From assembly GCF_001719125.1 (NCBI RefSeq), contig NZ_CP017006.1:1116001-1180000 (forward strand): DNA of 64,000 nucleotides. Reading direction: 5' to 3'. Below, one piece after another: positions 1-64,000 of the stretch; within the stretch, counting starts at the first letter, position 1, and each line of letters opens with the position of its first letter. A program made the translations under genes and the position numbers. Source of the stretch: Sulfolobus sp. A20 (GTDB lineage: Archaea > Thermoproteota > Thermoprotei_A > Sulfolobales > Sulfolobaceae). The notes below the pieces were generated by a model. The model saw only the letters and a program-made list of their open reading frames with translations. It had not been told where the DNA came from and searched no databases.

Positions 1-12
1 TACTAATCAGCA

Positions 13-1221
13 ATGAATGCTAAGGAATTTGTTGTTATAGTTTTGTTATTCTTTCTAATTTCGGTTATTAGTGATTTTAATATATCGCATGCTAACTCTA
101 ATACGTATACGTTTAACATAAATTATGTACAATACTATATTAGAGATTCTAAAATATTCCTCTCTTACTCTCTTGAAAATAGGTCTATAGTTCAAAGTGA
201 GTTAATATCATCAAATTTCACTACTACGTTTACTGGATTTTTAAATTTATCATACTTTTCGAATAATTGGACTTTGTCAATAAATACAAATTTACCTAAC
301 ATATTTGCAGTAGTTTTGCAAGGCAAATACGTAATATGGTCTGGATTTGAAACAAATGGTATAAGTTTAATGTTACCGATTCCCTATCTAAATCAGTTAA
401 GGATTACAATTATCGTAGCTAACGTTCCTGCAGTAATTTCAATAAACGAGACCATTTTACCTGGTGAAAGTGAATCCTTTCCTTTGCAACTTATCAACTT
501 ACATAATTTTATTATTAAGAATATTAGCGTGAAGGGTTTTTTGAGCTATAATTTACCTCAATTTGATAAACCAACTTATGCCATATTTCCATTTAATTAT
601 ACATACGTGCCGGTTACAATTTATAACTCCACAAGTTACGTGGTAGAGATAATTAAGGGGATTAATGGAGTTCCGGTAGCTCAATTATCAATGATATATG
701 ATAATGGAATTACAATTTATACTTATAATAAAAGCGGATATTATGTTTATCCTTATGTTAAGAAGCTAGGATATTTTGTAATAACTAATGAAGGAGTAGA
801 AACTCCATTTAGCGTTTTAGGCTCATTATATACTCCAAACTATAGCTTGGTTATCTTCAATACAACATACGGTAGTGTTATACAAAATGATACAATAACA
901 ATATTTCCTATAGATCCTCTGAATTCGAACTTAACTTTAACTTTCATTATTATAAATAATATACCTAGAATAGGTCTAATCAACTACTTTACACACAAAG
1001 GTATATATTTACTTAAAGGAAAATTTGACGTGATTGACACATCAAGCATTTTCATTGACGGCTATACTTTCTTTTACATTAGTAAACCATCAAACTATGT
1101 CCTTTTATCAAGAAATTTGGGATTCAACATAAATTCTTTAGCTCTAATATACTCTTTACTTATATCGTCTATATTGGTAATAGTAGCTCTCCTATTGATG
1201 AGATTAAATAGGAGTAGCTAA
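13..1221 (+). CDS. Secreted, C-terminally anchored surface glycoprotein, function unknown
   Basis: The 402-residue product begins with a hydrophobic signal peptide (about residues 6-20, likely cleavage near Ala27) and ends with one membrane helix (about 374-395) followed by a short basic tail, so most of it should lie outside the cell. The exposed part is rich in Asn, Ser, Thr and Tyr and carries more than ten N-x-S/T sequons, as expected for a glycosylated Sulfolobales surface protein. I recognise no enzymatic motif. Only 12 bases precede the start codon, so its promoter is not visible. The gene at 4990-6531 has the same architecture and may be a distant paralogue. A role in the cell envelope is inferred from topology only. 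Confidence 0.72.
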   Translation: MNAKEFVVIVLLFFLISVISDFNISHANSNTYTFNINYVQYYIRDSKIFLSYSLENRSIVQSELISSNFTTTFTGFLNLSYFSNNWTLSINTNLPNIFAVVLQGKYVIWSGFETNGISLMLPIPYLNQLRITIIVANVPAVISINETILPGESESFPLQLINLHNFIIKNISVKGFLSYNLPQFDKPTYAIFPFNYTYVPVTIYNSTSYVVEIIKGINGVPVAQLSMIYDNGITIYTYNKSGYYVYPYVKKLGYFVITNEGVETPFSVLGSLYTPNYSLVIFNTTYGSVIQNDTITIFPIDPLNSNLTLTFIIINNIPRIGLINYFTHKGIYLLKGKFDVIDTSSIFIDGYTFFYISKPSNYVLLSRNLGFNINSLALIYSLLISSILVIVALLLMRLNRSS

Positions 1222-1259
1222 CTCTATACCATAATTACAAAAGTTTAAGCATGCAAGGT

Positions 1260-1305
1260 AACTATATAAAATATATAGTTGACAATAGTCTATATTTAGT
1301 CTATA
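1260..1305. promoter_or_regulatory. Inverted repeat plus helically spaced direct repeats upstream of the MFS permease
   Basis: Positions 1260-1280 form a perfect 8-bp inverted repeat (AACTATAT / ATATAGTT) around a 5-base centre. It is followed by AGTCTATA at 1287-1294 and again at 1298-1305, start-to-start 11 bp, about one helical turn. A TATA-like stretch (agtatataat) follows at about 1311-1320, and the permease start is at 1355. The layout suits a dimeric regulator or paired operator half-sites. The binding protein is unknown. Confidence 0.4.
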
Positions 1306-1354
1306 GGTTAAGTATATAATTCTGTGCAACATACATGAACTCGAGGAATTAGAA

Positions 1355-2770
1355 ATGGGCAAAAATTACCAAAATCCCTTTGCTTCTTTAGATTCCATAA
1401 AGCTTTCCTTTAACCACATAAAGGTTTGGTACACATCCGGTATGGGGTTTTTTACTGATGCTTACGATCTTTTCATAATTAGTGCAATTTTAGATGTTTT
1501 TAAATACTTAAATAGTCCTAATTTTCCATTAAATGACTTTACAACTGGTTTGTTGGCTTCCTCGGCTTTAATTACTGCGATCATAGGTCAATTGGTATTT
1601 GGTTTTTTGGGCGATATTTTAGGGAGGAAGGCGATATACGGAGTAGAAGCGACATTAATGGCTATAGGTGCTTTGTTATCGGCATTAGCTCCTAATATAT
1701 ATTGGCTAATTGCATTTCGGTCTATAATGGGATTAGGAATAGGAGGAGATTATCCAATTTCTGCAACAATAATGAGTGAGTACGCTAACGTTAAAGACAG
1801 AGGAAAATTAGTTGCCTTGGTTTTCGCTAATCAAGGATTGGGTTCGTTAGCAGCTGTGGCAGTTGGAATAGGAGCCACGTTGGCTTTTCCGTTAGATCTG
1901 TCTTGGAGAATTATGGCTGGTATAGGTGCAATTCCAGCTTTGACAGTAATATATCTGAGGAGGAAAACACCTGAAACTCCTAGATATTCTTTACTGGCTA
2001 AAGGAGATGCGGAAAACGCTAAGAAGGCTGCAGAATTCTTAGGTGCAAAAATAGAAAATAACAAAACTGTAGTATCGAAGCCCTTATCGGTTAAAGAGTT
2101 TATCTCTAAATACTGGATCACTTTAATCGGTACTGCAATTCCATGGTTTATATTAGATATAGCGTTTTATGGCACTGGAATTTACTCAGGTACAATAACT
2201 CAGTTAATATTAGGTAAGCCATCTTCTTTGCCTAATCTTATTTTAGAACAAGGACTACCATACATGGTCGGGTTTTTTGGGTATTTTACAGCAGTAGCTT
2301 TGATGGATAGATTGGGAAGGAAGCTAATACAAGTTCAAGGGTTTATACTAATGAGTGTAATCTACACGATTGTAGCTCTCATGCTAGTCGTAAGCGGGAC
2401 TAAAGTCACTGGATTACTAGTACCGGCAGAAATAGCTTTCTTAATATACGCCTTTTCGTTCTTCTTTATAGACTTTGGCCCTAATACTACTACTTTTGTA
2501 ATACCATCTGAGGTATATCCAACTAGGGCGAGAACTACTGGCCATGGAATTAGTGCTGCATCCGGTAAGATAGGCGCCGCCATAACTACTTATCTATTCC
2601 CCGTACTGCTCAGCGCAATTGGTCTTAAGAACATTTTATTTATGCTAGCGATCGTGTCTGTTATTGGAGCAATAGTTACAATATTTACACTTCCCGAAAC
2701 TAAGAACAGAAGTTTAGAAGAGATAAGTAATGAGGAACTAATAACCGTACAAGCTGATCAAAGGACTTAA
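1355..2770 (+). CDS. MFS transporter, phosphate:H+ symporter-like
   Basis: This 471-residue, 12-helix permease belongs to the major facilitator superfamily. The N-terminal motif GMGFFTDAYDLFIIS (about residues 30-44), the loop motif GDILGRKAIYG, GIGGDYPISATIMSEYA and the second-half DRLGRK are characteristic of the Pho84-like phosphate:H+ symporter branch and its organic-anion relatives. Substrate is therefore probably phosphate but could be another small anion. It acts in the cytoplasmic membrane. A purine-rich GAGGAATT just before the ATG may serve as ribosome binding site. Repeated sequences at 1260-1305 may be operator sites. Confidence 0.85.
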   Translation: MGKNYQNPFASLDSIKLSFNHIKVWYTSGMGFFTDAYDLFIISAILDVFKYLNSPNFPLNDFTTGLLASSALITAIIGQLVFGFLGDILGRKAIYGVEATLMAIGALLSALAPNIYWLIAFRSIMGLGIGGDYPISATIMSEYANVKDRGKLVALVFANQGLGSLAAVAVGIGATLAFPLDLSWRIMAGIGAIPALTVIYLRRKTPETPRYSLLAKGDAENAKKAAEFLGAKIENNKTVVSKPLSVKEFISKYWITLIGTAIPWFILDIAFYGTGIYSGTITQLILGKPSSLPNLILEQGLPYMVGFFGYFTAVALMDRLGRKLIQVQGFILMSVIYTIVALMLVVSGTKVTGLLVPAEIAFLIYAFSFFFIDFGPNTTTFVIPSEVYPTRARTTGHGISAASGKIGAAITTYLFPVLLSAIGLKNILFMLAIVSVIGAIVTIFTLPETKNRSLEEISNEELITVQADQRT

Positions 2771-2861
2771 TTTTTAGCTTAATCTATTTATTGTCATATT
2801 TTTCTCTATTTTTGCTAATTAAATTAAATACTTATTACAGTTTAAAACGTAAGCATCTTAA

Positions 2862-3707
2862 ATGAACAGTACAGATGATAATATTTTTATATTACCTCTA
2901 TCAAACTTTAACGTAATGCCAAGGAGAGGGAAAAGAAAGTATACCGTTGAGTTTGACGATTATATCCTAACCTCTTTAGATGGCGAAATATCACTAATTA
3001 ATGAAATAGGTCAAAGGGTTAACTGGTCTTACAGTGATATAGGAGATAGGATAGCCAAAATAATAGCTGAAGATCCTTTCTTTTATTATAAGGTAATACC
3101 GCTAGCTAAATATTATGAGATTGTAACTTATAGTTTAATTGAAAGTGTAATAAGAGTAGGTGGTTTTTATGGTGACTTATTAGATGCTTGTTTTAAAAAG
3201 GACGAAAAAGATATGAGAGAGGTGTACTTGCCTTATGCTTTCAATAAGGTATTTGAAAGGGGAAACAAAATTTTTGACCCTATTTCTGACGATGCAATTA
3301 AAGCGCTAATAAATAGATATGATTGGGATTTCATTAGAATTTATGAGGATTTAGAGGGTATCTTTAGAGTAGATAAAAATAAGGCATACAATAAGGTAAT
3401 TGAAGAAATTAGCGGTGAAAAAGATAAGATCGAGTTAGATTTGTTTATGCTGTATGTATTATACGAGGTAAATGTAGATAAGGCTAAGGAAATAATTGAT
3501 GATTCTCTAATTGCACCAAATTTAAGTTATGAAAGTAAGTACATAATTCCTAGATGGGGTGTATATCTCAATAATAAAATAATTTCTATGATTAATGATT
3601 TAGGAATAAAAGTTCATAACGATGCGTTAAGGTTCAGGGAAATTCAAAAGTTACTAAAAATGGTAGAAAGGGATAAAGTGAAGGTGATAGAAAGAAAATA
3701 TGATTAG
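2862..3707 (+). CDS. Conserved hypothetical soluble protein
   Basis: The 281-residue product is charged, mostly helical and has no signal peptide or membrane helix. I do not recognise a family. The N-terminal 30 residues contain a basic patch (RRGKRK) and the rest looks like alpha-helical repeats. A TATA-like box (gtttaaaac) about 20 bases upstream and the absence of a leader suggest leaderless expression from the ATG. Its stop codon shares bases with that of the convergent gene 3704-3964 (TTAG). Confidence 0.6.
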   Translation: MNSTDDNIFILPLSNFNVMPRRGKRKYTVEFDDYILTSLDGEISLINEIGQRVNWSYSDIGDRIAKIIAEDPFFYYKVIPLAKYYEIVTYSLIESVIRVGGFYGDLLDACFKKDEKDMREVYLPYAFNKVFERGNKIFDPISDDAIKALINRYDWDFIRIYEDLEGIFRVDKNKAYNKVIEEISGEKDKIELDLFMLYVLYEVNVDKAKEIIDDSLIAPNLSYESKYIIPRWGVYLNNKIISMINDLGIKVHNDALRFREIQKLLKMVERDKVKVIERKYD

Positions 3708-3964
3708 GTACCAACGTAAACTTTTCTTCCGTCTTTGAGTGTAATTAAAATACACTTCTCTCCTCTTTTTAAATTATAGTAAATAACTTTACCATCAATA
3801 GTACTTCCAGCGAAAATTACTCCTCTACCTCTAATGAAGTTGCAGATCTCATCTGGAGGAGTTGCATCTTCTATTTTTTGAATCTGATCTTTAGAAAATG
3901 ATATGTTTATTGATAGGGAAGGAATCTTTATAGTAACTCCTTTCTCATTAATTTCTACGCTCAT
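3704..3964 (-). CDS. Small conserved hypothetical protein
   Basis: The product has 86 residues, predicted mainly as beta strands, ending DGRKVYVGT. The pattern of short strands (VTIKIPSLSINISF ... GVIFAGSTIDGKVIYYNL) suggests a compact beta-barrel or PH-like fold, but that is a guess from strand periodicity. Two Cys residues (CNF, KCI) are present. It lies tail to tail with 2862-3707 with overlapping stop codons. Confidence 0.55.
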   Translation of the reverse strand: MSVEINEKGVTIKIPSLSINISFSKDQIQKIEDATPPDEICNFIRGRGVIFAGSTIDGKVIYYNLKRGEKCILITLKDGRKVYVGT

Positions 3965-4069
3965 AATTAGATAATCGCAATTTATAGTTAAAAAACTTAT
4001 GAATAGAGCAAAAGGGATGCCGAGTAGTGGTGAGAAAAAACTATTTTAAATTTAAAAGAAAAAATTTAT

Positions 4070-4564
4070 TTAACTATTTACGTTCTCTTCCCCGGATGGA
4101 TGGATTATCAAAAGTGGCTCTTGCATAACATTGAGGTCTCCTTGAGGATTCTGAGATACTTGGAAAGTAATATCTATCAATACTGTATATACTCCTTTAG
4201 TGAGATTTAACTCAGCCGTACTATTCTCTGGTGTTAGAGTTATATTCGTAGTATTATTTATACTTAATTTTACGATAAACTCAGAGAAATCTTTTTGTAG
4301 TTTTTCAGAATGTAGCAGTTGTATAGTGAAAGTTCCGTTCGATGAAATGTTTATCACAGCCTTTGCGCTAACGCTTCCGTTTTCTCCAGGAGTTAAATTA
4401 CCTAGATTAATGTATGCTGGTATTATCTGAGCCTGTGCTTGTTGTTGACTTACTATAATGTGATATGATATATAAGCTAATGGTCCATATCCACTTACTC
4501 CAGCTACTACTAGACCTGCTACGAACGATGATATCGCTATTAGAGCTAAGATTTGCGCTTTCAT
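4070..4564 (-). CDS. Signal-anchored secreted protein, unknown function
   Basis: The 164-residue product has an N-terminal hydrophobic segment (about residues 4-30) that could be a signal peptide or membrane anchor. A beta-rich extracellular region follows with several N-x-S/T sequons (NGS, NIS, NGT, NNT, NIT, NST, NLT). The composition resembles archaeal pseudoperiplasmic or pilin-like proteins, but no class III pilin cleavage motif is evident. The function is unknown. The protein could be a small extracellular binding domain. Confidence 0.6.
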   Translation of the reverse strand: MKAQILALIAISSFVAGLVVAGVSGYGPLAYISYHIIVSQQQAQAQIIPAYINLGNLTPGENGSVSAKAVINISSNGTFTIQLLHSEKLQKDFSEFIVKLSINNTTNITLTPENSTAELNLTKGVYTVLIDITFQVSQNPQGDLNVMQEPLLIIHPSGEENVNS

Positions 4565-4989
4565 TGAGATTAACTTGTCGTCCCATCCTTTTAAGAATCG
4601 TGTTCCATTTATAGTTTCACATATATGAACTGAGAAAATTTCGTTTTATTTTATAGTTTTTAAAAAGATAAATTTGGACAAATCCACTCTCTTATGTAAT
4701 TTTGACAATATAAAATTTTTCATAATTATAGCAAGATCTTTTTTATTGTATGCTTATGATATTATCAATATTGATAACTAGTTTACATATAAACATATTA
4801 TATAAATATTTTAAAAGTAGTAATAGGAAATATTCATTTTGATGCAGCTCATTTATTCGTGATTCAACTTGAAAATTGGTTAACCCTAAAAACAAATAAA
4901 TTTTAGTATCAATCATATTCCAAAGACGTATCAAATTTAATCATGTCTTGTAGACAAATTTATATACTATCATTTGGGATTAAAGTAAG
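4565..4989. other. AT-rich intergenic region with promoter of the next gene
   Basis: No convincing gene is seen. A 63-codon minus-strand open frame (4743-4934) has no family resemblance and looks like chance in AT-rich DNA. A TATA-like aatttatatac at about 4958-4968 lies 26 bases before the ATG at 4990 and is the likely leaderless promoter of that gene. Confidence 0.5.
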
Positions 4990-6531
4990 ATGAAATTTAA
5001 ATTTTTGATTTATTTCACCTTGTGTTTATCTATTTTGTCGCTTATTATTCATCCTCTTAGTGCAACCTATAATAATATTACTTATCAAATTATACAACAG
5101 AATTATTTAACTATTCTTGAAAATCATACTAATACTAATGCTAGTTTGACCGAGCTAACTTACAAAGTTGTTCATCAATTTACGAACTATTCATATACTC
5201 AAGGAATGAATATAACTGTGACCAATTATAATTTCACGATTTCAGTAAGCAAGTTAACGGTATTCAATGGGTTCGTGAATGTAACGGTAAAAAATAATGT
5301 AATTAAGGTCTATAGCGGCGTACCATACTTGATAAGAATTTTAGTATATTCCTTTGGAGAAGAAGAAATCGTTTGGGCTGGTTACTTAAATTCTTCAAGA
5401 TTAATTGATGGATTTGGATACATTAATGGGAGTGGTACTGTTAGCCTTCAATATCTTAATGGCTCTAAAATAGTCAACATTAATTTTAGCGTTAATACTG
5501 ACACTTTTGTATCGAGATACGTCAACATGAGTTTATATAGGATATTGTATGTGAGCGAGTACGAGTATACTTATCTAACCCCTCTCTTCCCTCTTAACAT
5601 ACCGATAAGATATAATAATTCTCTAGGCGGAGGAACATTTAGCTTGATAAATCATACTTTTAACAGTTCATATACAATAGGAGTATCTTTGCTAGATGGA
5701 GTTCCATTTCCATCAATGATGTGGAAGTACTCGAACTCTAGTTCTAATTTCTTAGCCTTAGAATTTTTCGGCTACAATGGTTCTTTAATCGGATTTGTTA
5801 AAATCGAAAACTTTGTTAATTCAACTAATACTGCCTATGCGGATGACTCCTATTTAACTATATTTGAAAGTAATGATATATATACATATCCTTCACTTAT
5901 TCAGAGAAATCAGCAAGTCCAGATAATAGTTGGAGGGTATCCAGTTTTATTAATAATAAATAGTTATGGCGTTGAGAGTACTGCTCATGTGTTTCTTAGT
6001 CATCCACTATATTTTAATGGTAGCTTAGGATATTTGGTAGGTATAAATGTAGATAATATTTCAAGAATAGTTTATGTCAAAAACGGTAATGTTATTAATG
6101 TTTCCTTAGTTAGGCCAATAAGTGTTGAAATAAATAATGTAACTATTTATAATTCCATATTTCTATCGCAGAAGATTTTAACCAGCGGGTTAATTAATAA
6201 TGAAACTGTTAATCTGTTATGTTTATCTCCTATAAATATGTCTAGTAATATAGTGGTTTTAAGGCAAGCTTCAAATAAATCTATAGTATTTCTAAATAAT
6301 TCCGATTATTTTATTAATAATGGTAAAATATATATCTTCGATGATAGCTCTAGCGTTTATTTTGTAGTATATAATTTCCAATTGGCTACAATTCCCGATA
6401 GATTAATTTATACAAGTATATCATTAGATAATTTTGCGCTAGCAGGCAACTATTTGATTATTATAACAGTAGTTATAATAGTTTTCATACTGATATCTCT
6501 AATCTTGATAAGTAAGAGAGGAAAACAATAA
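4990..6531 (+). CDS. Large secreted, C-terminally anchored surface glycoprotein
   Basis: The 513-residue product has a signal peptide (about residues 5-25, cleavage likely after the Ala in LSA-T) and a single C-terminal membrane helix (about 485-508) with a KRGK tail. The exterior part is Asn/Ser/Thr/Tyr-rich with more than twenty N-x-S/T sequons and is predicted to be beta rich. This is the same design as 13-1221, and short stretches such as VWAGYLNSS against VIWSGFETN hint at distant homology. The protein is probably a cell-surface component. No catalytic residues were recognised. Confidence 0.72.
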   Translation: MKFKFLIYFTLCLSILSLIIHPLSATYNNITYQIIQQNYLTILENHTNTNASLTELTYKVVHQFTNYSYTQGMNITVTNYNFTISVSKLTVFNGFVNVTVKNNVIKVYSGVPYLIRILVYSFGEEEIVWAGYLNSSRLIDGFGYINGSGTVSLQYLNGSKIVNINFSVNTDTFVSRYVNMSLYRILYVSEYEYTYLTPLFPLNIPIRYNNSLGGGTFSLINHTFNSSYTIGVSLLDGVPFPSMMWKYSNSSSNFLALEFFGYNGSLIGFVKIENFVNSTNTAYADDSYLTIFESNDIYTYPSLIQRNQQVQIIVGGYPVLLIINSYGVESTAHVFLSHPLYFNGSLGYLVGINVDNISRIVYVKNGNVINVSLVRPISVEINNVTIYNSIFLSQKILTSGLINNETVNLLCLSPINMSSNIVVLRQASNKSIVFLNNSDYFINNGKIYIFDDSSSVYFVVYNFQLATIPDRLIYTSISLDNFALAGNYLIIITVVIIVFILISLILISKRGKQ

Positions 6532-6594
6532 AAAAATGAAAACTTTCTCTACCTAGCGGAAAAGTTAAAATTTGAGAGATCAATTTTGTTATTG

Positions 6595-6987
6595 ATGAAT
6601 GTAGGTGATCTAATAAATAAAGAGCCTATTTCTGCTAGTAATAGGGCTAGTATTAGAGAGGTAGCTCAAATAATGAAGAAGGAAAACATAAGTTCAGTAA
6701 TTATAACTTCTGATGCTAAACCTATCGGAATAGTTACTGAAAGAGATATAGTTAGAGCGGTTGCTGATGGACTATCTTATGATAGTCCAATTGAGACTAT
6801 TATGACAAAAGGATTAATAATGGTAACCCCTGATAAGGATGTTACGGAAGCATTGTTAATAATGTACCAAAATAATATTAGGCATTTGGTTGTTATTAAC
6901 GAGAAAGGAAACTTATTAGGAGTTGTATCGATAAGGGATGTAGCTAGAGCGTTAAATTTGATGGCTATTGATCTATCATTTTGGTGA
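6595..6987 (+). CDS. CBS-domain pair protein
   Basis: The product is about 130 residues, essentially two tandem CBS domains and nothing else. Repeat one covers VGDLINKEP...GIVTERDIVRAV and repeat two IMTKGLIMVTPDKDV...GVVSIRDVARAL. Such Bateman modules bind adenine nucleotides and act as energy sensors, often for a partner protein in trans. I chose the ATG at 6595 because a TATA-like aaaagttaaaa sits about 26 bases upstream. A TTG at 6586 with a GAGAG sequence 7 bases upstream is an alternative and adds three residues. The partner is unknown. Confidence 0.85.
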   Translation: MNVGDLINKEPISASNRASIREVAQIMKKENISSVIITSDAKPIGIVTERDIVRAVADGLSYDSPIETIMTKGLIMVTPDKDVTEALLIMYQNNIRHLVVINEKGNLLGVVSIRDVARALNLMAIDLSFW

Positions 6988-6988
6988 T

Positions 6989-7396
6989 TTATCTTATATC
7001 ATGCCATGCTGGTACTCTTATATCAGTTACACTATCCCATTTATCGTAAGGTTTCAAGTCTAATACGGGCGTTCCGTTATATGCGTTAATGCCCTTTGCG
7101 ATTAATATGTTATCCTTTCTCTGTATAAGCTCAGCTATCGATATTCCAATAGGATTTGGTCTATTTTGAGACCTCGTTGCAAAAACACCTACTTTAACGC
7201 CAGATTTTTCCCTTAACAATCTTCCATCAAATTGTGTTAAGTGTAGATGATATATTACTATAATATGTGAGAATTCTTCTATTCCCTTAAGACCTTCACT
7301 ATATTCTTCATTAATATAGATTTCTACCGGAAATTCTCTAGATGCCGTATTATCTGTCCTCCTTATGAAACCTATATATTTAAAGCAAACTTGCAT
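6989..7396 (-). CDS. TrmO/TsaA-family tRNA N6-methyltransferase (YaeB-like)
   Basis: The 135-residue protein is a beta-barrel TsaA/VirR-type domain. The diagnostic [10 protein letters not shown] motif is at about residues 75-84, and LKPYDK lies near the C-terminus. The family uses S-adenosylmethionine to methylate N6 of t6A37 in tRNA-Thr. Assignment of the target here rests on family membership. The ATG lies 12 bp from the divergent ABC gene start, so each promoter must lie inside the other gene. Confidence 0.82.
7375..7386 (+). promoter_or_regulatory. TATA box of the ABC gene, inside the divergent trmO-like coding region
   Basis: The plus-strand sequence tatatttaaag lies about 26 bases before the ATG at 7409, the position expected for a leaderless Sulfolobus transcript. 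The same bases encode roughly residues 4-8 of the divergent methyltransferase. Confidence 0.5.
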
Positions 7397-7408
7397 AAGA
7401 TAAGAAAT

Positions 7409-8236
7409 ATGATAGAAGTTAATAATCTTACAAAGATTTATAGGGATGGTACTAAGGCTCTTGATAATGTGAGTTTTATTACTAATGCTAGAGTGATCAC
7501 TCTGTTAGGGAGAAACGGTGCAGGGAAGACTACGCTAACGAGAATATTATCGACGCAGCTACTTCCAACTAGTGGTATAGCGAGAGTAGAGGGTTATGAT
7601 GTAGTTAGGGATGTAAGAAAAGTGAGAAAAATTATAGCATCAATTCCACAAGAGGCTAAACCGGTTGGTATTGCAAGTCCTTTTGAACATTTAGTAATGT
7701 ATTTAACTGCTCGGGGATATTCTATTAAGGAATCAGAAGAAGTTTCAAGGAAAGTTCTCAAAGAGGTAGGGTTGTGGGAAGTTAAGGATAAGCCGAGTGA
7801 TGAGTTATCTGGTGGAATGAAAAGGAAGATTTTTGTAGCCATGGCATTAGCGTCGAATGCTGAAGTAGTACTGCTTGATGAACCGACTACAGGTTTAGAT
7901 CCTTATTCTAGGTTAGAAGTATGGTCTATTTTAAAGAGTATTAAAAGTAAGCTAGTGTTAACGACTCACTATATGGAGGAGGCTGAGGAGCTATCCAATG
8001 AGGTAATTCTTCTTAACAAGGGAAAATTAATCGCTATAGGTTCTATAGAGGATTTATTATCAAAATTCAAAGATAAGGTTAGGGTAGAGGGTACTGGAGA
8101 TATTAAGGTGGGTAATTTGCGTATACAATACGTTGAAAGGGATAAGGCTATTGATTTCGTTGGAAAATACGTGGTTAAGCCTATAACTTTAGAGGATCTA
8201 TTCATAATTTATAGCGGTGAGAGTCTTGAAGAGTAA
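7409..8236 (+). CDS. ABC transporter ATP-binding protein
   Basis: This ABC ATPase has about 275 residues with Walker [10 protein letters not shown] (about 34-42), signature LSGGMKRK, Walker [14 protein letters not shown] and switch His in [11 protein letters not shown]. The layout and the [10 protein letters not shown] switch match the DrrA/CcmA exporter class. The start at 7409 is preferred over an in-frame codon at 7391 because domain homology begins with [10 protein letters not shown] and the TATA box is correctly spaced. It overlaps the membrane subunit at 8217 by 20 bases, so the two form one exporter. The substrate is unknown. Confidence 0.88.
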
Positions 8237-8960
8237 ATTCTTGTTTGCCTTTACAATCTTTTACGGATACTCTTCAATAAAAAGAGGTTTCATCTACGTT
8301 TTAACCTATTTAAGTATACCACTAGCTGAACTATTTCTGATTTACATTATAACCCATGGAACGTTTGTCAAATTCGCCATTATCGGGGGTCTCATAAGTG
8401 TAATGGCTAACAATGGTTTCTCTTCGATTGGGGACTTCGTTTTCCTAAGGCTAGAAAGTAGATTACAAGATTTGTTAGTAGCTACCCAAATAGGGCCTAG
8501 CGATTATATTATAGGTCTAATGTTGGCTAATTTACTATATACTTTGCCCGGAATCGCACTATATGTTATACTTTCAATAGTCTATAAGGTAATTAATTTA
8601 ATGAACTTCTTTCCACTTCTAGTTACAATGATACTACTGCTCTTCACTACTTCTTCAATAGGTTTTTTCCTAGCCAGTCTAGTACCTCATACGAGGTATG
8701 GTTGGGGTCTAGCAGGTTTATTATCGAGTATATTAACTATCGTACCTCCAGTTTTCTATCCTTACACTTTTTTACCAAAAAACGTTTACTTAGCTTTGTT
8801 ACCGATACCTACTACTGCGTCGGCTATTTTTGCTCAAGGGATAACTGGGCTCATAAACGTTAATCAAAATATGCTATATATCTCGTTTATAATCTTGTTC
8901 ATTGAAGCAATCATTTTCCTTTCGCTATCGGTAAGATTTAGTAGATGGCGTGAAATCTAA
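8217..8960 (+). CDS. ABC-2 type transporter permease
   Basis: The 247-residue protein has about six membrane helices and no soluble domain. It starts at a GTG inside the end of the ATPase gene, indicating translational coupling. Its architecture is that of ABC-2 permeases, which pair with DrrA-like ATPases to export lipids, drugs or polysaccharide. The typical central segment [25 protein letters not shown] is recognisable in shape. The transported molecule cannot be deduced. Confidence 0.8.
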
Positions 8961-8999
8961 TGAAAATAAAGAAGCCTCTACATTTATGGAGAAGGGAAG

Positions 9000-9143
9000 T
9001 CAAGTTGAGGTGCTAAGCCTCTTCACTTCATATTCTATGAAAATGTATTCGCAATTAGGGCACTTTTTGATCACTTTATTTCCCTCATGTATAACGTTAA
9101 TTTCGACAACTTTGTTACATTTAGGACAGCTTCTTCTAGCCAT
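9000..9143 (-). CDS. Small zinc-ribbon protein (47 aa)
   Basis: Reading the minus strand from the ATG at 9143 gives a 47-residue product starting MARRSCPKCNK and containing a second pair CPNC about 20 residues later. The CX2C...CX2C arrangement with basic residues is a classic single zinc ribbon of the kind found in small archaeal nucleic-acid-binding or ribosome-associated proteins. The upstream minus-strand sequence has a TTAAAAGG-like box suited to leaderless expression. It is shorter than usual gene-finding cutoffs and easily missed. The partner is unknown. Confidence 0.78.
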   Translation of the reverse strand: MARRSCPKCNKVVEINVIHEGNKVIKKCPNCEYIFIEYEVKRLSTST

Positions 9144-9245
9144 GGTCTAATGGTAAATAGCATTGTCCTTTTAAGCCTTTTTGCGTTAAGCTTACCGAGA
9201 CATTTATTAAGTTAAAAATAATTATCAGAAAAACTATTTAATTTT

Positions 9246-9725
9246 GTGGACGTCAAAAAGCTTCTTACTCTTAACTTAGTTGATGATAAAGACTGCGATG
9301 CTTCAGTAGTAGTATTAATTGCTAAGGGAGAATATGTACTAGTAATTAAACGTACTAGTAATCCTAAAGATCCTTGGTCAGGGCAAATGGCTTTACCGGG
9401 AGGAAGGAGAGAGCCTAATGAAACATCCTTACAGACGGCTATAAGAGAGTGTGAAGAAGAAGTTGGAATAACTCCTGATATTAAATCGACTTTAGGTATT
9501 TTCTCTCCTAACAACGTTAAATTGAGAGTTAGGGCATATATAGCTTTGACGGACGAAATAATAGAACCTAAGCCTAATCCAGCTGAAGTAGAAAAAGCTT
9601 TTTGGATTCACGAAACTGAATTCATAAGAAGAGATAACGCGTTTTATTATGGACAATATAGGATTTGGGGTATGACTTATAGAATACTCTCTAAACTATT
9701 TGAGATATCGGGGGTAAAAGTTTGA
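9246..9725 (+). CDS. NUDIX hydrolase, possibly CoA pyrophosphatase-like
   Basis: The 159-residue protein carries a full NUDIX box at about residues 52-74 (GGRREPNE ... RECEEEVG), preceded by KRTSNPKDPWSGQMALPGG. This resembles the upstream UPF0035/CoA-diphosphatase type segment (KR...L..H.GQ.xFPGG), with His replaced by Ser. NUDIX enzymes hydrolyse nucleoside diphosphates linked to another group, using Mg2+ bound by the box glutamates. Start is a GTG, apparently leaderless. Substrate specificity is uncertain. Confidence 0.85.
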   Translation: MDVKKLLTLNLVDDKDCDASVVVLIAKGEYVLVIKRTSNPKDPWSGQMALPGGRREPNETSLQTAIRECEEEVGITPDIKSTLGIFSPNNVKLRVRAYIALTDEIIEPKPNPAEVEKAFWIHETEFIRRDNAFYYGQYRIWGMTYRILSKLFEISGVKV

Positions 9726-9871
9726 GATAAGTAAATTCATTAATTTTAATGTAGAATTTTATAGCTAAGTGGTATGATATTTAATAATTATATATTAAAT
9801 AATTATAGGTCAGTCTCCTAATGAAACTTTAATTTCTCATATTTATATTCTTTAATTGTTACATAATATTC

Positions 9872-10945
9872 GTGGACTGGATCGATAAATTAGGAAAGAT
9901 AACAAAGACGTATGAAGGTAATAACACAACCCACGTCAAGTGGAATGTTACAGTAATTCCTAAAGCTTATGAGGAAGTAAAGGAAATTATTAATTTAGCT
10001 AATAAGGAAAAACTAAGCATATATCCTTATTGCTTTAATAGTCACCATATTGGTCCTCAAATCAAGGTTGATATAGGCTTAAATCTATCTAACTTCAATC
10101 AGATTTTGGAGATATCAGAGGAGGATTTATACGTCACTTCACAAAGCTGTATAAAAGTTGAGGAACTATTTAGTCTACTAAGAGCTAAAGGGTTGTTCCT
10201 TCCTGCGTTATTTGAAGGGTCTTTAGGAGGTTTATTAGGAACTAATTTTCCAACTATTTTTTCCTCTTTTTACGGGTATCCTAAAAATTTAGTGTTAATG
10301 GCAAAGATAATTACGGGCGATGGGATAATAGTGAAGAGTGGAGGTAAGACAGCAAAATTCTCCTCAGGATATAAGTTACACAAAGTTATTTCCGGATCGT
10401 TAGGATGGTTAGGTATTTATTTAGAAACTACATTAAAGCTATATCCATCGCCAGAAACTATAGTAACTATTAAAACTAATAACGTTGAATTAATGAGTAA
10501 ATATAGACCGGTTTCAATTATATACGAAAGGAACGAGAGAAATGAGGAAAGTTCATATGTGCTTTTTTTAGGTTTCAATAAGGTAATTAGAGATATTGAG
10601 AAAGAGCTAGGGGCTAAAGCTGAAGAGCGCTTGTATAGATTAAATTATGAAGGGGATAATGTAATATCTATACATGTAACTAGGGGAAAAGAGATCGAGG
10701 AGATAAAGAAAGTTTACAATTATGTGAAAGTTGAGAGAGCTAATTGCATCTTAGGTACTGGTTACTGTAGACTTATTGTTAAGGATTTCAACCATATAGA
10801 TGAGTTGAGGAGGAACGTAAACGGATATGTCGTAGTAGAAAGAGGAGAATACAGTGGTGATTACTGGGGGTTTAAGAGTGAAACTATGAAAAAGCTAAAG
10901 CAGGCATTGGATCCTAGCAATATACTATCTCCTAATCTTTTCTAG
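9872..10945 (+). CDS. FAD-binding oxidoreductase, GlcE-like
   Basis: The 357-residue protein has an N-terminal FAD-binding (PCMH/VAO-type) half and a C-terminal cap. Recognisable features are ISEEDLYVTSQSCIKVEEL, the Gly-rich FEGSLGGLLGTNFPT region and LGWLGIYLETTLKLYP. The C-terminus has the family's ALDPSNILSPN. In bacterial glycolate oxidase GlcE is the smaller of two flavin-like subunits. The gene stands just before a GlcD-like and a GlcF-like gene, which supports this role. Its start is a GTG. The actual 2-hydroxyacid substrate is unknown. Confidence 0.78.
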   Translation: MDWIDKLGKITKTYEGNNTTHVKWNVTVIPKAYEEVKEIINLANKEKLSIYPYCFNSHHIGPQIKVDIGLNLSNFNQILEISEEDLYVTSQSCIKVEELFSLLRAKGLFLPALFEGSLGGLLGTNFPTIFSSFYGYPKNLVLMAKIITGDGIIVKSGGKTAKFSSGYKLHKVISGSLGWLGIYLETTLKLYPSPETIVTIKTNNVELMSKYRPVSIIYERNERNEESSYVLFLGFNKVIRDIEKELGAKAEERLYRLNYEGDNVISIHVTRGKEIEEIKKVYNYVKVERANCILGTGYCRLIVKDFNHIDELRRNVNGYVVVERGEYSGDYWGFKSETMKKLKQALDPSNILSPNLF

Positions 10946-11034
10946 TATGTTACATTACTACGTAAATATATACTCCTTAAACTATATATTAAAAGACTGA
11001 CTTTTAAATCGTCATTCGAATTGTTAACTTGACC

Positions 11035-12441
11035 ATGCTTCTACAAAAGCTAAAAGAGATCGTTGGAGATCAGTGGGTAATTGAGGACGAAAATGTTAAG
11101 TTATTCTCATATCCAGCTTTTATCCCTCTAAAGGTAGAACCTAAAGCTGTTATATTACCCGGTAATGAAGAAGAAGTAATAAATGTTGTAAACCTATTAA
11201 ATGAGAATAATGTTAAATATTTGATAAGGGGATCTGGGACTAGTTTAAGCGGTTCTACTACACCAACTCAAGGAGAAATAGTTGTTTCTTTAACTAGGTT
11301 AAATAAGATTTATAGTGTAAATGGATACGAAGTAGAGGTAGGTCCGGGAGTAGCTAATTTCATGATAAATAAGGTTTTATCTAACACTAATTTATTTTAT
11401 GCCCCTGACCCTTCAAGCTATGTGGTTTCTTCTATAGGTGGAAATATAAGCCACGATTCTGGAGGGATGCATACTCCTAAGTATGGTACGACTTTTGATA
11501 GTGTGATTAAGTTGAAGGTACTGCTTACTGATGGAACAGTGGAGGAGATAGGTGGAGCTAATTTCTTTGATCCCACTTCAATTTTTGTAGGAGCAGAGGG
11601 GACTTTAGGAGTTATTTTAAGGGCAACATTAAGGTTATTCCCTAAACCTGAGTCCAGCAAAACTATAATGGCGGCATTCAACTCAGTAGAAGATGCAGCT
11701 AAGGCTGTTGTAAATGTATATAAGAGTGGAGTAACCCCCTCAGCTATGGAGTTTTTAGATAAAAATTCAATTATCGCTATTGAAAACACACAGTATAAGG
11801 CAAATTATCCAATCGTAGATGCTATACTTTTGATTGAGCTCGATGGGTATTCAAAAAGTGTAGAGGAGGAAGAAGAAAAAGTCATTAATGCGATTAGGAA
11901 TTCTGCAGGAGAAATTTACATTCCAAAAAACGAGGAGGAAAAGAATAGATGGTGGTTAGGAAGGAAGGGAGCCTTCCCTTCTTTTGCGTATTATTCACCA
12001 GCATATTTGACTTTAGACGCAAACGTTCCTAGGTCTAAATTACCAGTTATCTTAAGATACACTTATGAGATAGGCAAGAAATACAATCTGCCAGTAGCTA
12101 ATAGCTTTCATGCTGGAGATGGCACTTTACATCCTCTAATAGGTTTTGATCCTAAGAGTGTAGAAAATACTCTTAACGCAATAAGGGCTGGGGAGGAAAT
12201 TACTAAGTTAGCTATAAAGTTAGGTGGGGTTCCTAGTGGAGAACATGGGATAGGTGTTGAGAAGATTAAGTTTATGAGGTATTATTATTCAGAAGACGAT
12301 CTGAAAGTTATGAGAAGAATCAAGAGAACTTTTGATCCCAAGGGGATTTTAAATAAATGTAAGCTTATCCCACCCGATAAAACTGAGATATGTAACGTAG
12401 TTAATCCAATTCATAATCATTTATTATTTGAGAGTGATTAA
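11035..12441 (+). CDS. glcD: FAD-linked 2-hydroxyacid oxidase/dehydrogenase, GlcD-like
   Basis: The product is about 468 residues with the PCMH FAD domain motif RGSGTSLSGS (about residues 70-80), IGGNISHDSGGMHTPKYGT, and the C-terminal GEHGIGVEK and FDPKGILNK signatures of the GlcD/D-lactate dehydrogenase family. It oxidises a 2-hydroxyacid (glycolate or D-lactate are the family norm) and passes electrons onward, probably through the Fe-S protein encoded next. I chose ATG 11035 because a TATA-like cttttaaatc at 11001-11010 gives a leaderless start there. A TTG six bases earlier is possible. The glcF-like gene begins two bases after its stop. Confidence 0.87.
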   Translation: MLLQKLKEIVGDQWVIEDENVKLFSYPAFIPLKVEPKAVILPGNEEEVINVVNLLNENNVKYLIRGSGTSLSGSTTPTQGEIVVSLTRLNKIYSVNGYEVEVGPGVANFMINKVLSNTNLFYAPDPSSYVVSSIGGNISHDSGGMHTPKYGTTFDSVIKLKVLLTDGTVEEIGGANFFDPTSIFVGAEGTLGVILRATLRLFPKPESSKTIMAAFNSVEDAAKAVVNVYKSGVTPSAMEFLDKNSIIAIENTQYKANYPIVDAILLIELDGYSKSVEEEEEKVINAIRNSAGEIYIPKNEEEKNRWWLGRKGAFPSFAYYSPAYLTLDANVPRSKLPVILRYTYEIGKKYNLPVANSFHAGDGTLHPLIGFDPKSVENTLNAIRAGEEITKLAIKLGGVPSGEHGIGVEKIKFMRYYYSEDDLKVMRRIKRTFDPKGILNKCKLIPPDKTEICNVVNPIHNHLLFESD

Positions 12442-12443
12442 AC

Positions 12444-13484
12444 TTGAGCATAATGCAATCTTTAAAACTGACTGAGATGTGCACTCACTGTGGTTTTTGC
12501 TTGGAAACTTGTCCTACCTATGTGGTTACTAGAAATGAGGTTCATTCGCCTAGAGGCAGAATAGAGGCTGTAAGAGCAGGAATAAATAGCATAGGCTTTC
12601 AGACCTGCATGTATTGTAGGTTATGCGAAACAGCTTGCCCTGCTGGTGTTAAATACGGACAAATAATAGTACCTTATAGGAAAAGCGATATAAAACAAAC
12701 AATAATAGAAAAAATGTTAGAAAACCCATCTATATTTTCTAGAGTTTTAAAAACTATGAATAGAATTGATCACCCAGATATAAGGAGATTTATGGAGTTT
12801 GTAGGTAATGTTGAGGTTAATTCGCCTCTTGAAGGCCAGAAAGGAGAAGGAAAAGAAGAGATAATATTATTTCCAGGCTGTATAGAGTCTATTTTCTTTA
12901 GAAGGACTGTTGAGAAAGCTTTCAATTACTTAAGTAAATACTACAAGGTGAAAATCATCAATGGATGTTGTGGATTAGCCCACATAAGTAATGGGAACTA
13001 TAAGGGAGCAGAGAACTTGGCTAAGAAGCTCCATGAGAAGATTAAGGATAAGAAAATTGTACTTCTTCAATCTAATTGCTCAGCGTTCATGAAAGAATAT
13101 AGTGAATTATTTGGCATTAATCTACACGTTTATGACTTCTCAGAATTCATTGTTAAAGAGAATTTGGAAGTTCCAAGGAGAGAGGGAGTTTTTACTATTC
13201 ATTACCCATGTCATGCGTATAGGCAGAAGCTAACCAGATATATTAAGGAGGTTTCTGAGAAAATGGGGCTAGAAATAAGGGAGATGGAAGATCCCTTCTT
13301 TGAGTGTGGAGCTGGTGGTGATTACTGGTTGACCCATCCTAAACTCTCTGATATGGTGAGAAGTGTAAAGAGAGAAAAGATAGAGAAAAGTGGTGTGAGG
13401 AGAGTTATAGCTACAAATAGTATTTGTGCCCTATCTATTAGGTCAATGGGATTTGACGTATTTCATATAGCAGACTTCTTGTAG
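12444..13484 (+). CDS. glcF: Iron-sulfur CCG-domain protein, GlcF/GlpC-like
   Basis: The 346-residue protein has two N-terminal [4Fe-4S] motifs, CX2CX2CX3CP at Cys13-Cys23 and Cys55-Cys65. Two cysteine-rich CCG domains follow (GCCGLAHISNGNYKGAENL and ECGAGGDYWLTHP). This is the electron-transfer subunit of glycolate oxidase or related dehydrogenases, feeding quinone or HdrD-type partners. It starts at TTG two bases after the GlcD stop, so translation is likely coupled. The second CCG motif reads ECGAG rather than CCG, common in the family. Confidence 0.86.
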   Translation: MSIMQSLKLTEMCTHCGFCLETCPTYVVTRNEVHSPRGRIEAVRAGINSIGFQTCMYCRLCETACPAGVKYGQIIVPYRKSDIKQTIIEKMLENPSIFSRVLKTMNRIDHPDIRRFMEFVGNVEVNSPLEGQKGEGKEEIILFPGCIESIFFRRTVEKAFNYLSKYYKVKIINGCCGLAHISNGNYKGAENLAKKLHEKIKDKKIVLLQSNCSAFMKEYSELFGINLHVYDFSEFIVKENLEVPRREGVFTIHYPCHAYRQKLTRYIKEVSEKMGLEIREMEDPFFECGAGGDYWLTHPKLSDMVRSVKREKIEKSGVRRVIATNSICALSIRSMGFDVFHIADFL

Positions 13485-13501
13485 TCATTTTTCCGTTCCT
13501 A

Positions 13502-13700
13502 CTGACTTCCTCTAAATGGCTAGTGTTCCCTTAGTGAATTTCACAAGTTCCTCTCATCGATTTATGTTTACGTATCTCATACGAGGGGGTAGTCGTGATG
13601 GTCAGAGACCCTCTCCCATTTGGCTTATACAAATAAAGGGGTAGAAAACTTATACACTTTACCATCCCCGCCATTAAGAGCTAGGCATTCCTTCCGTTCC
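13502..13700 (-). mobile_element. tnpB-less IS200/IS605-type remnant (~200 bp) ending inside lplA
   Basis: The minus-oriented element has a right end (reverse complement of ctgacttcctct) at 13502 and a degenerate left end near 13690-13700. Inside it are GGCGGGGATGG, then a TATA-like GTGTATAAG and the CTCTGACC and ATGAGA blocks shared with the element at 61038-61818. There is no tnpB. An 11-bp direct repeat, TTCCGTTCCTA, lies at 13491-13501 and 13692-13702. The left end supplies the last codons and stop of lplA. Without it the frame would run through the downstream repeat copy to AAA TGA. Confidence 0.6.
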
Positions 13701-14477
13701 TAGTAAGTTCCACTTATCAGTTGAGTATTTTATCTTATACAGTTGGTGCGATAATTCCATTTCTGCTGGGGTAATACTTCCGAAAAACACTTCTTCATTT
13801 AGTGCCTTGGCAAATCCTTCTATTAACGCGTTAGTTACTTGACTTATACTAGCATCTACGTATTCATAAAGTCCTGCTATTCTGCTTTTTAAGAACTCGG
13901 GAGTCACGCCTTGCATTTTAATTACTTTTAACCATGTGTCTGGTTCAAAATTTAGAAGGAGTGTTCCATGTTGGAGTAGTGCCTTATCATCCCTTACTTG
14001 AGCTGAGCCAGAAATCTTTCTCCCATCTATTATCACATCACTTGAACCGCTCCTAAGATAACATAAGTTATGTTTTTCCCTATCCCCTAATCCTTTTATT
14101 CTAACATCTCTGCCCAAGATAGTTAAAGCATTAAGTATTCCCTTAGCTATTTCTGAGGCTGATTCATCTACACTCAACTTTCCTATCTTATGCTCTAAGG
14201 AAAGTACTACACTATATGTGATCTCATAATTTTCTGGATGTAATAAAGCACCTCCTCCAGTAGGTCTTCTAACCAGTTTATAGCCCAACTCCTTTATGGC
14301 ATTCAAGTTTACTGTTCTTTCAGCACTCTGTGCTCTTCCTAAACTAACTCCAGAAGGAGACCACATATATAGTCTTAACGTATCATAATTAACGTTTTTA
14401 CGAGATCTCATTATAGCTTCATCAATAGCCATGTTGTATTGTGGATCCCTAACCGCATCAATTATTACCCTTAACAT
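13674..14477 (-). CDS. lplA: Lipoate-protein ligase A, C-terminus altered by an element
   Basis: The 267-residue enzyme of the LplA/LipB/BirA fold adenylates lipoate and attaches it to lipoyl domains. The conserved [11 protein letters not shown] is at residues 70-80 and the catalytic Lys at about 154 in [10 protein letters not shown], followed by LLQHGTLLL. It overlaps the end of lipA by 20 bases and belongs to the lipoyl-domain-lipA-lplA operon. The final residues GMPSS and the stop appear to come from the inserted element end. Reconstruction gives an original ending of LLGTEK. The catalytic core is intact, so activity is probably unaffected. Confidence 0.87.
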
Positions 14478-15315
14478 CTCTTATCACCTTCAAATAAGCT
14501 TCCTTTGCTTTATAGGAAGTTCTAGCTAATGGTAACGATATTACAGCCGAAAACCCTAGTGAGTAAGCTATTTCTTCAAGTTTTTTGAATTCCTCTACCG
14601 TGTAATACTTCTTAACTTCTAATTGTTTTTTGCTAGGTCTCATGTACTGTGACAAGACTAGAATATGAACTCCGACATCCCTTAAATCCTTCATTGTTTG
14701 AATTATTTCCTCTAACGTCTCTCCGAAACCCAATAAGATTGAAGATTTTTTGATAACGTTTTTAACATATGCTAATACTCTAAGGCTTTGTTCATAAGAA
14801 GCTCTAGGATCTCTAACAATTGGTGTTAGTCTTTTCACGGTCTCAACATTATGAGCGAAAACGTCTACACCCGCACTTATTACATGGTTTACAGCTTCAA
14901 CATTTCCCCTAAAGTCGGGTGTAAGTACTTCAATTATTACGTTAGGGTTTACCTCTCTGACTTTTCTGATAACGTTGGCGAAGTGATGAGCTCCGCCATC
15001 TGGCAAATCATCTCTATCCACGCTTGTGATTACTACATAGTCTAATCCCATTTCCTTTACCGCGTTAGCTATTTTGTTTGGTTCGTTCTCATCTAATTTC
15101 TCTGGCTTACCTTTAATTACGTAACAAAATCTACATCCTCTAGTACAAATATTACCCATTATCATGAAAGTTGCGGTGCCAGATCCCCAACACTCTAAGA
15201 TATTAGGGCATAAGGCCTCTTCACAGACTGTATTTATTCCATTTCTAACTACGATACTCGATATTCTCTTGAAGTTTTCATTTTCATTTACCATTATTTT
15301 AGTTTTCATTATCAT
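14458..15315 (-). CDS. lipA: Lipoyl synthase (radical SAM)
   Basis: The 285-residue protein has the two lipoyl synthase cysteine motifs: CX4CX5C at Cys31, Cys36, Cys42 for the auxiliary, sacrificial cluster and CX3CX2C at Cys57, Cys61, Cys64 for the radical SAM cluster. [11 protein letters not shown], the segment PDFRGN and HNVETV are also typical. It inserts two sulfurs into protein-bound octanoyl chains. The ATG overlaps the stop of the upstream lipoyl-domain gene (ATGA), indicating coupled translation. The start is a little shorter than bacterial LipA, normal for archaeal versions. Confidence 0.93.
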
Positions 15316-15560
15316 ATTGCCTCTACTACCGCTATCGTAGAACCAGGCTTTACTTTGTCTCCTTCCTTAACTTCAACTCTAACAATTTTTCCACTAACCT
15401 TAGAGACAATTTTTAAAACAACTTTCTCTATTTCTATTTCAGCTACGATATCGTTTTCATTTACATGATCACCATCTTTTATGTAAACCGATACTACCTC
15501 ACCTTCCCAGTCTCTCCTTCTAGGCCATATATCTTCAGGGACTTTTATTTCTGTCCTCAC
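15312..15560 (-). CDS. Stand-alone lipoyl (biotinyl-lipoyl) domain protein
   Basis: The 82-residue product is one complete lipoyl domain with the attachment Lys at about residue 46 in EIEKVV and symmetrical halves ending [12 protein letters not shown]. It lacks the E2 peripheral-binding and catalytic domains, so it is not a full acyltransferase. It heads the operon with lipA and lplA, so it is likely their substrate. Possible roles are a swinging arm for a 2-oxoacid dehydrogenase, glycine cleavage or a sulfur-transfer system. Nothing in the window decides between them. GTG start. Confidence 0.82.
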
Positions 15561-15596
15561 AATAAATATAAAGGTAAATTAAGGTTAAATAATTAG
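15561..15596. promoter_or_regulatory. 36-bp divergent promoter between two lipoate-related genes
   Basis: Only 36 bases separate the GTG at 15560 (minus) from the ATG at 15597 (plus). On the plus strand aatataaagg at about 15567-15575 is 26 bases before the ATG. On the minus strand a TTATTTAACC-like sequence lies about 28 bases before the GTG. Both transcripts would be leaderless and the two preinitiation complexes would overlap, so they may exclude each other. Confidence 0.5.
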
Positions 15597-16352
15597 ATGA
15601 AATTACGTGTAATACTTACAGAAATTCTCGAAGACCCTTATCTTAACCTAGCGATAGATGAGGCCCTTCTTATCAAAAATGACTTGGTATTGAGAATATG
15701 GAGGAATAATATGAGTGTAGTTTTAGGTATTCTTTCTAGAGTTAATGATGAAATTAATTTAGAGTATATAACAGAGAAAAACATACCACTCCTAAGAAGG
15801 ATATCTGGTGGAGGCTCAGTATATCATGATATGGGAAACATAAACTATACAATAATAGTTTCAAGGAACTTGAATGAAAAGGTATATGGAATAGATTTTC
15901 TATATAAAAAACTTTTGAATGGAACTATAAATGCAATAGAACTTCTAACCAATTCTAGTCCAGTTGAAGTTCACAACGAGAGCGATATAACGTTCCTAGG
16001 ATATAAGATTTCTGGTAATGCGGGTTATATACTTTCTGAGAAATACATGCTTCACGGGACACTCTTAGTTTCTGCGGACTTATCGGTATTGTATAAGGCA
16101 TTAATAATTCCCCCTAGAAATTTGAAAAAAAGTGATAAAATTGATATGGTCAAGTATAAGGTAAATAATCTTTCATCACTACTTAATAGAACTATATTTT
16201 TCGATGAAGTTGTTAAAGCATTCATAAAGGGGTTTGAGGATCTCTTAGGTGTGGAAAGTTATCTAGATGAAATAACGAATGAGGAATTAGAAATTGCCGA
16301 GAGGCTTGCTAAAGAAAAATACTCAAATAAAGGCTTTATATTTAAGAGATGA
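15597..16352 (+). CDS. Second lipoate-protein ligase / octanoyltransferase-family protein
   Basis: The 251-residue protein has the same fold as LplA at 13674-14477. LRRISGGGSVYHDMGNINY covers residues 66-84 and the catalytic Lys is about 137 in GYKISGNAG, followed by LHGTLLV. It is divergently transcribed from the lipoyl-domain operon. Two ligase-type proteins in one locus suggest division of labour, for example a lipoate ligase and an octanoyl transferase or amidotransferase, but sequence alone does not assign which is which. Confidence 0.8.
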   Translation: MKLRVILTEILEDPYLNLAIDEALLIKNDLVLRIWRNNMSVVLGILSRVNDEINLEYITEKNIPLLRRISGGGSVYHDMGNINYTIIVSRNLNEKVYGIDFLYKKLLNGTINAIELLTNSSPVEVHNESDITFLGYKISGNAGYILSEKYMLHGTLLVSADLSVLYKALIIPPRNLKKSDKIDMVKYKVNNLSSLLNRTIFFDEVVKAFIKGFEDLLGVESYLDEITNEELEIAERLAKEKYSNKGFIFKR

Positions 16353-16360
16353 TAAAATTT

Positions 16361-16957
16361 TTAACTGCATCTTAATTTTTTAGCAACTTCGGCTACTCTC
16401 TTTCCTAGGAATTTAGCTATTGTAATTTCATTATTATCTAATTCTTTCTTATTTCCTAAATGGGTAGCTCCATACGGTCCTCCTCCCGTCATTGTTGAAC
16501 CAATCTCCTTTATTCCATATCCTAATGGAACTATGATCATTCCGTGGTGATATGCATAGTTTGCCATTGCTAAAATAGTACTTTCATGACCTCCATGTAT
16601 AGTTGATGCTTCAGTAAAGAAACCTACCGGTTTTCCATACAGCGAGCCTTTTCTCCATAATTCACCAGTCTGATCTAAAAATAATTTGAGCTGCCCAGTT
16701 AAATTTCCAAATCTCCCTGGAGAACCCATTATTATACCATCAGCCCATTCTAGATCAGAAAGTGTAGCCTCTGGTATATCCTTAACACTATCTATGTTTA
16801 TCCTAAATTTTTTGACTAATTCTTCTGGAAAATACTCAGGTACTCTTACCATTTTTATCTCATCTGTAACTTCTCTTGCTCCTTCAGCACACATTTTTGC
16901 TAAATCTACTATAGAACCATATCCATAAAATAGTACTAAGATCTTAGGGCATGCCAT
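16361..16957 (-). CDS. WrbA-like NAD(P)H:quinone oxidoreductase flavoprotein
   Basis: The 198-residue flavodoxin-fold protein has the WrbA markers GSPGRFGNLTGQLKLFLDQTGELW (about 98-121), TEASTIHGGHESTIL and GGGPYGATH. These bind FMN and reduce quinones by two electrons, protecting against semiquinone stress. The usual phosphate loop T/S-G-x-T reads YGYGSI here, as in other archaeal versions. It is convergent with the second lipoate ligase gene. Confidence 0.85.
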   Translation of the reverse strand: MACPKILVLFYGYGSIVDLAKMCAEGAREVTDEIKMVRVPEYFPEELVKKFRINIDSVKDIPEATLSDLEWADGIIMGSPGRFGNLTGQLKLFLDQTGELWRKGSLYGKPVGFFTEASTIHGGHESTILAMANYAYHHGMIIVPLGYGIKEIGSTMTGGGPYGATHLGNKKELDNNEITIAKFLGKRVAEVAKKLRCS

Positions 16958-17587
16958 GCGTTAATCTCGACGTATGTAAAAATAAAGTTATTTTTTATGA
17001 GAGGACTTGTCAGAGCATGCTCTAAAAATATTATTAGCATGGATCTTCAACGTTTTCACTTATAGATAAAGTAGTTCTCGAATGTCATGTATTAAGGAAC
17101 CATACATAAAGTTGATAAAATGAGGAAAGCCTCGCCATTCCTGGCAGGGAGGAAGTCAACAAGTGAGACGAGTATCCTAAGATTAGAATCTCCTCGTATA
17201 AATCATCTTATGAAACTTGGTGAATATAATTTTAGAGGGTAAATTTGGAGAAACTGGAGAAAAGCGTGAACATAATAATATCTAATCTAAACATTATACC
17301 ATAAATAGTTCGGAGGTATATTAAGATAGATCTTGTTAATAAAATAACACAAATGTCTAACTTTTTATAATGTTTTCCCGTGAGTAAGAGGGTGTTAATG
17401 AGATTTTTTAAAATAAAATAATAAAATATATTAAAATAATTTCTAATAAAATGTGTCACTATTGAAAGTATTTGTTAAAACAATATAATCAAATCTTGGA
17501 CCACATAAAAGCAGAAGTACAAATGTATAAAAACATACATATCCTACTTATATCTTTCCTAAAGCATAATTATAATTGGTGATCAGG
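16958..17587. other. Intergenic region with one solo element
   Basis: Apart from the palindromic element at 17115-17159, I see AT-rich DNA with no convincing gene. A minus-strand 75-codon frame (17232-17459) is rich in Phe, Ile, Leu and Tyr and looks spurious. The promoter of the gene at 17588 should lie near 17540-17575. Confidence 0.45.
17115..17159 (+). repeat. Solo IS605-type end palindrome
   Basis: A 45-bp sequence starts with a left-end match (ATGAGGAAAGCCTCGCC) and ends with a right-end match (GGGAGGAAGTCAA). The GCCTCGCC / GGCAGGGAGG arms can fold into a hairpin. It has no coding capacity. It matches the extreme ends of the tnpB element at 61038-61818 joined directly together. Confidence 0.65.
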
Positions 17588-18199
17588 ATGGCTTTATTCG
17601 TAGATATACTTACAAGCCAACTTGAAGCAATGGGAATAGCATTCTTAGTTTTAGCGTATGGTTTAATAAAGACTTACCGCGTTCATAGTACAGTTAGTGA
17701 CTACAGAAACGCTTTACAGTCTATTTACGTTCCTTCACTTCTTCTAGGAGTATTTATTGCATTTACAGGATTTTATGGATTAATTGCATGGCCACTGGTT
17801 AGTAGTTATAATATATTATTCTATGACCTTTATCCAATACTTGGCATTGGTATAATTGGTATTGCAGTAAGTATTAAGTATAGTTATAAGCTAGAGATTT
17901 TAGGATTTATGGCACTCTTATATGGACTGATAACAATTTATTACGGCATAGTTGGTTTCCAGCATAATATGACTTTGGAACCTATTGCGTTACTTGCTCT
18001 ATATGGATTAACTGGTCTATCTTCAATATTCTTTTATCCAGTCTCTCTATTCCTAGATCATGGCAAATATGGTAAGATATTCTTGGTCTTAGATGCTGTA
18101 CTACTAATATTAGCTGGACTATTAGCTGGTTACATTGGTCTTGAGGCAGTACCAGAACACTTAGTAAGTTTCTCTAAGTGGGTTCCTCCAACTCTTTAA
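17588..18199 (+). CDS. DUF981-type polytopic membrane protein
   Basis: The product is about 203 residues with some seven hydrophobic helices and few charged loops, closely resembling the archaeal DUF981 family. Function is not known to me. I place the start at ATG 17588 because GGTGAT, complementary to the 16S rRNA 3' end, sits four bases upstream. An in-frame TTG at 17576 would leave that signal inside the gene. A second membrane protein follows 45 bases downstream. Confidence 0.7.
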   Translation: MALFVDILTSQLEAMGIAFLVLAYGLIKTYRVHSTVSDYRNALQSIYVPSLLLGVFIAFTGFYGLIAWPLVSSYNILFYDLYPILGIGIIGIAVSIKYSYKLEILGFMALLYGLITIYYGIVGFQHNMTLEPIALLALYGLTGLSSIFFYPVSLFLDHGKYGKIFLVLDAVLLILAGLLAGYIGLEAVPEHLVSFSKWVPPTL

Positions 18200-18202
18200 T
18201 TA

Positions 18203-18243
18203 TTATTTTTTATTAACTCTCACCCAATTTTTTCTCTTTTTTA
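18203..18243 (+). terminator. T-rich transcription terminator
   Basis: Two runs of T (attattttttatt and aattttttctctttttt) follow the stop at 18199. Poly-T tracts of this kind terminate archaeal transcription without a hairpin. The second gene at 18245 starts right after, so it may use its own promoter or partial read-through. Confidence 0.5.
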
Positions 18244-18244
18244 T

Positions 18245-19033
18245 TTGATGTATTCTATTTTCTATCTTCTCTACATAGCATCCGTAATAGCTTCCTTAAC
18301 GTATAGTTTAGGAGCTTTATTTTACGGTTCTCCGATTCCTATTTCTTCCTTTAAAAGATTTGGGCATAAGATGATATTAGATGCGATATATGCCGATATT
18401 TGGATAAACCTATTTTTCTTTATAATAAATATAATAAATCAAATTCAATCATCTTTAGGATATAGCTGGAGTATATTTTATCTAGATTTTGGAATGTTAG
18501 ATTTACAATTAATTTATACCATTAATGCATTTAAGTTGTGGTACATCTCCTTATCAGCATTAGTAAGTTATATAAGGTTTCCGACTTATCTGATTAACGT
18601 TTTAGGACCTCTCTTACAGTACATATCTTTTTTAACTGATATTCTTTTTTCCTTAGCAATTTATTTGGAGTTTGGAACATTTATAGAGGGTTCATATATG
18701 ACGTTAATAGCAATTGGAGTATTATTGATGTCACTGCCTTTTAGAATGGGAAAAGGCATAGGTGGATATCTTATAGGTTTCGCAATAGTGTTCTACATAG
18801 GCTTTCCATACCTACCAGTACTGATTTCCGGCACTAGTCCGTCGCTGTATGATTTAGTAGTCCATAATCTTCAACTGGGTCTAGCTGAGATCAGTTTCAA
18901 CTTTCCAATTCTAGTTTATAGTTTTATTATTCTTCCAATAGTATACATTGGAATTTTAATGGGCTTTTCCTTTATACTGGGTAGTTTTATTAGCGGATAT
19001 TCAGTGAGATTACCTATAAACATAGATATCTAG
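18245..19033 (+). CDS. Polytopic membrane protein, function unknown
   Basis: The 262-residue protein has about seven predicted membrane helices and very little soluble sequence. I do not recognise a family with confidence. Its size and topology are similar to the crenarchaeal DNA-import protein CedA, but I saw no diagnostic motif and CedA normally sits beside one or two tiny membrane proteins not seen here. Its start could be this first ATG or an internal one. It may be co-functional with the preceding DUF981 protein. Confidence 0.55.
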   Translation: MMYSIFYLLYIASVIASLTYSLGALFYGSPIPISSFKRFGHKMILDAIYADIWINLFFFIINIINQIQSSLGYSWSIFYLDFGMLDLQLIYTINAFKLWYISLSALVSYIRFPTYLINVLGPLLQYISFLTDILFSLAIYLEFGTFIEGSYMTLIAIGVLLMSLPFRMGKGIGGYLIGFAIVFYIGFPYLPVLISGTSPSLYDLVVHNLQLGLAEISFNFPILVYSFIILPIVYIGILMGFSFILGSFISGYSVRLPINIDI

Positions 19034-19075
19034 TCATCAATAATTTTAAGCTCACATTAGAGACATATAAGTTAA

Positions 19076-20236
19076 ATGTCAACGGTAAAAAATTTTAGAA
19101 TTCTAGAGCTAGGGAATAACATTTCCGCCCCTCTAGTTGGGCAAATATTGGCTGATTTAGGTATTGATGTAATAAAGGTTGAACCTCTAACCGGAGATGA
19201 TAGGAGAAAGGTTAAACCAGAGATTAATGGGGTAGGAGTTTATTTTGCCAGCACTAACAGGGGTAAGAGAAGTATTGCAATTAACTTAAAGAGCGACAAA
19301 GGATATGAGATATTTAAGAGGCTAGTCAAATCAGCTGACGCAATTATAACAAATTATAGACCATCAGCTCTCAAAAGACTAAGAGTAGACTATCACAACG
19401 TGAAGTTAGTAAATAATAAAATAATCTACTGTTCAATAACTGGTTTTGGTAACTTTTCAGATCAAGCAGATAAGCCTGCATACGACGCTACAATACTGGC
19501 ATTAAGTGGATTAATGGATATGACTGGAGAAGAAAAAGGTCCTCCAGCCAAGTTTGCTACATCAATATCAGATATAACTACTGCTTTGATGGCTACAATT
19601 ACACTATTATGGGCTTTACATAAAGGAGGTCCAGCATTTCTGGACATTCCAATGATTTATACTCAATTCTACTTAATGTTAGAGGACGCCTATATGTTCC
19701 TTAATACCGGACTATTACCTAAAAGGATGGGATCTTCCCATAGATATCTAGTTCCTTATCAAGCGTTTGAAACGAGTAATGGTTTCATATATGTAGCAAT
19801 TTTCACCGATGAACAATATACTAGATTATGCAAGGCGTTAAATAGGGAAGATTTATGCAAGTTCGATAGTCTATCAAGAAGACTAGAAAACAAGGAATAC
19901 ATTGTGAAGGAACTACAAGCCATATTTCGAACTAATACGAGGGAGTATTGGGTAAAGTTATTAAGTGATGCTGATGTTCCGGTTGCACCAATATTAAATT
20001 TAGCTGAGGCTTTTCAAAACTTTGGAAATGCTCTAGTATATGAGGAGAGTAATCTGAAATATGTTGGATTTCCTGTGAAATCGGACAATATATCTTTAGG
20101 TCATAAAAATAGAGCTCCAAGGTTAGGAGAGCACACTGAAGAGATTTTATTAGAATTAGGTTATACTAGAGAAGATATTCAAGAATTTGTGAAAAGTGAC
20201 GTTATAGGAGTTTATGACAAAGAAGGTAATAAATAA
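19076..20236 (+). CDS. Class III CoA-transferase (CaiB/BaiF family)
   Basis: The 386-residue protein starts FRILELGNNISAPLVGQILADLGIDVIKVEP, the family hallmark. The catalytic Asp that forms the mixed anhydride is about residue 166 in ATSISDITTA. It moves CoA between carboxylic acids. The MaoC-like hydratase encoded 33 bases downstream implies an organic-acid or fatty-acid-like pathway through an enoyl-CoA. The acid pair is unknown. A TATA-like sequence precedes the ATG. Confidence 0.88.
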   Translation: MSTVKNFRILELGNNISAPLVGQILADLGIDVIKVEPLTGDDRRKVKPEINGVGVYFASTNRGKRSIAINLKSDKGYEIFKRLVKSADAIITNYRPSALKRLRVDYHNVKLVNNKIIYCSITGFGNFSDQADKPAYDATILALSGLMDMTGEEKGPPAKFATSISDITTALMATITLLWALHKGGPAFLDIPMIYTQFYLMLEDAYMFLNTGLLPKRMGSSHRYLVPYQAFETSNGFIYVAIFTDEQYTRLCKALNREDLCKFDSLSRRLENKEYIVKELQAIFRTNTREYWVKLLSDADVPVAPILNLAEAFQNFGNALVYEESNLKYVGFPVKSDNISLGHKNRAPRLGEHTEEILLELGYTREDIQEFVKSDVIGVYDKEGNK

Positions 20237-20268
20237 ATTTTTATTGATTTATTCATTTTATAAATATC

Positions 20269-20748
20269 GTGAGTTCAGAGGGTCCATTTTTTGAAGACTT
20301 TAAGGTTGGTCAAAAGTTCAAAAGTAAGGTAGGTAGAACTATAACCGATGTAGATAACATATGGTTCACTTTACTAACAAACAATAGTAATCAAATACAC
20401 TTTAATAAGGACTATACTGAGAAATATTTTCCAGGGGAACCGTTTAATGGCAGGCTAGTTGTTAATGGATTCTTGACCTTATCTATAGTTGCTGGTTTAT
20501 TAGTTGAACAAACTAGTCAAAACGGATTTATGTTAGGTATTGAAAACGTGAAATTTCTTCATCCCGTTTTCGCTGGGGATACAATTTATGGTGAAGCCGA
20601 AGTTTCAGAAGTGAGAGAGTCGAAAAGTAGACCAGGCTTTGGTATAGTTAAAATAAAAACATGGGGATATAATCAAAAGGGAGAAAAGGTGATTGAATTT
20701 GATAGAATATTTATGGTAAGAAAGAGAAATGGAGTTTGGAAAAGCTAA
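20269..20748 (+). CDS. MaoC-family enoyl-CoA hydratase
   Basis: The 159-residue hotdog-fold protein has the R-hydratase-2 pattern with FEDFKVGQKF at the start, then NQIHFNKDYTEKYFPGEPFNGRLVVNGFLTLSIVAGLL, where Asn/His and Gly residues form the active site. It hydrates 2-enoyl-CoA or related substrates such as mesaconyl-CoA. GTG start. It probably works with the CoA-transferase upstream. Its end overlaps a downstream frame but the real next gene starts at 20801. Confidence 0.86.
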   Translation: MSSEGPFFEDFKVGQKFKSKVGRTITDVDNIWFTLLTNNSNQIHFNKDYTEKYFPGEPFNGRLVVNGFLTLSIVAGLLVEQTSQNGFMLGIENVKFLHPVFAGDTIYGEAEVSEVRESKSRPGFGIVKIKTWGYNQKGEKVIEFDRIFMVRKRNGVWKS

Positions 20749-20800
20749 ATACAGATCTCTATCAATCAAAGATATAAATCTTAGTAACAATTTACTTATC

Positions 20801-21016
20801 GTGGAGAGAGAAGTTAGAAGGATGTTAGATAAGGCAGAGAGAATGGTTGATAGATGTCTAAACTGCGGTAATTTAGAATGTGATGAGTGCGAAGAAGCTA
20901 GACAACTATTGGACGAAATAAGGGATATGATTCGATCTATTGATGATGAAAGAGCAGCTAAGAGGTTCTCGATTATCTTAGATGATTTAGAGAGTAAGTT
21001 AGAAAATCTAGGATAG
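20801..21016 (+). CDS. Small Cys-rich helical protein
   Basis: A 71-residue product from GTG 20801, containing CLNCGNLECDEC (a probable Zn-binding four-Cys cluster) within a helical, charged protein. I prefer this start because a TATA-like gatataaatc at about 20770-20779 lies 25 bases upstream. An in-frame upstream ATG at 20729 would overlap the hydratase gene and add an unconserved 24-residue basic stretch. Function unknown. The helix-zinc-helix layout could be a protein-interaction module. Confidence 0.65.
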   Translation: MEREVRRMLDKAERMVDRCLNCGNLECDECEEARQLLDEIRDMIRSIDDERAAKRFSIILDDLESKLENLG

Positions 21017-21023
21017 TTGATAG

Positions 21024-21653
21024 TTAAGGTAATATGTCGATAGTGAGGAAAGGATTCTTAATTTTTTCATACCCCAATATAGTAAAAGGTCCGTGACCGG
21101 GATAAACAATTAGTTCATCAGGTAATTTCTTTAACCTCTCCAAGCTATCCCTCAGTAGCTTTTCAGACCCTCCTATATCTGTTCTTCCAACGGTTCCGTA
21201 AAACAGCGTATCACCAGTAAAAATGTAACCATTTGCCAATATGCAAATACTACCCATTGTATGCCCTGGTGTTTCAATGATCTTTAACTTTCTGTTACCA
21301 ACGTTTATCTCGTCTCCCTCTTTAATGAATCCATCAGGATTTATAATATCAGATATCATAAGGTTAAGATAAGACGATGCCATAGTACTAGCTCTTTTAA
21401 CTAATCCAAGGTCTCTTTCGTTTATCAAGAACATAGAAGAAGGGAATTCCCTCTTTATCTCATTTATTCCCATCACATGGTCAAAATGTCCATGTGTAGC
21501 AATTATATATCTTAATTTAACCTTATTATTTCTTATAAAATCTAATACTTCCTTCATGTCTCCCCCTGCATCAATAATTACCCCCTCGTTCTCACTAATT
21601 AATAAGTACGAATTAGTCGCTAGAGGACCAGTAATAAAGTTTTTTACAATCAT
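21024..21653 (-). CDS. Metallo-beta-lactamase fold hydrolase, glyoxalase II-like
   Basis: The 209-residue MBL-fold protein has the metal-binding motif [10 protein letters not shown] (about residues 54-63), the second His in TPGHTMGS, the Asp in [14 protein letters not shown] and the last His in YPGHGP. This is the typical glyoxalase II / persulfide-dioxygenase-like arrangement. It probably hydrolyses a thioester, but without glutathione in archaea the substrate is open. It acts in the cytosol. Confidence 0.85.
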
Positions 21654-21717
21654 ACATTAAATAATATATACACGTTAGGATAAAAACTTATTATATGCGT
21701 AGAATAAATGATTTTTA

Positions 21718-22611
21718 ATGATAGATAACGAGCTTTTAAATTTTATCAAGAGAACTGTTACTAAGTTCTTAATGGAAGACTATATGCCTTTTCCAGTAAA
21801 CAGAAGCGTATGTTCAGAATGGGCAAATGGCATGAACATTAAAAAAGGTTTATCAGAGGTAGTACTCTTTACCGGTTGTTCTTATCAGTTAGCAGAATTA
21901 GGCAAAAAATTTGACGACATATTACCTAGTCTAGCAAGATTTAAGGGAATCGAGAGATTTTCGTCATTTGCTAAAGCATTTTATAAGCCTAGAAATGAAA
22001 GGGCAAATAAGATATTAAGGAACATTGCATATCTCCTAAAGAATTCTGGCGTAGATTTCAGTTATTATGAAGATGAACCTTATAGTGGCACAATTTTGCT
22101 TGAGTTAGGAATGCTTGATGAATTTAAGCAGTACGCTGAAAAACTGGTTAACTTTTTTGTGGCTAGGGGTGTTAAGAAAATAATAACTGTAGATCCTCAT
22201 ACTCATTATACACTATATAGAATTAAGGAATTAAATCCTTCATGGAACGTTAATATCGTAAATTATTACGAGCTTATAAAAGGAGCAAAGGCAGAGGGAA
22301 CTTATGTATTCCACGACTCATGCCTATACTCTAGATTTCTGGGAATGAGGGATACGATAAGAGAAGTAATCAAGGGTAGTGGGATAGAGCTAAAGGAGGA
22401 TGAGATGGTTACTGGTAAGGAAACTTCCATGTGTTGTGGTGGACCATTAGCACCTATAAATAAGGACGTAAGTGATAAAATAGCGAGAAATCGAGCAGAA
22501 GCATTAAAAAATGTTCACAACAAGGTCCTTTTAGCATGTCCCTTCTGTTACGCTAACCTTTCACCTTATGTTGAAGCTTATGATTTCGCGGAGGTGGTAA
22601 AAATTGAGTAA
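21718..22611 (+). CDS. lutA: CCG-domain Fe-S oxidoreductase subunit, LutA/HdrB-like
   Basis: The 297-residue protein has the CCG motif MCCGGPLAP with the partner Cys in HDSCLYSRF and [11 protein letters not shown], typical of LutA, GlcF and HdrB C-terminal domains. The N-terminal half has only isolated Cys residues (CSEW, TGCSYQ) and no [4Fe-4S] repeats. It overlaps the next gene (LutB-like) by eight bases, so the pair probably forms an L-lactate or other hydroxyacid oxidising complex. A LutC-like protein is not seen in the window. Confidence 0.75.
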
Positions 22612-23755
22612 TAACAAGGACTGGGACATTGCAATAAAAAGAGGAGTAGAACACAACATACCTAGAGTATTTAAAGTGCTGAGGGAACACCCGTATTTAG
22701 AGGATTTGGCTAGAAAAGTTAGAGAAGGGAAATTGGAAGTGCTAAGTAACTTAGATCATTACATAGATATGACTATAAAAGCAGTAGAGAAGATAGGCGG
22801 AAAAGCGTATTTTGCTGAGAATGCAGAACAAGCTAGAGAAATAGTAGGAAAGATTGTAGGCTCGAAGAAGAGAATAGTTTTAGGCAAGTCAATGGTTGCT
22901 TATGAAGTAGGCTTAAGGAAATATTTACAATCGTTAGATAATGAGGTATGGGAGACTGATTTAGGTGAGCTGTTAATACAATTTGCAGACGAACCTCCAT
23001 CTCACATCATAGCCCCAGCTGTTCATATGACTAGGGAGAGAATAAGGGAATTGATAAAGGAAAAATTAAACATTGACCCCGGAGATAAGCATGAAGATAT
23101 AGTAAAAGTGGCAAGGGAATTCTTAAGGCAGAAATTCCTGACTGCTGATATAGGTATTACGGGTGCTAACGCTGTGGCTGCAGACTCGGGCTCAATCGTG
23201 CTGGTAGAAAATGAAGGTAACATTAGAATGACCAGTGTAGTTCCACCTGTTCACATCTCAATTACTGGCGTAGAAAAGATTTTACCAAATTTAGAATATG
23301 CGTTATACGAGGCTTTAGTTCAAGCAGCTTACGCTGGTTTGTATCCCCCAACTTACATTAACGTCACATCAGGTCCTTCATCAACTGGAGATGTAGAGCA
23401 AAAAAGAGTTTCCCCGGCCCACGGTCCCAAAGAGTTTCATCTTGTGCTAGTAGATAACGGAAGGAGAAAAGCCAATGAGGATAATGTATTAAGGGAAGCC
23501 CTATTATGCATTAGATGTGGTAGATGCCATTTTCACTGTCCGGTCTATAGGGTTCTAGATGGTAAATGGGGAGACCCTCCTTATTCCGGACCAATGGGAG
23601 CTATGTGGAGTGGGGTAGTCTACAATGACTATAAACCCTCATTAATGTGCACCCATGCTGGTAATTGTAGGGAAGTTTGTCCGATGAAGATTAATATACC
23701 TAAAGTTTTAGAATACCTAAAACATAAGTATTATACAAATGGAACCAAGCAATAA
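22604..23755 (+). CDS. lutB: LutB-like iron-sulfur protein with LUD domain
   Basis: The 383-residue protein combines an N-terminal LUD domain (about 60-250, with [23 protein letters not shown]) with C-terminal ferredoxin-like motifs. The first cluster motif is complete: [11 protein letters not shown]. The second, [12 protein letters not shown], has Ala where the second Cys is expected. A TTG start is preceded by GAGGTGG. In bacteria LutA/LutB/LutC oxidise L-lactate. A LutC partner is not visible. The missing Cys might weaken or modify the second cluster. Confidence 0.8.
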
Positions 23756-23782
23756 TGAAATTGAAGTTTTACGTTTTTTATT

Positions 23783-23973
23783 TTATAAGGTAAGAAAAAC
23801 CTCGCAGAGTAGAAATGGCAAAGAGTCTAAAAAAATCAATTCTACACGCAGATGGGAGGGATTGTCTGAGCTTTTTAACTGCCCCTCATATGAGAGATGT
23901 AGTCCCGAATCAAGAGGGAAACTAATAAGACGCCTAAGGAAAAGCACGTCCCTTAGAGCGAGGAGGAAGTCAG
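23783..23973 (+). mobile_element. tnpB-less IS605-type element (copy A, ~190 bp)
   Basis: The left end (degenerate, ...AAAACCTCGCAGAGTAG) starts soon after the LutB stop and the right end GAGGAGGAAGTCAG finishes at 23973. Internal blocks are GTCTGAGC, the CCTCATATGAGAGATG stretch and GAATCAAGAGGGAAAC. About 170 bases match copy B at 30248-30433 nearly base for base. The left region also aligns with the tnpB element at 61038-61818. It has no real open frame. It may retain a guide-RNA-like scaffold. Confidence 0.7.
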
Positions 23974-24398
23974 TTATTCAAAGACTGAACTAATAAATCA
24001 TAAACTAAGAAGGAACTCCTTTTATATAATAATTTTAATCTTCTTTGTCGAATAGGTATAACATTTATTCCCTTTTAACGCATTTCTCCTTGAGAGAATT
24101 ATGAGGAAGACAGAATTAAATAGAAGATTGAAAGCTAGATATCATAACCACAAAATCTCTCTATTGGGATGACTAATAATGAATTAAATAGTATATATTA
24201 AATAAATTTTCGGTTGGTGAATATATAATGAAGTTAGTACCTAAGACCCATAGTATAAACTCTTTTAAAGTTGACAGAAGCAATAATGCTCATGTGAACC
24301 GTAATAATTCAAGTCATTAATGAACCATGAGTAATGGTTTAACGCTAGAATATTACCAGCAATATAAACATTATACGCAAAAATCTAGTTTCGAACTT
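23974..24398. other. Intergenic region without recognisable gene
   Basis: AT-rich sequence with no supported gene. A 23-codon open stretch starting with ATG at about 24101 is too short to assess. If copy A acts as a guide RNA, its guide would be the first bases after 23973 (TTATTCAAAGACTGAAC). Confidence 0.4.
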
Positions 24399-24848
24399 CT
24401 ATCTTTTTATTATTCCTATTACTAATATTATTAGTCCTATTATTCCTAAAATTATCGATCCAAGAATTATTAGCCCAGACGTGATGAATGACGAGGATAT
24501 CCGTATAATATTGTAAGACATAATTACAGTTGCAGTATTATTATTATGTATATGCAGTATTCCGGGAGTAGTAGTAGGTTCAAGGATAAGTGTATTAAAT
24601 CCATGCTCTGAGGAACCAGATAAGATTGTCAATGAGGATCCATAAAAGGTTAGGGGCATGGTAGAATTGTACATAAACACTGTTACCTTATTAATGGTAA
24701 TATTGTAGGTTTCCCCTGGAGTAAGATATACTGTTGTGAAATGAAAAGAATGGTTAATTGAATGAGCGAGTAAAAAGCTATCTGAGAAGAATAATACTAT
24801 CCCTAAAATTAATAGCAATATACCAACTATTATCAGAATCTTGTTCAT
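24399..24848 (-). CDS. Small membrane-anchored protein with two terminal helices
   Basis: The 149-residue protein has an N-terminal hydrophobic segment (about 4-22) and a second at the C-terminus (about 120-146) with a KR end. A beta-rich extracellular loop between them has sequons such as NIT, NST and NNT. Topology implies two membrane helices with the middle outside. Function unknown. Its neighbours give no clue. Confidence 0.6.
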   Translation of the reverse strand: MNKILIIVGILLLILGIVLFFSDSFLLAHSINHSFHFTTVYLTPGETYNITINKVTVFMYNSTMPLTFYGSSLTILSGSSEHGFNTLILEPTTTPGILHIHNNNTATVIMSYNIIRISSSFITSGLIILGSIILGIIGLIILVIGIIKR

Positions 24849-25481
24849 ATTTTAACCAATATAGTCTAACCATAAAAAGTTTTTCAATATAACGTAGAAA
24901 AGGGAAGAATAAGAAACAATTCAAAATTAACCATTTATTACGTGTTTAAAATGAAAAGATGAGAGATGAATAAAATGGATAATAATTTGAATTTAGTTAT
25001 AATCATGGCTTGCGTATCGTTAATCTCCTCATTAGTTGTGATACTTTCCCTCTCCGGAAGAGTTTTATTTTGAAGCATATCATATTCTCTATACTTGCAT
25101 ACCTCTTGTTGTTCGGTAATTAATCTTATACCGATGTGATCAACTTCAGTTTCACGGCTTAAATTCAAGGATCTATATTTGAGGAGGAAATAATAACTCA
25201 TTATATTTTAAGCGCTTCAATCTTGATTAGTTGATTTCCTCCCTGCCTTGAAGAGCGAGGCTTTCCTCATTTTGTAATAGTGGTTCATTGAGCAGGTTAA
25301 GTGTTTCAAGACGACTGAGTCCACTGCAGTCATTTATATAGAAAATTAGAGGCCATGTGTCATATTCAATTCCCTAACGCCCTATATAAGTTAAACTTAA
25401 CCTATACCTTAATAACGCCGTTATATTCGTACATAAGTTGATTGAGTAAGAATTTAAAAACTTATATCTGAAAATATTTTT
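24849..25481. other. Intergenic region holding one solo element
   Basis: Contains the palindromic element at 25232-25275 and otherwise AT-rich DNA. A minus-strand open frame of 87 codons (24938-25201) has no recognisable motif. I treat it as probably non-coding. The promoter of the gene at 25482 should lie near 25445-25460 (agaatttaaaaac). Confidence 0.4.
25232..25275 (-). repeat. Solo IS605-type end palindrome
   Basis: A 44-bp minus-oriented element with right end (reverse complement of tgatttcctccc) and left end (reverse complement of gaggctttcctcattttgt). The CCTCGC / GCAGGGAGG arms can pair around a short loop. No coding content. Confidence 0.65.
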
Positions 25482-26702
25482 ATGAAGATTATAAGGGATC
25501 CAATACATGGATATATTGAAATAAGTGATAAAATTTTACAGATCATATCTACGGACATTTTCCAAAGGTTAAGGCATATCTCCCAAACGGGTCTTGCCTA
25601 TCTCGTCTATCCTGGTATGAGACATACACGTTTTGAACATAGTTTAGGAGTAATGTATTTAGTTAAAGAATTCATTCGATATATTAAAATTAACTCAGAA
25701 GGAATAGAATCACTTGACTTCTTAGAAGATGATGAGTTCATAGACCTTGTTTCTGTAGCCGGACTATTACATGATATTGGGCACTTGCCATTTTCTCATA
25801 CTTTTGAGAACGCCCTTTCCATTTCTAAGGAGGTATATGGTTTAGATGTTGAATATTATGGTAAGAAGACTCATGTCATACTTGGGAGTAGAGTCATAGA
25901 TACTTATTTATCTCACATAATAGATAAATTGTTTAAAAACTTTAATTCCGTAAATTTTATACAAAGAGTTATCCTATCTACTCCGAAAACTAGAGAGGAA
26001 AAATTTGCATCATCAATAATTTCTAGTGCAATTGACGCCGATAGAAGTGATTATTTGCCAAGGGACTCTTATTTTGCAGGAGTGGGTTACGGTAATATAG
26101 ATTTGGAGAGGCTCAAGAGATCCTTAATGTATGTTAACGACAGATTAGTTGCGATGAAAAAAGCAATTCCCGTAATTGAACAATTTTTATTATCCAGAAT
26201 GTATATGTATCAGACAATATATTTTCACAGTGTTGTTGGGCTTTACAATGCTATCTTATCTCATGCGATATCAAGATTGATAGAAAAAGATTTGATACCT
26301 AAAATAGATCCGGAGAACTATATTGAACTAAATGACTTCTTAATCCTATCAAAAATTAGGGAAAGTGGTAAAGAGTTTTATGACGGTATAGTAAATAGAA
26401 GAGGATTTAAGAGAGTGAAGAAGGACGTTGTTGATAGTTGTTATAAGTTTTTTGAAGATAATAGAAAGGAGATCAATGAAGTCATGAGAGACTCTAAAGG
26501 GTTAATTTTGTATCATGATTTCTACGACGTGCCATATTCAGAGGATGAAATATTTGTATATCAAGATGATGAGATAAAACCATTAAGTAATGTATCAAAT
26601 ATAATCAGTTCTCTGAGGAGTATTAAAAAAGGTGTCATAGGCTATCACGAGAGCGTTGAAAATAAGCTAGAAAGAATAAACAATTTATTAAAGAACTGTT
26701 AG
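25482..26702 (+). CDS. HD-domain phosphohydrolase (SAMHD1/dGTPase-like)
   Basis: The 406-residue protein begins [19 protein letters not shown] and has the HD metal ligands: His in [11 protein letters not shown], the His-Asp in [12 protein letters not shown], and the late Asp in [10 protein letters not shown]. This is the dNTP triphosphohydrolase/SAMHD1-like layout. It probably cleaves deoxynucleotides or related phosphates; the archaeal proteins are rarely characterised. It ends sharing bases with the stop of galS on the other strand (TTAG). Confidence 0.87.
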
Positions 26703-28657
26703 TTAATACTTATTATCTCATCCTTCTTTACCCTAATTTCCTTTAACCCATTATCCTTGATATATAATAATGAACCATTATCCTTAGGGATGACTGTTTT
26801 CTCATCAATAACTTTGATACTAGCTGGAGGTAATATGTATTCTTTTAATCCTATCACAGATCTGTTTTTCGGTAAAATTATTACTACCTCAGTCTCAAGT
26901 TCATTTAGACCTATTTTAAGCCTTCCCTTACCTAACTCTCCAGAAAATACCTTATAATACAACTCGTCTTTACTAATTTCCTCATAACTTTCTTCAACGT
27001 AACTAGTATTTAAGTTAAAGAACGCAATAGTCTTATACCCATTTACCCTTCCCACCAATTTTAAGAGAACCTTATCTTCTAATGGATTTTTAAATAATAG
27101 GTCCGCAGTAATAGTTGCTGGTTCTTCTACTCTAATGATTTCCCCGTCTGGTAATTGTACCTTTTTCAACAGTTCTATATTAGTTTTCTCTGGGTTTCTG
27201 TCTGTTATATAAATTGGACCTCCACTAAATATACGAGCTAGTAGATGAACCTTAGCGTATGGATCATAAGAGATAAACATATCGTAATCTGGGTAAGCTA
27301 TTTGAGAAGTGATTAATGAGTTATAAGCATTGAATAATACATGAAGTTTTACTCCATCTTTCCAGAAAGGCACATAGTCGATAGAGTTCCTCATTAAGTT
27401 GCTGTAAAAATAGTTACAGAAGTTCTCAGCGGTCATTGACATACAGTTCAGAATATCGTTACCTAATGCCACTTGTAAGCCAGTTTGAATATTTTTACTA
27501 ACTTTACTGATAGGTAAGTCGTCATATAACGCATGAATTATCCACTGGTTATCTACTTTAACGAAGTCGAAACCTTGGTTTACAAAATATGCTTCAAATT
27601 TTCTATAAAAATCTATAGCATCTTCCAAGGAATGTGGAGGTACGAAGGAATTAATGAATTTGCTGAAATAGCCTCTTAGCTTATTTTTCTTTAGAAAATC
27701 TTCCGTTAACCCTCCCCAATGCCCGTTGATCGTGTGCCATATTCCAACATATTGTATTCCTAGTTCTTTCTTTAGCAATTCTATCAATGGTTTAAATCCT
27801 CTTGGGAATTTATCGGGAGAAGGGTCTAAACTCTTAAGTGCTCTATCAGTATTCTGATCTTGCCATCCATCATCAATTATAACCCATTCTATCCTTATTC
27901 CTCTGTCAAGTATTCCCTTTACAGTCTTTATAATATTTTGCTCATTTAGGTCTTTGGTAAGGAATGCGTTCCAAGTACACCAACCGAGTCCTCTCAATAT
28001 CTTAGGAGCCTGCTTTTCTTTTCTTAGTCTAAAAGTATTGATAATTTTTGAAGCGATTCTGAATGAAGAGCTTATAGCATCGTACGGATTCTCAGAAATT
28101 CCTATAGATAAAAAGTAACTTTTCTCAATCTTATCAGTATTATATCCAGTGTAAATTTTTACCTTACCGTTTTCACTAAGGTAAGACATTACGTAATTGT
28201 TTGAAAGCGTTAATATCCCATAAAATTTCTCATTACTCTTGACTAATGCAAATACTGTGAAATCTAGAATTTTTCCAAATACTGGATAAAGCCAACACGG
28301 ATAAGTTCTAATGTAACTTTCGTGTTCTAAGCTCTTAACGCTCATTTTCAATTCTTTAGGTGGTTCAGTAATTGGTTCCATATCTATACCTAATTGATTA
28401 TAATAAGTGAAAGCCTTGCCATAAGTTTCTGAGTAAATTTGGATTGAAGTGAAAGATAAAACCTCTTCAGGCTTCATATCCAGTTCAATTTCAAAGGGGA
28501 ATTTTGATAACTTAATCAGTGATGTAGCCTCTATACTTAATAATTGTCCTTGATCGTAACTTTCGTTATATAATTTAACTAATCCTATATTTTCACAGTT
28601 TCCATCGCTGTTACACTTATATTTTCTTCCGTTCTCGTCATTTAGCCATATTATCAT
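26699..28657 (-). CDS. galS: Alpha-galactosidase GalS (GH36)
   Basis: The 652-residue GH36/raffinose-synthase-type enzyme has [10 protein letters not shown] (about 223-232), VIIDDGWQD (about 259-267) and the nucleophile Asp369 in FVKVDNQW. The acid/base Asp427 is in SIDYVPFWK. The two aspartates are 58 residues apart, as are D367 and D425 reported for S. solfataricus GalS, which this closely matches. It hydrolyses alpha-1,6-galactosides such as melibiose and raffinose in the cytosol. It has no signal peptide. A TATA-like ATATATTAAG lies about 30 bases before the ATG. A solo element starts 74 bp upstream. Confidence 0.9.
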
Positions 28658-28730
28658 AACATCAAAAGTTAGTCTTACCTCTTAATATATTATTGGTTTC
28701 GATAATCACTAACCTGGTAATTAGAATGAG

Positions 28731-28775
28731 CCGACTTCCTCCTTACCCTTAAGGGTTAGACTTTCCTCATTTTGT
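28731..28775 (-). repeat. Solo IS605-type palindrome upstream of galS
   Basis: A 45-bp element with right end (reverse complement of cgacttcctcct), central palindrome ACCCTTAAGGGT and left end (reverse complement of tttcctcattttgt). Its near edge is 74 bp upstream of the galS ATG, just beyond the likely promoter. Confidence 0.65.
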
Positions 28776-28787
28776 TAAAAAAAAGAA

Positions 28788-29909
28788 TTATTCCCTACAT
28801 TTATAATTTTCGAAAACGCTATCCCTTATTGTGTATCCTAATCCGGGTCTATCTGGAACAACTAAGTGACCGTTATCTATTTCTATTTGTTCCTTGAAGA
28901 TCTTGTCTCTTAGATCATTCTTCCTTAAATGCATCTCTATCCACTCTGTACCTAATGCTGAAGCTACGTGTAAATTAGCTATTAACGAAATTCCTCCTGC
29001 TGAATAGTGTGGTATTAAAGGATATCCCAGCACTTTAGCCATGTTTCCAATTTTCATCATCTCAGAGATTCCACCAGTCCACATCACATCTGTCTGGACT
29101 ATATCTACTGCTCTTTTTCTCATTATCTCATAAAATTCCCACCGAGTGTATGCAGTTTCATAACCAGCTATAGGAACCTCTAAAGCATCAGCTAATCTAG
29201 CACTTAAATCTAAATAGTCGGTCTGTATAGGCTCCTCGAAGAACCAAATTCCTAATTTCTCCAGCTCTCTTCCCATTTTTAATGCTTCATCAAAAGTGTA
29301 AACGTTGTTAGCGTCTACAGCGATCTTTACATTATCTCCTACAACCTCCCTCACGCTCTTCAATCTCTCAAGGTCTTCCTCCATACTTTTTCCTCCTATC
29401 TTCACTTTGATTCCCTTAAATCCCATTTTCACGTAATACGCTTCCTCATCTTTTAATCTCTCTATATCTTTCTTCTCCGAATAGTATCCACCAGTAATAT
29501 AGGCCTTTACTTTCTTTTTGTAACCCCCTAGCAACTTATAGATGGGCATCTTAGCTTTTTTACCCATAATATCCCATAGTGCTGTGTCAATTCCACTTAT
29601 TCCCGCTATAGCTATTCCTCTTCTCCCAAATCTTAGCGTAGCTTTATACATTAGGTCCCATAAATACTCTATTAACTCCTCGTCTTGACTGATAAGGAGT
29701 GGCTTTAGCGTTTTTTCTATAAGAGTTTTTACTGCGTCTGAGCAACCATAAGCTAAAGACTCACCGTAACCTACATAACCATCTGAAGTTTCAATTTCTG
29801 TTACCACTATTTCCATAGGATGTTCCGCTAATGCTTTTACAGCTAAAGCGTCTCTTTCATCATTTATTCCCTCGTAACATAATTTATATACTCTTATATC
29901 TCTTATCAT
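28788..29909 (-). CDS. araD: D-arabinonate dehydratase-type enolase superfamily enzyme
   Basis: About 373 residues starting MIRDIRVYKL, mandelate racemase subgroup. The Lys motif KVKIGG, metal ligands in VDANN, FFEEP and AGYETAY, and the catalytic His in IPHYSAG are all present. The closest remembered functional match is the S. solfataricus SSO3124 D-arabinonate dehydratase, encoded near galS, but gluconate/galactonate dehydratases are similar. I chose ATG 29909 because the TATA box TTTATAAGG lies 26 bases upstream. A TTG 45 bases earlier contains that box. A TTAACAAA tandem pair lies just upstream of the box. Confidence 0.72.
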   Translation of the reverse strand: MIRDIRVYKLCYEGINDERDALAVKALAEHPMEIVVTEIETSDGYVGYGESLAYGCSDAVKTLIEKTLKPLLISQDEELIEYLWDLMYKATLRFGRRGIAIAGISGIDTALWDIMGKKAKMPIYKLLGGYKKKVKAYITGGYYSEKKDIERLKDEEAYYVKMGFKGIKVKIGGKSMEEDLERLKSVREVVGDNVKIAVDANNVYTFDEALKMGRELEKLGIWFFEEPIQTDYLDLSARLADALEVPIAGYETAYTRWEFYEIMRKRAVDIVQTDVMWTGGISEMMKIGNMAKVLGYPLIPHYSAGGISLIANLHVASALGTEWIEMHLRKNDLRDKIFKEQIEIDNGHLVVPDRPGLGYTIRDSVFENYKCRE

Positions 29910-29931
29910 AATTTTAGTAATTTCATTAAGC

Positions 29932-29963
29932 CTTATAAATGAGAATCTTAACAAATTAACAAA
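29932..29963 (-). promoter_or_regulatory. araD promoter with tandem TTAACAAA upstream
   Basis: The TATA box (minus TTTATAAGG, 29931-29939) is preceded by two tandem 8-bp units written on the plus strand as TTAACAAA at 29948-29955 and 29956-29963. On the minus strand the unit nearest the TATA box reads AATTTGTTAAG, matching 8 of 11 positions of the ARA box AACATGTTAAA described for arabinose genes in Sulfolobus. It may be a weak variant of that site or a different operator. Confidence 0.4.
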
Positions 29964-29975
29964 TAAGTCGTACTT

Positions 29976-30020
29976 ACAAAGTGATGAAAACCTCGCCCTT
30001 TAGGTAGGGGAGGAAGTCAG
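29976..30020 (+). repeat. Solo IS605-type palindrome upstream of araD
   Basis: The 45-bp element runs from ACAAAGTGATGAAAACC to GGAGGAAGTCAG with CTCGCCCTTTAGG between, folding into a hairpin. It lies 67 bp upstream of the araD start in the opposite orientation, mirroring the position of the element upstream of galS. Confidence 0.7.
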
Positions 30021-30247
30021 ATATAAATTAAGTTCCAATACTTCATCCTTCTTGCTTCTATAATACCTTGAATATAAATTGCTCTTCAGATATGGGTAAT
30101 AGTAATCTTATAACGTTAAATGTCTTATCGAGAGGATAAACCAATCATGACTTAATACTTTTGATTTTATAAAAATAAGAAATTCATGCAATTTAGTTAT
30201 TCAAGCCCAAATTAGCTTTTATTCCTTTTCTAACCAGTCTGTTTATT

Positions 30248-30433
30248 ACAAAGTGAGGAAAGCCTCGCAGAGTAGCAATGGCAAAGAGTCTAAAAAATCA
30301 ATTCTACACGCACATGGGAAGGGTTGTCTGAGCTTTTTAACTGCCCCTCATATGAGAGATGTATTCCTGAATCGAAGAGAGAAACTAATAAGACGCCATA
30401 TTGGAACCCTCCTCTTTTAGGGAATAGAGGAAA
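30248..30433 (+). mobile_element. tnpB-less IS605-type element (copy B)
   Basis: Left end ACAAAGTGAGGAAAGCC at 30248, then the same internal blocks as copy A (GCAGAGTAG, TTTTTAACTGCCCCTCATAT, ACTAATAAGACGCC). The right end is degenerate (GAGGAAACTGA). It is followed at once by another element in the opposite orientation at 30434. Near-identity with copy A over about 160 bases suggests recent mobility or gene conversion. Confidence 0.72.
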
Positions 30434-30479
30434 CTGACCTCCTCCTCGCCCTAAAGGACGAGGCTCGTCTTTCCTTTGT
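30434..30479 (-). repeat. Solo IS605-type palindrome abutting copy B
   Basis: A 46-bp inverted-orientation element (ctgacctcctcctcgcc to gtctttcctttgt) carrying the palindromic core CCTAAAGGACGAGG. It directly follows copy B tail to tail, making a compound remnant. Confidence 0.6.
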
Positions 30480-30546
30480 CAGATATGTCTCTTAGTACCA
30501 GCCCCTAAAGACTATTGCTTATTAACTTCTCATTTAAATTTATTAT

Positions 30547-30993
30547 GTGATTGAAGTAAGAACGCATACTGCTCTCCACGTTGTCAAAGGAGCTGTCAGA
30601 AAGGTTTTAGGGGCTAAATGGACAGCTAGTGTATACGTTAAGGATAATCATGGTAGGTTGACAGTCAAATTTGAGAGAAAGCCTACTGAAGAGGAAATTA
30701 GAGAAATCTTCAAATTAGCAAATGAGAAGGTTAAAGAGAACGTTCAGATATTAGTTGAAGTACTATCTAGGCAAGATGCTGAAAAGAAGTATGGGGATGA
30801 GATTTACGACCTTTTCCCTATACCTAATGAGGTGAAGGAATTATATATTGTCGTCATACCTTCTTGGAACATCAATGCTTGTAATAAAAACCATACTAAA
30901 ACTACAGGAGAGATAGGCGAAATAATAGAAGATCATTGGAGATACAGAAATTCAAAGATGTTGCTTGAGATAGCATTTAATCTAAAGGTCTAA
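30547..30993 (+). CDS. alaX: Alanyl-tRNA editing protein AlaX
   Basis: The 148-residue free-standing editing domain carries Zn ligands at His7 and His11 (HTALH) and at Cys112 and His116 (CNKNH), followed by TGEIG. It deacylates Ser/Gly-tRNA-Ala in trans, complementing the editing site of alanyl-tRNA synthetase. The short length without a C-terminal extension matches AlaX-S. GTG start. No partner nearby. Confidence 0.86.
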
Positions 30994-31268
30994 TAGCTCA
31001 ATTATCATTTTTATTAATAGCTTTAAAAATTTTAATTGAATATATCTAATAATTTCAGAAGGCTTTTCTACCTTCTAGCACTTACTTTGACCCTAGAACA
31101 TTAAAAATATCTTATGCTGAGATCTTTTAACTGTATCATTTTCTAGTAAGGCATTTACTGTTTTTCTCTAAGCTATCTAGCTATATATGTTTGAATAATA
31201 ATTTTATTACCTTAATATAATGAAAAGTAAATAAATGGAATTTAATGATTAAAATTATCTTCGTTATT
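30994..31268. other. AT-rich intergenic region
   Basis: No gene, repeat or regulatory pattern that I could support between the AlaX gene and the convergent gene. Confidence 0.4.
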
Positions 31269-31814
31269 TTAAATGTTCCTTCCAGCTAGGTAATTCCTTA
31301 TGAAAGTCTTAATATCCTTAATCTTCCTTAATGACTTAAACTTCTTTACAAGGTCTTGTAAATCATTTTTATCCCTTGAACTTAACTTATCGTATATTCC
31401 AAGAGCCTCCCTAAAACTTATGTCGGTTAAATAGTATTCATTCTTCTTCAAGACTAAGCCTTTTTTCCTTATAACCTCTAAATGGTCATTTATCCTAGGA
31501 CTAAATATGAAGTACCTCTTATTCCATCTTATTTGAAATAATGGGTCTTGAACCTTAAACCCTTTGTTAGATAGTAAGTCATACACTAGGAAGGAAAGTG
31601 AGAAAAGTCTTGTTTTGTCGATACTTTTTCCATTTAAATATATTGTAAAGAATATGAGCGAATCTAATGTTACATCGTAGTTTATTTCCCCAACTTTGCA
31701 AAGTTTCTCTGCATCGGATTCTATATACTTAAGTAAATAGTATGACGAGAGCCAGGAATTATATACCTCTATCTCCTCTATTGCCTCTTTTATTAGTTGT
31801 CTTATCCTATTCAC
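31269..31814 (-). CDS. Uncharacterised protein in the GH15 operon
   Basis: The 181-residue soluble protein is mostly helical, with a hydrophobic central part and basic C-terminal helices. No known family recognised. It overlaps the end of the GH15 gene by four bases, so the two are co-translated. A regulatory or substrate-linked role with the glycoside hydrolase is possible. The C-terminal third looks like a wHTH-like helix set but is not conclusive. Confidence 0.6.
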   Translation of the reverse strand: MNRIRQLIKEAIEEIEVYNSWLSSYYLLKYIESDAEKLCKVGEINYDVTLDSLIFFTIYLNGKSIDKTRLFSLSFLVYDLLSNKGFKVQDPLFQIRWNKRYFIFSPRINDHLEVIRKKGLVLKKNEYYLTDISFREALGIYDKLSSRDKNDLQDLVKKFKSLRKIKDIKTFIRNYLAGRNI

Positions 31815-33559
31815 ATTCTCTCCTCCAATTCAAGTATAGCCATAACTAGACCAGCGTGGGGAAAAGCTTGAGGGAAGTTACCTCTTGGCTTACAAGTATT
31901 AGCCTCAAGATGTTCAGCTAATAAGTATGAAGTGGTGGAACAGTTAATCAATTTCTCTATAACTCTCTTAGCCTTTTCAAGTTGATTTAGTCTTATATAA
32001 ACTCTTGCTAACCAGGTGGAAACTAGAGTAAACGGATTCTTAACGTTACCTAGGAAATCATTCTTATACCTTAATAGTAGCCCTTCACTTACTGTTAATT
32101 CTTTCTCAATTGCGCTTAGCGTATTTAAGAATCTGCGATCATTAGGGTCTATGAAACCGTATAGAGGAAGAGTTAACAAAGCAGAATCGACGTCATCACT
32201 TCCATAATGTCTCGTGAAATATCCTAATTTTTGATTATAACCATTTTCTAAGATATCTTTCCTTATTTCTTCAGCTATACTTCTCCACTCCTCCGCCTCA
32301 TTATTATAATTTAATTCCTTAGCCAACTTACTAGCCCTATCCATGGCTACCCAATTCATAACCTTAGTATGGGTAAAATGTTCCTCGACTCCTCTCTGTT
32401 CCCACAGATCAGTGCTCTTCATCTTCCAACTCTTCTTGGTCCATTCAGCTATTGCTTCTATTGCCCACCAGTTTTCATAAATGTATTGTATGTCATGATT
32501 TTCTTTGAAGTACTCATATAAAGCGTTCATATAAGTACCTTCAACATCCATTTGTATCTGCATGTAAGCTGCGTTTCCTACTCTCACTGGGAAAGAGCCT
32601 TCATGCCCCTCAAGCCAATCTAGTATCTCTTCGGCAGGAGGAGCAGTACCATCTACGGTGTAAAGTGGATGGTCAAAGCTTTTAGATGATGGATCTATCA
32701 TAGATGTTAAGAAGCTAATAATATCTCTAGCCTTAACCAGTAAGCTTGCCTTTATTAATGCTTCAGCTGAATAAGAAGCGTCCCTAACCCATACATACCT
32801 ATAATCCCAATTTCTGGACCCCCCTACAATTTCTGGTAAAGACGTGGTAGGAGATGCGATAATACCACCTGAGGGTTCATAAATTAGTCCCAATAGTACC
32901 AACAAGGATCTATAATAGGCTTCTTTATATACGCTTACCTTTTTAGCTCTCTCTACTCTCCTCTCCCAATATCTTATCGCCTTTTTTAATGCCTCATACG
33001 GTTCCGAGTAAACGAACCCCTTATTGCTGAATAGACCGTACCTCAGATCTTTAGAATATAATAAATATACATATCCCTTACCTTTCTTTAGGACGAATTC
33101 TGTGTTATCCAATTTTTCATGTTCTCCTCCTATTAATATTTCAATACCCTCCTTACTTTTAGGATTTTTGAAAATTATTCCTCTCTTAGCTTTTATTATA
33201 GATGGAGAAATTAATCCATACTCAAAGAAAGGTTTAACCTCGAGCTTCATATCAATTTCCGAATCATATATCCTTATTATACCTGATAAAGAAAGGGGTA
33301 AGAAGTCTATTACTTCTGCTTTCCCTTTATTAGTTTTGAAAACAGTTCTTAGAATTAACGTATTTCCAAAGTAGTCTTCAAATTCTATTTCATAGTTATC
33401 GATGGGCTTAATTGAAAAATATCCACCTCTCTCTTCGTCTAACATTCTAGTAAAGATTGATGGAGAATCAAATCTGGGTAAAGGTAGCCATTCAACACTA
33501 CCTTCTTTTATTAGGGCTGACGTTATTCCGTTGGAGAGAAATTCGTAATACTTTATCAC
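31811..33559 (-). CDS. GH15 glycoside hydrolase (glucoamylase or trehalase)
   Basis: The 582-residue enzyme has an N-terminal beta-sandwich then the (alpha/alpha)6 barrel. Marks of GH15 are GGSRNWDYRYVWVRDASYSAEAL, the catalytic Glu region WLEGHEGSFPVRVGNAA, QIQMDVEG, and WVAMDRASKLA. Related Sulfolobus enzymes cleave maltooligosaccharides or trehalose. Lack of a signal peptide and the presence of TreT elsewhere in the window make intracellular trehalose or glycogen plausible substrates. It shares a four-base overlap with a downstream unknown protein. Confidence 0.85.
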   Translation of the reverse strand: MIKYYEFLSNGITSALIKEGSVEWLPLPRFDSPSIFTRMLDEERGGYFSIKPIDNYEIEFEDYFGNTLILRTVFKTNKGKAEVIDFLPLSLSGIIRIYDSEIDMKLEVKPFFEYGLISPSIIKAKRGIIFKNPKSKEGIEILIGGEHEKLDNTEFVLKKGKGYVYLLYSKDLRYGLFSNKGFVYSEPYEALKKAIRYWERRVERAKKVSVYKEAYYRSLLVLLGLIYEPSGGIIASPTTSLPEIVGGSRNWDYRYVWVRDASYSAEALIKASLLVKARDIISFLTSMIDPSSKSFDHPLYTVDGTAPPAEEILDWLEGHEGSFPVRVGNAAYMQIQMDVEGTYMNALYEYFKENHDIQYIYENWWAIEAIAEWTKKSWKMKSTDLWEQRGVEEHFTHTKVMNWVAMDRASKLAKELNYNNEAEEWRSIAEEIRKDILENGYNQKLGYFTRHYGSDDVDSALLTLPLYGFIDPNDRRFLNTLSAIEKELTVSEGLLLRYKNDFLGNVKNPFTLVSTWLARVYIRLNQLEKAKRVIEKLINCSTTSYLLAEHLEANTCKPRGNFPQAFPHAGLVMAILELEERM

Positions 33560-33834
33560 AAATAGTAAGAAGAGAGATTCACCTTAAAATGTTATCCAAT
33601 TATAATGAATTTCGAAAGACATAGTAAATGATAATAAGTTGTTCAATCACAAATGAAAAAGGAACACCCTTGACATTTATAACGGGAAGAAAATTAAGCA
33701 TATTCTTTAACAATCTTCATCAAATAAGAATAAACCTTTTATCACTCCTCGTTGTTTAGTATAACTTTGAAAAGAAGGTAAATTTGGCATCGAATTCATA
33801 ATCGCTTAAATAAATAAGAAACATAAGTAATACA
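33560..33834. other. Divergent intergenic region
   Basis: No gene found. AT-rich with several T-rich and A-rich tracts that could hold the two divergent promoters. Confidence 0.4.
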
Positions 33835-34422
33835 ATGTATGCCTTTGATATATACGGTACATTATTTGATGTTGATAATATACAAATATTTAGGAATAAT
33901 CAACAATTAATTTCGGAGTGGAGAAGAAAGCAATTAGAGTACACTTGGCTTACTACAATGATGGGAAAATATGAGAGTTTTTGGGATATAACAAAAAAGG
34001 CGTTAATGTATATTATGAAGAAATACGGACTATCTATAAACATAGATGAGGCTATGAAGGCGTGGCTAAAGTTAAAGCCTTTTGACGATGCAATAGAGGC
34101 TTTACCCAAGATAAAAGATAAGAAGGTAGCGCTAACAAACGGTGATGAGTGGATGGTAAGAGAACTATTAACAAATTCTGGTTTAATAAATTACTTTGAT
34201 GAGATTATTTCTTGCGAGAGAGTTAAAAAGTATAAACCAGCTAAGGAAGTATATGAACTAGTAAAAGGGGCAATATTCATATCCTCAAATCCATGGGATA
34301 TTGCTGGAGCTCATAACGCAGGACTAGAAACAATATATTTGAATAGGTATGGATTGAATTTTGAGGAGATAGATATAGGAGGTAAAATAAGGTTAATAAA
34401 GACCTTAAGGGAACTCCTATGA
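33835..34422 (+). CDS. HAD-superfamily hydrolase, haloacid dehalogenase type
   Basis: 195 residues. Motif I is AFDIYGTLFD, with Asp5 and Tyr two residues on. This is the DxYGT pattern of haloacid dehalogenases rather than DxDGT phosphatases. Motif II is ALTNGDEW, motif III Lys in KKYKPAKEVY, motif IV FISSNPWDIAGAHNAG. Likely substrates are 2-haloacids or small phosphates. Physiological role unclear. Confidence 0.83.
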   Translation: MYAFDIYGTLFDVDNIQIFRNNQQLISEWRRKQLEYTWLTTMMGKYESFWDITKKALMYIMKKYGLSINIDEAMKAWLKLKPFDDAIEALPKIKDKKVALTNGDEWMVRELLTNSGLINYFDEIISCERVKKYKPAKEVYELVKGAIFISSNPWDIAGAHNAGLETIYLNRYGLNFEEIDIGGKIRLIKTLRELL

Positions 34423-34471
34423 TTGTTAAATCTTTCTTAGCTAAGGAAAAATATTAGGATTAGGAACTTGC

Positions 34472-34619
34472 CTGACTTCCTTCCCCTTAGGGAATTTCCC
34501 TCATCAATTCTCATTTGAGTGGAGGTCTAGAGGCTCAGAGAACTCCTTCCTTCAGCATATAGAATTAGCTTTAAATACTTTTATCCCCGCCCTAAAGGGC
34601 AAAGCTTTCCTCACTTTGT
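34472..34619 (-). mobile_element. tnpB-less IS605-type element (148 bp) with intact ends
   Basis: Minus-oriented. The left end, read on the minus strand, is ACAAAGTGAGGAAAGC near 34619, then GGCGGGGATAAAAGTATTTAAA (TATA-like) near 34580. The right end is AGGGGAAGGAAGTCAG at 34472. Conserved blocks CTCTGAGCC, ATGAGAATTGATGAGGGAAA lie between. The layout (left-end TATA, scaffold blocks, right end) is that of a mini element able to produce a short RNA, but no tnpB is present. Confidence 0.7.
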
Positions 34620-34710
34620 AAGTGATTACTTTATACTACCTTTAAAGTATTATTCTGTATCTATTATATATAAATCCAAAAACTTATCAATTCATATGAT
34701 AATAAGGTAT

Positions 34711-35469
34711 TCATGACGGCATTCCAAGGTATGTTAATATGCTCTCTAACGAGTAAGTTACAGCTATTCCTATAAATAGCCAAGTCCAGAACTTACTTCT
34801 AAATCCTCCCAATAATGAGGCTGATGTTATATTTACCTTGATCATTACGAATACGAGGGAGGCAGATGCTATAACATTTAAAACGGCTAGGAATAATTCA
34901 TTCGCAATTCCTATGTAGTAAACTGAAGCACCGAGTGTAGTAGGTAGGCCAGCTATCATTGATAATGCTATTAAACTTTTCAACTTCATAACCTTTTTAT
35001 ACATCATGGTTGGGGAGGATATTGCTATTCCTTCAGTGGCGTTATGAAAGGCAAAACCAATAGTGAAGGCTAAAGCTGATGAAACGGAACCAGATAGTAG
35101 AGCAGCTGCGATAGCAAAACCTTCCCCTATGTTATGAATACCTAAGCCGGAAGCGATCACAATTGGAACACTGGAAACATCCTCCTTTTTCTCCATGTAA
35201 CTTAAAATAATCCAAGTTCCAAATAAACCAAATGATGTAAGTACTATTCCTATAATAAAATCGAAATAATCTTTAGAAGTTAAGAAGTTAGTAACTATTT
35301 CCTCAGCAGTTGATCCAGTATCTAAGGCTAAATAGGAGAGTATACCTCCGGTAAAAGCGCCTAGATATCCCATAACTACCTTGTTTGGTCTCAATTTAGA
35401 TATTAGTATTGACCCTAAAGCAACAGTAGACCCTGCAATAATTCCTAAGATAACTGGGAAAAGATTCAT
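34711..35469 (-). CDS. ZIP-family metal transporter
   Basis: About 252 residues, eight membrane helices, with the two metal-binding motifs HNIGEGFAIAAAL and HNATEGIAISSP, typical of ZIP (ZupT-like) transporters moving Zn2+, Fe2+ or Mn2+ into the cytosol. I start at the ATG at 35469 (MNLFPVILG), because the ORF start 75 bases further up adds a basic 25-residue stretch and a TATA-like TTTTTAAGTC lies in that stretch. The loop between helices 3 and 4 is short and lacks the usual His-rich tract. Confidence 0.85.
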   Translation of the reverse strand: MNLFPVILGIIAGSTVALGSILISKLRPNKVVMGYLGAFTGGILSYLALDTGSTAEEIVTNFLTSKDYFDFIIGIVLTSFGLFGTWIILSYMEKKEDVSSVPIVIASGLGIHNIGEGFAIAAALLSGSVSSALAFTIGFAFHNATEGIAISSPTMMYKKVMKLKSLIALSMIAGLPTTLGASVYYIGIANELFLAVLNVIASASLVFVMIKVNITSASLLGGFRSKFWTWLFIGIAVTYSLESILTYLGMPS

Positions 35470-35759
35470 TTCTTTTCGCCTTGTCGTAATTGTAAAAAGT
35501 GACTTAAAAACCTTTCTCTTATAAATAAGGGATTTTTGAATCATAATGACAAAATCATAACATAGTCCACGCTGTAAACTACGTCTTTCTTTAAATCGTT
35601 AAATTTTCGTGCCTCGATGTAGGATAAAATCTACTTCATTATGTTTATACAAAGAAAATATAACTGAATTTTAAAATTATGTATTATTCTATTCGTGTTT
35701 TTATCACATAGGAATAAAATTTGGACTTATACCAAAAAATGTTCTAAATTAAATGTTAC
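35470..35759. other. Intergenic region between ZIP and FAH genes
   Basis: Contains the ZIP promoter near the ATG at 35469 and otherwise no supported gene. A start-less 29-codon minus-strand stretch at about 35545-35640 (ending VDYVMILSL) may be a gene relic. It is too short to judge. Confidence 0.35.
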
Positions 35760-36692
35760 TTAACTGATTGATTGTTTTTCTTCATCTATCATGAAATTTC
35801 TGAGTACTCCAATACTGCTTATTTCAGCCTCAACTACATCACCGTGTTTTAAATATTTTCCCATAACATGTCCTACACCCGAGGGTGTACCGGTTGAAAT
35901 TATATCTCCAGGCTTTATGGTTATCCCATTAGTTACATATTCTATTATCTCATCTATCTTAAATATCATTTCTTCCGCATAAGCTTGTTGTCTAATTTCT
36001 CCGTTAACCTTTAGAGTTAGCTTAGAATTGTAAATGTTATCCATTTCATCTCTTGTGACAATCCATGGACCTAATGGGCACGCAGTGTCCATTCCTTTTC
36101 CGTGAACCCATCTCATACCATAAGGGTTCTCTGATGGAAATTGTTTATCCCTAAAACTTATGTCATTTAATATCGTATAACCGAAAATATATTTCATAGC
36201 ATCGCTTTTATTCACGTATTTACCTTTTTTACCTATTATTACTGCCAGTTCTATTTCGTAATCAACCTTTTGGGATGCTTTTGGAATTAAGACTTGTTGG
36301 TTATGACCGACTAATGTGTTATTAAATTTTGTAAATAAGTAAGGCTCCTTTGGAGGGCTATGGTTGGTCTCCTTTCCATGAGCCCTATAGTTCACAGCCA
36401 AAAGGAGTATCTTTTCTGGGTTAGTTATAGGAGGATAATAAATTATTGAATTTGGATCATATTCTGCAACTGATTTATTATTAATTTTATCAAAACTGTT
36501 TAACGTTAATTTGATTAATTCTAATGCTCCTTCTCCACCTTCTATCAAATCTTTCGTATCATAAAACCAATTTGGGGGATTAGCATCAAAAGTTAACTCG
36601 TATGCCTTAACTAAGTCGATGATTTTACCGTTTCTATACACCCCAACTCTCTTATACTCACCTTTAGACGGAGAAAACAATAATAACTTCAT
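35760..36692 (-). CDS. Fumarylacetoacetate hydrolase (FAH) superfamily protein
   Basis: The 310-residue protein has the FAH superfamily fold with metal ligands Glu146 and Glu148 ([10 protein letters not shown]) and Asp177 (ILNDISFRD). The C-terminal [15 protein letters not shown] is also diagnostic. Members hydrolyse C-C bonds or dehydrate 2-keto-3-deoxy acids, so a link to sugar acids from the araD pathway is conceivable. The length fits a full N-terminal plus catalytic domain. Substrate not assigned. Confidence 0.84.
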
Positions 36693-36743
36693 AAGTATCC
36701 TTAGCTTATAGTTTTATATAAATCATGTTATATATTCCTATTA

Positions 36744-38564
36744 ATGGAAGAGGAAGAGAAGCTAATTAGTGAAATTAGGGAGAAGGTTGTAAAAGCAGAA
36801 GAAGATGCTAAAAATTTATCAGCTAATAATAATATTGTAGGAAGAGTAACTAGGTATGAGACAGTAAAAGTTGGAGAAAGGAATTATATTGGAGTAGACA
36901 TAAATTTTGAAGATTACGTAAAAAGTTATATAAAGATGGATGAATATTTAGGGATAAGGACTATAATTCATCCGGTACTAATTATCGGTAGAGTTGTAAG
37001 TATTGCAAGGTCAGATATGTTAGCACAATTGAGAATAAAGGAGATAACTTCCTATCCACACGATCCAGCTACTATTATGACTGATACTTTTATTGAAATT
37101 GAGCCAATTGCCGAAAAGGATTTGGAGAGAAGTGTAATAAGACCTGCTGTATCCCCTGTAGACCCTCAATCACCAGTGATAAAGCCTAAAGCTGAAGTTT
37201 TAGAAGAGATTTTAAGAATACCGCGAGATGGCATAAATATTGGGAAAATATACTCTGGAGGAGAGGAGTTAGAGGGTACTAAGGTAATATTAGATGAGGA
37301 GATACTTAGACATCACGTCTTATTAATAGGAACTACTGGTTCTGGTAAAACCACCTTACTTAAGACAATTGTAGGGGATCCTAAGTCAAATGTTGTAGTA
37401 TTCGACAGACAAGGAGACTTTGTAAGATATAGTATGGATAAATTAGGAGAATTCACGGTCATAATGCCAGTCACTAAACAAATGGTCGAGAATGTGATAA
37501 CTTCAGAATTACCTTTAGTTTATGGCGAAGAATTCGCTAGGAGGTATGGATGCAGTTTCCCAACAGAGACTGATGTAAGAGATAACGAGGAGATATTAGT
37601 TGACTGCAAGGGCAAAATACTTCACTTGATACCTTTTACAATAAAGTTTGGAGATGTATTCTCTACCTTATATAAAATAGCACCTTATATGTCAGAAGCT
37701 TCCATAACGGCCTGGGACGCTATCACGAGGAAATTCTCTGAAAAGTTAAACACTGCTATGAATGTTCTGAAGGATGTGACTAATAAAGATGTGATTGAAA
37801 AGTTAAAAGAAGACGTATTTAATAGACTAGAGCCAGATAATTTACTTTACTTAGATTTAAAGCTTGAAAATATTTACAAATTAAGAACATTAAAGAAAGA
37901 TTATGTAGACATTGGTAATGAGTTAATTACAATAAAAGTAAATAAAATATTTGAAGAAGTTTTAGAAGAGTTAGATTTAGCAAGACAAACGAAAGATGCA
38001 ATACATAGAGTTCTTAGAGCCTTAAGGGAAAGCGGAATATTTAATGTTAAAGGCGCTTTCACCTTAAGTTCTACTCATTTGTCATCTAACAAAATTGTTG
38101 TTGATTTATCATGGGTATTAGATTTTTCTGAATCTCCACAAGCTCTGGCTACATTATCGTATAAGATACTTTCTGATCTTTACAACTGGAAGGATAAGCT
38201 GTACAAAGCTGGCAAATCCTCATCTCTCACGTTACTAATAATGGATGAGGCTCACGAGTACTTCCCTCAAACTAATAGGGTAGAGGCTTCTAAGGAGATA
38301 GTCGAGGGTTTGATAAATAGACTCATGAGGTTAGGTAGGGTGAGAAATTTAGGGGTGATATTAGCTACTCATACTCCGGAGGACTTAAACAATTTAATTA
38401 TACAACTAACAAACACTAAAATAGTCATGAGAAATGACGTATCGATTCTTAAGAAGTTAGGCTTTGAGGATTATGTTGATGTTCTCCAGGTAGCACCACC
38501 CGGGGTTGCAGTAGTTAGATCTACAAAATTCTCAGATGTTATAATTAGAACATTAATAAAATAA
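36744..38564 (+). CDS. herA: HerA-like hexameric ATPase
   Basis: The 606-residue protein has an N-terminal HAS-barrel-like domain (about 27-120), then Walker A GTTGSGKT (about 196-203) and Walker B LLIMDEAHEYFP (about 490-500), plus a C-terminal RNLGVILATHTPEDLN. HerA is a DNA translocase that with NurA resects DNA ends with Mre11-Rad50. At 606 residues it is longer than the main HerA of Sulfolobus (about 500), and neither Mre11 nor Rad50 is nearby, so it may be a paralogue or the DNA-import ATPase CedB. It converges with the NurA gene two bases away. Confidence 0.8.
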   Translation: MEEEEKLISEIREKVVKAEEDAKNLSANNNIVGRVTRYETVKVGERNYIGVDINFEDYVKSYIKMDEYLGIRTIIHPVLIIGRVVSIARSDMLAQLRIKEITSYPHDPATIMTDTFIEIEPIAEKDLERSVIRPAVSPVDPQSPVIKPKAEVLEEILRIPRDGINIGKIYSGGEELEGTKVILDEEILRHHVLLIGTTGSGKTTLLKTIVGDPKSNVVVFDRQGDFVRYSMDKLGEFTVIMPVTKQMVENVITSELPLVYGEEFARRYGCSFPTETDVRDNEEILVDCKGKILHLIPFTIKFGDVFSTLYKIAPYMSEASITAWDAITRKFSEKLNTAMNVLKDVTNKDVIEKLKEDVFNRLEPDNLLYLDLKLENIYKLRTLKKDYVDIGNELITIKVNKIFEEVLEELDLARQTKDAIHRVLRALRESGIFNVKGAFTLSSTHLSSNKIVVDLSWVLDFSESPQALATLSYKILSDLYNWKDKLYKAGKSSSLTLLIMDEAHEYFPQTNRVEASKEIVEGLINRLMRLGRVRNLGVILATHTPEDLNNLIIQLTNTKIVMRNDVSILKKLGFEDYVDVLQVAPPGVAVVRSTKFSDVIIRTLIK

Positions 38565-38566
38565 TG

Positions 38567-39700
38567 TTAGGTTATTGTAATATTTTTAAGTTCATTATAG
38601 TATTCCAGTTTATCATCATGAATTATGCTGAGATATCTGGAAGCTATCTCGTACGCCAATATGAAGAGGGAAGACGAAACTCTTTTTGACAAGTTATCAG
38701 CTAATTCTATATATGTAGGAATTAGCCTCTCAGAGATCCTAGATATTATGTAAGGAGTATAATTCTCTAGGGCATCAATTCTTATACTTTCTATCCTAAA
38801 GAATGATGTCATACCTACTAGGTTTTTAACTATTAGGTAATATACATATCTATCGGGCGCGTTAGATATTATCTGGGAACTAAAGGTTAATTTAATTGGA
38901 CCAACGAGACAATAAGGCTTATCCTTGCATAACTTTAGATCTATTAGCTTTAGAATATCTGGATCTTTCTGTCCTTTTACGTCTTTATTGAGTATCCTAG
39001 AAATTGCTTCTATCTTACCTAGCTTGTACGAGTTTTCCAGTCTCTTAACCACTCCTATTATGTTATCTTTTAACAGACTTATTCTATCTTCTACGAGTTT
39101 AGCGTAAGCCTTTTGATGACTATATCTAGAAGAGTTGCTTAAATTTATAGTACTTAGCTCTAAAGGGGTAGGGTATAGTGGTCCATCTAGAACTACTAAA
39201 TCATGGCTATTAATTGTCTCTTTTAGCATTAAGTTCTCTGATTCTACCCTTAATTCATCAGCCATGTCATCTATTTTATAATCTTCACCAAAATATTCAT
39301 TAACGAAGTTTTTAATCCTTATTCCAGCCTCATTTTGAAAGTTGACTAAAATGTCCTTATAAGTACTTATCCCTAAGAAGGGTGTTAATACGTTGTAAGG
39401 ACCTAACTTCTTACCTTTAACGTTACTATATGAAGCTGCACCGACCAAAACCATATTGATTGATGCGTCTCTCAAGTATCTACTCGAGGAGTCTATTGAC
39501 GCTATTCTATAGTCCTTATTCTGAGGACGTCTAAGAATTTTTATGGGATCTTTTTCATCAAGTAATTCTACACCAGTTTCAAAATCTACAGCCTCAACTA
39601 CGTTAGGGTAATTGTCAATAGGAGGTAAGTTTAATTTAGCTTTGCTCAATTTTAGCACTACACTCTGCAGTTTTTTCTTTAATTCGTATTGAGATAGCAT
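38567..39700 (-). CDS. nurA: NurA-domain nuclease
   Basis: 377 residues. The NurA domain shows the catalytic Asp in IASIDSSSRYL (about residue 70) and a second acidic strand VVLDGPLYP (about 170). In Sulfolobus NurA, related residues make a dimeric 5'-end nuclease that HerA drives. Being encoded tail-to-tail with the HerA-like gene rather than in one operon is unusual. Whether it pairs with that protein is an inference from adjacency. Confidence 0.8.
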   Translation of the reverse strand: MLSQYELKKKLQSVVLKLSKAKLNLPPIDNYPNVVEAVDFETGVELLDEKDPIKILRRPQNKDYRIASIDSSSRYLRDASINMVLVGAASYSNVKGKKLGPYNVLTPFLGISTYKDILVNFQNEAGIRIKNFVNEYFGEDYKIDDMADELRVESENLMLKETINSHDLVVLDGPLYPTPLELSTINLSNSSRYSHQKAYAKLVEDRISLLKDNIIGVVKRLENSYKLGKIEAISRILNKDVKGQKDPDILKLIDLKLCKDKPYCLVGPIKLTFSSQIISNAPDRYVYYLIVKNLVGMTSFFRIESIRIDALENYTPYIISRISERLIPTYIELADNLSKRVSSSLFILAYEIASRYLSIIHDDKLEYYNELKNITIT

Positions 39701-39736
39701 TATATATATTTTGAGTGCAGAATATAAAAAAATAAC

Positions 39737-41323
39737 TTATCTAGACAATAAAATGCTAGGTATGCTAGTAGGAGTAATATTGACTATTAGGAGAGTAGGT
39801 TTTTTATATGAAGACCTAATAGCTTCATCTACTCGTTCTTTTAAGTCACTTTTATTATCAGCTTTAAACACTTCTACACCGATGCCCTCGGCAACCTTAG
39901 CATAATCAATTGAAAAGACATTAGTTGCAAAAGTTTTACCAAATCTCATAGTTTGATTCATTCTTAGGAAGTGTTGCACACCATCCTTAACTAAGACAGT
40001 CAAAAAGTTGATGTTATTTTCAACTGCTGTAATCAGCTCATTAAAGCATGATTGGAAGCCTAAATCACCTATTATAGCAACTACTTGCCTATCTGGTGAA
40101 GCAATTTTGGCACCTATAGAGGCAGGAATAGCTGAGCCCATGGCGTTAAATATGAGAGAATTAAAGTATGAATTCGGCTTATATACTTTAATCATCATAG
40201 CCATGACTTGATTAGTTCCAGCATCAGTTATTATTATTCTATCTTCACTTAGTTCCGAATCCAAAACTTTAGCCAAATCATCGTGGGTAATGTTATCAGT
40301 TGAGCTTTCATGATATACCTTAATTTTTTCCTTATCAACACTCCACTTGGGAAATCTAACTCTTTCTAGGATCTCCTCTAAAAAGGCTTCAGCACTAGCT
40401 TTTATCTTAAGGATAGCTTTGTAAGAGTTGTCAAACTCGTTTACATCTACGTCAACATGAATTATTTTCTGGGGTAATTTCACGCTCCATCTATGGGTTT
40501 CTAAGTCATTAAATGAAGTCCCTAAAGCTATCAGACAGTCTCCGGGAATTTCTTTTACCTCAAAAATAGTCCCAGCGAACAAAGGATGATTTTCAGGGAT
40601 ACTTCCCTTGCCTCTTATAGTGGTGAATACTGGTATGCTAAACTCCTCTATATACTTTAAAAGACTAGATCTAGATGCTCCATATCCTAATAATAAGACT
40701 GGTCTGGAACACGAATTCAAGATGTCAATAGCTTCTTTAATTTCTTCTTTTGATGGTCTAACTAGTGTTCTATTTACCTTATTGAACTTAGTCCACTCTA
40801 TCTCACTATTTTCCTCTAGTACGTCTACTGGTACTTCCACGTAAACTGGTCCCATCTTATCTTCCAAGGCTATTCTAAACGCTTTTTCTACAACTCGAGG
40901 TACGTCGTTGGGTGAGTATATTCTGAACGTGGCTTTAGTTATTTGTTTAGCCATTTCGATTTGGGCGTCGAAGTAACCCATATCATGAAGTTGTCTCCTA
41001 TCTCTGAACTTAAATTCTTTATTTAGAGAAATTAACACTAGTGGAGAACCCTCAGAGTATGCCTCAGCTAGACCGGTTAGAGAGTTGGTGAAGCCTGGAC
41101 CGTTTACGGAAAGGAACACTCCAACATTCCCTTTAACTCTAGCATAATAGTCAGCCATAATGCTGCCTCCATACTCTAACCTAGGCATATAGAATTTGAG
41201 CTCCTTCTTTTCCACCTTCTTCCTTATACCTTCATATAGAGAGAGACCGTGAGTACCGGGTATTCCAAATATGTCTTCTACTTGGGTTGAGATTGCTTCT
41301 ACGAGAAGTTCCCCAGTATTCAT
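39737..41323 (-). CDS. ThDP-dependent enzyme, acetolactate synthase/benzoylformate decarboxylase-like
   Basis: The 528-residue protein begins with an EDIFGIPGTHGL motif and the catalytic Glu50 (PRLEYGG). The cofactor motif GDLGFQSCFNELITAVENNINF lies toward the C-terminus (GDG-type reads GDL). Three domains typical of ThDP decarboxylases and acetolactate synthases are recognisable. No small regulatory acetolactate synthase subunit is adjacent, so it is probably a catabolic ThDP enzyme rather than the branched-chain pathway one. Confidence 0.82.
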   Translation of the reverse strand: MNTGELLVEAISTQVEDIFGIPGTHGLSLYEGIRKKVEKKELKFYMPRLEYGGSIMADYYARVKGNVGVFLSVNGPGFTNSLTGLAEAYSEGSPLVLISLNKEFKFRDRRQLHDMGYFDAQIEMAKQITKATFRIYSPNDVPRVVEKAFRIALEDKMGPVYVEVPVDVLEENSEIEWTKFNKVNRTLVRPSKEEIKEAIDILNSCSRPVLLLGYGASRSSLLKYIEEFSIPVFTTIRGKGSIPENHPLFAGTIFEVKEIPGDCLIALGTSFNDLETHRWSVKLPQKIIHVDVDVNEFDNSYKAILKIKASAEAFLEEILERVRFPKWSVDKEKIKVYHESSTDNITHDDLAKVLDSELSEDRIIITDAGTNQVMAMMIKVYKPNSYFNSLIFNAMGSAIPASIGAKIASPDRQVVAIIGDLGFQSCFNELITAVENNINFLTVLVKDGVQHFLRMNQTMRFGKTFATNVFSIDYAKVAEGIGVEVFKADNKSDLKERVDEAIRSSYKKPTLLIVNITPTSIPSILLSR

Positions 41324-41371
41324 AAATCTATATATGAAAGGACCATAATAACCATTACGTCAAAGAACACT

Positions 41372-42226
41372 ATGATGAAAAATGTATCATGGACCAAGGT
41401 CATTATCTTTCAACTGAAGGAAAGTATTTTCAACTTCATATTACAATTAATAGTAGTTATGTCGTTACCAATTTACGTCCTCATAATCATTGGAATCACA
41501 GTAGGTGCTCTAACTGGAATAACTGGTGCCAGTGGAGTATTAATAGTAGTTCCAACATTAACCTTATTAGGATTAACCTTTAAACAAGCAATAGGCTCTA
41601 GTCTGACCATTGACGTGATAACTACTACTTCTGTAGTGTTCACGTACTTCAAGTATAAAAACGTTGATTTAAGAATAGCTTTGTTACTCGGATTAGGTGC
41701 AGTTATAGGTGCTCAATTTGGTTCAGCTATAGCATTTGCTACACCCGATAGGTATTTAGAAATCGCTTTCACAATCTTCACTTCATACATGTCTTACGTC
41801 TCATTCAAGAGGTCAAAAGGAGATGATAAAAACACTAATAAAGTGAGTAATAAGGCGATTAGAATAAAAAATTATGTTTTAGCGTTTTTACTTAGCATTT
41901 TAACTGGAATAGTTACTGGAACTATAGGTGCTAGTGGTGGTATTATATTTATTGCAATTATGATGCTCTTGTTTTCAATAGATGTAAAGAGAATGATAGG
42001 AACGGCTACCTTGTCAATGTTTTTATCAGCAATAAGTGGTATGTTTGCTTATATTTCTGCAAATCAAGTTGATTTAATGGCATCTGTAGTTATAGGATTA
42101 TCTTCACTAACTTCAGGGTATTTCTTTGCGAGATTAGCAAACAAACTAAGTCCTTTATTGATATATATACTTTTAGGTAGTGTTTTTCTTATCGTTTCTA
42201 TAACCGAAATTCTAAGAATAATTTAA
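41372..42226 (+). CDS. TauE/SafE-family anion exporter
   Basis: 284 residues with about eight membrane helices and two related halves marked by TGITGASGVLIVVPTL and TGTIGASGGIIFIAIM. The family exports sulfite, sulfonates or other anions through the cytoplasmic membrane. Sulfite export would be natural in a sulfur-oxidising thermoacidophile but is not shown. The start could instead be ATG 41459 (MSLPIYVLI), which removes 29 residues. Confidence 0.8.
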   Translation: MMKNVSWTKVIIFQLKESIFNFILQLIVVMSLPIYVLIIIGITVGALTGITGASGVLIVVPTLTLLGLTFKQAIGSSLTIDVITTTSVVFTYFKYKNVDLRIALLLGLGAVIGAQFGSAIAFATPDRYLEIAFTIFTSYMSYVSFKRSKGDDKNTNKVSNKAIRIKNYVLAFLLSILTGIVTGTIGASGGIIFIAIMMLLFSIDVKRMIGTATLSMFLSAISGMFAYISANQVDLMASVVIGLSSLTSGYFFARLANKLSPLLIYILLGSVFLIVSITEILRII

Positions 42227-42575
42227 CTCATTTAAAACACAAGTAAGAATTAGATCACTTCTGGTTCTTTGCGGATCTTCAGTATGGAAGTCGAACTCCC
42301 TTGGATAAAGCGTTAATTTAATATCGGCTAACTATTGTGACTATTATTCGCATATCTGACCTTCTTCTCCGCCTAAAGGCTTTCCTCTTTTTGTCACAAT
42401 CTATTACTAATGTCATTATATACAAATTAAAATATTTCACCATATTTTGTATTTTAGCTAGCTAACTGCTATTACGCCATGTCTCTTCTACACATTAGTG
42501 TTTAAATTTATTTTATATTTGTTAAACGAATAAATAGGGAGTAAAGTTATAGCTAAGGTTGAGTTAGTTTATACT
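42227..42575. other. Intergenic region with one solo element and treT promoter
   Basis: Includes the solo palindrome at 42356-42394. No other gene seen. The treT promoter should lie close to 42545-42570. Confidence 0.45.
42356..42394 (-). repeat. Solo IS605-type palindrome (39 bp)
   Basis: Right end (reverse complement of ctgaccttcttctccgcc) and left end (reverse complement of ggctttcctctttttgt), with no insert other than TAAA between. It is the shortest member of the family in the window. Confidence 0.55.
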
Positions 42576-43892
42576 ATGTCTAGTATAGCGATTAATACTC
42601 AAACTCCACCAATTAGATTCACTATTACCTACAGAGACATCTTAGAAAAATACGGTTATTTGGATTTACCCATAGATCTTAGCATGTTAAGTAATGAAGA
42701 TTATCACGTATCTGTTGGTGGAGTAGCAAAAATGATGTTAGCCTTAATCAATACAAGGAATTTCAGTAGGGTTAGATGGGTGTCTCTAGGTCCGGGTTAC
42801 CCTCCATCAGTTAGAATGCAGGATATTGATGTTCACTTTGTAGACCTAGAACCTAAGTCATTAGCAAATTACACAAAGTTTAAGGAGGCAATATATAATG
42901 AAAGTCACGGTCTAGGCAGATATGAGATTGTAGGAGAAGAGTATATTGCTTACGCTAACTACAATTGGCTTTCAGCGCAAAAATTGCTAGAGTTCTATAA
43001 GGATACTGACATATATTTCATAAATGATTTTCAGCAACTATTAGTTGGAGGAATTATAGGTCCCTCAGCTCCGGCAGTACTATGGTATCACATACCGTTT
43101 GTCCCAGAGAATTTGAGTAAGAGAATGAGAGAGTTTTTAATAAAATCCTTTGAGGGTTTCGACTTAGTAATAGTAAGTACTAAAAGGGATTTAGAAGGAT
43201 TGGTTAGGGCTGGAGTTAAGGTTAAGGTAAAACAAATTTATCCATTTATTGACCCTTCAGCCTATCTGAAGGTTAGCGAAAACAAGGTTAAGGAAGTACA
43301 AGATAAGTATGGTATTAAGGATGACGATAAGGTAGTTTTAGTGGTAGCTAGAATGGACCCTATGAAGAGTCAAGATATAGCTATAGAAGCAATAAAGGAT
43401 GTCAATGCTAAGTTAGTCTTAGCCGGTGATGGAAGCTTCACTAGTAAGACACTAGGACATGATAAGGGTAGCATCTGGGTTAATAAGTTAAGGAACTTAG
43501 CAAAAGATCTGAGAGTTGAGGATAAGGTAATATTTACGGGCTATGTTCCGGATGAAGACCTTTTTGCTTTGTATCAGAGAGCTGACGTGGTTTTATTACC
43601 ATCAAGAATAGAGGGTTTTGGATTGGCAGTATGTGAAGGATGGATTTACGGAAAGCCTGCGGTTGTAAGTAATGGTGCTGGAGTTAGTGAGCTAATTATT
43701 GAGGGAGGCAACGGTTACGTTTTCAAGTCTGGAAATATTAGCGAGTTAGCCGAAAAGTTAAAATTAGCATTAAAAGATGAGAAAGTTGGAAGCTTGGGCG
43801 CGGAAACAGTTAAGAAGTGTTCAGTAGTCAATGCAGTAAATGATTTGAAAGAAGCATTTGAAATAGCTTCAGAAGAATATAAAAAGGCTTAA
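42576..43892 (+). CDS. treT: Trehalose glycosyltransferring synthase TreT
   Basis: The 438-residue GT4 glycosyltransferase joins NDP-glucose and glucose to give trehalose. Evidence: an N-terminal [12 protein letters not shown] donor-fold motif, [14 protein letters not shown], the Glu in [30 protein letters not shown], and overall length of TreT. Trehalose is the main Sulfolobus stress solute, and the window has a GH15 hydrolase that might remove it. It shares its stop region with porB (TTAA). Confidence 0.85.
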
Positions 43893-44779
43893 AGCATCGA
43901 CTTTAACTTTTCCCACATCTGATCGATATAAGATTCAAGTAATTGCACGTCTTTTTCATTCATCCTCTTAAATCTTCCTTGAATACTTAGAAAGTCTCTT
44001 ATTGGTCTCCTAGTCCTCTTATCTAAACAATGCAGACTTTCTTGGCTTATTTCTAACTTTCCATTTTGATATTCAAATAATGGCCAATAGCACGTTTGCA
44101 CAGCTAACTTAGCCACTTCAACGGTTTTTGATGGGTCAAACAACCAACCGTAGGGATCTGGCGTTAATACGTGTATGTATTTAAATCCTTCTATTTGTTT
44201 AGCTTTTTTCAATTTTTCTACATAATCATGAGGATAACCCACTGATGCTGTAGCAACATAAGGTACATTGTGAGCTATCATTAAGAACGGCAAATTCTTC
44301 TTATTTTCCTTCTTTCCTTCTGGTGTAGTGGTCGTTATTGCCCCGTAAGGTGTTGAGCCACTTCTCTGTCCACCACTATTCATATAAGCCTCGTTATCTA
44401 CACATAAATATAGTATATTCTCATTTCTCTCAGCAGCACCGCTTAAGGATGCAAAGCCTATATCAGCGGTTCCTCCATCACCAGCCCATACTACTACTGT
44501 AACGTTCTTACCTTTTTGCCTATAAGCTCTAGCTAAGCCTGAAGCAGTAGCTGGTCCTGCAGCAAAAGCTACATTAACTGTGGGGAAATTATATGCATTA
44601 TATGGTGCGTTACCTTGGATTACTGATGAGCATCCAGCGACTACAACTAGTACAGTATCTTTACCTAGTCCCATGCCCAACATTCTCATTGCCATGTTCT
44701 CTGGACATCCCGGACAAGCGGATGTTCCAGATAATATACCATTATGCTTATTCAATATCTCTCGGAGTCCTAAGCTCAA
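43889..44779 (-). CDS. porB: 2-oxoacid (pyruvate):ferredoxin oxidoreductase beta subunit
   Basis: 296 residues with the ThDP-binding [26 protein letters not shown] and cluster ligand Cys22 and Cys25 (CPGC). It forms the catalytic ThDP half of the complex encoded with porA, porD and porG. The reaction is 2-oxoacid + CoA + oxidised ferredoxin to acyl-CoA + CO2. A TTG start overlaps the end of porA by 32 bases. An internal TTG is possible. Confidence 0.9.
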
Positions 44780-45947
44780 TCTTTCCTACCTCCTTCGGAT
44801 AATACCAGAGGACGTCTTCCCTTATACCTTGAAGGAACTTCTCAAATAGATATAATAAGTCACTCTTGCTTACGCTCACTCCTCCTAACCCACTTACAAC
44901 GCCTTTGATGGAAGGAACTATATCTGAGATAGTGGATTTAATTTCCACATATAATGGACCTCCTCTACCCATACTTATACTTCTGTCTAGTACTAATACT
45001 GCTTTCTTATCCTTTAGAGCATCACGAATCTCCTTCTCACTCCATGGTCTCAGATACCTTATTCTTAACATACCAATCTTCACTCCTCTCTCTCTTAATT
45101 TATCTATAGCTTCCATTGTATCACCTGCCCATGCCCCCATAACTACTACAGCGTAATCTGCATCATCTAGCTTATAAGTGACGTTAAGTGTCGAATAGTC
45201 CCCTAACACATTCAACTTCTTATTATACTCCATTCCCAATTCTCTTATTACATCTTCAGAGTTCTTAATACTTAGATCAATAGACTGTCTTAGCTTCATG
45301 TATTCTTCTGGAGGAAATATGTTGCCCATGCCAACTGGATCCTCTGGATCTATTACGTAAGGCTGTCTTCTAGGAGGCAAATATTCGTCTACGTCTTCTT
45401 GATCTGGAATTATTACATTGGTTTTAGTGTGAGATAGAATGAAACCGTCCATTCCTACCATCATGGGTAGGAATACTCTTTCATCCTCAGATATTCTAAA
45501 GGCTTGTAATGTCAAATCCAGTGCTTCTTGAGGATTACTAGCAAATGCCATCAACCATCCGCTATCTCTTTCACTCGTAAAATCTGTATGTTCGTTCCAT
45601 ATGTTCCACGGAGCCCCAACCGCTCTGGTTCCAACTACCATCACAACTGGTGTCCTGCTACCAGCAACCCACCAAATCATCTCATGCATATAGAGTAGTC
45701 CTTGGGACGCTGTGGCTGTAAAAGACCTTATTCCGGCTAGAGCGGCACCAAAAGTAGCAGCCATTGCAGAATGCTCGCTTTCAACTCTCACTATTTCGGT
45801 ATTAATTTCCCCACTAGCCTTCATCTCAGCTAACTTTTCTATTATCGTGGTCTGTGGAGTTATCGGATATATTCCAGTAACTCCCACTCTCGCTAACTTA
45901 ACTGCTAATGCAACAGCTTCATTTCCTGAGATGATCTTCCTTATCAT
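44748..45947 (-). CDS. porA: 2-oxoacid (pyruvate):ferredoxin oxidoreductase alpha subunit
   Basis: 399 residues starting MIRKIISGNEAVA, with YPITPQTTI near the start and typical EHSAMAATFGAALAG. It forms the other half of the ThDP site. I choose ATG 45947 because it overlaps the stop of the upstream porD gene as ATGA. The frame continues upstream only by running into porD. The unit makes a four-subunit bacterial/archaeal type rather than the fused two-subunit enzyme more common in Sulfolobus for 2-oxoacids. Confidence 0.9.
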   Translation of the reverse strand: MIRKIISGNEAVALAVKLARVGVTGIYPITPQTTIIEKLAEMKASGEINTEIVRVESEHSAMAATFGAALAGIRSFTATASQGLLYMHEMIWWVAGSRTPVVMVVGTRAVGAPWNIWNEHTDFTSERDSGWLMAFASNPQEALDLTLQAFRISEDERVFLPMMVGMDGFILSHTKTNVIIPDQEDVDEYLPPRRQPYVIDPEDPVGMGNIFPPEEYMKLRQSIDLSIKNSEDVIRELGMEYNKKLNVLGDYSTLNVTYKLDDADYAVVVMGAWAGDTMEAIDKLRERGVKIGMLRIRYLRPWSEKEIRDALKDKKAVLVLDRSISMGRGGPLYVEIKSTISDIVPSIKGVVSGLGGVSVSKSDLLYLFEKFLQGIREDVLWYYPKEVGKIELRTPRDIE

Positions 45948-46207
45948 GTTTCGCTCACCATCTCTATTGCTTTGACTGGACATACATTAGCACAAACTCC
46001 ACAACCCTTACAGTATTCATAATCTACTCTAACCTTGCCATCACTTGGAATTATGGTAGATTCTGGGCAAAACATAAAACAGGCCTTACAGCCTATACAC
46101 TTGTTATAATTCACAACAGGCTTAAACACTCTCCACGATCCAGTCTTTCCTCCAGCTCCCTTGCCTGGTCTAGTTACCGGGAAATATTGATACTCAAGCA
46201 AGGACAT
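45944..46207 (-). CDS. porD: 2-oxoacid:ferredoxin oxidoreductase delta subunit (2x[4Fe-4S])
   Basis: 87 residues with two complete ferredoxin motifs, CIGCKACFMFC and CKGCGVCANVC. It passes electrons from the ThDP site to ferredoxin. It overlaps porG upstream and porA downstream. Confidence 0.92.
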   Translation of the reverse strand: MSLLEYQYFPVTRPGKGAGGKTGSWRVFKPVVNYNKCIGCKACFMFCPESTIIPSDGKVRVDYEYCKGCGVCANVCPVKAIEMVSET

Positions 46208-46748
46208 AACTCTCCCTCAATTGCTCATAAGCTATTCTGACAGCCTTTATGTTGAGCTCAGCTACTTTTCCATCAAACTCCTCTCGAATAGCTTTTTCTA
46301 AGGACTCTAGTTTAGGCATTCCTAGTATCTTTACTAATGGACCTAACATTATCACATTTACCATTGGCCAGCCAGATTTCACTAAGCCTAAATCAATAGC
46401 TATTCTTGTCGCGTTAACTGTATAAGTTTTCCAAGATAAATTAACATCTTTCGGGGAATTAACTAGTAATTTTGAATCCTTCTTTAAACCCCTAAAAATA
46501 GTTTTGGATAACTTTAATAGCGAATTATCTATGACAACAAGATAATCAGGTTCTTCAACTGGAGATGTAACTCTAATTGGAGAATCAGAAATTCTACAAT
46601 AAGCCTCTATCTCAGCCCCCCTTCTCTCTGCTCCGTAAATTGGGAAAGAGGATGAATATAAGTTATCATAACCAGCTGCTTCTGCAAGTAAGTTGGAGGC
46701 AGTGACAACACCTTGACCACCTCTACCGTGAAATCTTATTTCGAGCAA
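46194..46748 (-). CDS. porG: 2-oxoacid:ferredoxin oxidoreductase gamma subunit
   Basis: 184 residues starting MLEIRFHGRGGQGVVTASNLLAEA, the gamma-subunit signature, with YGAERRGAEIEAYCRIS. First gene of the por operon porG-porD-porA-porB, expressed from a promoter between 46749 and 46811. Confidence 0.92.
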   Translation of the reverse strand: MLEIRFHGRGGQGVVTASNLLAEAAGYDNLYSSSFPIYGAERRGAEIEAYCRISDSPIRVTSPVEEPDYLVVIDNSLLKLSKTIFRGLKKDSKLLVNSPKDVNLSWKTYTVNATRIAIDLGLVKSGWPMVNVIMLGPLVKILGMPKLESLEKAIREEFDGKVAELNIKAVRIAYEQLRESYVLA

Positions 46749-46811
46749 TAAAAGACCACCTATATAGATTGTATATTCTTCACCATTAAAAAATCTGTCT
46801 ATAAAAAATGT

Positions 46812-48017
46812 TTAAACTTTAGGTAGACCGTAATATATAACTTTTTGATAAAACTCTCTTCTATTAACAACTTCTGAAACAATATTCAGAATTTCTACTA
46901 TAACAATTATTGCTGGGATAATAAATGATAGTAAGGATAGAACCAGTGAGAAGACATTTAGACTTCCTCTAATCTTAATTTCCCTCTTAGTTATATACGT
47001 ACTAATAATTTCTATAATCAATATCAGCATTAATGGAATTAAATAGTAGTAAGAGTGAGTGAAATAGTAGGCTAGTGGAAGGGTCGTAGTAAACACAGTT
47101 CCTACAAAAGAGATGGGCGTTTCTGAATTATACCATGATGGTCTAGCCTTAACCATGTAAATCATTATACTTGAAAGCACACCCAATGCAAGAAATACTA
47201 CAGCAGGGTAATAGAACAACGTGTTTAAAATGCTAAGGAGGTAAAACAGCACTGATAGAGAGGAAAATAACACTTCCCTACTTAACCAAGAGGTCTTTAA
47301 GTTATATATGACACGATAGAACCTATCATATCTTCTAGCATGATTAACTGATAACAATAAGGTCAGTAGAGGAACCAAAAAACCGATAAAACTCCAGAAC
47401 GGTAACTTGAAAACTGTATAGCCTAGGGCGAACTCACTACCTATTGTAAATGCTAACAATCCTAAATAGTTCTCTTCTTTTTTCTCATGTAACGTATTTA
47501 TTTTAAGATCCTTAACTCCTTCTGGTCCCTTCACAACAAACCTTGGCTTAGTTATATCTGATGGGGGCAAGTAATTAGTATCCGCCTTACCTTCATCTAT
47601 CCAACCAAAAGATAAAGCCCCAGTCGGGCACGCCTCAACACAATATGGAATACCTTTACCACCTATTAGCCTATCATAACAGAAATTACACTTAGACATT
47701 ATTCCATCTTTATTAAACTTTAGTGCTTCATATGGACAAGCCCATGTACAGAATCCACAACCGATACAGGATTTATCGTTTATCCTTACTATACCCATAT
47801 CGTTCTTTTCGATCGCGTTAGCTGGACAAACTTTCATACAAACTGGATTATCGCAATGGTTACAAGCTATCGAAAGGGCTGTCTTACTCTCCCCTAGAGG
47901 CATTACTATTAGGCTTCTCCAATTAAGATTTCCGTATGCCTTATTGCAGGCATCCACACAAGCATTACAAATAATGCATTTATCGTGATCAAAAATAAAT
48001 CCTAACTTTCTTTCCAT
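46812..48017 (-). CDS. Ferredoxin-membrane fusion protein (DmsB-DmsC-like)
   Basis: 401 residues. The first 190 carry four ferredoxin-type Cys groups (CIICNACVDAC, CNHCDNPVCMKVC, CIGCGFCTWAC, CNFCYDRLIGGKGIPYCVEAC) as in DmsB/PsrB/NrfC. The rest has about seven membrane helices as in DmsC. In known complexes these two proteins link a molybdopterin subunit to quinone. Here they are fused and no catalytic molybdoenzyme gene is near, so it may pair with a subunit encoded elsewhere. Confidence 0.82.
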   Translation of the reverse strand: MERKLGFIFDHDKCIICNACVDACNKAYGNLNWRSLIVMPLGESKTALSIACNHCDNPVCMKVCPANAIEKNDMGIVRINDKSCIGCGFCTWACPYEALKFNKDGIMSKCNFCYDRLIGGKGIPYCVEACPTGALSFGWIDEGKADTNYLPPSDITKPRFVVKGPEGVKDLKINTLHEKKEENYLGLLAFTIGSEFALGYTVFKLPFWSFIGFLVPLLTLLLSVNHARRYDRFYRVIYNLKTSWLSREVLFSSLSVLFYLLSILNTLFYYPAVVFLALGVLSSIMIYMVKARPSWYNSETPISFVGTVFTTTLPLAYYFTHSYYYLIPLMLILIIEIISTYITKREIKIRGSLNVFSLVLSLLSFIIPAIIVIVEILNIVSEVVNRREFYQKVIYYGLPKV

Positions 48018-48062
48018 ATAATATTTTCTAATCGACTAGGTTTATAACACTAGCTTTAAAAT

Positions 48063-48341
48063 GTGATAAATTTATCAAAATATATGGAAACACCATTTTA
48101 TAAATATGCTTTGATGAGAAATTTTATTAGAGAGGTACTAGAACAAGAAAAACTCTCAGACTACGTCAAAGATAGATTACACAGAGATGAACAAATGAGG
48201 AATAGATTTTGTAATGAAGACGAGGACACTATTAGAAAATTAATAGACGAAGTTATAGAATACATTACAAGCGGAAAAGGAAAGGACAAGAGAGATGAAG
48301 TATTAAACGCGATAAGAAGTTTCTGCACAGAGGGAACATAA
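48063..48341 (+). CDS. Small helical protein, unknown
   Basis: 92 residues from GTG 48063, all helical and charged with two Cys (FCNED, SFCTEG). A downstream ATG at 48084 is an alternative start, and a TTTAAAATG stretch gives it a plausible box. No family recognised. It might be a regulatory protein. Confidence 0.55.
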   Translation: MINLSKYMETPFYKYALMRNFIREVLEQEKLSDYVKDRLHRDEQMRNRFCNEDEDTIRKLIDEVIEYITSGKGKDKRDEVLNAIRSFCTEGT

Positions 48342-48411
48342 TAATTCCAAAACAGTAAATTAAGTGTTGTAGAAAAGAAAGCTAGTTCCCTTATCTATTG
48401 CTAAAGAGGAT

Positions 48412-49611
48412 TTAAACTTTATACCCAACAAACTTATTATAGAGGAATCTTGCTGCACTTATTCTCTGAATGTCATTTGTTCCCTCGTAGGTTTTCATTA
48501 TTTGTAAGTCCCTTAACATCCTCTCTAAGCCGGTTGAATTAGTAACACCGTAGCCTCCATATGTGCTCATAGCCCTCAAAACTATCCTTTCAGCAGCCTC
48601 TGTAGAGATAAATTTAGCTAGCGAAGCAGCTATTACGTATTCGTTCTCCCTATTATTTTTAAATAAGGTACCTGCCCAATATGTTATAAGCCTAGCCATC
48701 TCAAGATCAGCAAGTGACTCTGATACCTTAGTTTGTACTAATTGAAACTCAGCTAGCTTCTTATCAAAAGCAGTTCTCTGTAGAGTGTAATTTACCATTT
48801 TTTCGAAAGCGGCTTGTCCAACTCCTAAGGCTTGAGAAGCTACTATAGTTCTAGCAAAATCGAATGCACTAACTGCGTACTTAAATCCATTCGACTCTTC
48901 TCCAACTAAGTTTTCAGCGGGAACTTTTACATCCTCTAACACTATCTCCGCTGTGTGGGATGCTTTAAGACCGGTAGTCTCAATTCTACTAACTGGCTTA
49001 ATCAAGTCTTTTTCTACTATAAACATAGATATTCCCTTCCATCTAGCCTTAGGATCTTGTGGTGAAGTTCTCGCGGTTATTAAATAATAGTCCGCTATGT
49101 CTCCATTGGTAATGAAAATTTTCCTACCGTTTATTACGTAATCACCATTACTAAGCTTTTTAGCTGTTGTCTTAATTCCTGCTACATCGGTTCCGGCTGA
49201 AGGTTCAGTATTGGCGAAAGCAGCTACTTTATCTCCTTGAGCCACCGGCGGTATATATTTCTTCTTTAATTCTTCATTTCCATATCTAGATAAGGTATAA
49301 ATGAACATCCAATCTATTAAGAGAAAAGTGCTAAATGAAGGCCAAACTCTGGTTATTTCTTCAGTAGCCACCAATAAGGAAATGTAATCTGCTCCTTGAC
49401 CTCCTAAAGAAGGATCTACAAATAAACCATATAAGCCTATCTCCTTTGCCTTCGTTTTAACTTCTCTTGGCACATCCAATTCTTTTTCTCCTTTCTCAAC
49501 ATATTTTGATAGAATGTTTTCAGCGAAATCCCTTACCGCACTTCTCAATAATTCATGATCTTGAGTAATTTCTACCTTAAAGTCCTCTAATGACTTAAAA
49601 GGATATACCAT
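48412..49611 (-). CDS. Acyl-CoA dehydrogenase
   Basis: The 399-residue flavoprotein has the ACAD layout: N-terminal helices, FANTEPSAGTDVAGIKTTAKK, and a C-terminal end RMLRDLQIMKTYEGTNDIQRI with Glu as the likely catalytic base in YEGT. It oxidises acyl-CoA to 2-enoyl-CoA, passing electrons to ETF encoded just downstream. The intervening gap is 28 bases, so the three genes form an operon in which EtfB is first. Confidence 0.92.
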   Translation of the reverse strand: MVYPFKSLEDFKVEITQDHELLRSAVRDFAENILSKYVEKGEKELDVPREVKTKAKEIGLYGLFVDPSLGGQGADYISLLVATEEITRVWPSFSTFLLIDWMFIYTLSRYGNEELKKKYIPPVAQGDKVAAFANTEPSAGTDVAGIKTTAKKLSNGDYVINGRKIFITNGDIADYYLITARTSPQDPKARWKGISMFIVEKDLIKPVSRIETTGLKASHTAEIVLEDVKVPAENLVGEESNGFKYAVSAFDFARTIVASQALGVGQAAFEKMVNYTLQRTAFDKKLAEFQLVQTKVSESLADLEMARLITYWAGTLFKNNRENEYVIAASLAKFISTEAAERIVLRAMSTYGGYGVTNSTGLERMLRDLQIMKTYEGTNDIQRISAARFLYNKFVGYKV

Positions 49612-49639
49612 AAAAAATATGTTAAATTCAACCTTATTA

Positions 49640-50500
49640 TTATTTTCCTAGTTTCTTTAGCATAGCTTTGCAGAAAGCAACTGCATCTGCTACTATTAGA
49701 TAATCAGCGTTCTCCAATATAGGCGCATTTTTATCCGTGTTTACTGCAACTATTATCTTAGAGTCTCTGATTCCGGCTATGTGCTGAGGTTGTCCAGAAA
49801 TACCCAATGCTATGTATAGTTTAGGTCTAATTCTTAAGCCAGACAATCCTATTTGTCTGTCCTCTGGTACCCAACCCAACTCAGCTGCTACAGGTCTGCT
49901 TCCACCTACAACTCCTCCTAATGCTGTAGCTAATTCTTCAGCGTATTTTATATTCTCTTTATTTTGAATTCCCCTACCTACGCCAACAACTATATCCGCT
50001 GTAGATATGTTTGCACCAGATGATGTAGACTTCCTTCCAATGACCTTTATTCTTCCCTCCTTTAACTTTACCTTTTCTATACTCGGTTCAATCTGCTTAG
50101 GTTGTAGCTGAGTACTAGCAACTGTCATCACTAAAGGCAATTCAGTCTCTATCACAGCTATTCCCATACCGCTATAAGCTGATCTATTAATCATTGCCTT
50201 GTTACCATCTAGTTTTATGGATAGTACATCTGTGATTATGGGTAATTTTAGTCTGCCCGCTACCCTTCCGGCAATAGCTCTATCTTTTCTAACGTTTCCT
50301 GTAATAAACACGTCTGGAGTTAATGATACTACTAGATCTACAATCCCTTCCTCGTCTGTATTTTCTATTAAGTAAAGCTTATTAAAGAATTTGGCATCTT
50401 GAGAAGTTGATATGCCTATTAATTCTCCTCCGAAACTTTGTGCTACGGCTGCTCCCATCCTCAAAAATACAGGACTCTCGGAATATACTACTATCTTCAT
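49640..50500 (-). CDS. etfA: Electron transfer flavoprotein alpha subunit
   Basis: 286 residues. The C-terminal FAD domain shows VGVGRGIQNKENIKYAEELA, GGSRPVAAELGWVPEDRQIGLSG and ISGQPQHIAGI, then VNTDKNAPI. It shuttles electrons from the acyl-CoA dehydrogenase to a quinone or ferredoxin carrier. Begins immediately after EtfB's stop. Confidence 0.91.
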   Translation of the reverse strand: MKIVVYSESPVFLRMGAAVAQSFGGELIGISTSQDAKFFNKLYLIENTDEEGIVDLVVSLTPDVFITGNVRKDRAIAGRVAGRLKLPIITDVLSIKLDGNKAMINRSAYSGMGIAVIETELPLVMTVASTQLQPKQIEPSIEKVKLKEGRIKVIGRKSTSSGANISTADIVVGVGRGIQNKENIKYAEELATALGGVVGGSRPVAAELGWVPEDRQIGLSGLRIRPKLYIALGISGQPQHIAGIRDSKIIVAVNTDKNAPILENADYLIVADAVAFCKAMLKKLGK

Positions 50501-51229
50501 CTATAACACCCCATCACTTTTTAAATATTCAAGAAGTTTATCTACAGCTTTTTCAATATCGTTTTCTTCAATGACTATCTTCTTCCTATTGACTAATAAT
50601 GGCTTTACTTCTTTTACAATAACCTTAGGCTGAATATCAAACTTAACCTCTTTTACGGGTTTCTTCGAGGATTCCATTATTTGTTTAACACTAGGAATTC
50701 TAGGAGTGTTAATTTCCCCTCCTACACTCAAGACTACTGGTAATGTGGTCTCAATAGTCTCAACATAACTTACCATTCCTCTATCAGCTATCACTTTGTT
50801 CCCCTCTATCTTTAATGATTTAACATTTGATACGTAAGGTAAGCCTAAAGCTTCTGCTACATAAGCAGGTAAGGCAGAAGTTCCACTGTCAGTGCTCATC
50901 TCTGAAAAAAGTACTACGTCAGGATTTAGGGGTTTAATATTTTCTACAATAGCCATTGCAGTAGCGTAAACATCAATTTTATTTGATATTACTGCTATTA
51001 CTTCATCAACTCCCATAGCTAAAGCTTCCCTTATACTCTTCCTATCATTACTTCCAACTGTAATTCCAGTAACCTTGCCTCCAAACTTCTCCTTTAGTCT
51101 AATAGCCTCCTCGATTGCGTTTTTATCATAAGTGCTGATCTTGGGGGGAGCGTCTGTAACCAGCTTATCCCCTACAACCTTAATCATTTGGTCATCTGGA
51201 ACTATCTTGAATCCCACTACGATATTCAT
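50501..51229 (-). CDS. etfB: Electron transfer flavoprotein beta subunit
   Basis: 242 residues starting MNIVVGFKIVPDDQMIK, with the AMP/NTP-binding-like segment DTSGTSALPAYVAEALGLP and SVGGEINTPRIPS. It is first in the operon etfB-etfA-acd. Confidence 0.91.
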   Translation of the reverse strand: MNIVVGFKIVPDDQMIKVVGDKLVTDAPPKISTYDKNAIEEAIRLKEKFGGKVTGITVGSNDRKSIREALAMGVDEVIAVISNKIDVYATAMAIVENIKPLNPDVVLFSEMSTDSGTSALPAYVAEALGLPYVSNVKSLKIEGNKVIADRGMVSYVETIETTLPVVLSVGGEINTPRIPSVKQIMESSKKPVKEVKFDIQPKVIVKEVKPLLVNRKKIVIEENDIEKAVDKLLEYLKSDGVL

Positions 51230-51654
51230 AAATAAAAATTACATTTGATTGTTTATAAAACTAACTTCTTTATATCTAGAATAATTAAATAATGTGGATA
51301 AAAAGAATAATGATATAAAAATATGCAAACAAAGTTCTATACACTTAGTATACTCTATTTGGAGTGAAGCTACGAATTTACAAAGTAGGGGAACCCTAGC
51401 CATTTATGGCGGGGAGAAAGCCAGATTAGCACTTTATCCATTTCATTATTCTTTATATTAATTCATCTAATTAATAGTAATTATCCCGATTTAACTATTT
51501 CCATTTAATATATATCATCTTACAAATATAAAAATTTTTAATTTTGATATTTGAGTTATAATAGCAATTTTTAAGCTTAATTATAGGAAGTTATTCTTAA
51601 TATGATCCAATTGAAAAATGTTTATTACAAAAAGCTTTTTACTTTAAAAGGAAA
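51230..51654. other. Intergenic region with one solo element
   Basis: Contains the solo palindrome at 51380-51424 plus AT-rich DNA. No gene supported. A TATA-like ctttttactttaaaag close to 51628-51648 could serve the gene at 51655. Confidence 0.45.
51380..51424 (+). repeat. Solo IS605-type palindrome (diverged copy)
   Basis: A 45-bp sequence from ACAAAGTAGGGGAACCC to GGGGAGAAAGCCAG with the arms CCCTAGCCATTTATGGCGGGG. It differs more from consensus than most copies, so probably older. Confidence 0.6.
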
Positions 51655-53556
51655 ATGTCTTTTATGCATACGGAATTACTTCTACCTTTACTTATAACAC
51701 TCTCTATGTCAGCTGTAATGTTTTATGTAATCTATGAAGTAGAGAGATGGAAGTCGCTTAGAAGAGTTCTAGTAGCGATGTATATAGAGGGCATGATGTT
51801 ATCAATGAACTTAGGTGCTTATATATATTTAGTTACAAACAATTTATTCTATTTCCTAATTATAAATTCTGCTTACATGATATTTGGTCTATATCCTCTC
51901 CTCTACATCAAGGAGATAAAGAGAAAAGACACACTTTACCTAGTCTTTGCGATTTTCATGGTAGTATCAGAGGTATTAATGGGGGGTTTAGTTTATACCT
52001 TACAGACTGGATTACCAACTACCTTTGATTCAGCAATTGAGAACCTTTACTTCGTAATTGTAATGATTGGAGAAATGACATTCACGTTAATATTGTCTTT
52101 TAGGAAAGTTGACAAGTGGTTAAGGAATTACCTTGTAGCTCTATTGTTACTAATGCCTTGGTTTCCTCAGATATTCCCCAACTATTCTATACCTATATGG
52201 CTTTCGGCAATGATAATGATTGGGTCTACAATACTGATCTATGATACGTTATATAGTCAACGGCTTAAGGGAAATCAAGAGACGTACACAACTATAGAAC
52301 TTATTGTTATCTTTGCAATGATGATGATAGGAGAATTTTATTTCTTCTTAGCTAACTCATTACTTCTCTTTGATGCATCCATGATCGTTGGAATGGTATG
52401 GTTTATCTTCAGAACACTAGCAGGACCTAATCCAATAAAAGGAAATTATTTAAGAAACTCAAATCTGGCATTTACAATAATTTTCATAACCTTCATCATG
52501 GAATTCTTCATGGGAGCTGTGTTAGATTTCGTTGAGGGCATTTTTTCCACTGGTATTTCTGGCTTTGAATCTACTCTGAGTTTACCTTGGTTACCTCCTA
52601 CTAACGCGATAAATATCCTCTGGGATGGAATAGATATAGTAGGCAGTGTATTAGGCTCTACATGGTTCTTAGTGATGATGGGCATTGAGATGGGATTTCT
52701 AGCGTTTAAGAAGATGCTTGAAATGAAGGTTAGGGAGGTAAGGGTTAGAATGAGCTTGATGATATTAGCTTATGCATTGTATACCCTTTATATACCCTCT
52801 TTCTCTCCACTAAGTGATAAAATTCCTTATATACCATATATGTGGTCAATGGGCATTGGGACTTTAGGTCCCGTAAGTGGATCGTTTTTAATTGGGATAA
52901 TAGGGACTTATATAGTTTATGCTATCCTGTCCTTCCTCTTCGGGTCTAGGAATCTCTGTGCTGTAACTTGCACTGCACCACTTATGTATCAAGGGACTTT
53001 TTATGATTCTTTAAAGACATATAATAGAACTTCTAAATTGGGTAAGAAGTTACTAACTTCTAAGATGGGTAATATGCCTAGAGTTATAGCAATAATGGTA
53101 TCATCAATAGTTTTAATCTCAGCTATAATATCCTACCTTAACTCTCAAGGGGTAATTCACTTTGAAATATTTAATACTGACATAACAGTGCTAATATATT
53201 TTATTTGGTTTGATATATTATGGTATTTTCTATTTATTGCTACACCTTACCTAGGTACTTTTGCGTGCATAACCACTGGCTATTGCTATTGGGGTGTGTT
53301 TAACCAAGCTGTATCAAGTATAGGCTTATTTAGGCTGAAAGTTAAGGACCCTAAGGTTTGTGTAAATTGTAAGACTGTGGATTGTGCTAAAGCTTGTCCA
53401 GTTGGAATAACCGACATGAGGGCCTGGTTTATAAGGAGGGGAGAGTTCAAATCCTTTAAATGTGTTGGAATAGGAGAATGTGTCGATGCTTGTCCCTATG
53501 ATAACATTTATTTCTATGATGTTAGGCATTGGTTGAAGGAGAAGTTCGACAAGTAG
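51655..53556 (+). CDS. Polytopic membrane protein with C-terminal ferredoxin motifs
   Basis: 633 residues with about twelve membrane helices (1-560). A Cys-rich NapH/NosR/CcoG-like motif region follows: LCAVTCTAPLMYQGTFYDS near 430-450, then CITTGYC, CVNCKTVDCAKAC and FKCVGIGECVDAC at the C-terminus. It likely moves electrons across or along the membrane between quinones and a soluble partner. Not assigned to a specific family. A thioredoxin-reductase-like gene follows 87 bases downstream. Confidence 0.72.
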   Translation: MSFMHTELLLPLLITLSMSAVMFYVIYEVERWKSLRRVLVAMYIEGMMLSMNLGAYIYLVTNNLFYFLIINSAYMIFGLYPLLYIKEIKRKDTLYLVFAIFMVVSEVLMGGLVYTLQTGLPTTFDSAIENLYFVIVMIGEMTFTLILSFRKVDKWLRNYLVALLLLMPWFPQIFPNYSIPIWLSAMIMIGSTILIYDTLYSQRLKGNQETYTTIELIVIFAMMMIGEFYFFLANSLLLFDASMIVGMVWFIFRTLAGPNPIKGNYLRNSNLAFTIIFITFIMEFFMGAVLDFVEGIFSTGISGFESTLSLPWLPPTNAINILWDGIDIVGSVLGSTWFLVMMGIEMGFLAFKKMLEMKVREVRVRMSLMILAYALYTLYIPSFSPLSDKIPYIPYMWSMGIGTLGPVSGSFLIGIIGTYIVYAILSFLFGSRNLCAVTCTAPLMYQGTFYDSLKTYNRTSKLGKKLLTSKMGNMPRVIAIMVSSIVLISAIISYLNSQGVIHFEIFNTDITVLIYFIWFDILWYFLFIATPYLGTFACITTGYCYWGVFNQAVSSIGLFRLKVKDPKVCVNCKTVDCAKACPVGITDMRAWFIRRGEFKSFKCVGIGECVDACPYDNIYFYDVRHWLKEKFDK

Positions 53557-53643
53557 TCATTTTTAATACTTAGTTGACTTATTTTCTAGTTTTCTTAAGT
53601 TAACTTTTTATTATATTAAGTATATATACTTTGTAGAATCGAT

Positions 53644-54615
53644 ATGAAACTATATGATACTATAATTGTTGGGGCTGGAATTTCTGGTTTAAGTGCAGCT
53701 CTATACGCTTCTAGGCAGAAATTATCAACCTTAGTAATCTCAAAGGATCTAGGAGGTCAACTCACCTTAACTGATCTTATAGAAAATTATCCGGGAATAG
53801 AGAGTATTAGTGGTTTAAGCCTAGCCCAAAAGATAGAGAAACAAGCTAAGAAGTTTGGTGCAGAGTTCATATATGGTGAAGAAGTAAAAGAGATAAGGCA
53901 AGACGGAGAGGATTTCATAATTAAGGGAATAAAGGGAGAATACAGCGGTAAGACCATAATTTTAGCGTTTGGTAAAACTCCAAGAGAGCTAAATGTACCT
54001 GGAGAACATGAGTTTAAGGGAAAAGGAGTATCTTATTGTGCAATATGTGACGCAGCCTTCTTTAAAGGAAAACCAGCCATGGTCGTTGGCGAGGGTGAAC
54101 CAGGATTAGAAGCAATAGAGTTACTCTCTAGATATGCTAATCCAGCATACTACATAACCTCATCTAAGCATCTTGTGGGAGAAGAAGAGTTGGTTAAGAA
54201 AATCCTATCTAGCCCTAACGTTAAGATTATAGATTCAGCTAAGGTCATAGAAATTAGAGGTAATGGTAAAGTAGAGGAAGTTTTAGTGAGGAGGAATGAC
54301 GAGATTCTTAGTGTAAGAGTTGATGGTGTAATTATAGAAATGGGATACGTACTTAAAACAGAGTTCTTAAAGGGATTTGTAGAATTAAACGAGAGGGGAG
54401 AAGTAATTGTTGACGAACTTTCTAGGACAAGTAGAGAAGGAGTATTTGCTGCTGGTGACTTAACTCAAATACCATATAAACAAGCAGTAGTGGCAGCCGC
54501 TGAAGGTGTTAAAGCTGCTCTTTCAGCATATAACTATTTAAGGAGTAGGAAAGGTTTACCACCAATAAGTACGGACTGGAAAGCAGAGAAGAAGAAAGTA
54601 AGCTTTAAACTATAA
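53644..54615 (+). CDS. trxB: Thioredoxin-reductase-like flavoprotein
   Basis: 323 residues with FAD-binding [11 protein letters not shown] (about 10-20) and the redox CAIC (Cys132/Cys135), and the C-terminal [17 protein letters not shown]. The NAD(P)H site is unusual: [12 protein letters not shown] replaces GGGDSAxE and the HRRxxxR determinant for NADPH is absent. So it may use another donor, be a ferredoxin-linked reductase or act as a disulfide oxidoreductase on its own. The upstream Fe-S membrane protein is a possible electron source. Confidence 0.82.
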
Positions 54616-54935
54616 TATTAGCGTTATTAATTTTTACTAGAAGAATTATCTTCAAGATATTGTTATGGATTATGCATAATATCGTAGAAAATGCATGAAG
54701 TGCGTAGTTTAACTCAAGGAATACTTAAACTAGGATAATCTTAGTAGATAAATTCCTTAAGATGTATATACATTTTTAGTCTTAGATATTTCGAGGTTTT
54801 GTTTAATATTAATCTTATGGAATATGATTTATTAATTACAAAAATATCATTAGCCTATCAACATTAAGCTACATAGACAATACAAATAATGATTATCGAA
54901 AAATTTTATTAATAAGTAAGAGAATTTTTAAAACA
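54616..54935. other. AT-rich intergenic region
   Basis: No gene, palindrome or remnant seen. A TATA-like gaatttttaaaac at about 54921-54933 lies immediately upstream of the next ATG. Confidence 0.4.
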
Positions 54936-55841
54936 ATGAGTAATCCTTATTATGGCCAACCTAATTGGCAACCATACGGTGGTTATCAGCAAAATCCCAT
55001 GATGTCTATGATGGCTTGTAATCAACCAATTGGATTAGGTGGTCAACAGCAAATAATTCCAGTTAATTACCCGATAAACTTACAATACGTAGTGCAACAA
55101 GTACAAATGTTTCTGATGGGACAAGGTTTTCAAGTTTTTCCCATGGTAGCACAAAACATGGCTGTGATTCAAGCTCAGCATTCTAGCATTTTAGGCACAT
55201 TAACGGATCAGAATAAGGCGTATACTATAAGAATATGTCAAGGACCAGGTTTTGTAATGGTTGAAACGGGAATAGCTAACTTGTTACAAGAATTGTTAGT
55301 AGCCGGGGCCACGTTTGGAGTAACGGACGAGTTACTGCATAATAAGTTAGCTGAGTTAGCAGGTGCAGGAATAGATGCCTATGGTATTTATAAGGAATAC
55401 GCGCAGGAGCAACAATTAATGAATATGATTATGATGATAGTGTCTAATGCTCCACCAGCATATCAGCAGCAACCTTATTATCCTAATCAGCAACCTTATG
55501 GTCCTCAACCATACTATCCCGGACAACAATATCAACCCTACCAGCCACCTATGCAACAACCACCTCCACAGCAATCAATATCTCAGCAACAATCATCTCC
55601 ACAGCAAACGGCCCAAGCAAAACAATCTCGTCAAACTATTAAATGCTGGAATTGTGGTCATGAAAATGAGGATATAGCAAAGTTTTGCGCTAATTGTGGA
55701 GCTTCATTATTACCAATTAAGTGTCCAAGCTGTGGTCATATAAACTCACCTAGTGCTAAGTTCTGTGAAAATTGTGGATATAACTTACGCCAATCATTGG
55801 GTCAACAAAGTTCCCAGCAATCAACTAAGCAACAGAAATAA
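54936..55841 (+). CDS. Double zinc-ribbon protein with Gln/Pro-rich linker
   Basis: 301 residues. N-terminal third Gln-, Asn-, Pro- and Tyr-rich (MSNPYYGQPNWQPYGGYQ), a middle domain of about 110 residues that looks globular, a low-complexity PQQ/PYQ linker (about 175-230), then two zinc ribbons, CWNCGHEN...CANCG and CPSCGHIN...CENCG. This resembles eukaryote-like disordered scaffolds in archaea. First gene of an uncharacterised block to 60863. Repeated QQ/PP tracts are Asn-free. Confidence 0.65.
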   Translation: MSNPYYGQPNWQPYGGYQQNPMMSMMACNQPIGLGGQQQIIPVNYPINLQYVVQQVQMFLMGQGFQVFPMVAQNMAVIQAQHSSILGTLTDQNKAYTIRICQGPGFVMVETGIANLLQELLVAGATFGVTDELLHNKLAELAGAGIDAYGIYKEYAQEQQLMNMIMMIVSNAPPAYQQQPYYPNQQPYGPQPYYPGQQYQPYQPPMQQPPPQQSISQQQSSPQQTAQAKQSRQTIKCWNCGHENEDIAKFCANCGASLLPIKCPSCGHINSPSAKFCENCGYNLRQSLGQQSSQQSTKQQK

Positions 55842-55867
55842 AAATTCTCCAAGCTTTGTTTTTTATA

Positions 55868-57223
55868 ATGGCTGTACTATACTTACCTTTTGCAATAGAT
55901 AAGGAGAATAGACAGCTCAATGTTGGAAAACAAATTGCTATTGGATTATTAAACCTAGATTTGGAGAGAAAAGAGCGCATAAGTAAAGCTATATTAATTG
56001 GCTGGCCTATTCTAATAAAGTCTATTGACCAGAAAAAGTTCTTAGTACTTGATTCTACGTTGACACTAGTTTCTAAACTTAATAGGAACTTGTATCCCGA
56101 CTACAAAGCAATACTAGAGGATGTTGCACAGAGTAGCAATATAGATGACTTCATATCTAAGCTTAAGAAAATTAGACTAGATGCGCGAGGTACGAATGAA
56201 GTTAGCTTAAGCGGTCTTATCAATCTAGATGTTAGTAAGCTAATAACGATTGCTAGAAGGGATAAGTACTATGAAATGTTCACTCTAGAAGAGAAAATAA
56301 CTGATCATGATATTAAATTAATTGGTAACAATTTAATTTCACTTAAGACCGAAGCAAATAGTACCATAACTTCCTTAGAATTTCTAGTAAATGAACTAAA
56401 TAATCTGAAGATAAAGTTTAAGAAACAGCTAGATGATAAGATAAACGAAATTACTAAGAAATATGAAGAGCTTATTAGACAAAAGATAAATGAGGTTGAG
56501 ACAGAGATAGCCAAGGCATCTCCTGAAATTATCAATGAAATACAGAACGAATTTGACCAGAACATTAAGAATAAGCTACTGACGAGCATAACTAATTACG
56601 TGATTTCTAATCTAAAGTATGAAGGAGGAGTTCTAGGTTCCCAAGATTTAGACAAGAGTAGAAGGGATTTAGATGAGGTCATAAATGAAATAGTAAGGGT
56701 TAAGGATAGAGTAGGTCAAAATTATGTTAATAAGATTAGGAGGTATAAGGGAGAAATTAATGATTTAGAGAAGGAAAAGAACTCTGAGCTATTCACGTTA
56801 AATGAGAAGATTAACGATCTAGAAAACGTTATAAATAACATTAGAGTTAATGCGGAAAGAGTAAAACAGGAAATTACTAGCTTTAATAAATACGTCAACT
56901 CGTTTTATTACGAGATAGATTCCAATGAAGATATAAAGTTAATAATACCATTTCTTTTAGCTGTAACTTCTACCAATAGAAGAATAGTTGTGGTGCCACA
57001 AGTCTATAATGGAAAGCAGAACATTTTAGGCAAAATTTTCAAGAGACAAGATCTTTCTACGCCTTTAATGAGTTACTTGGATGCATTTACTAATTACGTG
57101 AAGAATGTTGAAGCTGAGGATAACATAAAAATAAATTCCAGAGATATAGATAACGGTCTAAAAGAAATTAGTGATGATGGATGGAAAAGTAAAGAAAGTG
57201 TAGCAGACATTTATGTGCCTTAA
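55868..57223 (+). CDS. Coiled-coil protein, unknown function
   Basis: 451 residues. N-terminal globular region (about 1-150) then long helical/coiled-coil segments (about 160-350, rich in E, K, I, N) and a globular C-terminus. Start at ATG 55868 (MAVLYLPF), a few codons inside an earlier in-frame TTG. No nucleotide-binding motif. Coiled coils suggest a scaffolding or SMC-like bridging function. It starts 26 bases after the zinc-ribbon gene, likely the same transcript. Confidence 0.65.
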   Translation: MAVLYLPFAIDKENRQLNVGKQIAIGLLNLDLERKERISKAILIGWPILIKSIDQKKFLVLDSTLTLVSKLNRNLYPDYKAILEDVAQSSNIDDFISKLKKIRLDARGTNEVSLSGLINLDVSKLITIARRDKYYEMFTLEEKITDHDIKLIGNNLISLKTEANSTITSLEFLVNELNNLKIKFKKQLDDKINEITKKYEELIRQKINEVETEIAKASPEIINEIQNEFDQNIKNKLLTSITNYVISNLKYEGGVLGSQDLDKSRRDLDEVINEIVRVKDRVGQNYVNKIRRYKGEINDLEKEKNSELFTLNEKINDLENVINNIRVNAERVKQEITSFNKYVNSFYYEIDSNEDIKLIIPFLLAVTSTNRRIVVVPQVYNGKQNILGKIFKRQDLSTPLMSYLDAFTNYVKNVEAEDNIKINSRDIDNGLKEISDDGWKSKESVADIYVP

Positions 57224-57281
57224 TTTTACAGTTAAGTTGAGTGAAGTAAAAGTTATAAATAAGTAAAGTAAACTATACCAT

Positions 57282-57740
57282 ATGGAAGTAAGACATGAAA
57301 TAAAGTCAAGTTTCAAGATAAGTGAAGGAACAGAATTTGCTATATTGAATTTCTATAAAGACAACAAGCTTTCAGTTACGTCTTATGTGATATCCTCTGA
57401 ATTAAATAATGGAACAAAAGTGGGAATTAGTGCAATAACGGATAGTAAAGGAGAAGTTATGCAAATAATTTTTACAACGTTTAAATCTATTGAAAAGGAG
57501 GGGAAAACGTATAGAGAAGTTTACTCAAACCTCATTGACCTAGATTCAAGAAGGATAATTTATACCAAAGGTACCTTTGAACTAAGCGGGAAGCCTATGT
57601 CTAGAGAGGAGGTACTGGAAAGGCTTAAAGGTGGAGTAAAGAATCTAATCTCCTCATTACCTCTGAGAAGTATAGAAACTAAGGTGTTTAACATTGACAC
57701 CGGCGCAGAAGAGAATATTGGGTCTAGTGAAAAAGCCTAA
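57282..57740 (+). CDS. Unknown protein of the 55-61 kb block
   Basis: 152 residues, a mixed alpha/beta domain with no membrane helix. No motif recognised. Its last 47 bases overlap the start of the winged-helix gene at 57694, suggesting coupling. Confidence 0.55.
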   Translation: MEVRHEIKSSFKISEGTEFAILNFYKDNKLSVTSYVISSELNNGTKVGISAITDSKGEVMQIIFTTFKSIEKEGKTYREVYSNLIDLDSRRIIYTKGTFELSGKPMSREEVLERLKGGVKNLISSLPLRSIETKVFNIDTGAEENIGSSEKA

Positions 57741-58101
57741 AACATTTACTGAATTAAAGAGACTCACTGGTTTAACAGATGCTGGTTTATATAAGGCTAT
57801 AAAGGGTTTAGAGAAGCAAAACTACATAAAGAAGACTGAAATGGGATATATTATAACGCCAGAAGGTATGAAGGCATTAGGGTATAATGTAGTTGAACGT
57901 GAGGGAATAGTGATTATATATGAAAACTTGGAGAGGGATGATGTTGAGAAATTATATGAAGTTATTAAGAATATTAAAAATAAATCGAATTTTAGCATTT
58001 ATATTTATAAAAGCGAGGAAGAGGAAGAAAAAATCATCAAGGAGATAGCCAGAATTTATAGTACAGCTGTGTTATTCCCTGAACTCTTTACCAAACAATA
58101 A
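57694..58101 (+). CDS. Winged-helix DNA-binding protein
   Basis: 135 residues. The N-terminal half (KPKTFTELKRLTGLTDAGLYKAIKGLEKQNYIKK) reads as a wHTH with recognition helix GLYKAIKGLEKQN and wing GYIITPEG. The C-terminal half is a charged helix set. TTG start inside the previous gene, or an internal TTG at 57718. Probably a transcription regulator, maybe of its own cluster. Confidence 0.68.
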   Translation: MTPAQKRILGLVKKPKTFTELKRLTGLTDAGLYKAIKGLEKQNYIKKTEMGYIITPEGMKALGYNVVEREGIVIIYENLERDDVEKLYEVIKNIKNKSNFSIYIYKSEEEEEKIIKEIARIYSTAVLFPELFTKQ

Positions 58102-58108
58102 ACAATTT

Positions 58109-58690
58109 TTAGCTTATTTTCTTAAAAATTAAGAAATAATAAAATAAAGCTATTAAGGCTACGTATAGTATAAGGTCAGCATAATATGGAATGGGTAATA
58201 AAAATACAAATATTAAAATGAAAGGTAGGAAATAAATCAGAGGTCTGTATCTTGAGGCTCTTATGGACGGTCTATAGGGAGCATAAGAATTCGGAGTAGC
58301 GTAGATTGAACTCATAGCCAAATAAATTATTATGACATAAGGGTCGTATTGATCATTTAAGTAACCTTCTAACCCATTCTGTACCCTCTTTACCTCCCCT
58401 ACTTCAATGTTCCCAGATGTAAATATTTTTAGGGAATCTTGGTATCCCCTAATAAATGCCACTAACTGAGGTCTACTAACAAAGTAGTTGAACATGCCAT
58501 AATTAAGATTAAGCCTATTTATTTCTCCTACTTTAGAATTAAATTGAATTACATCATATTTCTCAAATCCTTTTCTCTTTAGAATAACGTTATAATTTCC
58601 CTCAACTTTTATTTCAGACCTCTCATATGAAACTTTTCCCACCGGGAGGCCATTGAAATATATATTTCCATTAGAATATTGAAATATCAT
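58109..58690 (-). CDS. Protein with two C-terminal membrane helices
   Basis: 193 residues. The first 140 are a soluble domain, beta rich, and the last 45 hold two hydrophobic segments (YFLPFILIFVFLLPIPYY and ILYVALIALFYYFLIF). The soluble part could be cytosolic or external. Family unknown. It converges with the preceding wHTH gene. Confidence 0.58.
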   Translation of the reverse strand: MIFQYSNGNIYFNGLPVGKVSYERSEIKVEGNYNVILKRKGFEKYDVIQFNSKVGEINRLNLNYGMFNYFVSRPQLVAFIRGYQDSLKIFTSGNIEVGEVKRVQNGLEGYLNDQYDPYVIIIYLAMSSIYATPNSYAPYRPSIRASRYRPLIYFLPFILIFVFLLPIPYYADLILYVALIALFYYFLIFKKIS

Positions 58691-58977
58691 CTTTAGAATC
58701 CCCTCATTCGTCTCTTTTTTGCTAATTTAAGAGCATATTTTCTGGATAAGATATATCTTCTCCCCACCATGTAAAAGTAGATATTATACGACTTCATTAA
58801 TCCTAAGTGGTATAATCGTGACTTGTATCCCATAACGATTTATTATTAGTATTTCATTATTTTTATATTTTCTCGCAATACCATGAAAAAGATCTTTTTA
58901 TTTTATACGGTAGAATTACCTTTATCCGTATTAAGCGCGGTAATCCTTTTTTAAGTTTATAATTAAGCTGTTTTGTG

Positions 58978-59496
58978 ATGAAGATAAACAGTGGCAGTAA
59001 AGATGACTTACTTAAATTTATAGTCGATAAGTATAACACAACTAACAAACCCATTTCTTTATCAGAAATTAAGAGGAAATTTAAGGATGATACGCTTAAT
59101 CAACTATTAGAAGGGTTAGAAAGAGAAGGTAAAATAGAAAAGGTTGAAAGCAGAGGTAAGATAAGTTACAAACCTATGATAGAAAAAGACGATATTAAAG
59201 AACAACTCAAAATTATAAGGGACGAGATACGTAGGATGAATGACTTACTTCATAAATTACTCGAAAATAGTAGGGAAATAAGTACAAGGGATTTCGACGA
59301 AGCCTATGAGAGAATTAAAGACTCTCTTGATTATGCCCCCTTAGAGAGAATAAGGATAGAGTTAGGAATGTCTAAGGAAGAGTTCTACTCAAAATTTAGA
59401 AAACATGTCGAGGAAAATTATGATCTTATAGCTGGGGGAGAAGAGGGATTTGTTAGAAGAGGATCTCTTTATGGAATAATAAAGAGGAGGAGATAA
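58978..59496 (+). CDS. wHTH-like charged protein paired with the ATPase
   Basis: 172 residues. The first 65 look like a winged helix (LSEIKRKFKDDTLNQLLEGLEREGKIEKVESRGKISYKP), followed by a coiled-coil (DDIKEQLKIIRDEIRRMNDLLHKLLE) and a helical C-terminal domain. ATG 58978 has a TATA-like tttataat box about 25 bases upstream. The ATPase gene begins three bases after its stop, so the two likely form a complex. Confidence 0.65.
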   Translation: MKINSGSKDDLLKFIVDKYNTTNKPISLSEIKRKFKDDTLNQLLEGLEREGKIEKVESRGKISYKPMIEKDDIKEQLKIIRDEIRRMNDLLHKLLENSREISTRDFDEAYERIKDSLDYAPLERIRIELGMSKEEFYSKFRKHVEENYDLIAGGEEGFVRRGSLYGIIKRRR

Positions 59497-59498
59497 TA

Positions 59499-60863
59499 AT
59501 GGTATGTGAAATACCTAGGGTAACCGTTACGACCTGGTCTTCTAAGGGAGTGATATTAGTAGGTCCTACTTATAGAAAGTATTTGGAAAAAGCACTATTG
59601 GTCATTAAGAATCACGAAGTAGCATCAGTGGTAGGTCAACCAGGTATGGGAAAGACTACTTTACTCAAGAAAATCGAAGAAGTGTCTAGTAAAGAGGACA
59701 TGCCCATATACTTAGACTTAGCCAACAAGGAAAGTATTGATAAAGAATTTTGGACAAAATTGAACGTATTTTCCCTAAAGAATAGGGCGCTTTCTGTTCT
59801 CTCTCAGAACAAATCAAAATTTGGTTATAGCTTTTGGAAGAGAATTTTAGGAATAAGATTCGAGGAATGGTTAGAAAAGGTTTGTGGAAGGTATGACGAC
59901 CCCTATCTCAGAATATACTGTATGAGTTACGATAGAAATCTGGACGGAATGATAAATGCTTTACGTGATATCAAAAGTTTTGTAAATCAAAGAAATATAA
60001 TCTTGCTAATTGATGAAATCAGGGAAAATCATCTAGCTCTATTACATAGGCTCATAAACGCTGGTTTAGAAATACCGATTATTATGGCTATACCAACAGA
60101 TATATATAGTAAAATAAGTGATTTGGCAATTAGAAGAAGGATAGAGGAAAGCAGAATTCCCTTAGATGATGCGTTAACTGAAGATGATATTAAAGAGATC
60201 ATAGAAGCATATTGTAAAGAATTATCACAAGATCTGTTACCTATAGTATTAACCTTATGGAAAAGCAAAGAACTAACTACTGTAAGCTCTATCCTACAGT
60301 TTGTAAGAAATGAAGTAGATAAAGTGGAAAAAGTGTGTAGTACCGATAATCTGGAGTGCTTCAAGGAAGAGCTTAAGAGATCTACAAGCTTAAAGAATCC
60401 TGAAGAAGACTCTAAGTTATTTGAAAAGAAAGTAAGGGATCTACTTAACAACATAAGTAAAGTCTATGGTATTACTTACGTTCATCCAAGGGGAAAGAGA
60501 ATAGAAGTTAGTGGAAAGAGTACTGTAATAGGCTTATTCTTTATAATAGATGAACAAGCCTATATAGGGGATGTGGTATTCACTAATGATGGTGAAATTC
60601 ATAATAAAGACGAAATCAGTTTGCTTAAAGATGTCGAGGAGATAGAGCACGAGAAGAAAGTCTACAAGGTTAGGGCTAAATTCCTAATAACTAATTCCAA
60701 TTTCGGCATTGATGGAGTAAAAGTATTGAACATACCTACTCTTGAAGTGGTGAAAATATTAAACGGCGACGTATTTCTATTAGAGGAAAGAATTAAGATT
60801 TTGTTCGAGGATTTTATCACGCCGAATATACAAGGTGAATCAAATAATAAAGTAATTACATAA
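59499..60863 (+). CDS. AAA/STAND-type P-loop ATPase
   Basis: 454 residues. Walker A GQPGMGKTT (about 46-54) and Walker B IILLIDEIRE (about 168-177) in an archaeal ATPase (MNS/STAND-like) domain; the C-terminal third (about 310-450) is a separate domain resembling a restriction-type or PD-(D/E)XK fold in its strand order (VRAKFLITNSNFGIDGVKVLNIPTLEV), though I see no complete active site. It is encoded with a winged-helix partner, a layout seen in archaeal regulators and defence systems. Function unknown. Confidence 0.7.
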   Translation: MVCEIPRVTVTTWSSKGVILVGPTYRKYLEKALLVIKNHEVASVVGQPGMGKTTLLKKIEEVSSKEDMPIYLDLANKESIDKEFWTKLNVFSLKNRALSVLSQNKSKFGYSFWKRILGIRFEEWLEKVCGRYDDPYLRIYCMSYDRNLDGMINALRDIKSFVNQRNIILLIDEIRENHLALLHRLINAGLEIPIIMAIPTDIYSKISDLAIRRRIEESRIPLDDALTEDDIKEIIEAYCKELSQDLLPIVLTLWKSKELTTVSSILQFVRNEVDKVEKVCSTDNLECFKEELKRSTSLKNPEEDSKLFEKKVRDLLNNISKVYGITYVHPRGKRIEVSGKSTVIGLFFIIDEQAYIGDVVFTNDGEIHNKDEISLLKDVEEIEHEKKVYKVRAKFLITNSNFGIDGVKVLNIPTLEVVKILNGDVFLLEERIKILFEDFITPNIQGESNNKVIT

Positions 60864-61037
60864 TTTTTATTCATATTATTAAGCCAAAAAAGTTATAGAG
60901 ATGAAGTAATTATTTAGGATTTAAAGTCAGCAATTTTCTCTTGGAAAAAATATTTCGTCAGATGATCGCTTATTAATTCTTATTTTTCTGTAGCCAAGTA
61001 TTTAGGGGTTTAGTCAATCTCTTACTTCTGAAGATTA
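60864..61037. other. Short intergenic region before the tnpB remnant
   Basis: No gene seen. If the adjacent element acts as a guide RNA, its guide would be the bases of the minus strand just left of 61038 (TAATCTTCAGAAGTAAG). Confidence 0.4.
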
Positions 61038-61818
61038 CTGACTTCCCCCCATTGGAGAGTTCCCCTAATTGATTCGTGTTTACCTCTCTCATGTGTCGAA
61101 AGGATCAGAGAATCATAAAGGTTTATTATACGTCCCTATCATTCTCATAACAATTAACACAACGAAAGTATCTATAAGTAACCTCTTTCATTTGCTACAC
61201 TTATAACAATGAGTAGTAGATGAGAAACTAGGGTCAACATAAACAACCTTAAGACCATGCTTCTTTGCCTTTCACTCAATCCAATATTGTTCAACACTTA
61301 TATACTTTAAAAGGAAAGAGATAAAGTGATAAATTCCTTGGATAACCTAGTATTGGCAACTCACCAATAACCCTAGTCCACACAACCATCCTCTCAAAGT
61401 CTAACTTATATGAGATATAAGGGGTTAACCTAACTGATACTTTACGTATTCTAGGATACCTAACCTCCTTAGGGTTCTTTAGCCAACCCTTGTATATTAC
61501 TATAGCATCCCTATAATAGCCTTGAGCTAACTTAGGGTGTAGGTTAAACTTTTCCTTTAAAATTTCATAAGCTGCCTTATGAACTTCCTTGATTAAGTTC
61601 TTCTTTAGCTTATTTTCCCTCAACCAATTGAGAACATATTTTAACCCTCTCTCATATGTTTCAACAAGGCTGAGCAGGGAAGCGATGTGAGAATCATGAG
61701 GCTAGTTGTAGCTATTTATTCCTAACCACCGTTCATACTGGCTTCTCTACTTACAGATGAAGAGAAAAGAGTTTATATACTTTGTCATCCCCACTCTGTG
61801 AGGCTTTCCTCCATTTGT
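61038..61818 (-). mobile_element. IS200/IS605-type element with decayed tnpB (781 bp)
   Basis: Minus-oriented. Right end (minus strand GGGGGGAAGTCAG) at 61038, left end ACAAATGGAGGAAAGCC at 61818. The left end carries a TATA-like AGTATATAAAC for tnpB. No tnpA. Full-length elements of this kind carry a tnpB of about 400 codons, so this one lacks at least 600 bases. It defines the family to which the smaller remnants belong. Confidence 0.82.
61126..61698 (-). pseudogene. tnpB: Degenerate, internally deleted tnpB (OrfB)
   Basis: Two parts survive. The N-terminal part, about residues 10-130 by comparison, reads ASLLSLVETYERGLKYVLNW and runs to a break near 61291, including LDFERMVVW and GELPILGYPRNLS. 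The C-terminal part, 61126-61285, shows WIE*KAKKHGLKVVYVDP then the zinc-finger remnant with premature stops (TGG to TGA twice) and a frameshift before YRYFRCVNC. The RuvC catalytic segment between them is gone, so no nuclease can be made. Confidence 0.8.
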
Positions 61819-61972
61819 AATATAGTCTTACTATATAAGAACTTACACTGAACATAATTTTCTTTTATTTTATATGATAAGATTTTTATTAACTATGTTA
61901 TATGAGAACAGTAATATTTAGAAACATTTATTAGTTATTTATTCCTTAATATTTTTAGCGTGGTGTAAAATC

Positions 61973-63022
61973 TTGTTCTCTAATGACCCATCGACACTAA
62001 CTAGGAAGGAGAAGTTTGATAAAGAGGAGGTTTCTAGAGCAATAAGGAACGCAATTGCAGCAGAAATAGATGCAATAAATTTCTATCTTCAACAAAACAG
62101 ATACATAGAAGACGAGAAGCTTAGAAAAGTACATGAGGATATAACTAAAGAAGAGATGACTCACTTTGGAGAATTCCTAAGACTATTATACCAAGTCTCT
62201 CCTGAAGATTTTGAGTATTTTAAGAAAGGTTGGGAAGAGGCGTCAAAGCTTATTGGAGAAGTTAGACCTTTAACCCTTTCATCCCCAGAGAACGTGAGTA
62301 AAAATGAGGGAATCAATACGAATAATGAAGGGTTTCAAAGTTGGATATTTGAAGGGATTAATTCTAGTAGGGTAGTTAGGGATATAGGAAATTTGATTAG
62401 ATGGAATTCTACAACCATACCGTATTCAGAAATAACATTAAGTGAAGATAGTGTATCACAGGAAAAGAAATTATCAGTATATGATTTGACCTATATTTCC
62501 CTTGAAGTAAGGTATTATTTAGGTCAACTGACCGAAAAAAGAAGGGTATCAATATTAGCAGGTCATAGATTTGGGAGGATGGAAAACCTGGTTCTCCTTA
62601 AGGAACACCCGCTTTCCCCATTAAAGTTGGGCATTACAGTTAAAGCATCAGACTGGAGTCAAACTGGAAACATACTCAACGATGTATTAAAATCGTACGA
62701 AGTTTTAGCTAAAGATGGTTTTGGTAAAGGAATTTTTATTCTAATTTCCCCATCCAATTACGCTAAGGCATTTAGGACTATAGATCGTGCTGGGACTTTA
62801 GAAATAGAGATGATAAAAAGCTTAGGAAGTGTTATTCCAACTGATGTGGTTGAAGATAATGAGATATACGTTATAAGTAAATTTGGTTTTGACATTCTAT
62901 TATATTCTGATATAACAATAGAGCCTTTAGGAAAGGAAAAGGATTATGACGCTTATCTGATTTCAGAACAATTAGCTCCTAGACTTGTAAGTAGGAACGC
63001 AGCTTGCGTAATCAGACAATAG
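61973..63022 (+). CDS. Encapsulin shell protein fused to a ferritin-like domain
   Basis: 349 residues. N-terminal ferritin-like domain (about 18-95) with the metal ligands Glu in IAAEIDAINFY and Glu-Glu-x-x-His in TKEEMTHFGEFLRLL. A 30-residue linker follows, then an HK97-fold encapsulin (about 120-349) with SVYDLTYISLEVRYYLGQL, GHRFGRMENLVLL and C-terminal LISEQLAPRLVSRNAACV. This matches the fused Pyrococcus furiosus type. It should assemble into a nanocompartment that stores iron inside. TTG start, with a GGTG sequence seven bases upstream. Confidence 0.9.
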   Translation: MFSNDPSTLTRKEKFDKEEVSRAIRNAIAAEIDAINFYLQQNRYIEDEKLRKVHEDITKEEMTHFGEFLRLLYQVSPEDFEYFKKGWEEASKLIGEVRPLTLSSPENVSKNEGINTNNEGFQSWIFEGINSSRVVRDIGNLIRWNSTTIPYSEITLSEDSVSQEKKLSVYDLTYISLEVRYYLGQLTEKRRVSILAGHRFGRMENLVLLKEHPLSPLKLGITVKASDWSQTGNILNDVLKSYEVLAKDGFGKGIFILISPSNYAKAFRTIDRAGTLEIEMIKSLGSVIPTDVVEDNEIYVISKFGFDILLYSDITIEPLGKEKDYDAYLISEQLAPRLVSRNAACVIRQ

Positions 63023-63507
63023 CTCACGAATTTTAGCTTATATTATTTTTATTATGCTAAATTGTAGCTTCTTTTTGAACGAAATTGTTTAACCTCTAAA
63101 CCCTAAAAATTTAGCACTATAACAGATACTTCAATCCATTAAACTGCTCATATACTTAGTTTTTGAAAACAAATGAGAAGTATCTTAAATTACAAAGTTG
63201 AGGAAAGCCTCTATAGCGGTGAGGAAGTCAGTGGCTTTCAGACTATATCTATTCTAAGTAATCCTATATAATGTAATTATTGAGGTTTATATTATACGTT
63301 GTAGACTTAATCAATGCCAAGAATTGTAATATCGTGATTAGAGTATACGAGTAGCGCATATTTTTTATATCTTACATATACCTAACTTATATTTTTACGA
63401 TGTAACGGTAACTAAGAATTGATAATGTTTTTATTATATATTGATAATATCATTACATTTAAGCTCAATTAATTTTTAGAAATATTGGTATATATAATAT
63501 TTAATTT
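63023..63507. other. Intergenic region with one solo element
   Basis: Contains the solo palindrome at 63192-63231 and otherwise AT-rich DNA. No gene supported. Confidence 0.45.
63192..63231 (+). repeat. Solo IS605-type palindrome (40 bp)
   Basis: ACAAAGTTGAGGAAAGCCTC and AGCGGTGAGGAAGTCAG back to back, separated only by TAT. Flanked on the left by TT like most copies. Confidence 0.65.
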
Positions 63508-64000
63508 TTAATGATATACCCATTTAATTTCTTCTGCTTTTTTCTTAAGATTTTTCAATACTATGTCTTCAAATCCCATTTCATAAGCTATCAATCTAAT
63601 CTCTCCTTTAGCTTTAAGGAGGCTTACCATTACATCTCCTGCTTGTGATAGGGAGCCATTTATTTGTACTTGGCTGATGTCCCCGTTAGTAATTGACATT
63701 ATTATTTCTAAGTTTTCTCCTAGTATTATAGCTCCCCCATACTTTACCGTATTAATTAATTCTCTCATTTTGGAGAGAATCTCATCTACGTTACCTTTCA
63801 AATTTATGATTTCATTAATGGAATAACCTTCTTCTATAGAAGGCTTAAAATATAAACTCAAGAACGGAATTATATGCTCCTTTACTAAGTGTTCTGCTAA
63901 ATTGAAATCTCCTCCGGAAAATATTCTATCAAAGACACCGTAATCCTGTTTATAATCCCCTATAATTTTTACCTTAGAAATACCCTTACTGGAATCTAAA
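63508..64000 (-). CDS. Unknown protein, 5' end beyond the window
   Basis: The frame is open from its stop at 63508 to the window edge at 64000 without a stop, so at least 163 residues are encoded and the start is not seen. The internal TTG at 63861 is not a convincing start, since homology-like, uninterrupted sequence (FSGGDFNLAEHLVKEHI) precedes it. The protein is helical with a Gly-rich strand (YGGAIILGENLEIIMS). Family not recognised. Confidence 0.65.
   Translation of the reverse strand, partial: LDSSKGISKVKIIGDYKQDYGVFDRIFSGGDFNLAEHLVKEHIIPFLSLYFKPSIEEGYSINEIINLKGNVDEILSKMRELINTVKYGGAIILGENLEIIMSITNGDISQVQINGSLSQAGDVMVSLLKAKGEIRLIAYEMGFEDIVLKNLKKKAEEIKWVYH

Follow-up and report, generated by a model that had tools for sequence, protein, structure and literature searches.

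Elements without tnpB in Sulfolobus sp. A20 as probable remains of free-standing TnpB guide-RNA genes, with intact relatives in other genomes and in virus STSV4

Short elements that lack tnpB and still keep the right-end block of a tnpB-bearing element raise the question of whether they act, or once acted, as guide-RNA genes of their own. The window analyzed here (64 kb, bases 1116001-1180000 of one 2.69-Mb contig) holds four such copies and one tnpB-bearing element, all with a common left end (TTAC/AAAGTGAGGAAAGCCTCGCC..GGCGGGGA, the slash marking the element boundary), a TATA-like box, and a right-end block, and the right-end motif GGAGGAAGTCAG occurs nine times with at most one mismatch, compared with 0.1 expected. 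Each element is built of a left end after TTAC, a TATA box, an omega-RNA scaffold, and the right end GTCAG (Table 1); the position of TTAC was read from the sequences, since automatic left-end calls are often a few bases off. The preliminary description, which had reported that the four copies keep blocks of the tnpB element together with a left-end TATA box, was correct in both respects, and the boundaries had to be adjusted (the 148-bp copy lies on the minus strand and ends at 34617, copy A starts at 23787, copy B at 30250, and the tnpB-bearing element ends at 61816).

Eight further copies in the window consist of a left-end hairpin joined directly to a GGAGGAAGTCAG-like tail and mostly measure 46-47 nt, target motif included. 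A 46-nt terminal-only copy at L005:1317-1362 is apparently inserted beside or into another left end, forming a nested arrangement. Copy B is 94% identical to copy A across 82 nt, and its lost right end adjoins the inverted terminal-only copy. At the 13.5-kb copy (13470-13725, minus strand), an 11-bp direct repeat, TAGGAACGGAA, follows both the left TTAC and the right GTCAG; because IS200/IS605 insertion should not duplicate the target, this left end may have been remade. An Rfam search of the window at the gathering threshold gave no match, nor did a plasmid search with the 148-bp copy as the query.

Table 1. Element copies and their parts in the window (positions counted from its first base), with the HgcC alignments discussed in the text
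Feature	Position	Strand	Remark
148-bp copy, tnpB-less (left end, TATA box, scaffold, right end)	34472..34617	-	
Scaffold part of the 148-bp copy, middle deleted	34472..34550	-	R1 E 4.5e-8
TATA-like box TATTTAAA of the 148-bp copy	34570..34577	-	centre about 23 nt before scaffold start
TTAC at the left end of the 148-bp copy	34618..34621	-	outside the element; expected target/TAM motif
Would-be guide flank of the 148-bp copy (GCAAGTTCC...)	34452..34471	-	predicted from viral-element anatomy
13.5-kb copy, second tnpB-less copy	13502..13702	-	R1 E 1.4e-10
Copy A, tnpB-less	23787..23973	+	R1 E 2.8e-9
Copy B, tnpB-less, lacking the right end	30250..30429	+	R1 E 5.8e-8
tnpB-bearing element, pseudogene with stops	61038..61816	-	weaker R1 match, E 3.5e-4
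Terminal-only copy (left-end hairpin joined to right-end tail)	17113..17159	+	
Terminal-only copy	29974..30020	+	
Terminal-only copy	51378..51424	+	
Terminal-only copy	25231..25277	-	
Terminal-only copy	28731..28777	-	
Terminal-only copy, inverted, beside copy B	30434..30481	-	
Terminal-only copy, shortened	42356..42396	-	
Terminal-only copy	63190..63231	+	
HgcC alignments	L280:938-1071; L293:1003-1134	-	37.7 and 41.1 bits; both below 50

To assess the nature of the right-end block, 38 right ends linked to tnpB were aligned, all of them taken from other genomes of the same family and none from this genome. The alignment contains three main and two short helices comprising 26 pairs, 11 of which show double-sided changes, with 97.9% of cells paired; this level of pairing was reached by none of 500 shuffles, and the signal collapses when the partners are slid against each other. 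R1, a covariance model built from these 38 right ends only, finds the tnpB-less window copies at E values of 1.4e-10 to 5.8e-8. In intact relatives (e.g. locus L081, whose protein P0001 is an NCBIfam guided_TnpB), the scaffold overlaps the last tnpB codons and ends at the right end, so that the anatomy of an omega-RNA is present at the level of the family, its structure being degraded in the window copies. The shared fold proposed as a test of the scaffold idea thus holds for the family, which shows covariation, whereas shuffled sequences fold as well as the individual window copies (z from -0.6 to +1.4 for five scaffolds), and most of them fold better than the scaffold of the 148-bp copy (z +1.4). 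A pristine tnpB-less copy elsewhere in the genome (L194) adopts the family structure (z = -3.4). Taken from sequence, these data support the earlier identification of the retained block as the scaffold of a TnpB guide RNA, and the adjoining flank would be the guide.

R1 matches at E <=0.01 are found at 52 places in this genome, and tnpB is absent in 21 among the best 30 of these 52 matches; scaffold-bearing tnpB-less copies therefore number at least 21, all copy counts being lower bounds. In most of these 21, a left end lies no more than about 130 nt upstream, and 20 tnpB-less copies fit one consensus; in most of the 20, a common AAAAGCCAATTCTATATGCAGAT-like linker joins the TATA box to the scaffold. 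Since a common linker is unexpected from independent deletions, the tnpB-less form has been amplified as a family. The TATA centre precedes the scaffold by a median of 23 nt in the compact copies, to which this spacing is confined because automatic TATA calls are noisy on extended elements, and a transcript would accordingly start at about the beginning of the scaffold. Another TnpB family of this genome (L006, L008, L010, L014, L019) ends in a right-end tail of the type seen here, GGGCGGGGAGGAGGTCAG, and differs in the sequence upstream of it; L008 contains a 383-aa open frame with its start in another frame.

The window copies are non-autonomous, PATE-like IS200/IS605 elements: they carry no transposase gene, their TnpB remnant is only the short scaffold-coding part, and their ends, with subterminal palindromes, are those of tnpB-carrying IS605-type elements. 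The closest elements in the descriptions available to us are the PATEs of Haloquadratum walsbyi, which the accessible part of the source presents as IS605-derived, lacking a transposase and a target duplication, and bearing near-terminal palindromes (PMC3119063). Within that part, they include terminal-only forms, which resemble our 46-nt copies, and forms with a C-terminal remnant, and neither an RNA role nor a promoter or scaffold is described for them (PMC3119063). Unlike PATEs as described there, the elements studied here retain a guide-RNA scaffold that covaries and follows a TATA box; in relatives, extended forms possess a further 5' RNA domain (PMC3119063).

These extended tnpB-less elements measure about 360 bp and consist of a left end, a TATA box, a structured 5' domain of 110-130 nt, and the scaffold with the right end; the promoter is kept directly upstream of the RNA domains. 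Of 31 genomes of the family, 20 have the 5' domain, and these cover 10 of its 11 genera; a search for it in the present genome found none. One relative (G020) has 35 extended copies and another (G024) has 12; of these 12, nine are 95-99% identical to a tenth over its full length, and L185, an eleventh, matches it across 310 bases. The only Y1 gene of G024 is broken, so that no source of transposase is seen there, which speaks against the element history outlined below. Compensatory changes are seen in a helix of the 5' domain (GGGACU/AGUCCC to GGGAUC/GGAUCC, or the reverse) and in scaffold hairpin 1. In the extended set, paired cells, double-change cells, and score all exceed every shuffle; the number of double-sided pairs does not stand above the shuffles (102/500), and scaffold helix 2 has no double-sided change within this set.

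Two possible sources of the extended form were considered and rejected. A tnpB origin of the additional 5' domain does not fit, since the TnpB alignment covers the scaffold only, and a parent made of tnpA plus scaffold was suggested by a Y1 gene adjoining an extended element in G020, where this gene and the element appear to be distinct neighbors. In G127, a genome that belongs to the same order and to another family, tnpB elements with long TnpB matches occur beside tnpB-less ones; the latter number at least eight, are organized similarly, and have a 5' domain of another kind. At L278-L290 of G127, two different 5' domains precede the same scaffold, some of them with GUGAUGA, which is C box-like.

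We consider that the copies in this genome are probably decayed non-autonomous elements that were once free-standing guide-RNA genes and that have intact mobile versions in relatives and in virus STSV4. Another reading, which we regard as possible rather than probable, is that they are deletion debris or ordinary PATEs, in which the inner scaffold was kept as right-end DNA for TnpA and had no RNA function once tnpB was lost. Transposition, too, depends on right ends, so that their retention need not mean a guide function, and the Haloquadratum forms already mentioned (PMC3119063, as far as that account is accessible), together with 46-nt copies that persist without a scaffold, fit this reading. 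So does the observation that scaffold pairs in the 20 copies of this genome decay as under neutrality, with 243 canonical pairs against a neutral null of 236.4 +/- 5.2 (p = 0.11) and six double canonical changes against 6.0 expected. Against it, the retained block begins, as measured from the right end, at about 70-120 nt, far past the terminal hairpin; extended elements are tnpB-less wherever looked at and show compensatory changes in the 5' domain as well as in hairpin 1 of the scaffold; and the promoter is kept just before the RNA domains.

The insertion behavior assumed for free-standing guide-RNA genes can be followed in a pair of viruses. STSV4 (OP999031) carries an extended element at a place where the near-identical stretch of STSV3 (OP999021) is uninterrupted, with TTTAC/GTAAAGG in STSV3 and TTTAC-element-GTAAAGG in STSV4. 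This comparison places the insertion 3' of TTTAC, without target duplication, as in PATEs, for the extended viral form, and it is here that the role of TTAC as target and TAM is seen; the window copies have no empty-site partner, and their insertion pattern is taken from this related viral element. It follows from the empty site that the STSV4 flank after GTCAG, i.e. the would-be guide, equals the TAM-side sequence in STSV3, a correspondence expected of an omega-RNA and found in STSV4 only. Sulfolobus tengchongensis is the named host of both viruses, and the genome taken as S. tengchongensis (G006) contains open TnpB frames with 52-55% identity to P0001; a TnpB may use the RNA of the STSV4 element. 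More generally, trans use is plausible, judged from sequence, in relatives and in the virus, where intact tnpB-less elements are present. A search of viral contigs with two sequence patterns returned nothing beyond the bicaudavirus ATV.

It had also been proposed that the copies are orphan guide RNAs used in trans by a TnpB elsewhere in this genome. As a present-day function this is very unlikely, and the same holds for use of these guides by another TnpB, such as a small open frame at L001. Two near-perfect scaffolds do exist elsewhere in the genome (the tnpB-less L194 at 113 bits and L152, with a tnpB fragment, at 115 bits), and the 290-aa frame of L001 (a locus at G000:C1:1045464-1045652, minus strand) is TnpB-like, with the RuvC-like motifs IDLGIRH, LEDL, and ADRD. 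Opposed to this, every TnpB copy of the cognate family found in this genome has stops or is a fragment, so that the intact partner expected of a functioning omega-RNA was not found; L001 lies below the guided-TnpB cut-off and has no recognizable right end; and most scaffolds are broken, those of tnpB-less copies being no better kept than those linked to tnpB (no significant difference in score, p = 0.30). Nor was a Y1 TnpA detected in this genome by a search that was positive in 17 of 31 relatives. The missing cognate TnpB and Y1, the neutral decay, and the poor folds together make it unlikely that any TnpB of this strain uses these RNAs in trans today. The L001 protein itself is possibly a domesticated TnpB.

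Among known RNAs, HgcC (RF00062) has in common with the scaffold a first hairpin and a terminal hairpin ending in GGGGAGGAGGUCAG, and its alignments to tnpB-less scaffolds reach at best 41.1 bits, below the Rfam gathering threshold of 50; HgcC is probably a relative of TnpB guide scaffolds. Rfam annotates it as an RNA gene only, with no stated function, and a search for a link between HgcC and TnpB found no paper in the literature covered. Domestication of the scaffold into a regulatory RNA with no connection to TnpB, an idea to which this resemblance to a mere RNA gene lends some color, is hardly credible, since one conserved locus would be predicted and the copies lie at many different sites and decay randomly.

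SisTnpB1 of Sulfolobus islandicus, an archaeal TnpB with an omega-RNA, resembles the present elements in that its IS200/IS605 right end, likewise from Sulfolobales, has hairpins close to the 3' end, in that the guide lies in the flank, and in an AT-rich TAM left of the left end (PMC10640517). It differs in the TAM, which is TTTAA/TTTAT for SisTnpB1 and TTTAC/TTAC here, and in that its RNA is made with its own tnpB, whereas the elements described here are without tnpB (PMC10640517). Haloarchaeal sotRNAs (RF02656/RF02657) also overlap tnpB (PMC12558985). SMN1, a 320-bp S. islandicus MITE, is moved in trans by the ISC1733 transposase according to the accessible part of a source citing Berkner and Lipps 2007 (PMC3718332); by description, it is short and ORF-free like the copies studied here. 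The genome G005 has a single R1 match, and SMN1 is probably another family than the R1-type elements.

The history of the probable former guide-RNA genes may be pictured as follows. When tnpB was lost, an ancestor would have retained both ends, the left one including its promoter, and the complete scaffold; with the promoter directly before the scaffold, an anatomy that is observed, the element would have been transcribed as a free-standing guide-RNA gene, whose guide would be whatever DNA adjoins the landing site. Spread may have taken the single-strand route, presumably with Y1 TnpA acting in trans, and landing would have occurred 3' of TTAC without target duplication, the pattern seen on the related viral element. 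The matching TnpB, while present, was probably directed by the RNA to empty donor sites, which would have helped to keep copies. With both enzymes gone from this genome, the copies would be fossils; intact versions that have moved recently still exist in relatives and in STSV4.

A further-reaching proposal, which we advance only tentatively and think rather unlikely, is that archaeal guide-RNA-only transposons, made up of no more than ends, promoter, additional 5' RNA domain, and TnpB guide scaffold, parasitize TnpA for movement and TnpB for targeting, both in trans, and that an insertion of the STSV4 type arms the host TnpB against sister viruses lacking it. STSV4 offers a natural, ready-made test target, for which the guide, the TAM, and the uninserted sister virus are known (TTTAC, then GTAAAGGAGGTGGTATAATA). 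Trans-encoded omega-RNAs and guide-bearing PATEs have reportedly been mentioned in bacteria, in work by Altae-Tran in 2021 and Meers in 2023, and what is claimed as new is accordingly confined to the extended elements of archaea, the 5' domain that they carry, and the empty site seen in the viruses. If the proposal is true, each insertion would write a new guide, and TnpB guide RNAs would be mobile elements in their own right, apart from the nuclease gene. Such elements could represent a step between omega-RNAs that act in cis and CRISPR-Cas guides that act in trans, and the findings suggest that the Rfam HgcC RNA may be related to TnpB guide scaffolds.

Follow-up and report, generated by a model that had tools for sequence, protein, structure and literature searches.

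A Recurrent Gene Pair Encoding an AAA+ ATPase and Its Putative DNA-Binding Partner in Sulfolobus sp. A20 and Distant Branches of One Archaeal Phylum

Introduction

The described systems closest to the locus considered here are built around ATPases. In ORC proteins, DNA is bound by a winged helix-turn-helix (wHTH) domain that follows the ATPase within a single polypeptide. Tn7-type machines also combine an ATPase, a nuclease-type domain, and a wHTH, and TnsC and MuB work with a transposase encoded nearby. For transcription regulators gated by ATP, MalT-like logic serves as a model. In addition, Cran1, an OLD-family ATPase-nickase of Saccharolobus, is reported as a member of a family known from defence, with an apparently essential role in the cell cycle (PMC12796447).

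We analyzed a window of 64,000 nucleotides (positions 1,116,001 to 1,180,000 of contig NZ_CP017006.1) in the genome of Sulfolobus sp. A20, whose length is given as 2,688,317 bp in its description (PMC5127849). A stretch of seven genes in this window, here denoted A to G, had been proposed as an uncharacterised regulatory or defence system. All seven ORFs are present at the predicted positions, and, as homologues of each were found in searches of related genomes, they are real genes rather than chance ORFs. None of B to G matches a Pfam or NCBIfam family above the curated cut-off. The last two genes, F (58978–59496, plus strand; a GTG at 58975 is a possible alternative start) and G (59499–60863, plus strand), are repeatedly found side by side across distant branches of a single archaeal phylum. 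This pair appears to be undescribed so far: searches for it or its parts found no paper naming it by title or abstract in the literature covered, which excludes most subscription journals.

Similar to ORC1/Cdc6 proteins such as the archaeal ORC2 (PDB 1w5t), G is predicted to have the AAA+ initiator fold over residues ∼1–297. However, no wHTH is fused behind the ATPase in the model of G, wHTH-like sequence being found in the separate protein F, of which the DNA binding performed by the wHTH in ORC would be expected. Also unlike ORC1/Cdc6, G ends in a nuclease-like domain. TnsC and MuB belong to the same AAA+ fold group as G (Z ∼13–15), but no transposase was noticed as a shared partner of F–G in an informal look through the clustered neighbours. 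The likeness to ATPase_2 (PF01637) and STAND-type ATPases consists of weak profile similarity and an alignment of G with the Pyrococcus abyssi structure 2qen (Z 12.9), whereas the window G scores 15.8 bits against the ATPase_2 model, below the curated cut-off of 33.2. Cran1 represents a family separate from F–G and is likened to it by analogy only, as a precedent, within the same genus, for an apparently essential cell-cycle role in a family that is otherwise known from defence.

Domain Structure of F and G

As originally predicted, G is a P-loop ATPase, both Walker A and Walker B motifs being present. In the predicted structure, the AAA+ part (∼1–298) is nearest in fold to ORC/Cdc6, MuB/TnsC, and DnaA. 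The best match in a second structural comparison was Aeropyrum ORC2 (PDB 1w5t; Z 15.7, rmsd 3.5, 234 aligned positions). The values for MuB (Z 15.3 and 14.9) and BrxC (Z 14.7) are about tied with it, and therefore the fold of G does not single out ORC. The structural matches cover mainly residues 1–298 and barely extend into the C-terminal part.

This C-terminal part (∼300–440) is predicted to form an alpha/beta domain with eight strands (pLDDT 89). The order of the predicted elements fits the PD-(D/E)XK core, in a region barely covered by structural matches and with weak Pfam support: a search with ten C-terminal fragments of G produced nothing firm, the best being a weak NERD match for one fragment (E 0.024). 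The motif and the predicted secondary structure suggest a PD-(D/E)XK-like domain, and the motif agrees with the nuclease-like appearance noted in the original prediction. In the window G, the triad reads G..DxV, in place of the catalytic D..(D/E)xK of PD-(D/E)XK nucleases. Among 76 full-length G proteins from Nitrososphaeria, the Walker A motif GxGKT is found in all 76, and (D/E)xK is matched in just one.

F has a winged-helix-like N-terminal part, a coiled-coil-like middle, and a conserved C-terminal domain with the motif GG.EG...G..YGI..K, which may be a second winged helix. The wHTH matches are weak, with profile positions 15–113 resembling MarR-type wHTH chains (best 1.3e-4). F is a probable DNA-binding partner of G.

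Distribution of the F–G Pair

In the window, F and G are separated by 2 nt, and F lies directly upstream of G for all 41 G genes in the fetched Sulfolobaceae regions (gaps from −26 to +8 nt), in agreement with the tight linkage originally proposed. Altogether, 29/31 family genomes carry F.

Homologous adjacent pairs exist in Nitrososphaeria and in two further families, with the same arrangement: F first, then G, on the same strand and close together. The two genes are neighbours in 72 of 80 named Nitrososphaeria loci, a recognised F being absent at six of the 80. F is also within 81 nt of G in 11/12, 12/12, and 17/20 cases of three other locus sets, which come almost entirely from outside Sulfolobaceae and in which eight loci appear twice. 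Among the exceptions, F and G are 572 nt apart in L263, L275 and L276 have F without G, and L220 has a G match without F.

Profile-profile comparisons support common descent of both genes across these lineages. For F, the comparison with the Nitrososphaeria F profile yielded E 1.8e-19 over 162 columns, and a second comparison 4.8e-8; for G, the values were 1.1e-17 over 400 columns and 2.1e-22 over 239 columns. Reciprocally, the Nitrososphaeria F profile recovers F in 18 genomes of family f1. At the phylum level, the same profile matches 66 of 398 genomes in a patchy manner, and in the order sample outside Sulfolobaceae there were four short matches, all to the ATPase end of G. Hence, F–G is not a universal housekeeping pair.

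Resident and Accessory Copies

The G proteins of Sulfolobaceae form two clades, resident, which includes the window copy, and accessory, separated by one branch with support 100/99. The F tree has an identical split (support 93/96). Of the 42 G genes from Sulfolobaceae (41 fetched and the window copy), 38 were aligned, L079, L084, L090, and L180 being left out, and G fragments in G072, G090, and G125 were outside the analysis. The triad D..(D/E)xK is intact in 15/15 accessory and broken in 27/27 resident G proteins; these counts combine the 38 alignment rows (15 intact, 23 broken) and four more resident rows checked separately. L096 and L187, both resident, retain all of the triad except its first D. 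Resident G proteins seem to be nuclease-dead by this motif, having probably lost a nuclease-like active site still present in related extra copies. By the same motif, the window genome carries both nuclease-intact and nuclease-dead forms.

Of the 31 family genomes, 27 have a resident-clade G (23 placed by the tree and four more assigned by 52–70% identity), which favours a resident function. A mobile-replicon origin of F–G was considered and rejected, as three accessory G proteins had no match in phage or plasmid records. The G alignment had at least three matches in viral contigs, and those listed reach no further than portions of the ATPase end.

Possible Functions of F–G

Our best explanation, to which we assign an even chance, is that the meaningful unit of the seven-gene stretch is F–G, an old two-gene operon for an ATP-driven DNA-binding machine, the resident form being a nuclease-dead domesticated version and the accessory copies ATP-controlled nucleases. 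F would serve as the DNA-recognition and assembly partner, and G, an initiator-type ATPase like ORC, DnaA, TnsC, and MuB, would assemble with it on DNA in an ATP-dependent manner. The C-terminal domain of G would go back to a nuclease of the PD-(D/E)XK type. As nucleases, accessory copies may act against foreign or damaged DNA, and the resident copy, after the loss of catalytic residues, may be a non-cutting DNA-bound ATPase involved in chromosome upkeep or its regulation. Gene pairing, shared ancestry, conserved ATPase motifs, and clade-wide triad states are shown by the comparisons; we infer the binding of F to G and to DNA, cutting by the accessory and not the resident copies, and the cellular role.

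A broader version is somewhat doubtful but worth stating. F–G could be an ancient machine for chromosome maintenance in this phylum, a split ORC-like ATPase with a winged-helix partner, born from an ATP-controlled nuclease module. Cutting would have been lost separately in resident Sulfolobaceae, in Nitrososphaeria, and in two short-ATPase families, the latter by loss of the whole domain, and nuclease-intact copies would survive in the same cells as accessory genes, possibly with a defensive role. If our best explanation above is right, an operon conserved in archaea amenable to genetics (Saccharolobus, Sulfolobus) and in lineages of ammonia oxidisers has so far escaped description, and one genome, such as the present one, can contain both a nuclease-dead and a nuclease-intact form, making the domestication of a defence-type nuclease for chromosome upkeep a directly testable question.

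Alternatively, though this is rather unlikely, F–G might be a defence module, with F as a sensor of invading DNA or of a viral product and G as a STAND-like switch, resident copies acting with no nuclease of their own. G indeed weakly resembles nSTAND3, AAA_22, and ATPase_2 (38, 38, and 18 of 38 rows, respectively, at E≤0.1; best for ATPase_2, 1.4e-7), and the PADLOC model mad8, for which the literature search found no paper to compare, matches 34 of 38 G rows (best 1.6e-10). F, however, has no consistent PADLOC match, the commonest being a weak one to Csa3 (11/37 rows). CRISPR-like arrays (20, 67, and 4 repeats) lie within ∼20 kb of 3/14 accessory pairs and of 0/13 resident pairs, in a comparison that omits one further accessory pair, whose contig is short, and Cas3-type genes are located beside the accessory pair L194; still, the difference is too small for use (one-sided Fisher ∼0.12, calculated by hand). 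The wide occurrence of resident-clade G and the three accessory G proteins lacking phage and plasmid matches also speak against this possibility.

It seems unlikely that F–G is an ATP-dependent transcription regulator, with F on promoters and G gating it by ATP state. The wHTH-like sequence in F, the weak NB-ARC/NACHT/nSTAND matches of G, and the fact that no third gene common to all resident pairs was seen in the mapped regions are compatible with this option, but the strongest structural match of G is to an initiator-clade fold, and a pure regulator would hardly be expected to have a nuclease-like domain in its ancestry.

The Seven-Gene Stretch

The stretch as a whole is a patchwork of separable pieces (A; B and E; C–D; F–G) and not a conserved unit. 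C–D is absent between B and E in all six other genomes of the genus, and in four of these six, B–E is ∼17–18 kb away from F–G. In 13/13 B regions of other genera, neither A nor any of C to G was seen. One relative, G151, retains the order A-B-E-F-G, E being separated from F by a resolvase and an OrfB-type gene. Scattered orthologues with no shared neighbourhood, named in the original prediction as the outcome that would speak against a common system, were found when the block is taken as a whole, the F–G and C–D pairs being exceptions. Hence, despite the proximity of all seven genes in the window and the order kept in G151, a single undescribed regulatory or defence system is highly improbable given this synteny, the scatter of A, and the opposite strand of E, and conservation of the seven genes as a unit was rejected; they may still be functionally linked in this species.

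A (54936–55841, plus strand), outside the F–G unit like B, has an N-terminal domain, a QP-rich linker, and two zinc ribbons; the Zn_Ribbon_1 match (E 5.5e-17), located behind the QP-rich stretch, bears out the predicted zinc-ribbon protein. Its homologues are scattered across genomes, some of which have several copies. B (55868–57223, plus strand; possible upstream TTG start at 55856) follows after 26 nt and is present in 17 of 147 order genomes, every one of them Sulfolobaceae. Its model contains a ∼200-residue helical hairpin between two small alpha/beta ends (pLDDT 92). No named fold emerged from Foldseek, structural, or profile comparisons. An SMC-like or pore-forming role was rejected, as the model matches were those of long helices with Foldseek E no better than 2.5e-3; structural Z scores reached 9.5, which the tool rates as uninformative for long helices, and the best profile match, spanning the helical part, was to ZorA (E 0.0016).

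C (57282–57740, plus strand) encodes a small protein and is found in 3/31 family genomes, including this one, D adjoining it in all three. D (57694–58101, plus strand) shares 47 nt with the end of C and has a weak wHTH match; the N-terminus MTPAQ(K/R)R, common to three genomes, supports a TTG start. Matches to D occur in 15/31 family genomes, mostly along the wHTH part. The overlapping pair lies in the 885-nt gap between B and E, which is at most 29 nt in the six relatives. E (58109–58690, minus strand), adjoining B within the genus, is found in 10/31 family genomes, seven of these ten within the genus, and has hydrophobic segments at the C-terminus that can be read directly from the sequence.

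Gene order of the block in relatives

Seven open reading frames, here called A to G, are present at 54936–60863, as the original prediction stated. They encode a zinc ribbon protein (A), a coiled-coil protein (B), the products of a gene pair, C and then D, lying between B and E (D is a wHTH protein), a protein on the minus strand (E), a wHTH protein (F, 58978–59496, plus strand) and a P-loop ATPase (G, 59499–60863, plus strand). These genes had been taken for a single block; judging by the gene order in relatives, they are a patchwork instead. Each of the seven proteins was searched in relatives, 60 regions were fetched around the matches of F, G, B and C–D, and the gene order was mapped in six other genomes of the genus (G131, G141, G146, G151, G152, and G153). 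In G151, the order is TrxR–A–B–E–F–G; E and F are separated by two genes, one for a resolvase and one of the OrfB type, and G is separated from an encapsulin gene by a single gene. G153 has TrxR–B–E–F–G without A, and in the other four genomes the coordinates of the matches place TrxR–B–E and F–G ∼17–18 kb apart.

B and E are convergent in all six of these genomes: their stop codons are separated by 7 or 29 nt, or the gene ends overlap by 10 or 27 nt. The window differs in having 885 nt between B and E, a gap occupied by C–D. Among 31 genomes, C–D was found as an overlapping pair in two more, G090 and G154. The overlap of C and D in the window is 47 nt (57694–57740). The two genes overlap in the loci L182 and L183 as well, where both the C end and the D start resemble those of the window. 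Neither A nor any of the genes C to G was found in the thirteen B regions from other genera (14 kb each). Long matches of A are scattered across genomes, some species having more than one; within the genus, the matches in five genomes out of seven are limited to the ribbons. In four loci (L085, L087, L089, and L090), a different zinc-ribbon protein is encoded divergently beside F, and its likeness to A is that of the ribbons.

The F–G pair in Sulfolobaceae

Full-length G was found in 21 of the 22 Sulfolobaceae genomes of a 147-genome order sample, which also yielded short matches to the ATPase end of G in four genomes of other families. F is present in 29 of 31 family genomes, both genomes without it belonging to one genus (g8). 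G proteins of the family form a resident clade, including the window copy, and an accessory clade that retains a PD-(D/E)XK-nuclease-like triad, D..(D/E)xK, in the C-terminal domain. Resident-clade G is present in 27 of the 31 genomes (23 by the tree and G050, G072, G146, and G152 by 52–70% identity), as two of the 29 genomes with F, G148 and G155, yielded only an F–G pair whose triad is intact. Fourteen of the 31 genomes have a second F match, that of G090 being a fragment. F is directly upstream of G in 41 of 41 G genes of the 60 regions, at distances between −26 and +8 nt; as these regions were selected via F, G, B, or C–D matches, this count tests pairing and not presence.

The F–G pair beyond Sulfolobaceae

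Among the matches listed outside the family, the G profile gave short ones only; at the loci of this kind that were read, an F-like gene precedes an ATPase of 250–275 residues. The F profile reached further families, and in seven loci read from them F stands ahead of a longer ATPase whose gene is truncated by the edge of the locus. Adjacency was scored with profiles from all groups in three sets of loci, nearly all outside Sulfolobaceae. The distance from F to a downstream G was at most 81 nt in 11 of the 12 G-profile loci tested (L216–L227; L220 is without F), in all 12 F-profile loci (L246–L257), and in 17 of the 20 regions that make up the third set; eight loci from the first two sets are also in the third. 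In L263, F and G are 572 nt apart; F occurs without G in L276 and in L275, a Sulfolobaceae region of G131 with the F-like gene matched in two pieces.

Profile–profile comparison matched F with F at 1.8e-19 (162 columns) and 4.8e-8 (127 columns), and G with G at 1.1e-17 (400 columns) and 2.1e-22 (239 columns). When named genomes were scanned for the longer G, Nitrosotalea, Nitrosotenuis, Nitrososphaera, and Nitrosopumilus were among the titles. Among the best 80 of 119 relatives, F is immediately upstream of G in 72 loci; G is too close to the locus edge in two, and F was not recognised in six, all titled Nitrosopumilus sp. The Nitrososphaeria F profile reciprocally finds the Sulfolobaceae F and has matches in 66 of 398 phylum genomes. 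A profile of the short-ATPase families had matches in 30 of 179 genomes, with family f15 among them but none of family f1. In family f47 (L258 and L259), F has ∼400 residues due to a large coiled-coil-like insertion.

The nuclease-like triad

At the aligned triad positions, the window G reads G..DxV. D..(D/E)xK is present in 15 of 38 aligned G sequences and absent in 23; it is likewise missing in four resident sequences outside this alignment. One branch of the likelihood tree (support 100/99) divides the 23 from the 15, so a single change is enough. Within the resident clade, L186 has D..DxR, L178 retains the first D, many sequences retain the K, and in L096 and L187 the first D is the sole missing element. 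The F tree, with clade labels taken from the partner G, is divided in the same way (support 93/96; 92% of bootstrap trees), so there is no sign of partner exchange between the clades; four F sequences in it have long branches, one long-branch join is flagged by the program, and ten forks are open.

All 76 full-length Nitrososphaeria G proteins retain Walker A and the first D, while the (D/E)xK pattern is matched in one, doubtfully. The G of G182 (L262) has D..DxK by eye. The short-ATPase G proteins stop ahead of the nuclease-like domain. Judged by these motifs, the nuclease signature is broken or gone in three groups that have kept the ATPase.

Fold and possible role

In the predicted model of G (pLDDT 89), an AAA+ part is followed by an alpha/beta domain at the C-terminus. 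Ranked by VIA-align on 985 aligned of Foldseek's best 1000 chains, the top match is Aeropyrum ORC2 (Z 15.7, rmsd 3.5, 234 aligned), followed by, among others, MuB (15.3), BrxC (14.7), Cdc6 (14.6), TnsC (14.3), and DnaA (14.2). Such near-tied scores of a model suggest a common fold, not necessarily a common function; sequence profiles of G against PDB gave nothing specific. Positions 15–113 of the F profile are similar to MarR-type wHTH chains (best 1.3e-4), and we read the C-terminal domain of F as a probable second wHTH.

We propose that F–G is a putative DNA-bound ATPase machine, whose resident form would be non-cutting. Defence, transcription control, and chromosome upkeep are each a possible role. 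Defence is consistent with weak STAND-type and mad8 similarities of G and with CRISPR-like arrays within ∼20 kb of three accessory F–G pairs; it is argued against by how widely the resident copy has been retained. The three accessory pairs are the second, triad-intact one of the window's own genome (L114; contig C1, 35998–37916), with an array of 20 repeats ∼19 kb off; L115, with a PIN-domain gene and a 67-repeat array 2.7–7 kb off; and L194, where the neighbours are Cas3-type genes (helicase and HD) and a PIN-domain gene, and an array of 4 repeats lies ∼6 kb off. Cran1 of Saccharolobus, whose family is known for its part in defence, apparently has an essential cell-cycle role in the same genus (PMC12796447); it serves here as an analogy only. 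Literature searches for an F–G-type pair found no published description.

Other genes near F–G

The plus-strand gene at 61973–63022 encodes a fusion of a ferritin-like domain with an encapsulin shell protein behind it (Linocin_M18 3.7e-20, EncB-type 5.1e-15). In the genus, the encapsulin gene lies downstream of F–G, at times with intervening genes, and is fragmented in G146 (L079) and G153 (L179). A probable remnant of a TnpB-type gene (61291–61623, minus strand) has 53% identity to a part of a protein encoded in locus L092, which is 382 residues long and has Cas12f1-like_TNB and OrfB_IS605 matches. Finally, the 117-residue ORF at 63508–63861 on the minus strand may be broken in the window, its relatives in the genus having ∼269–282 residues.
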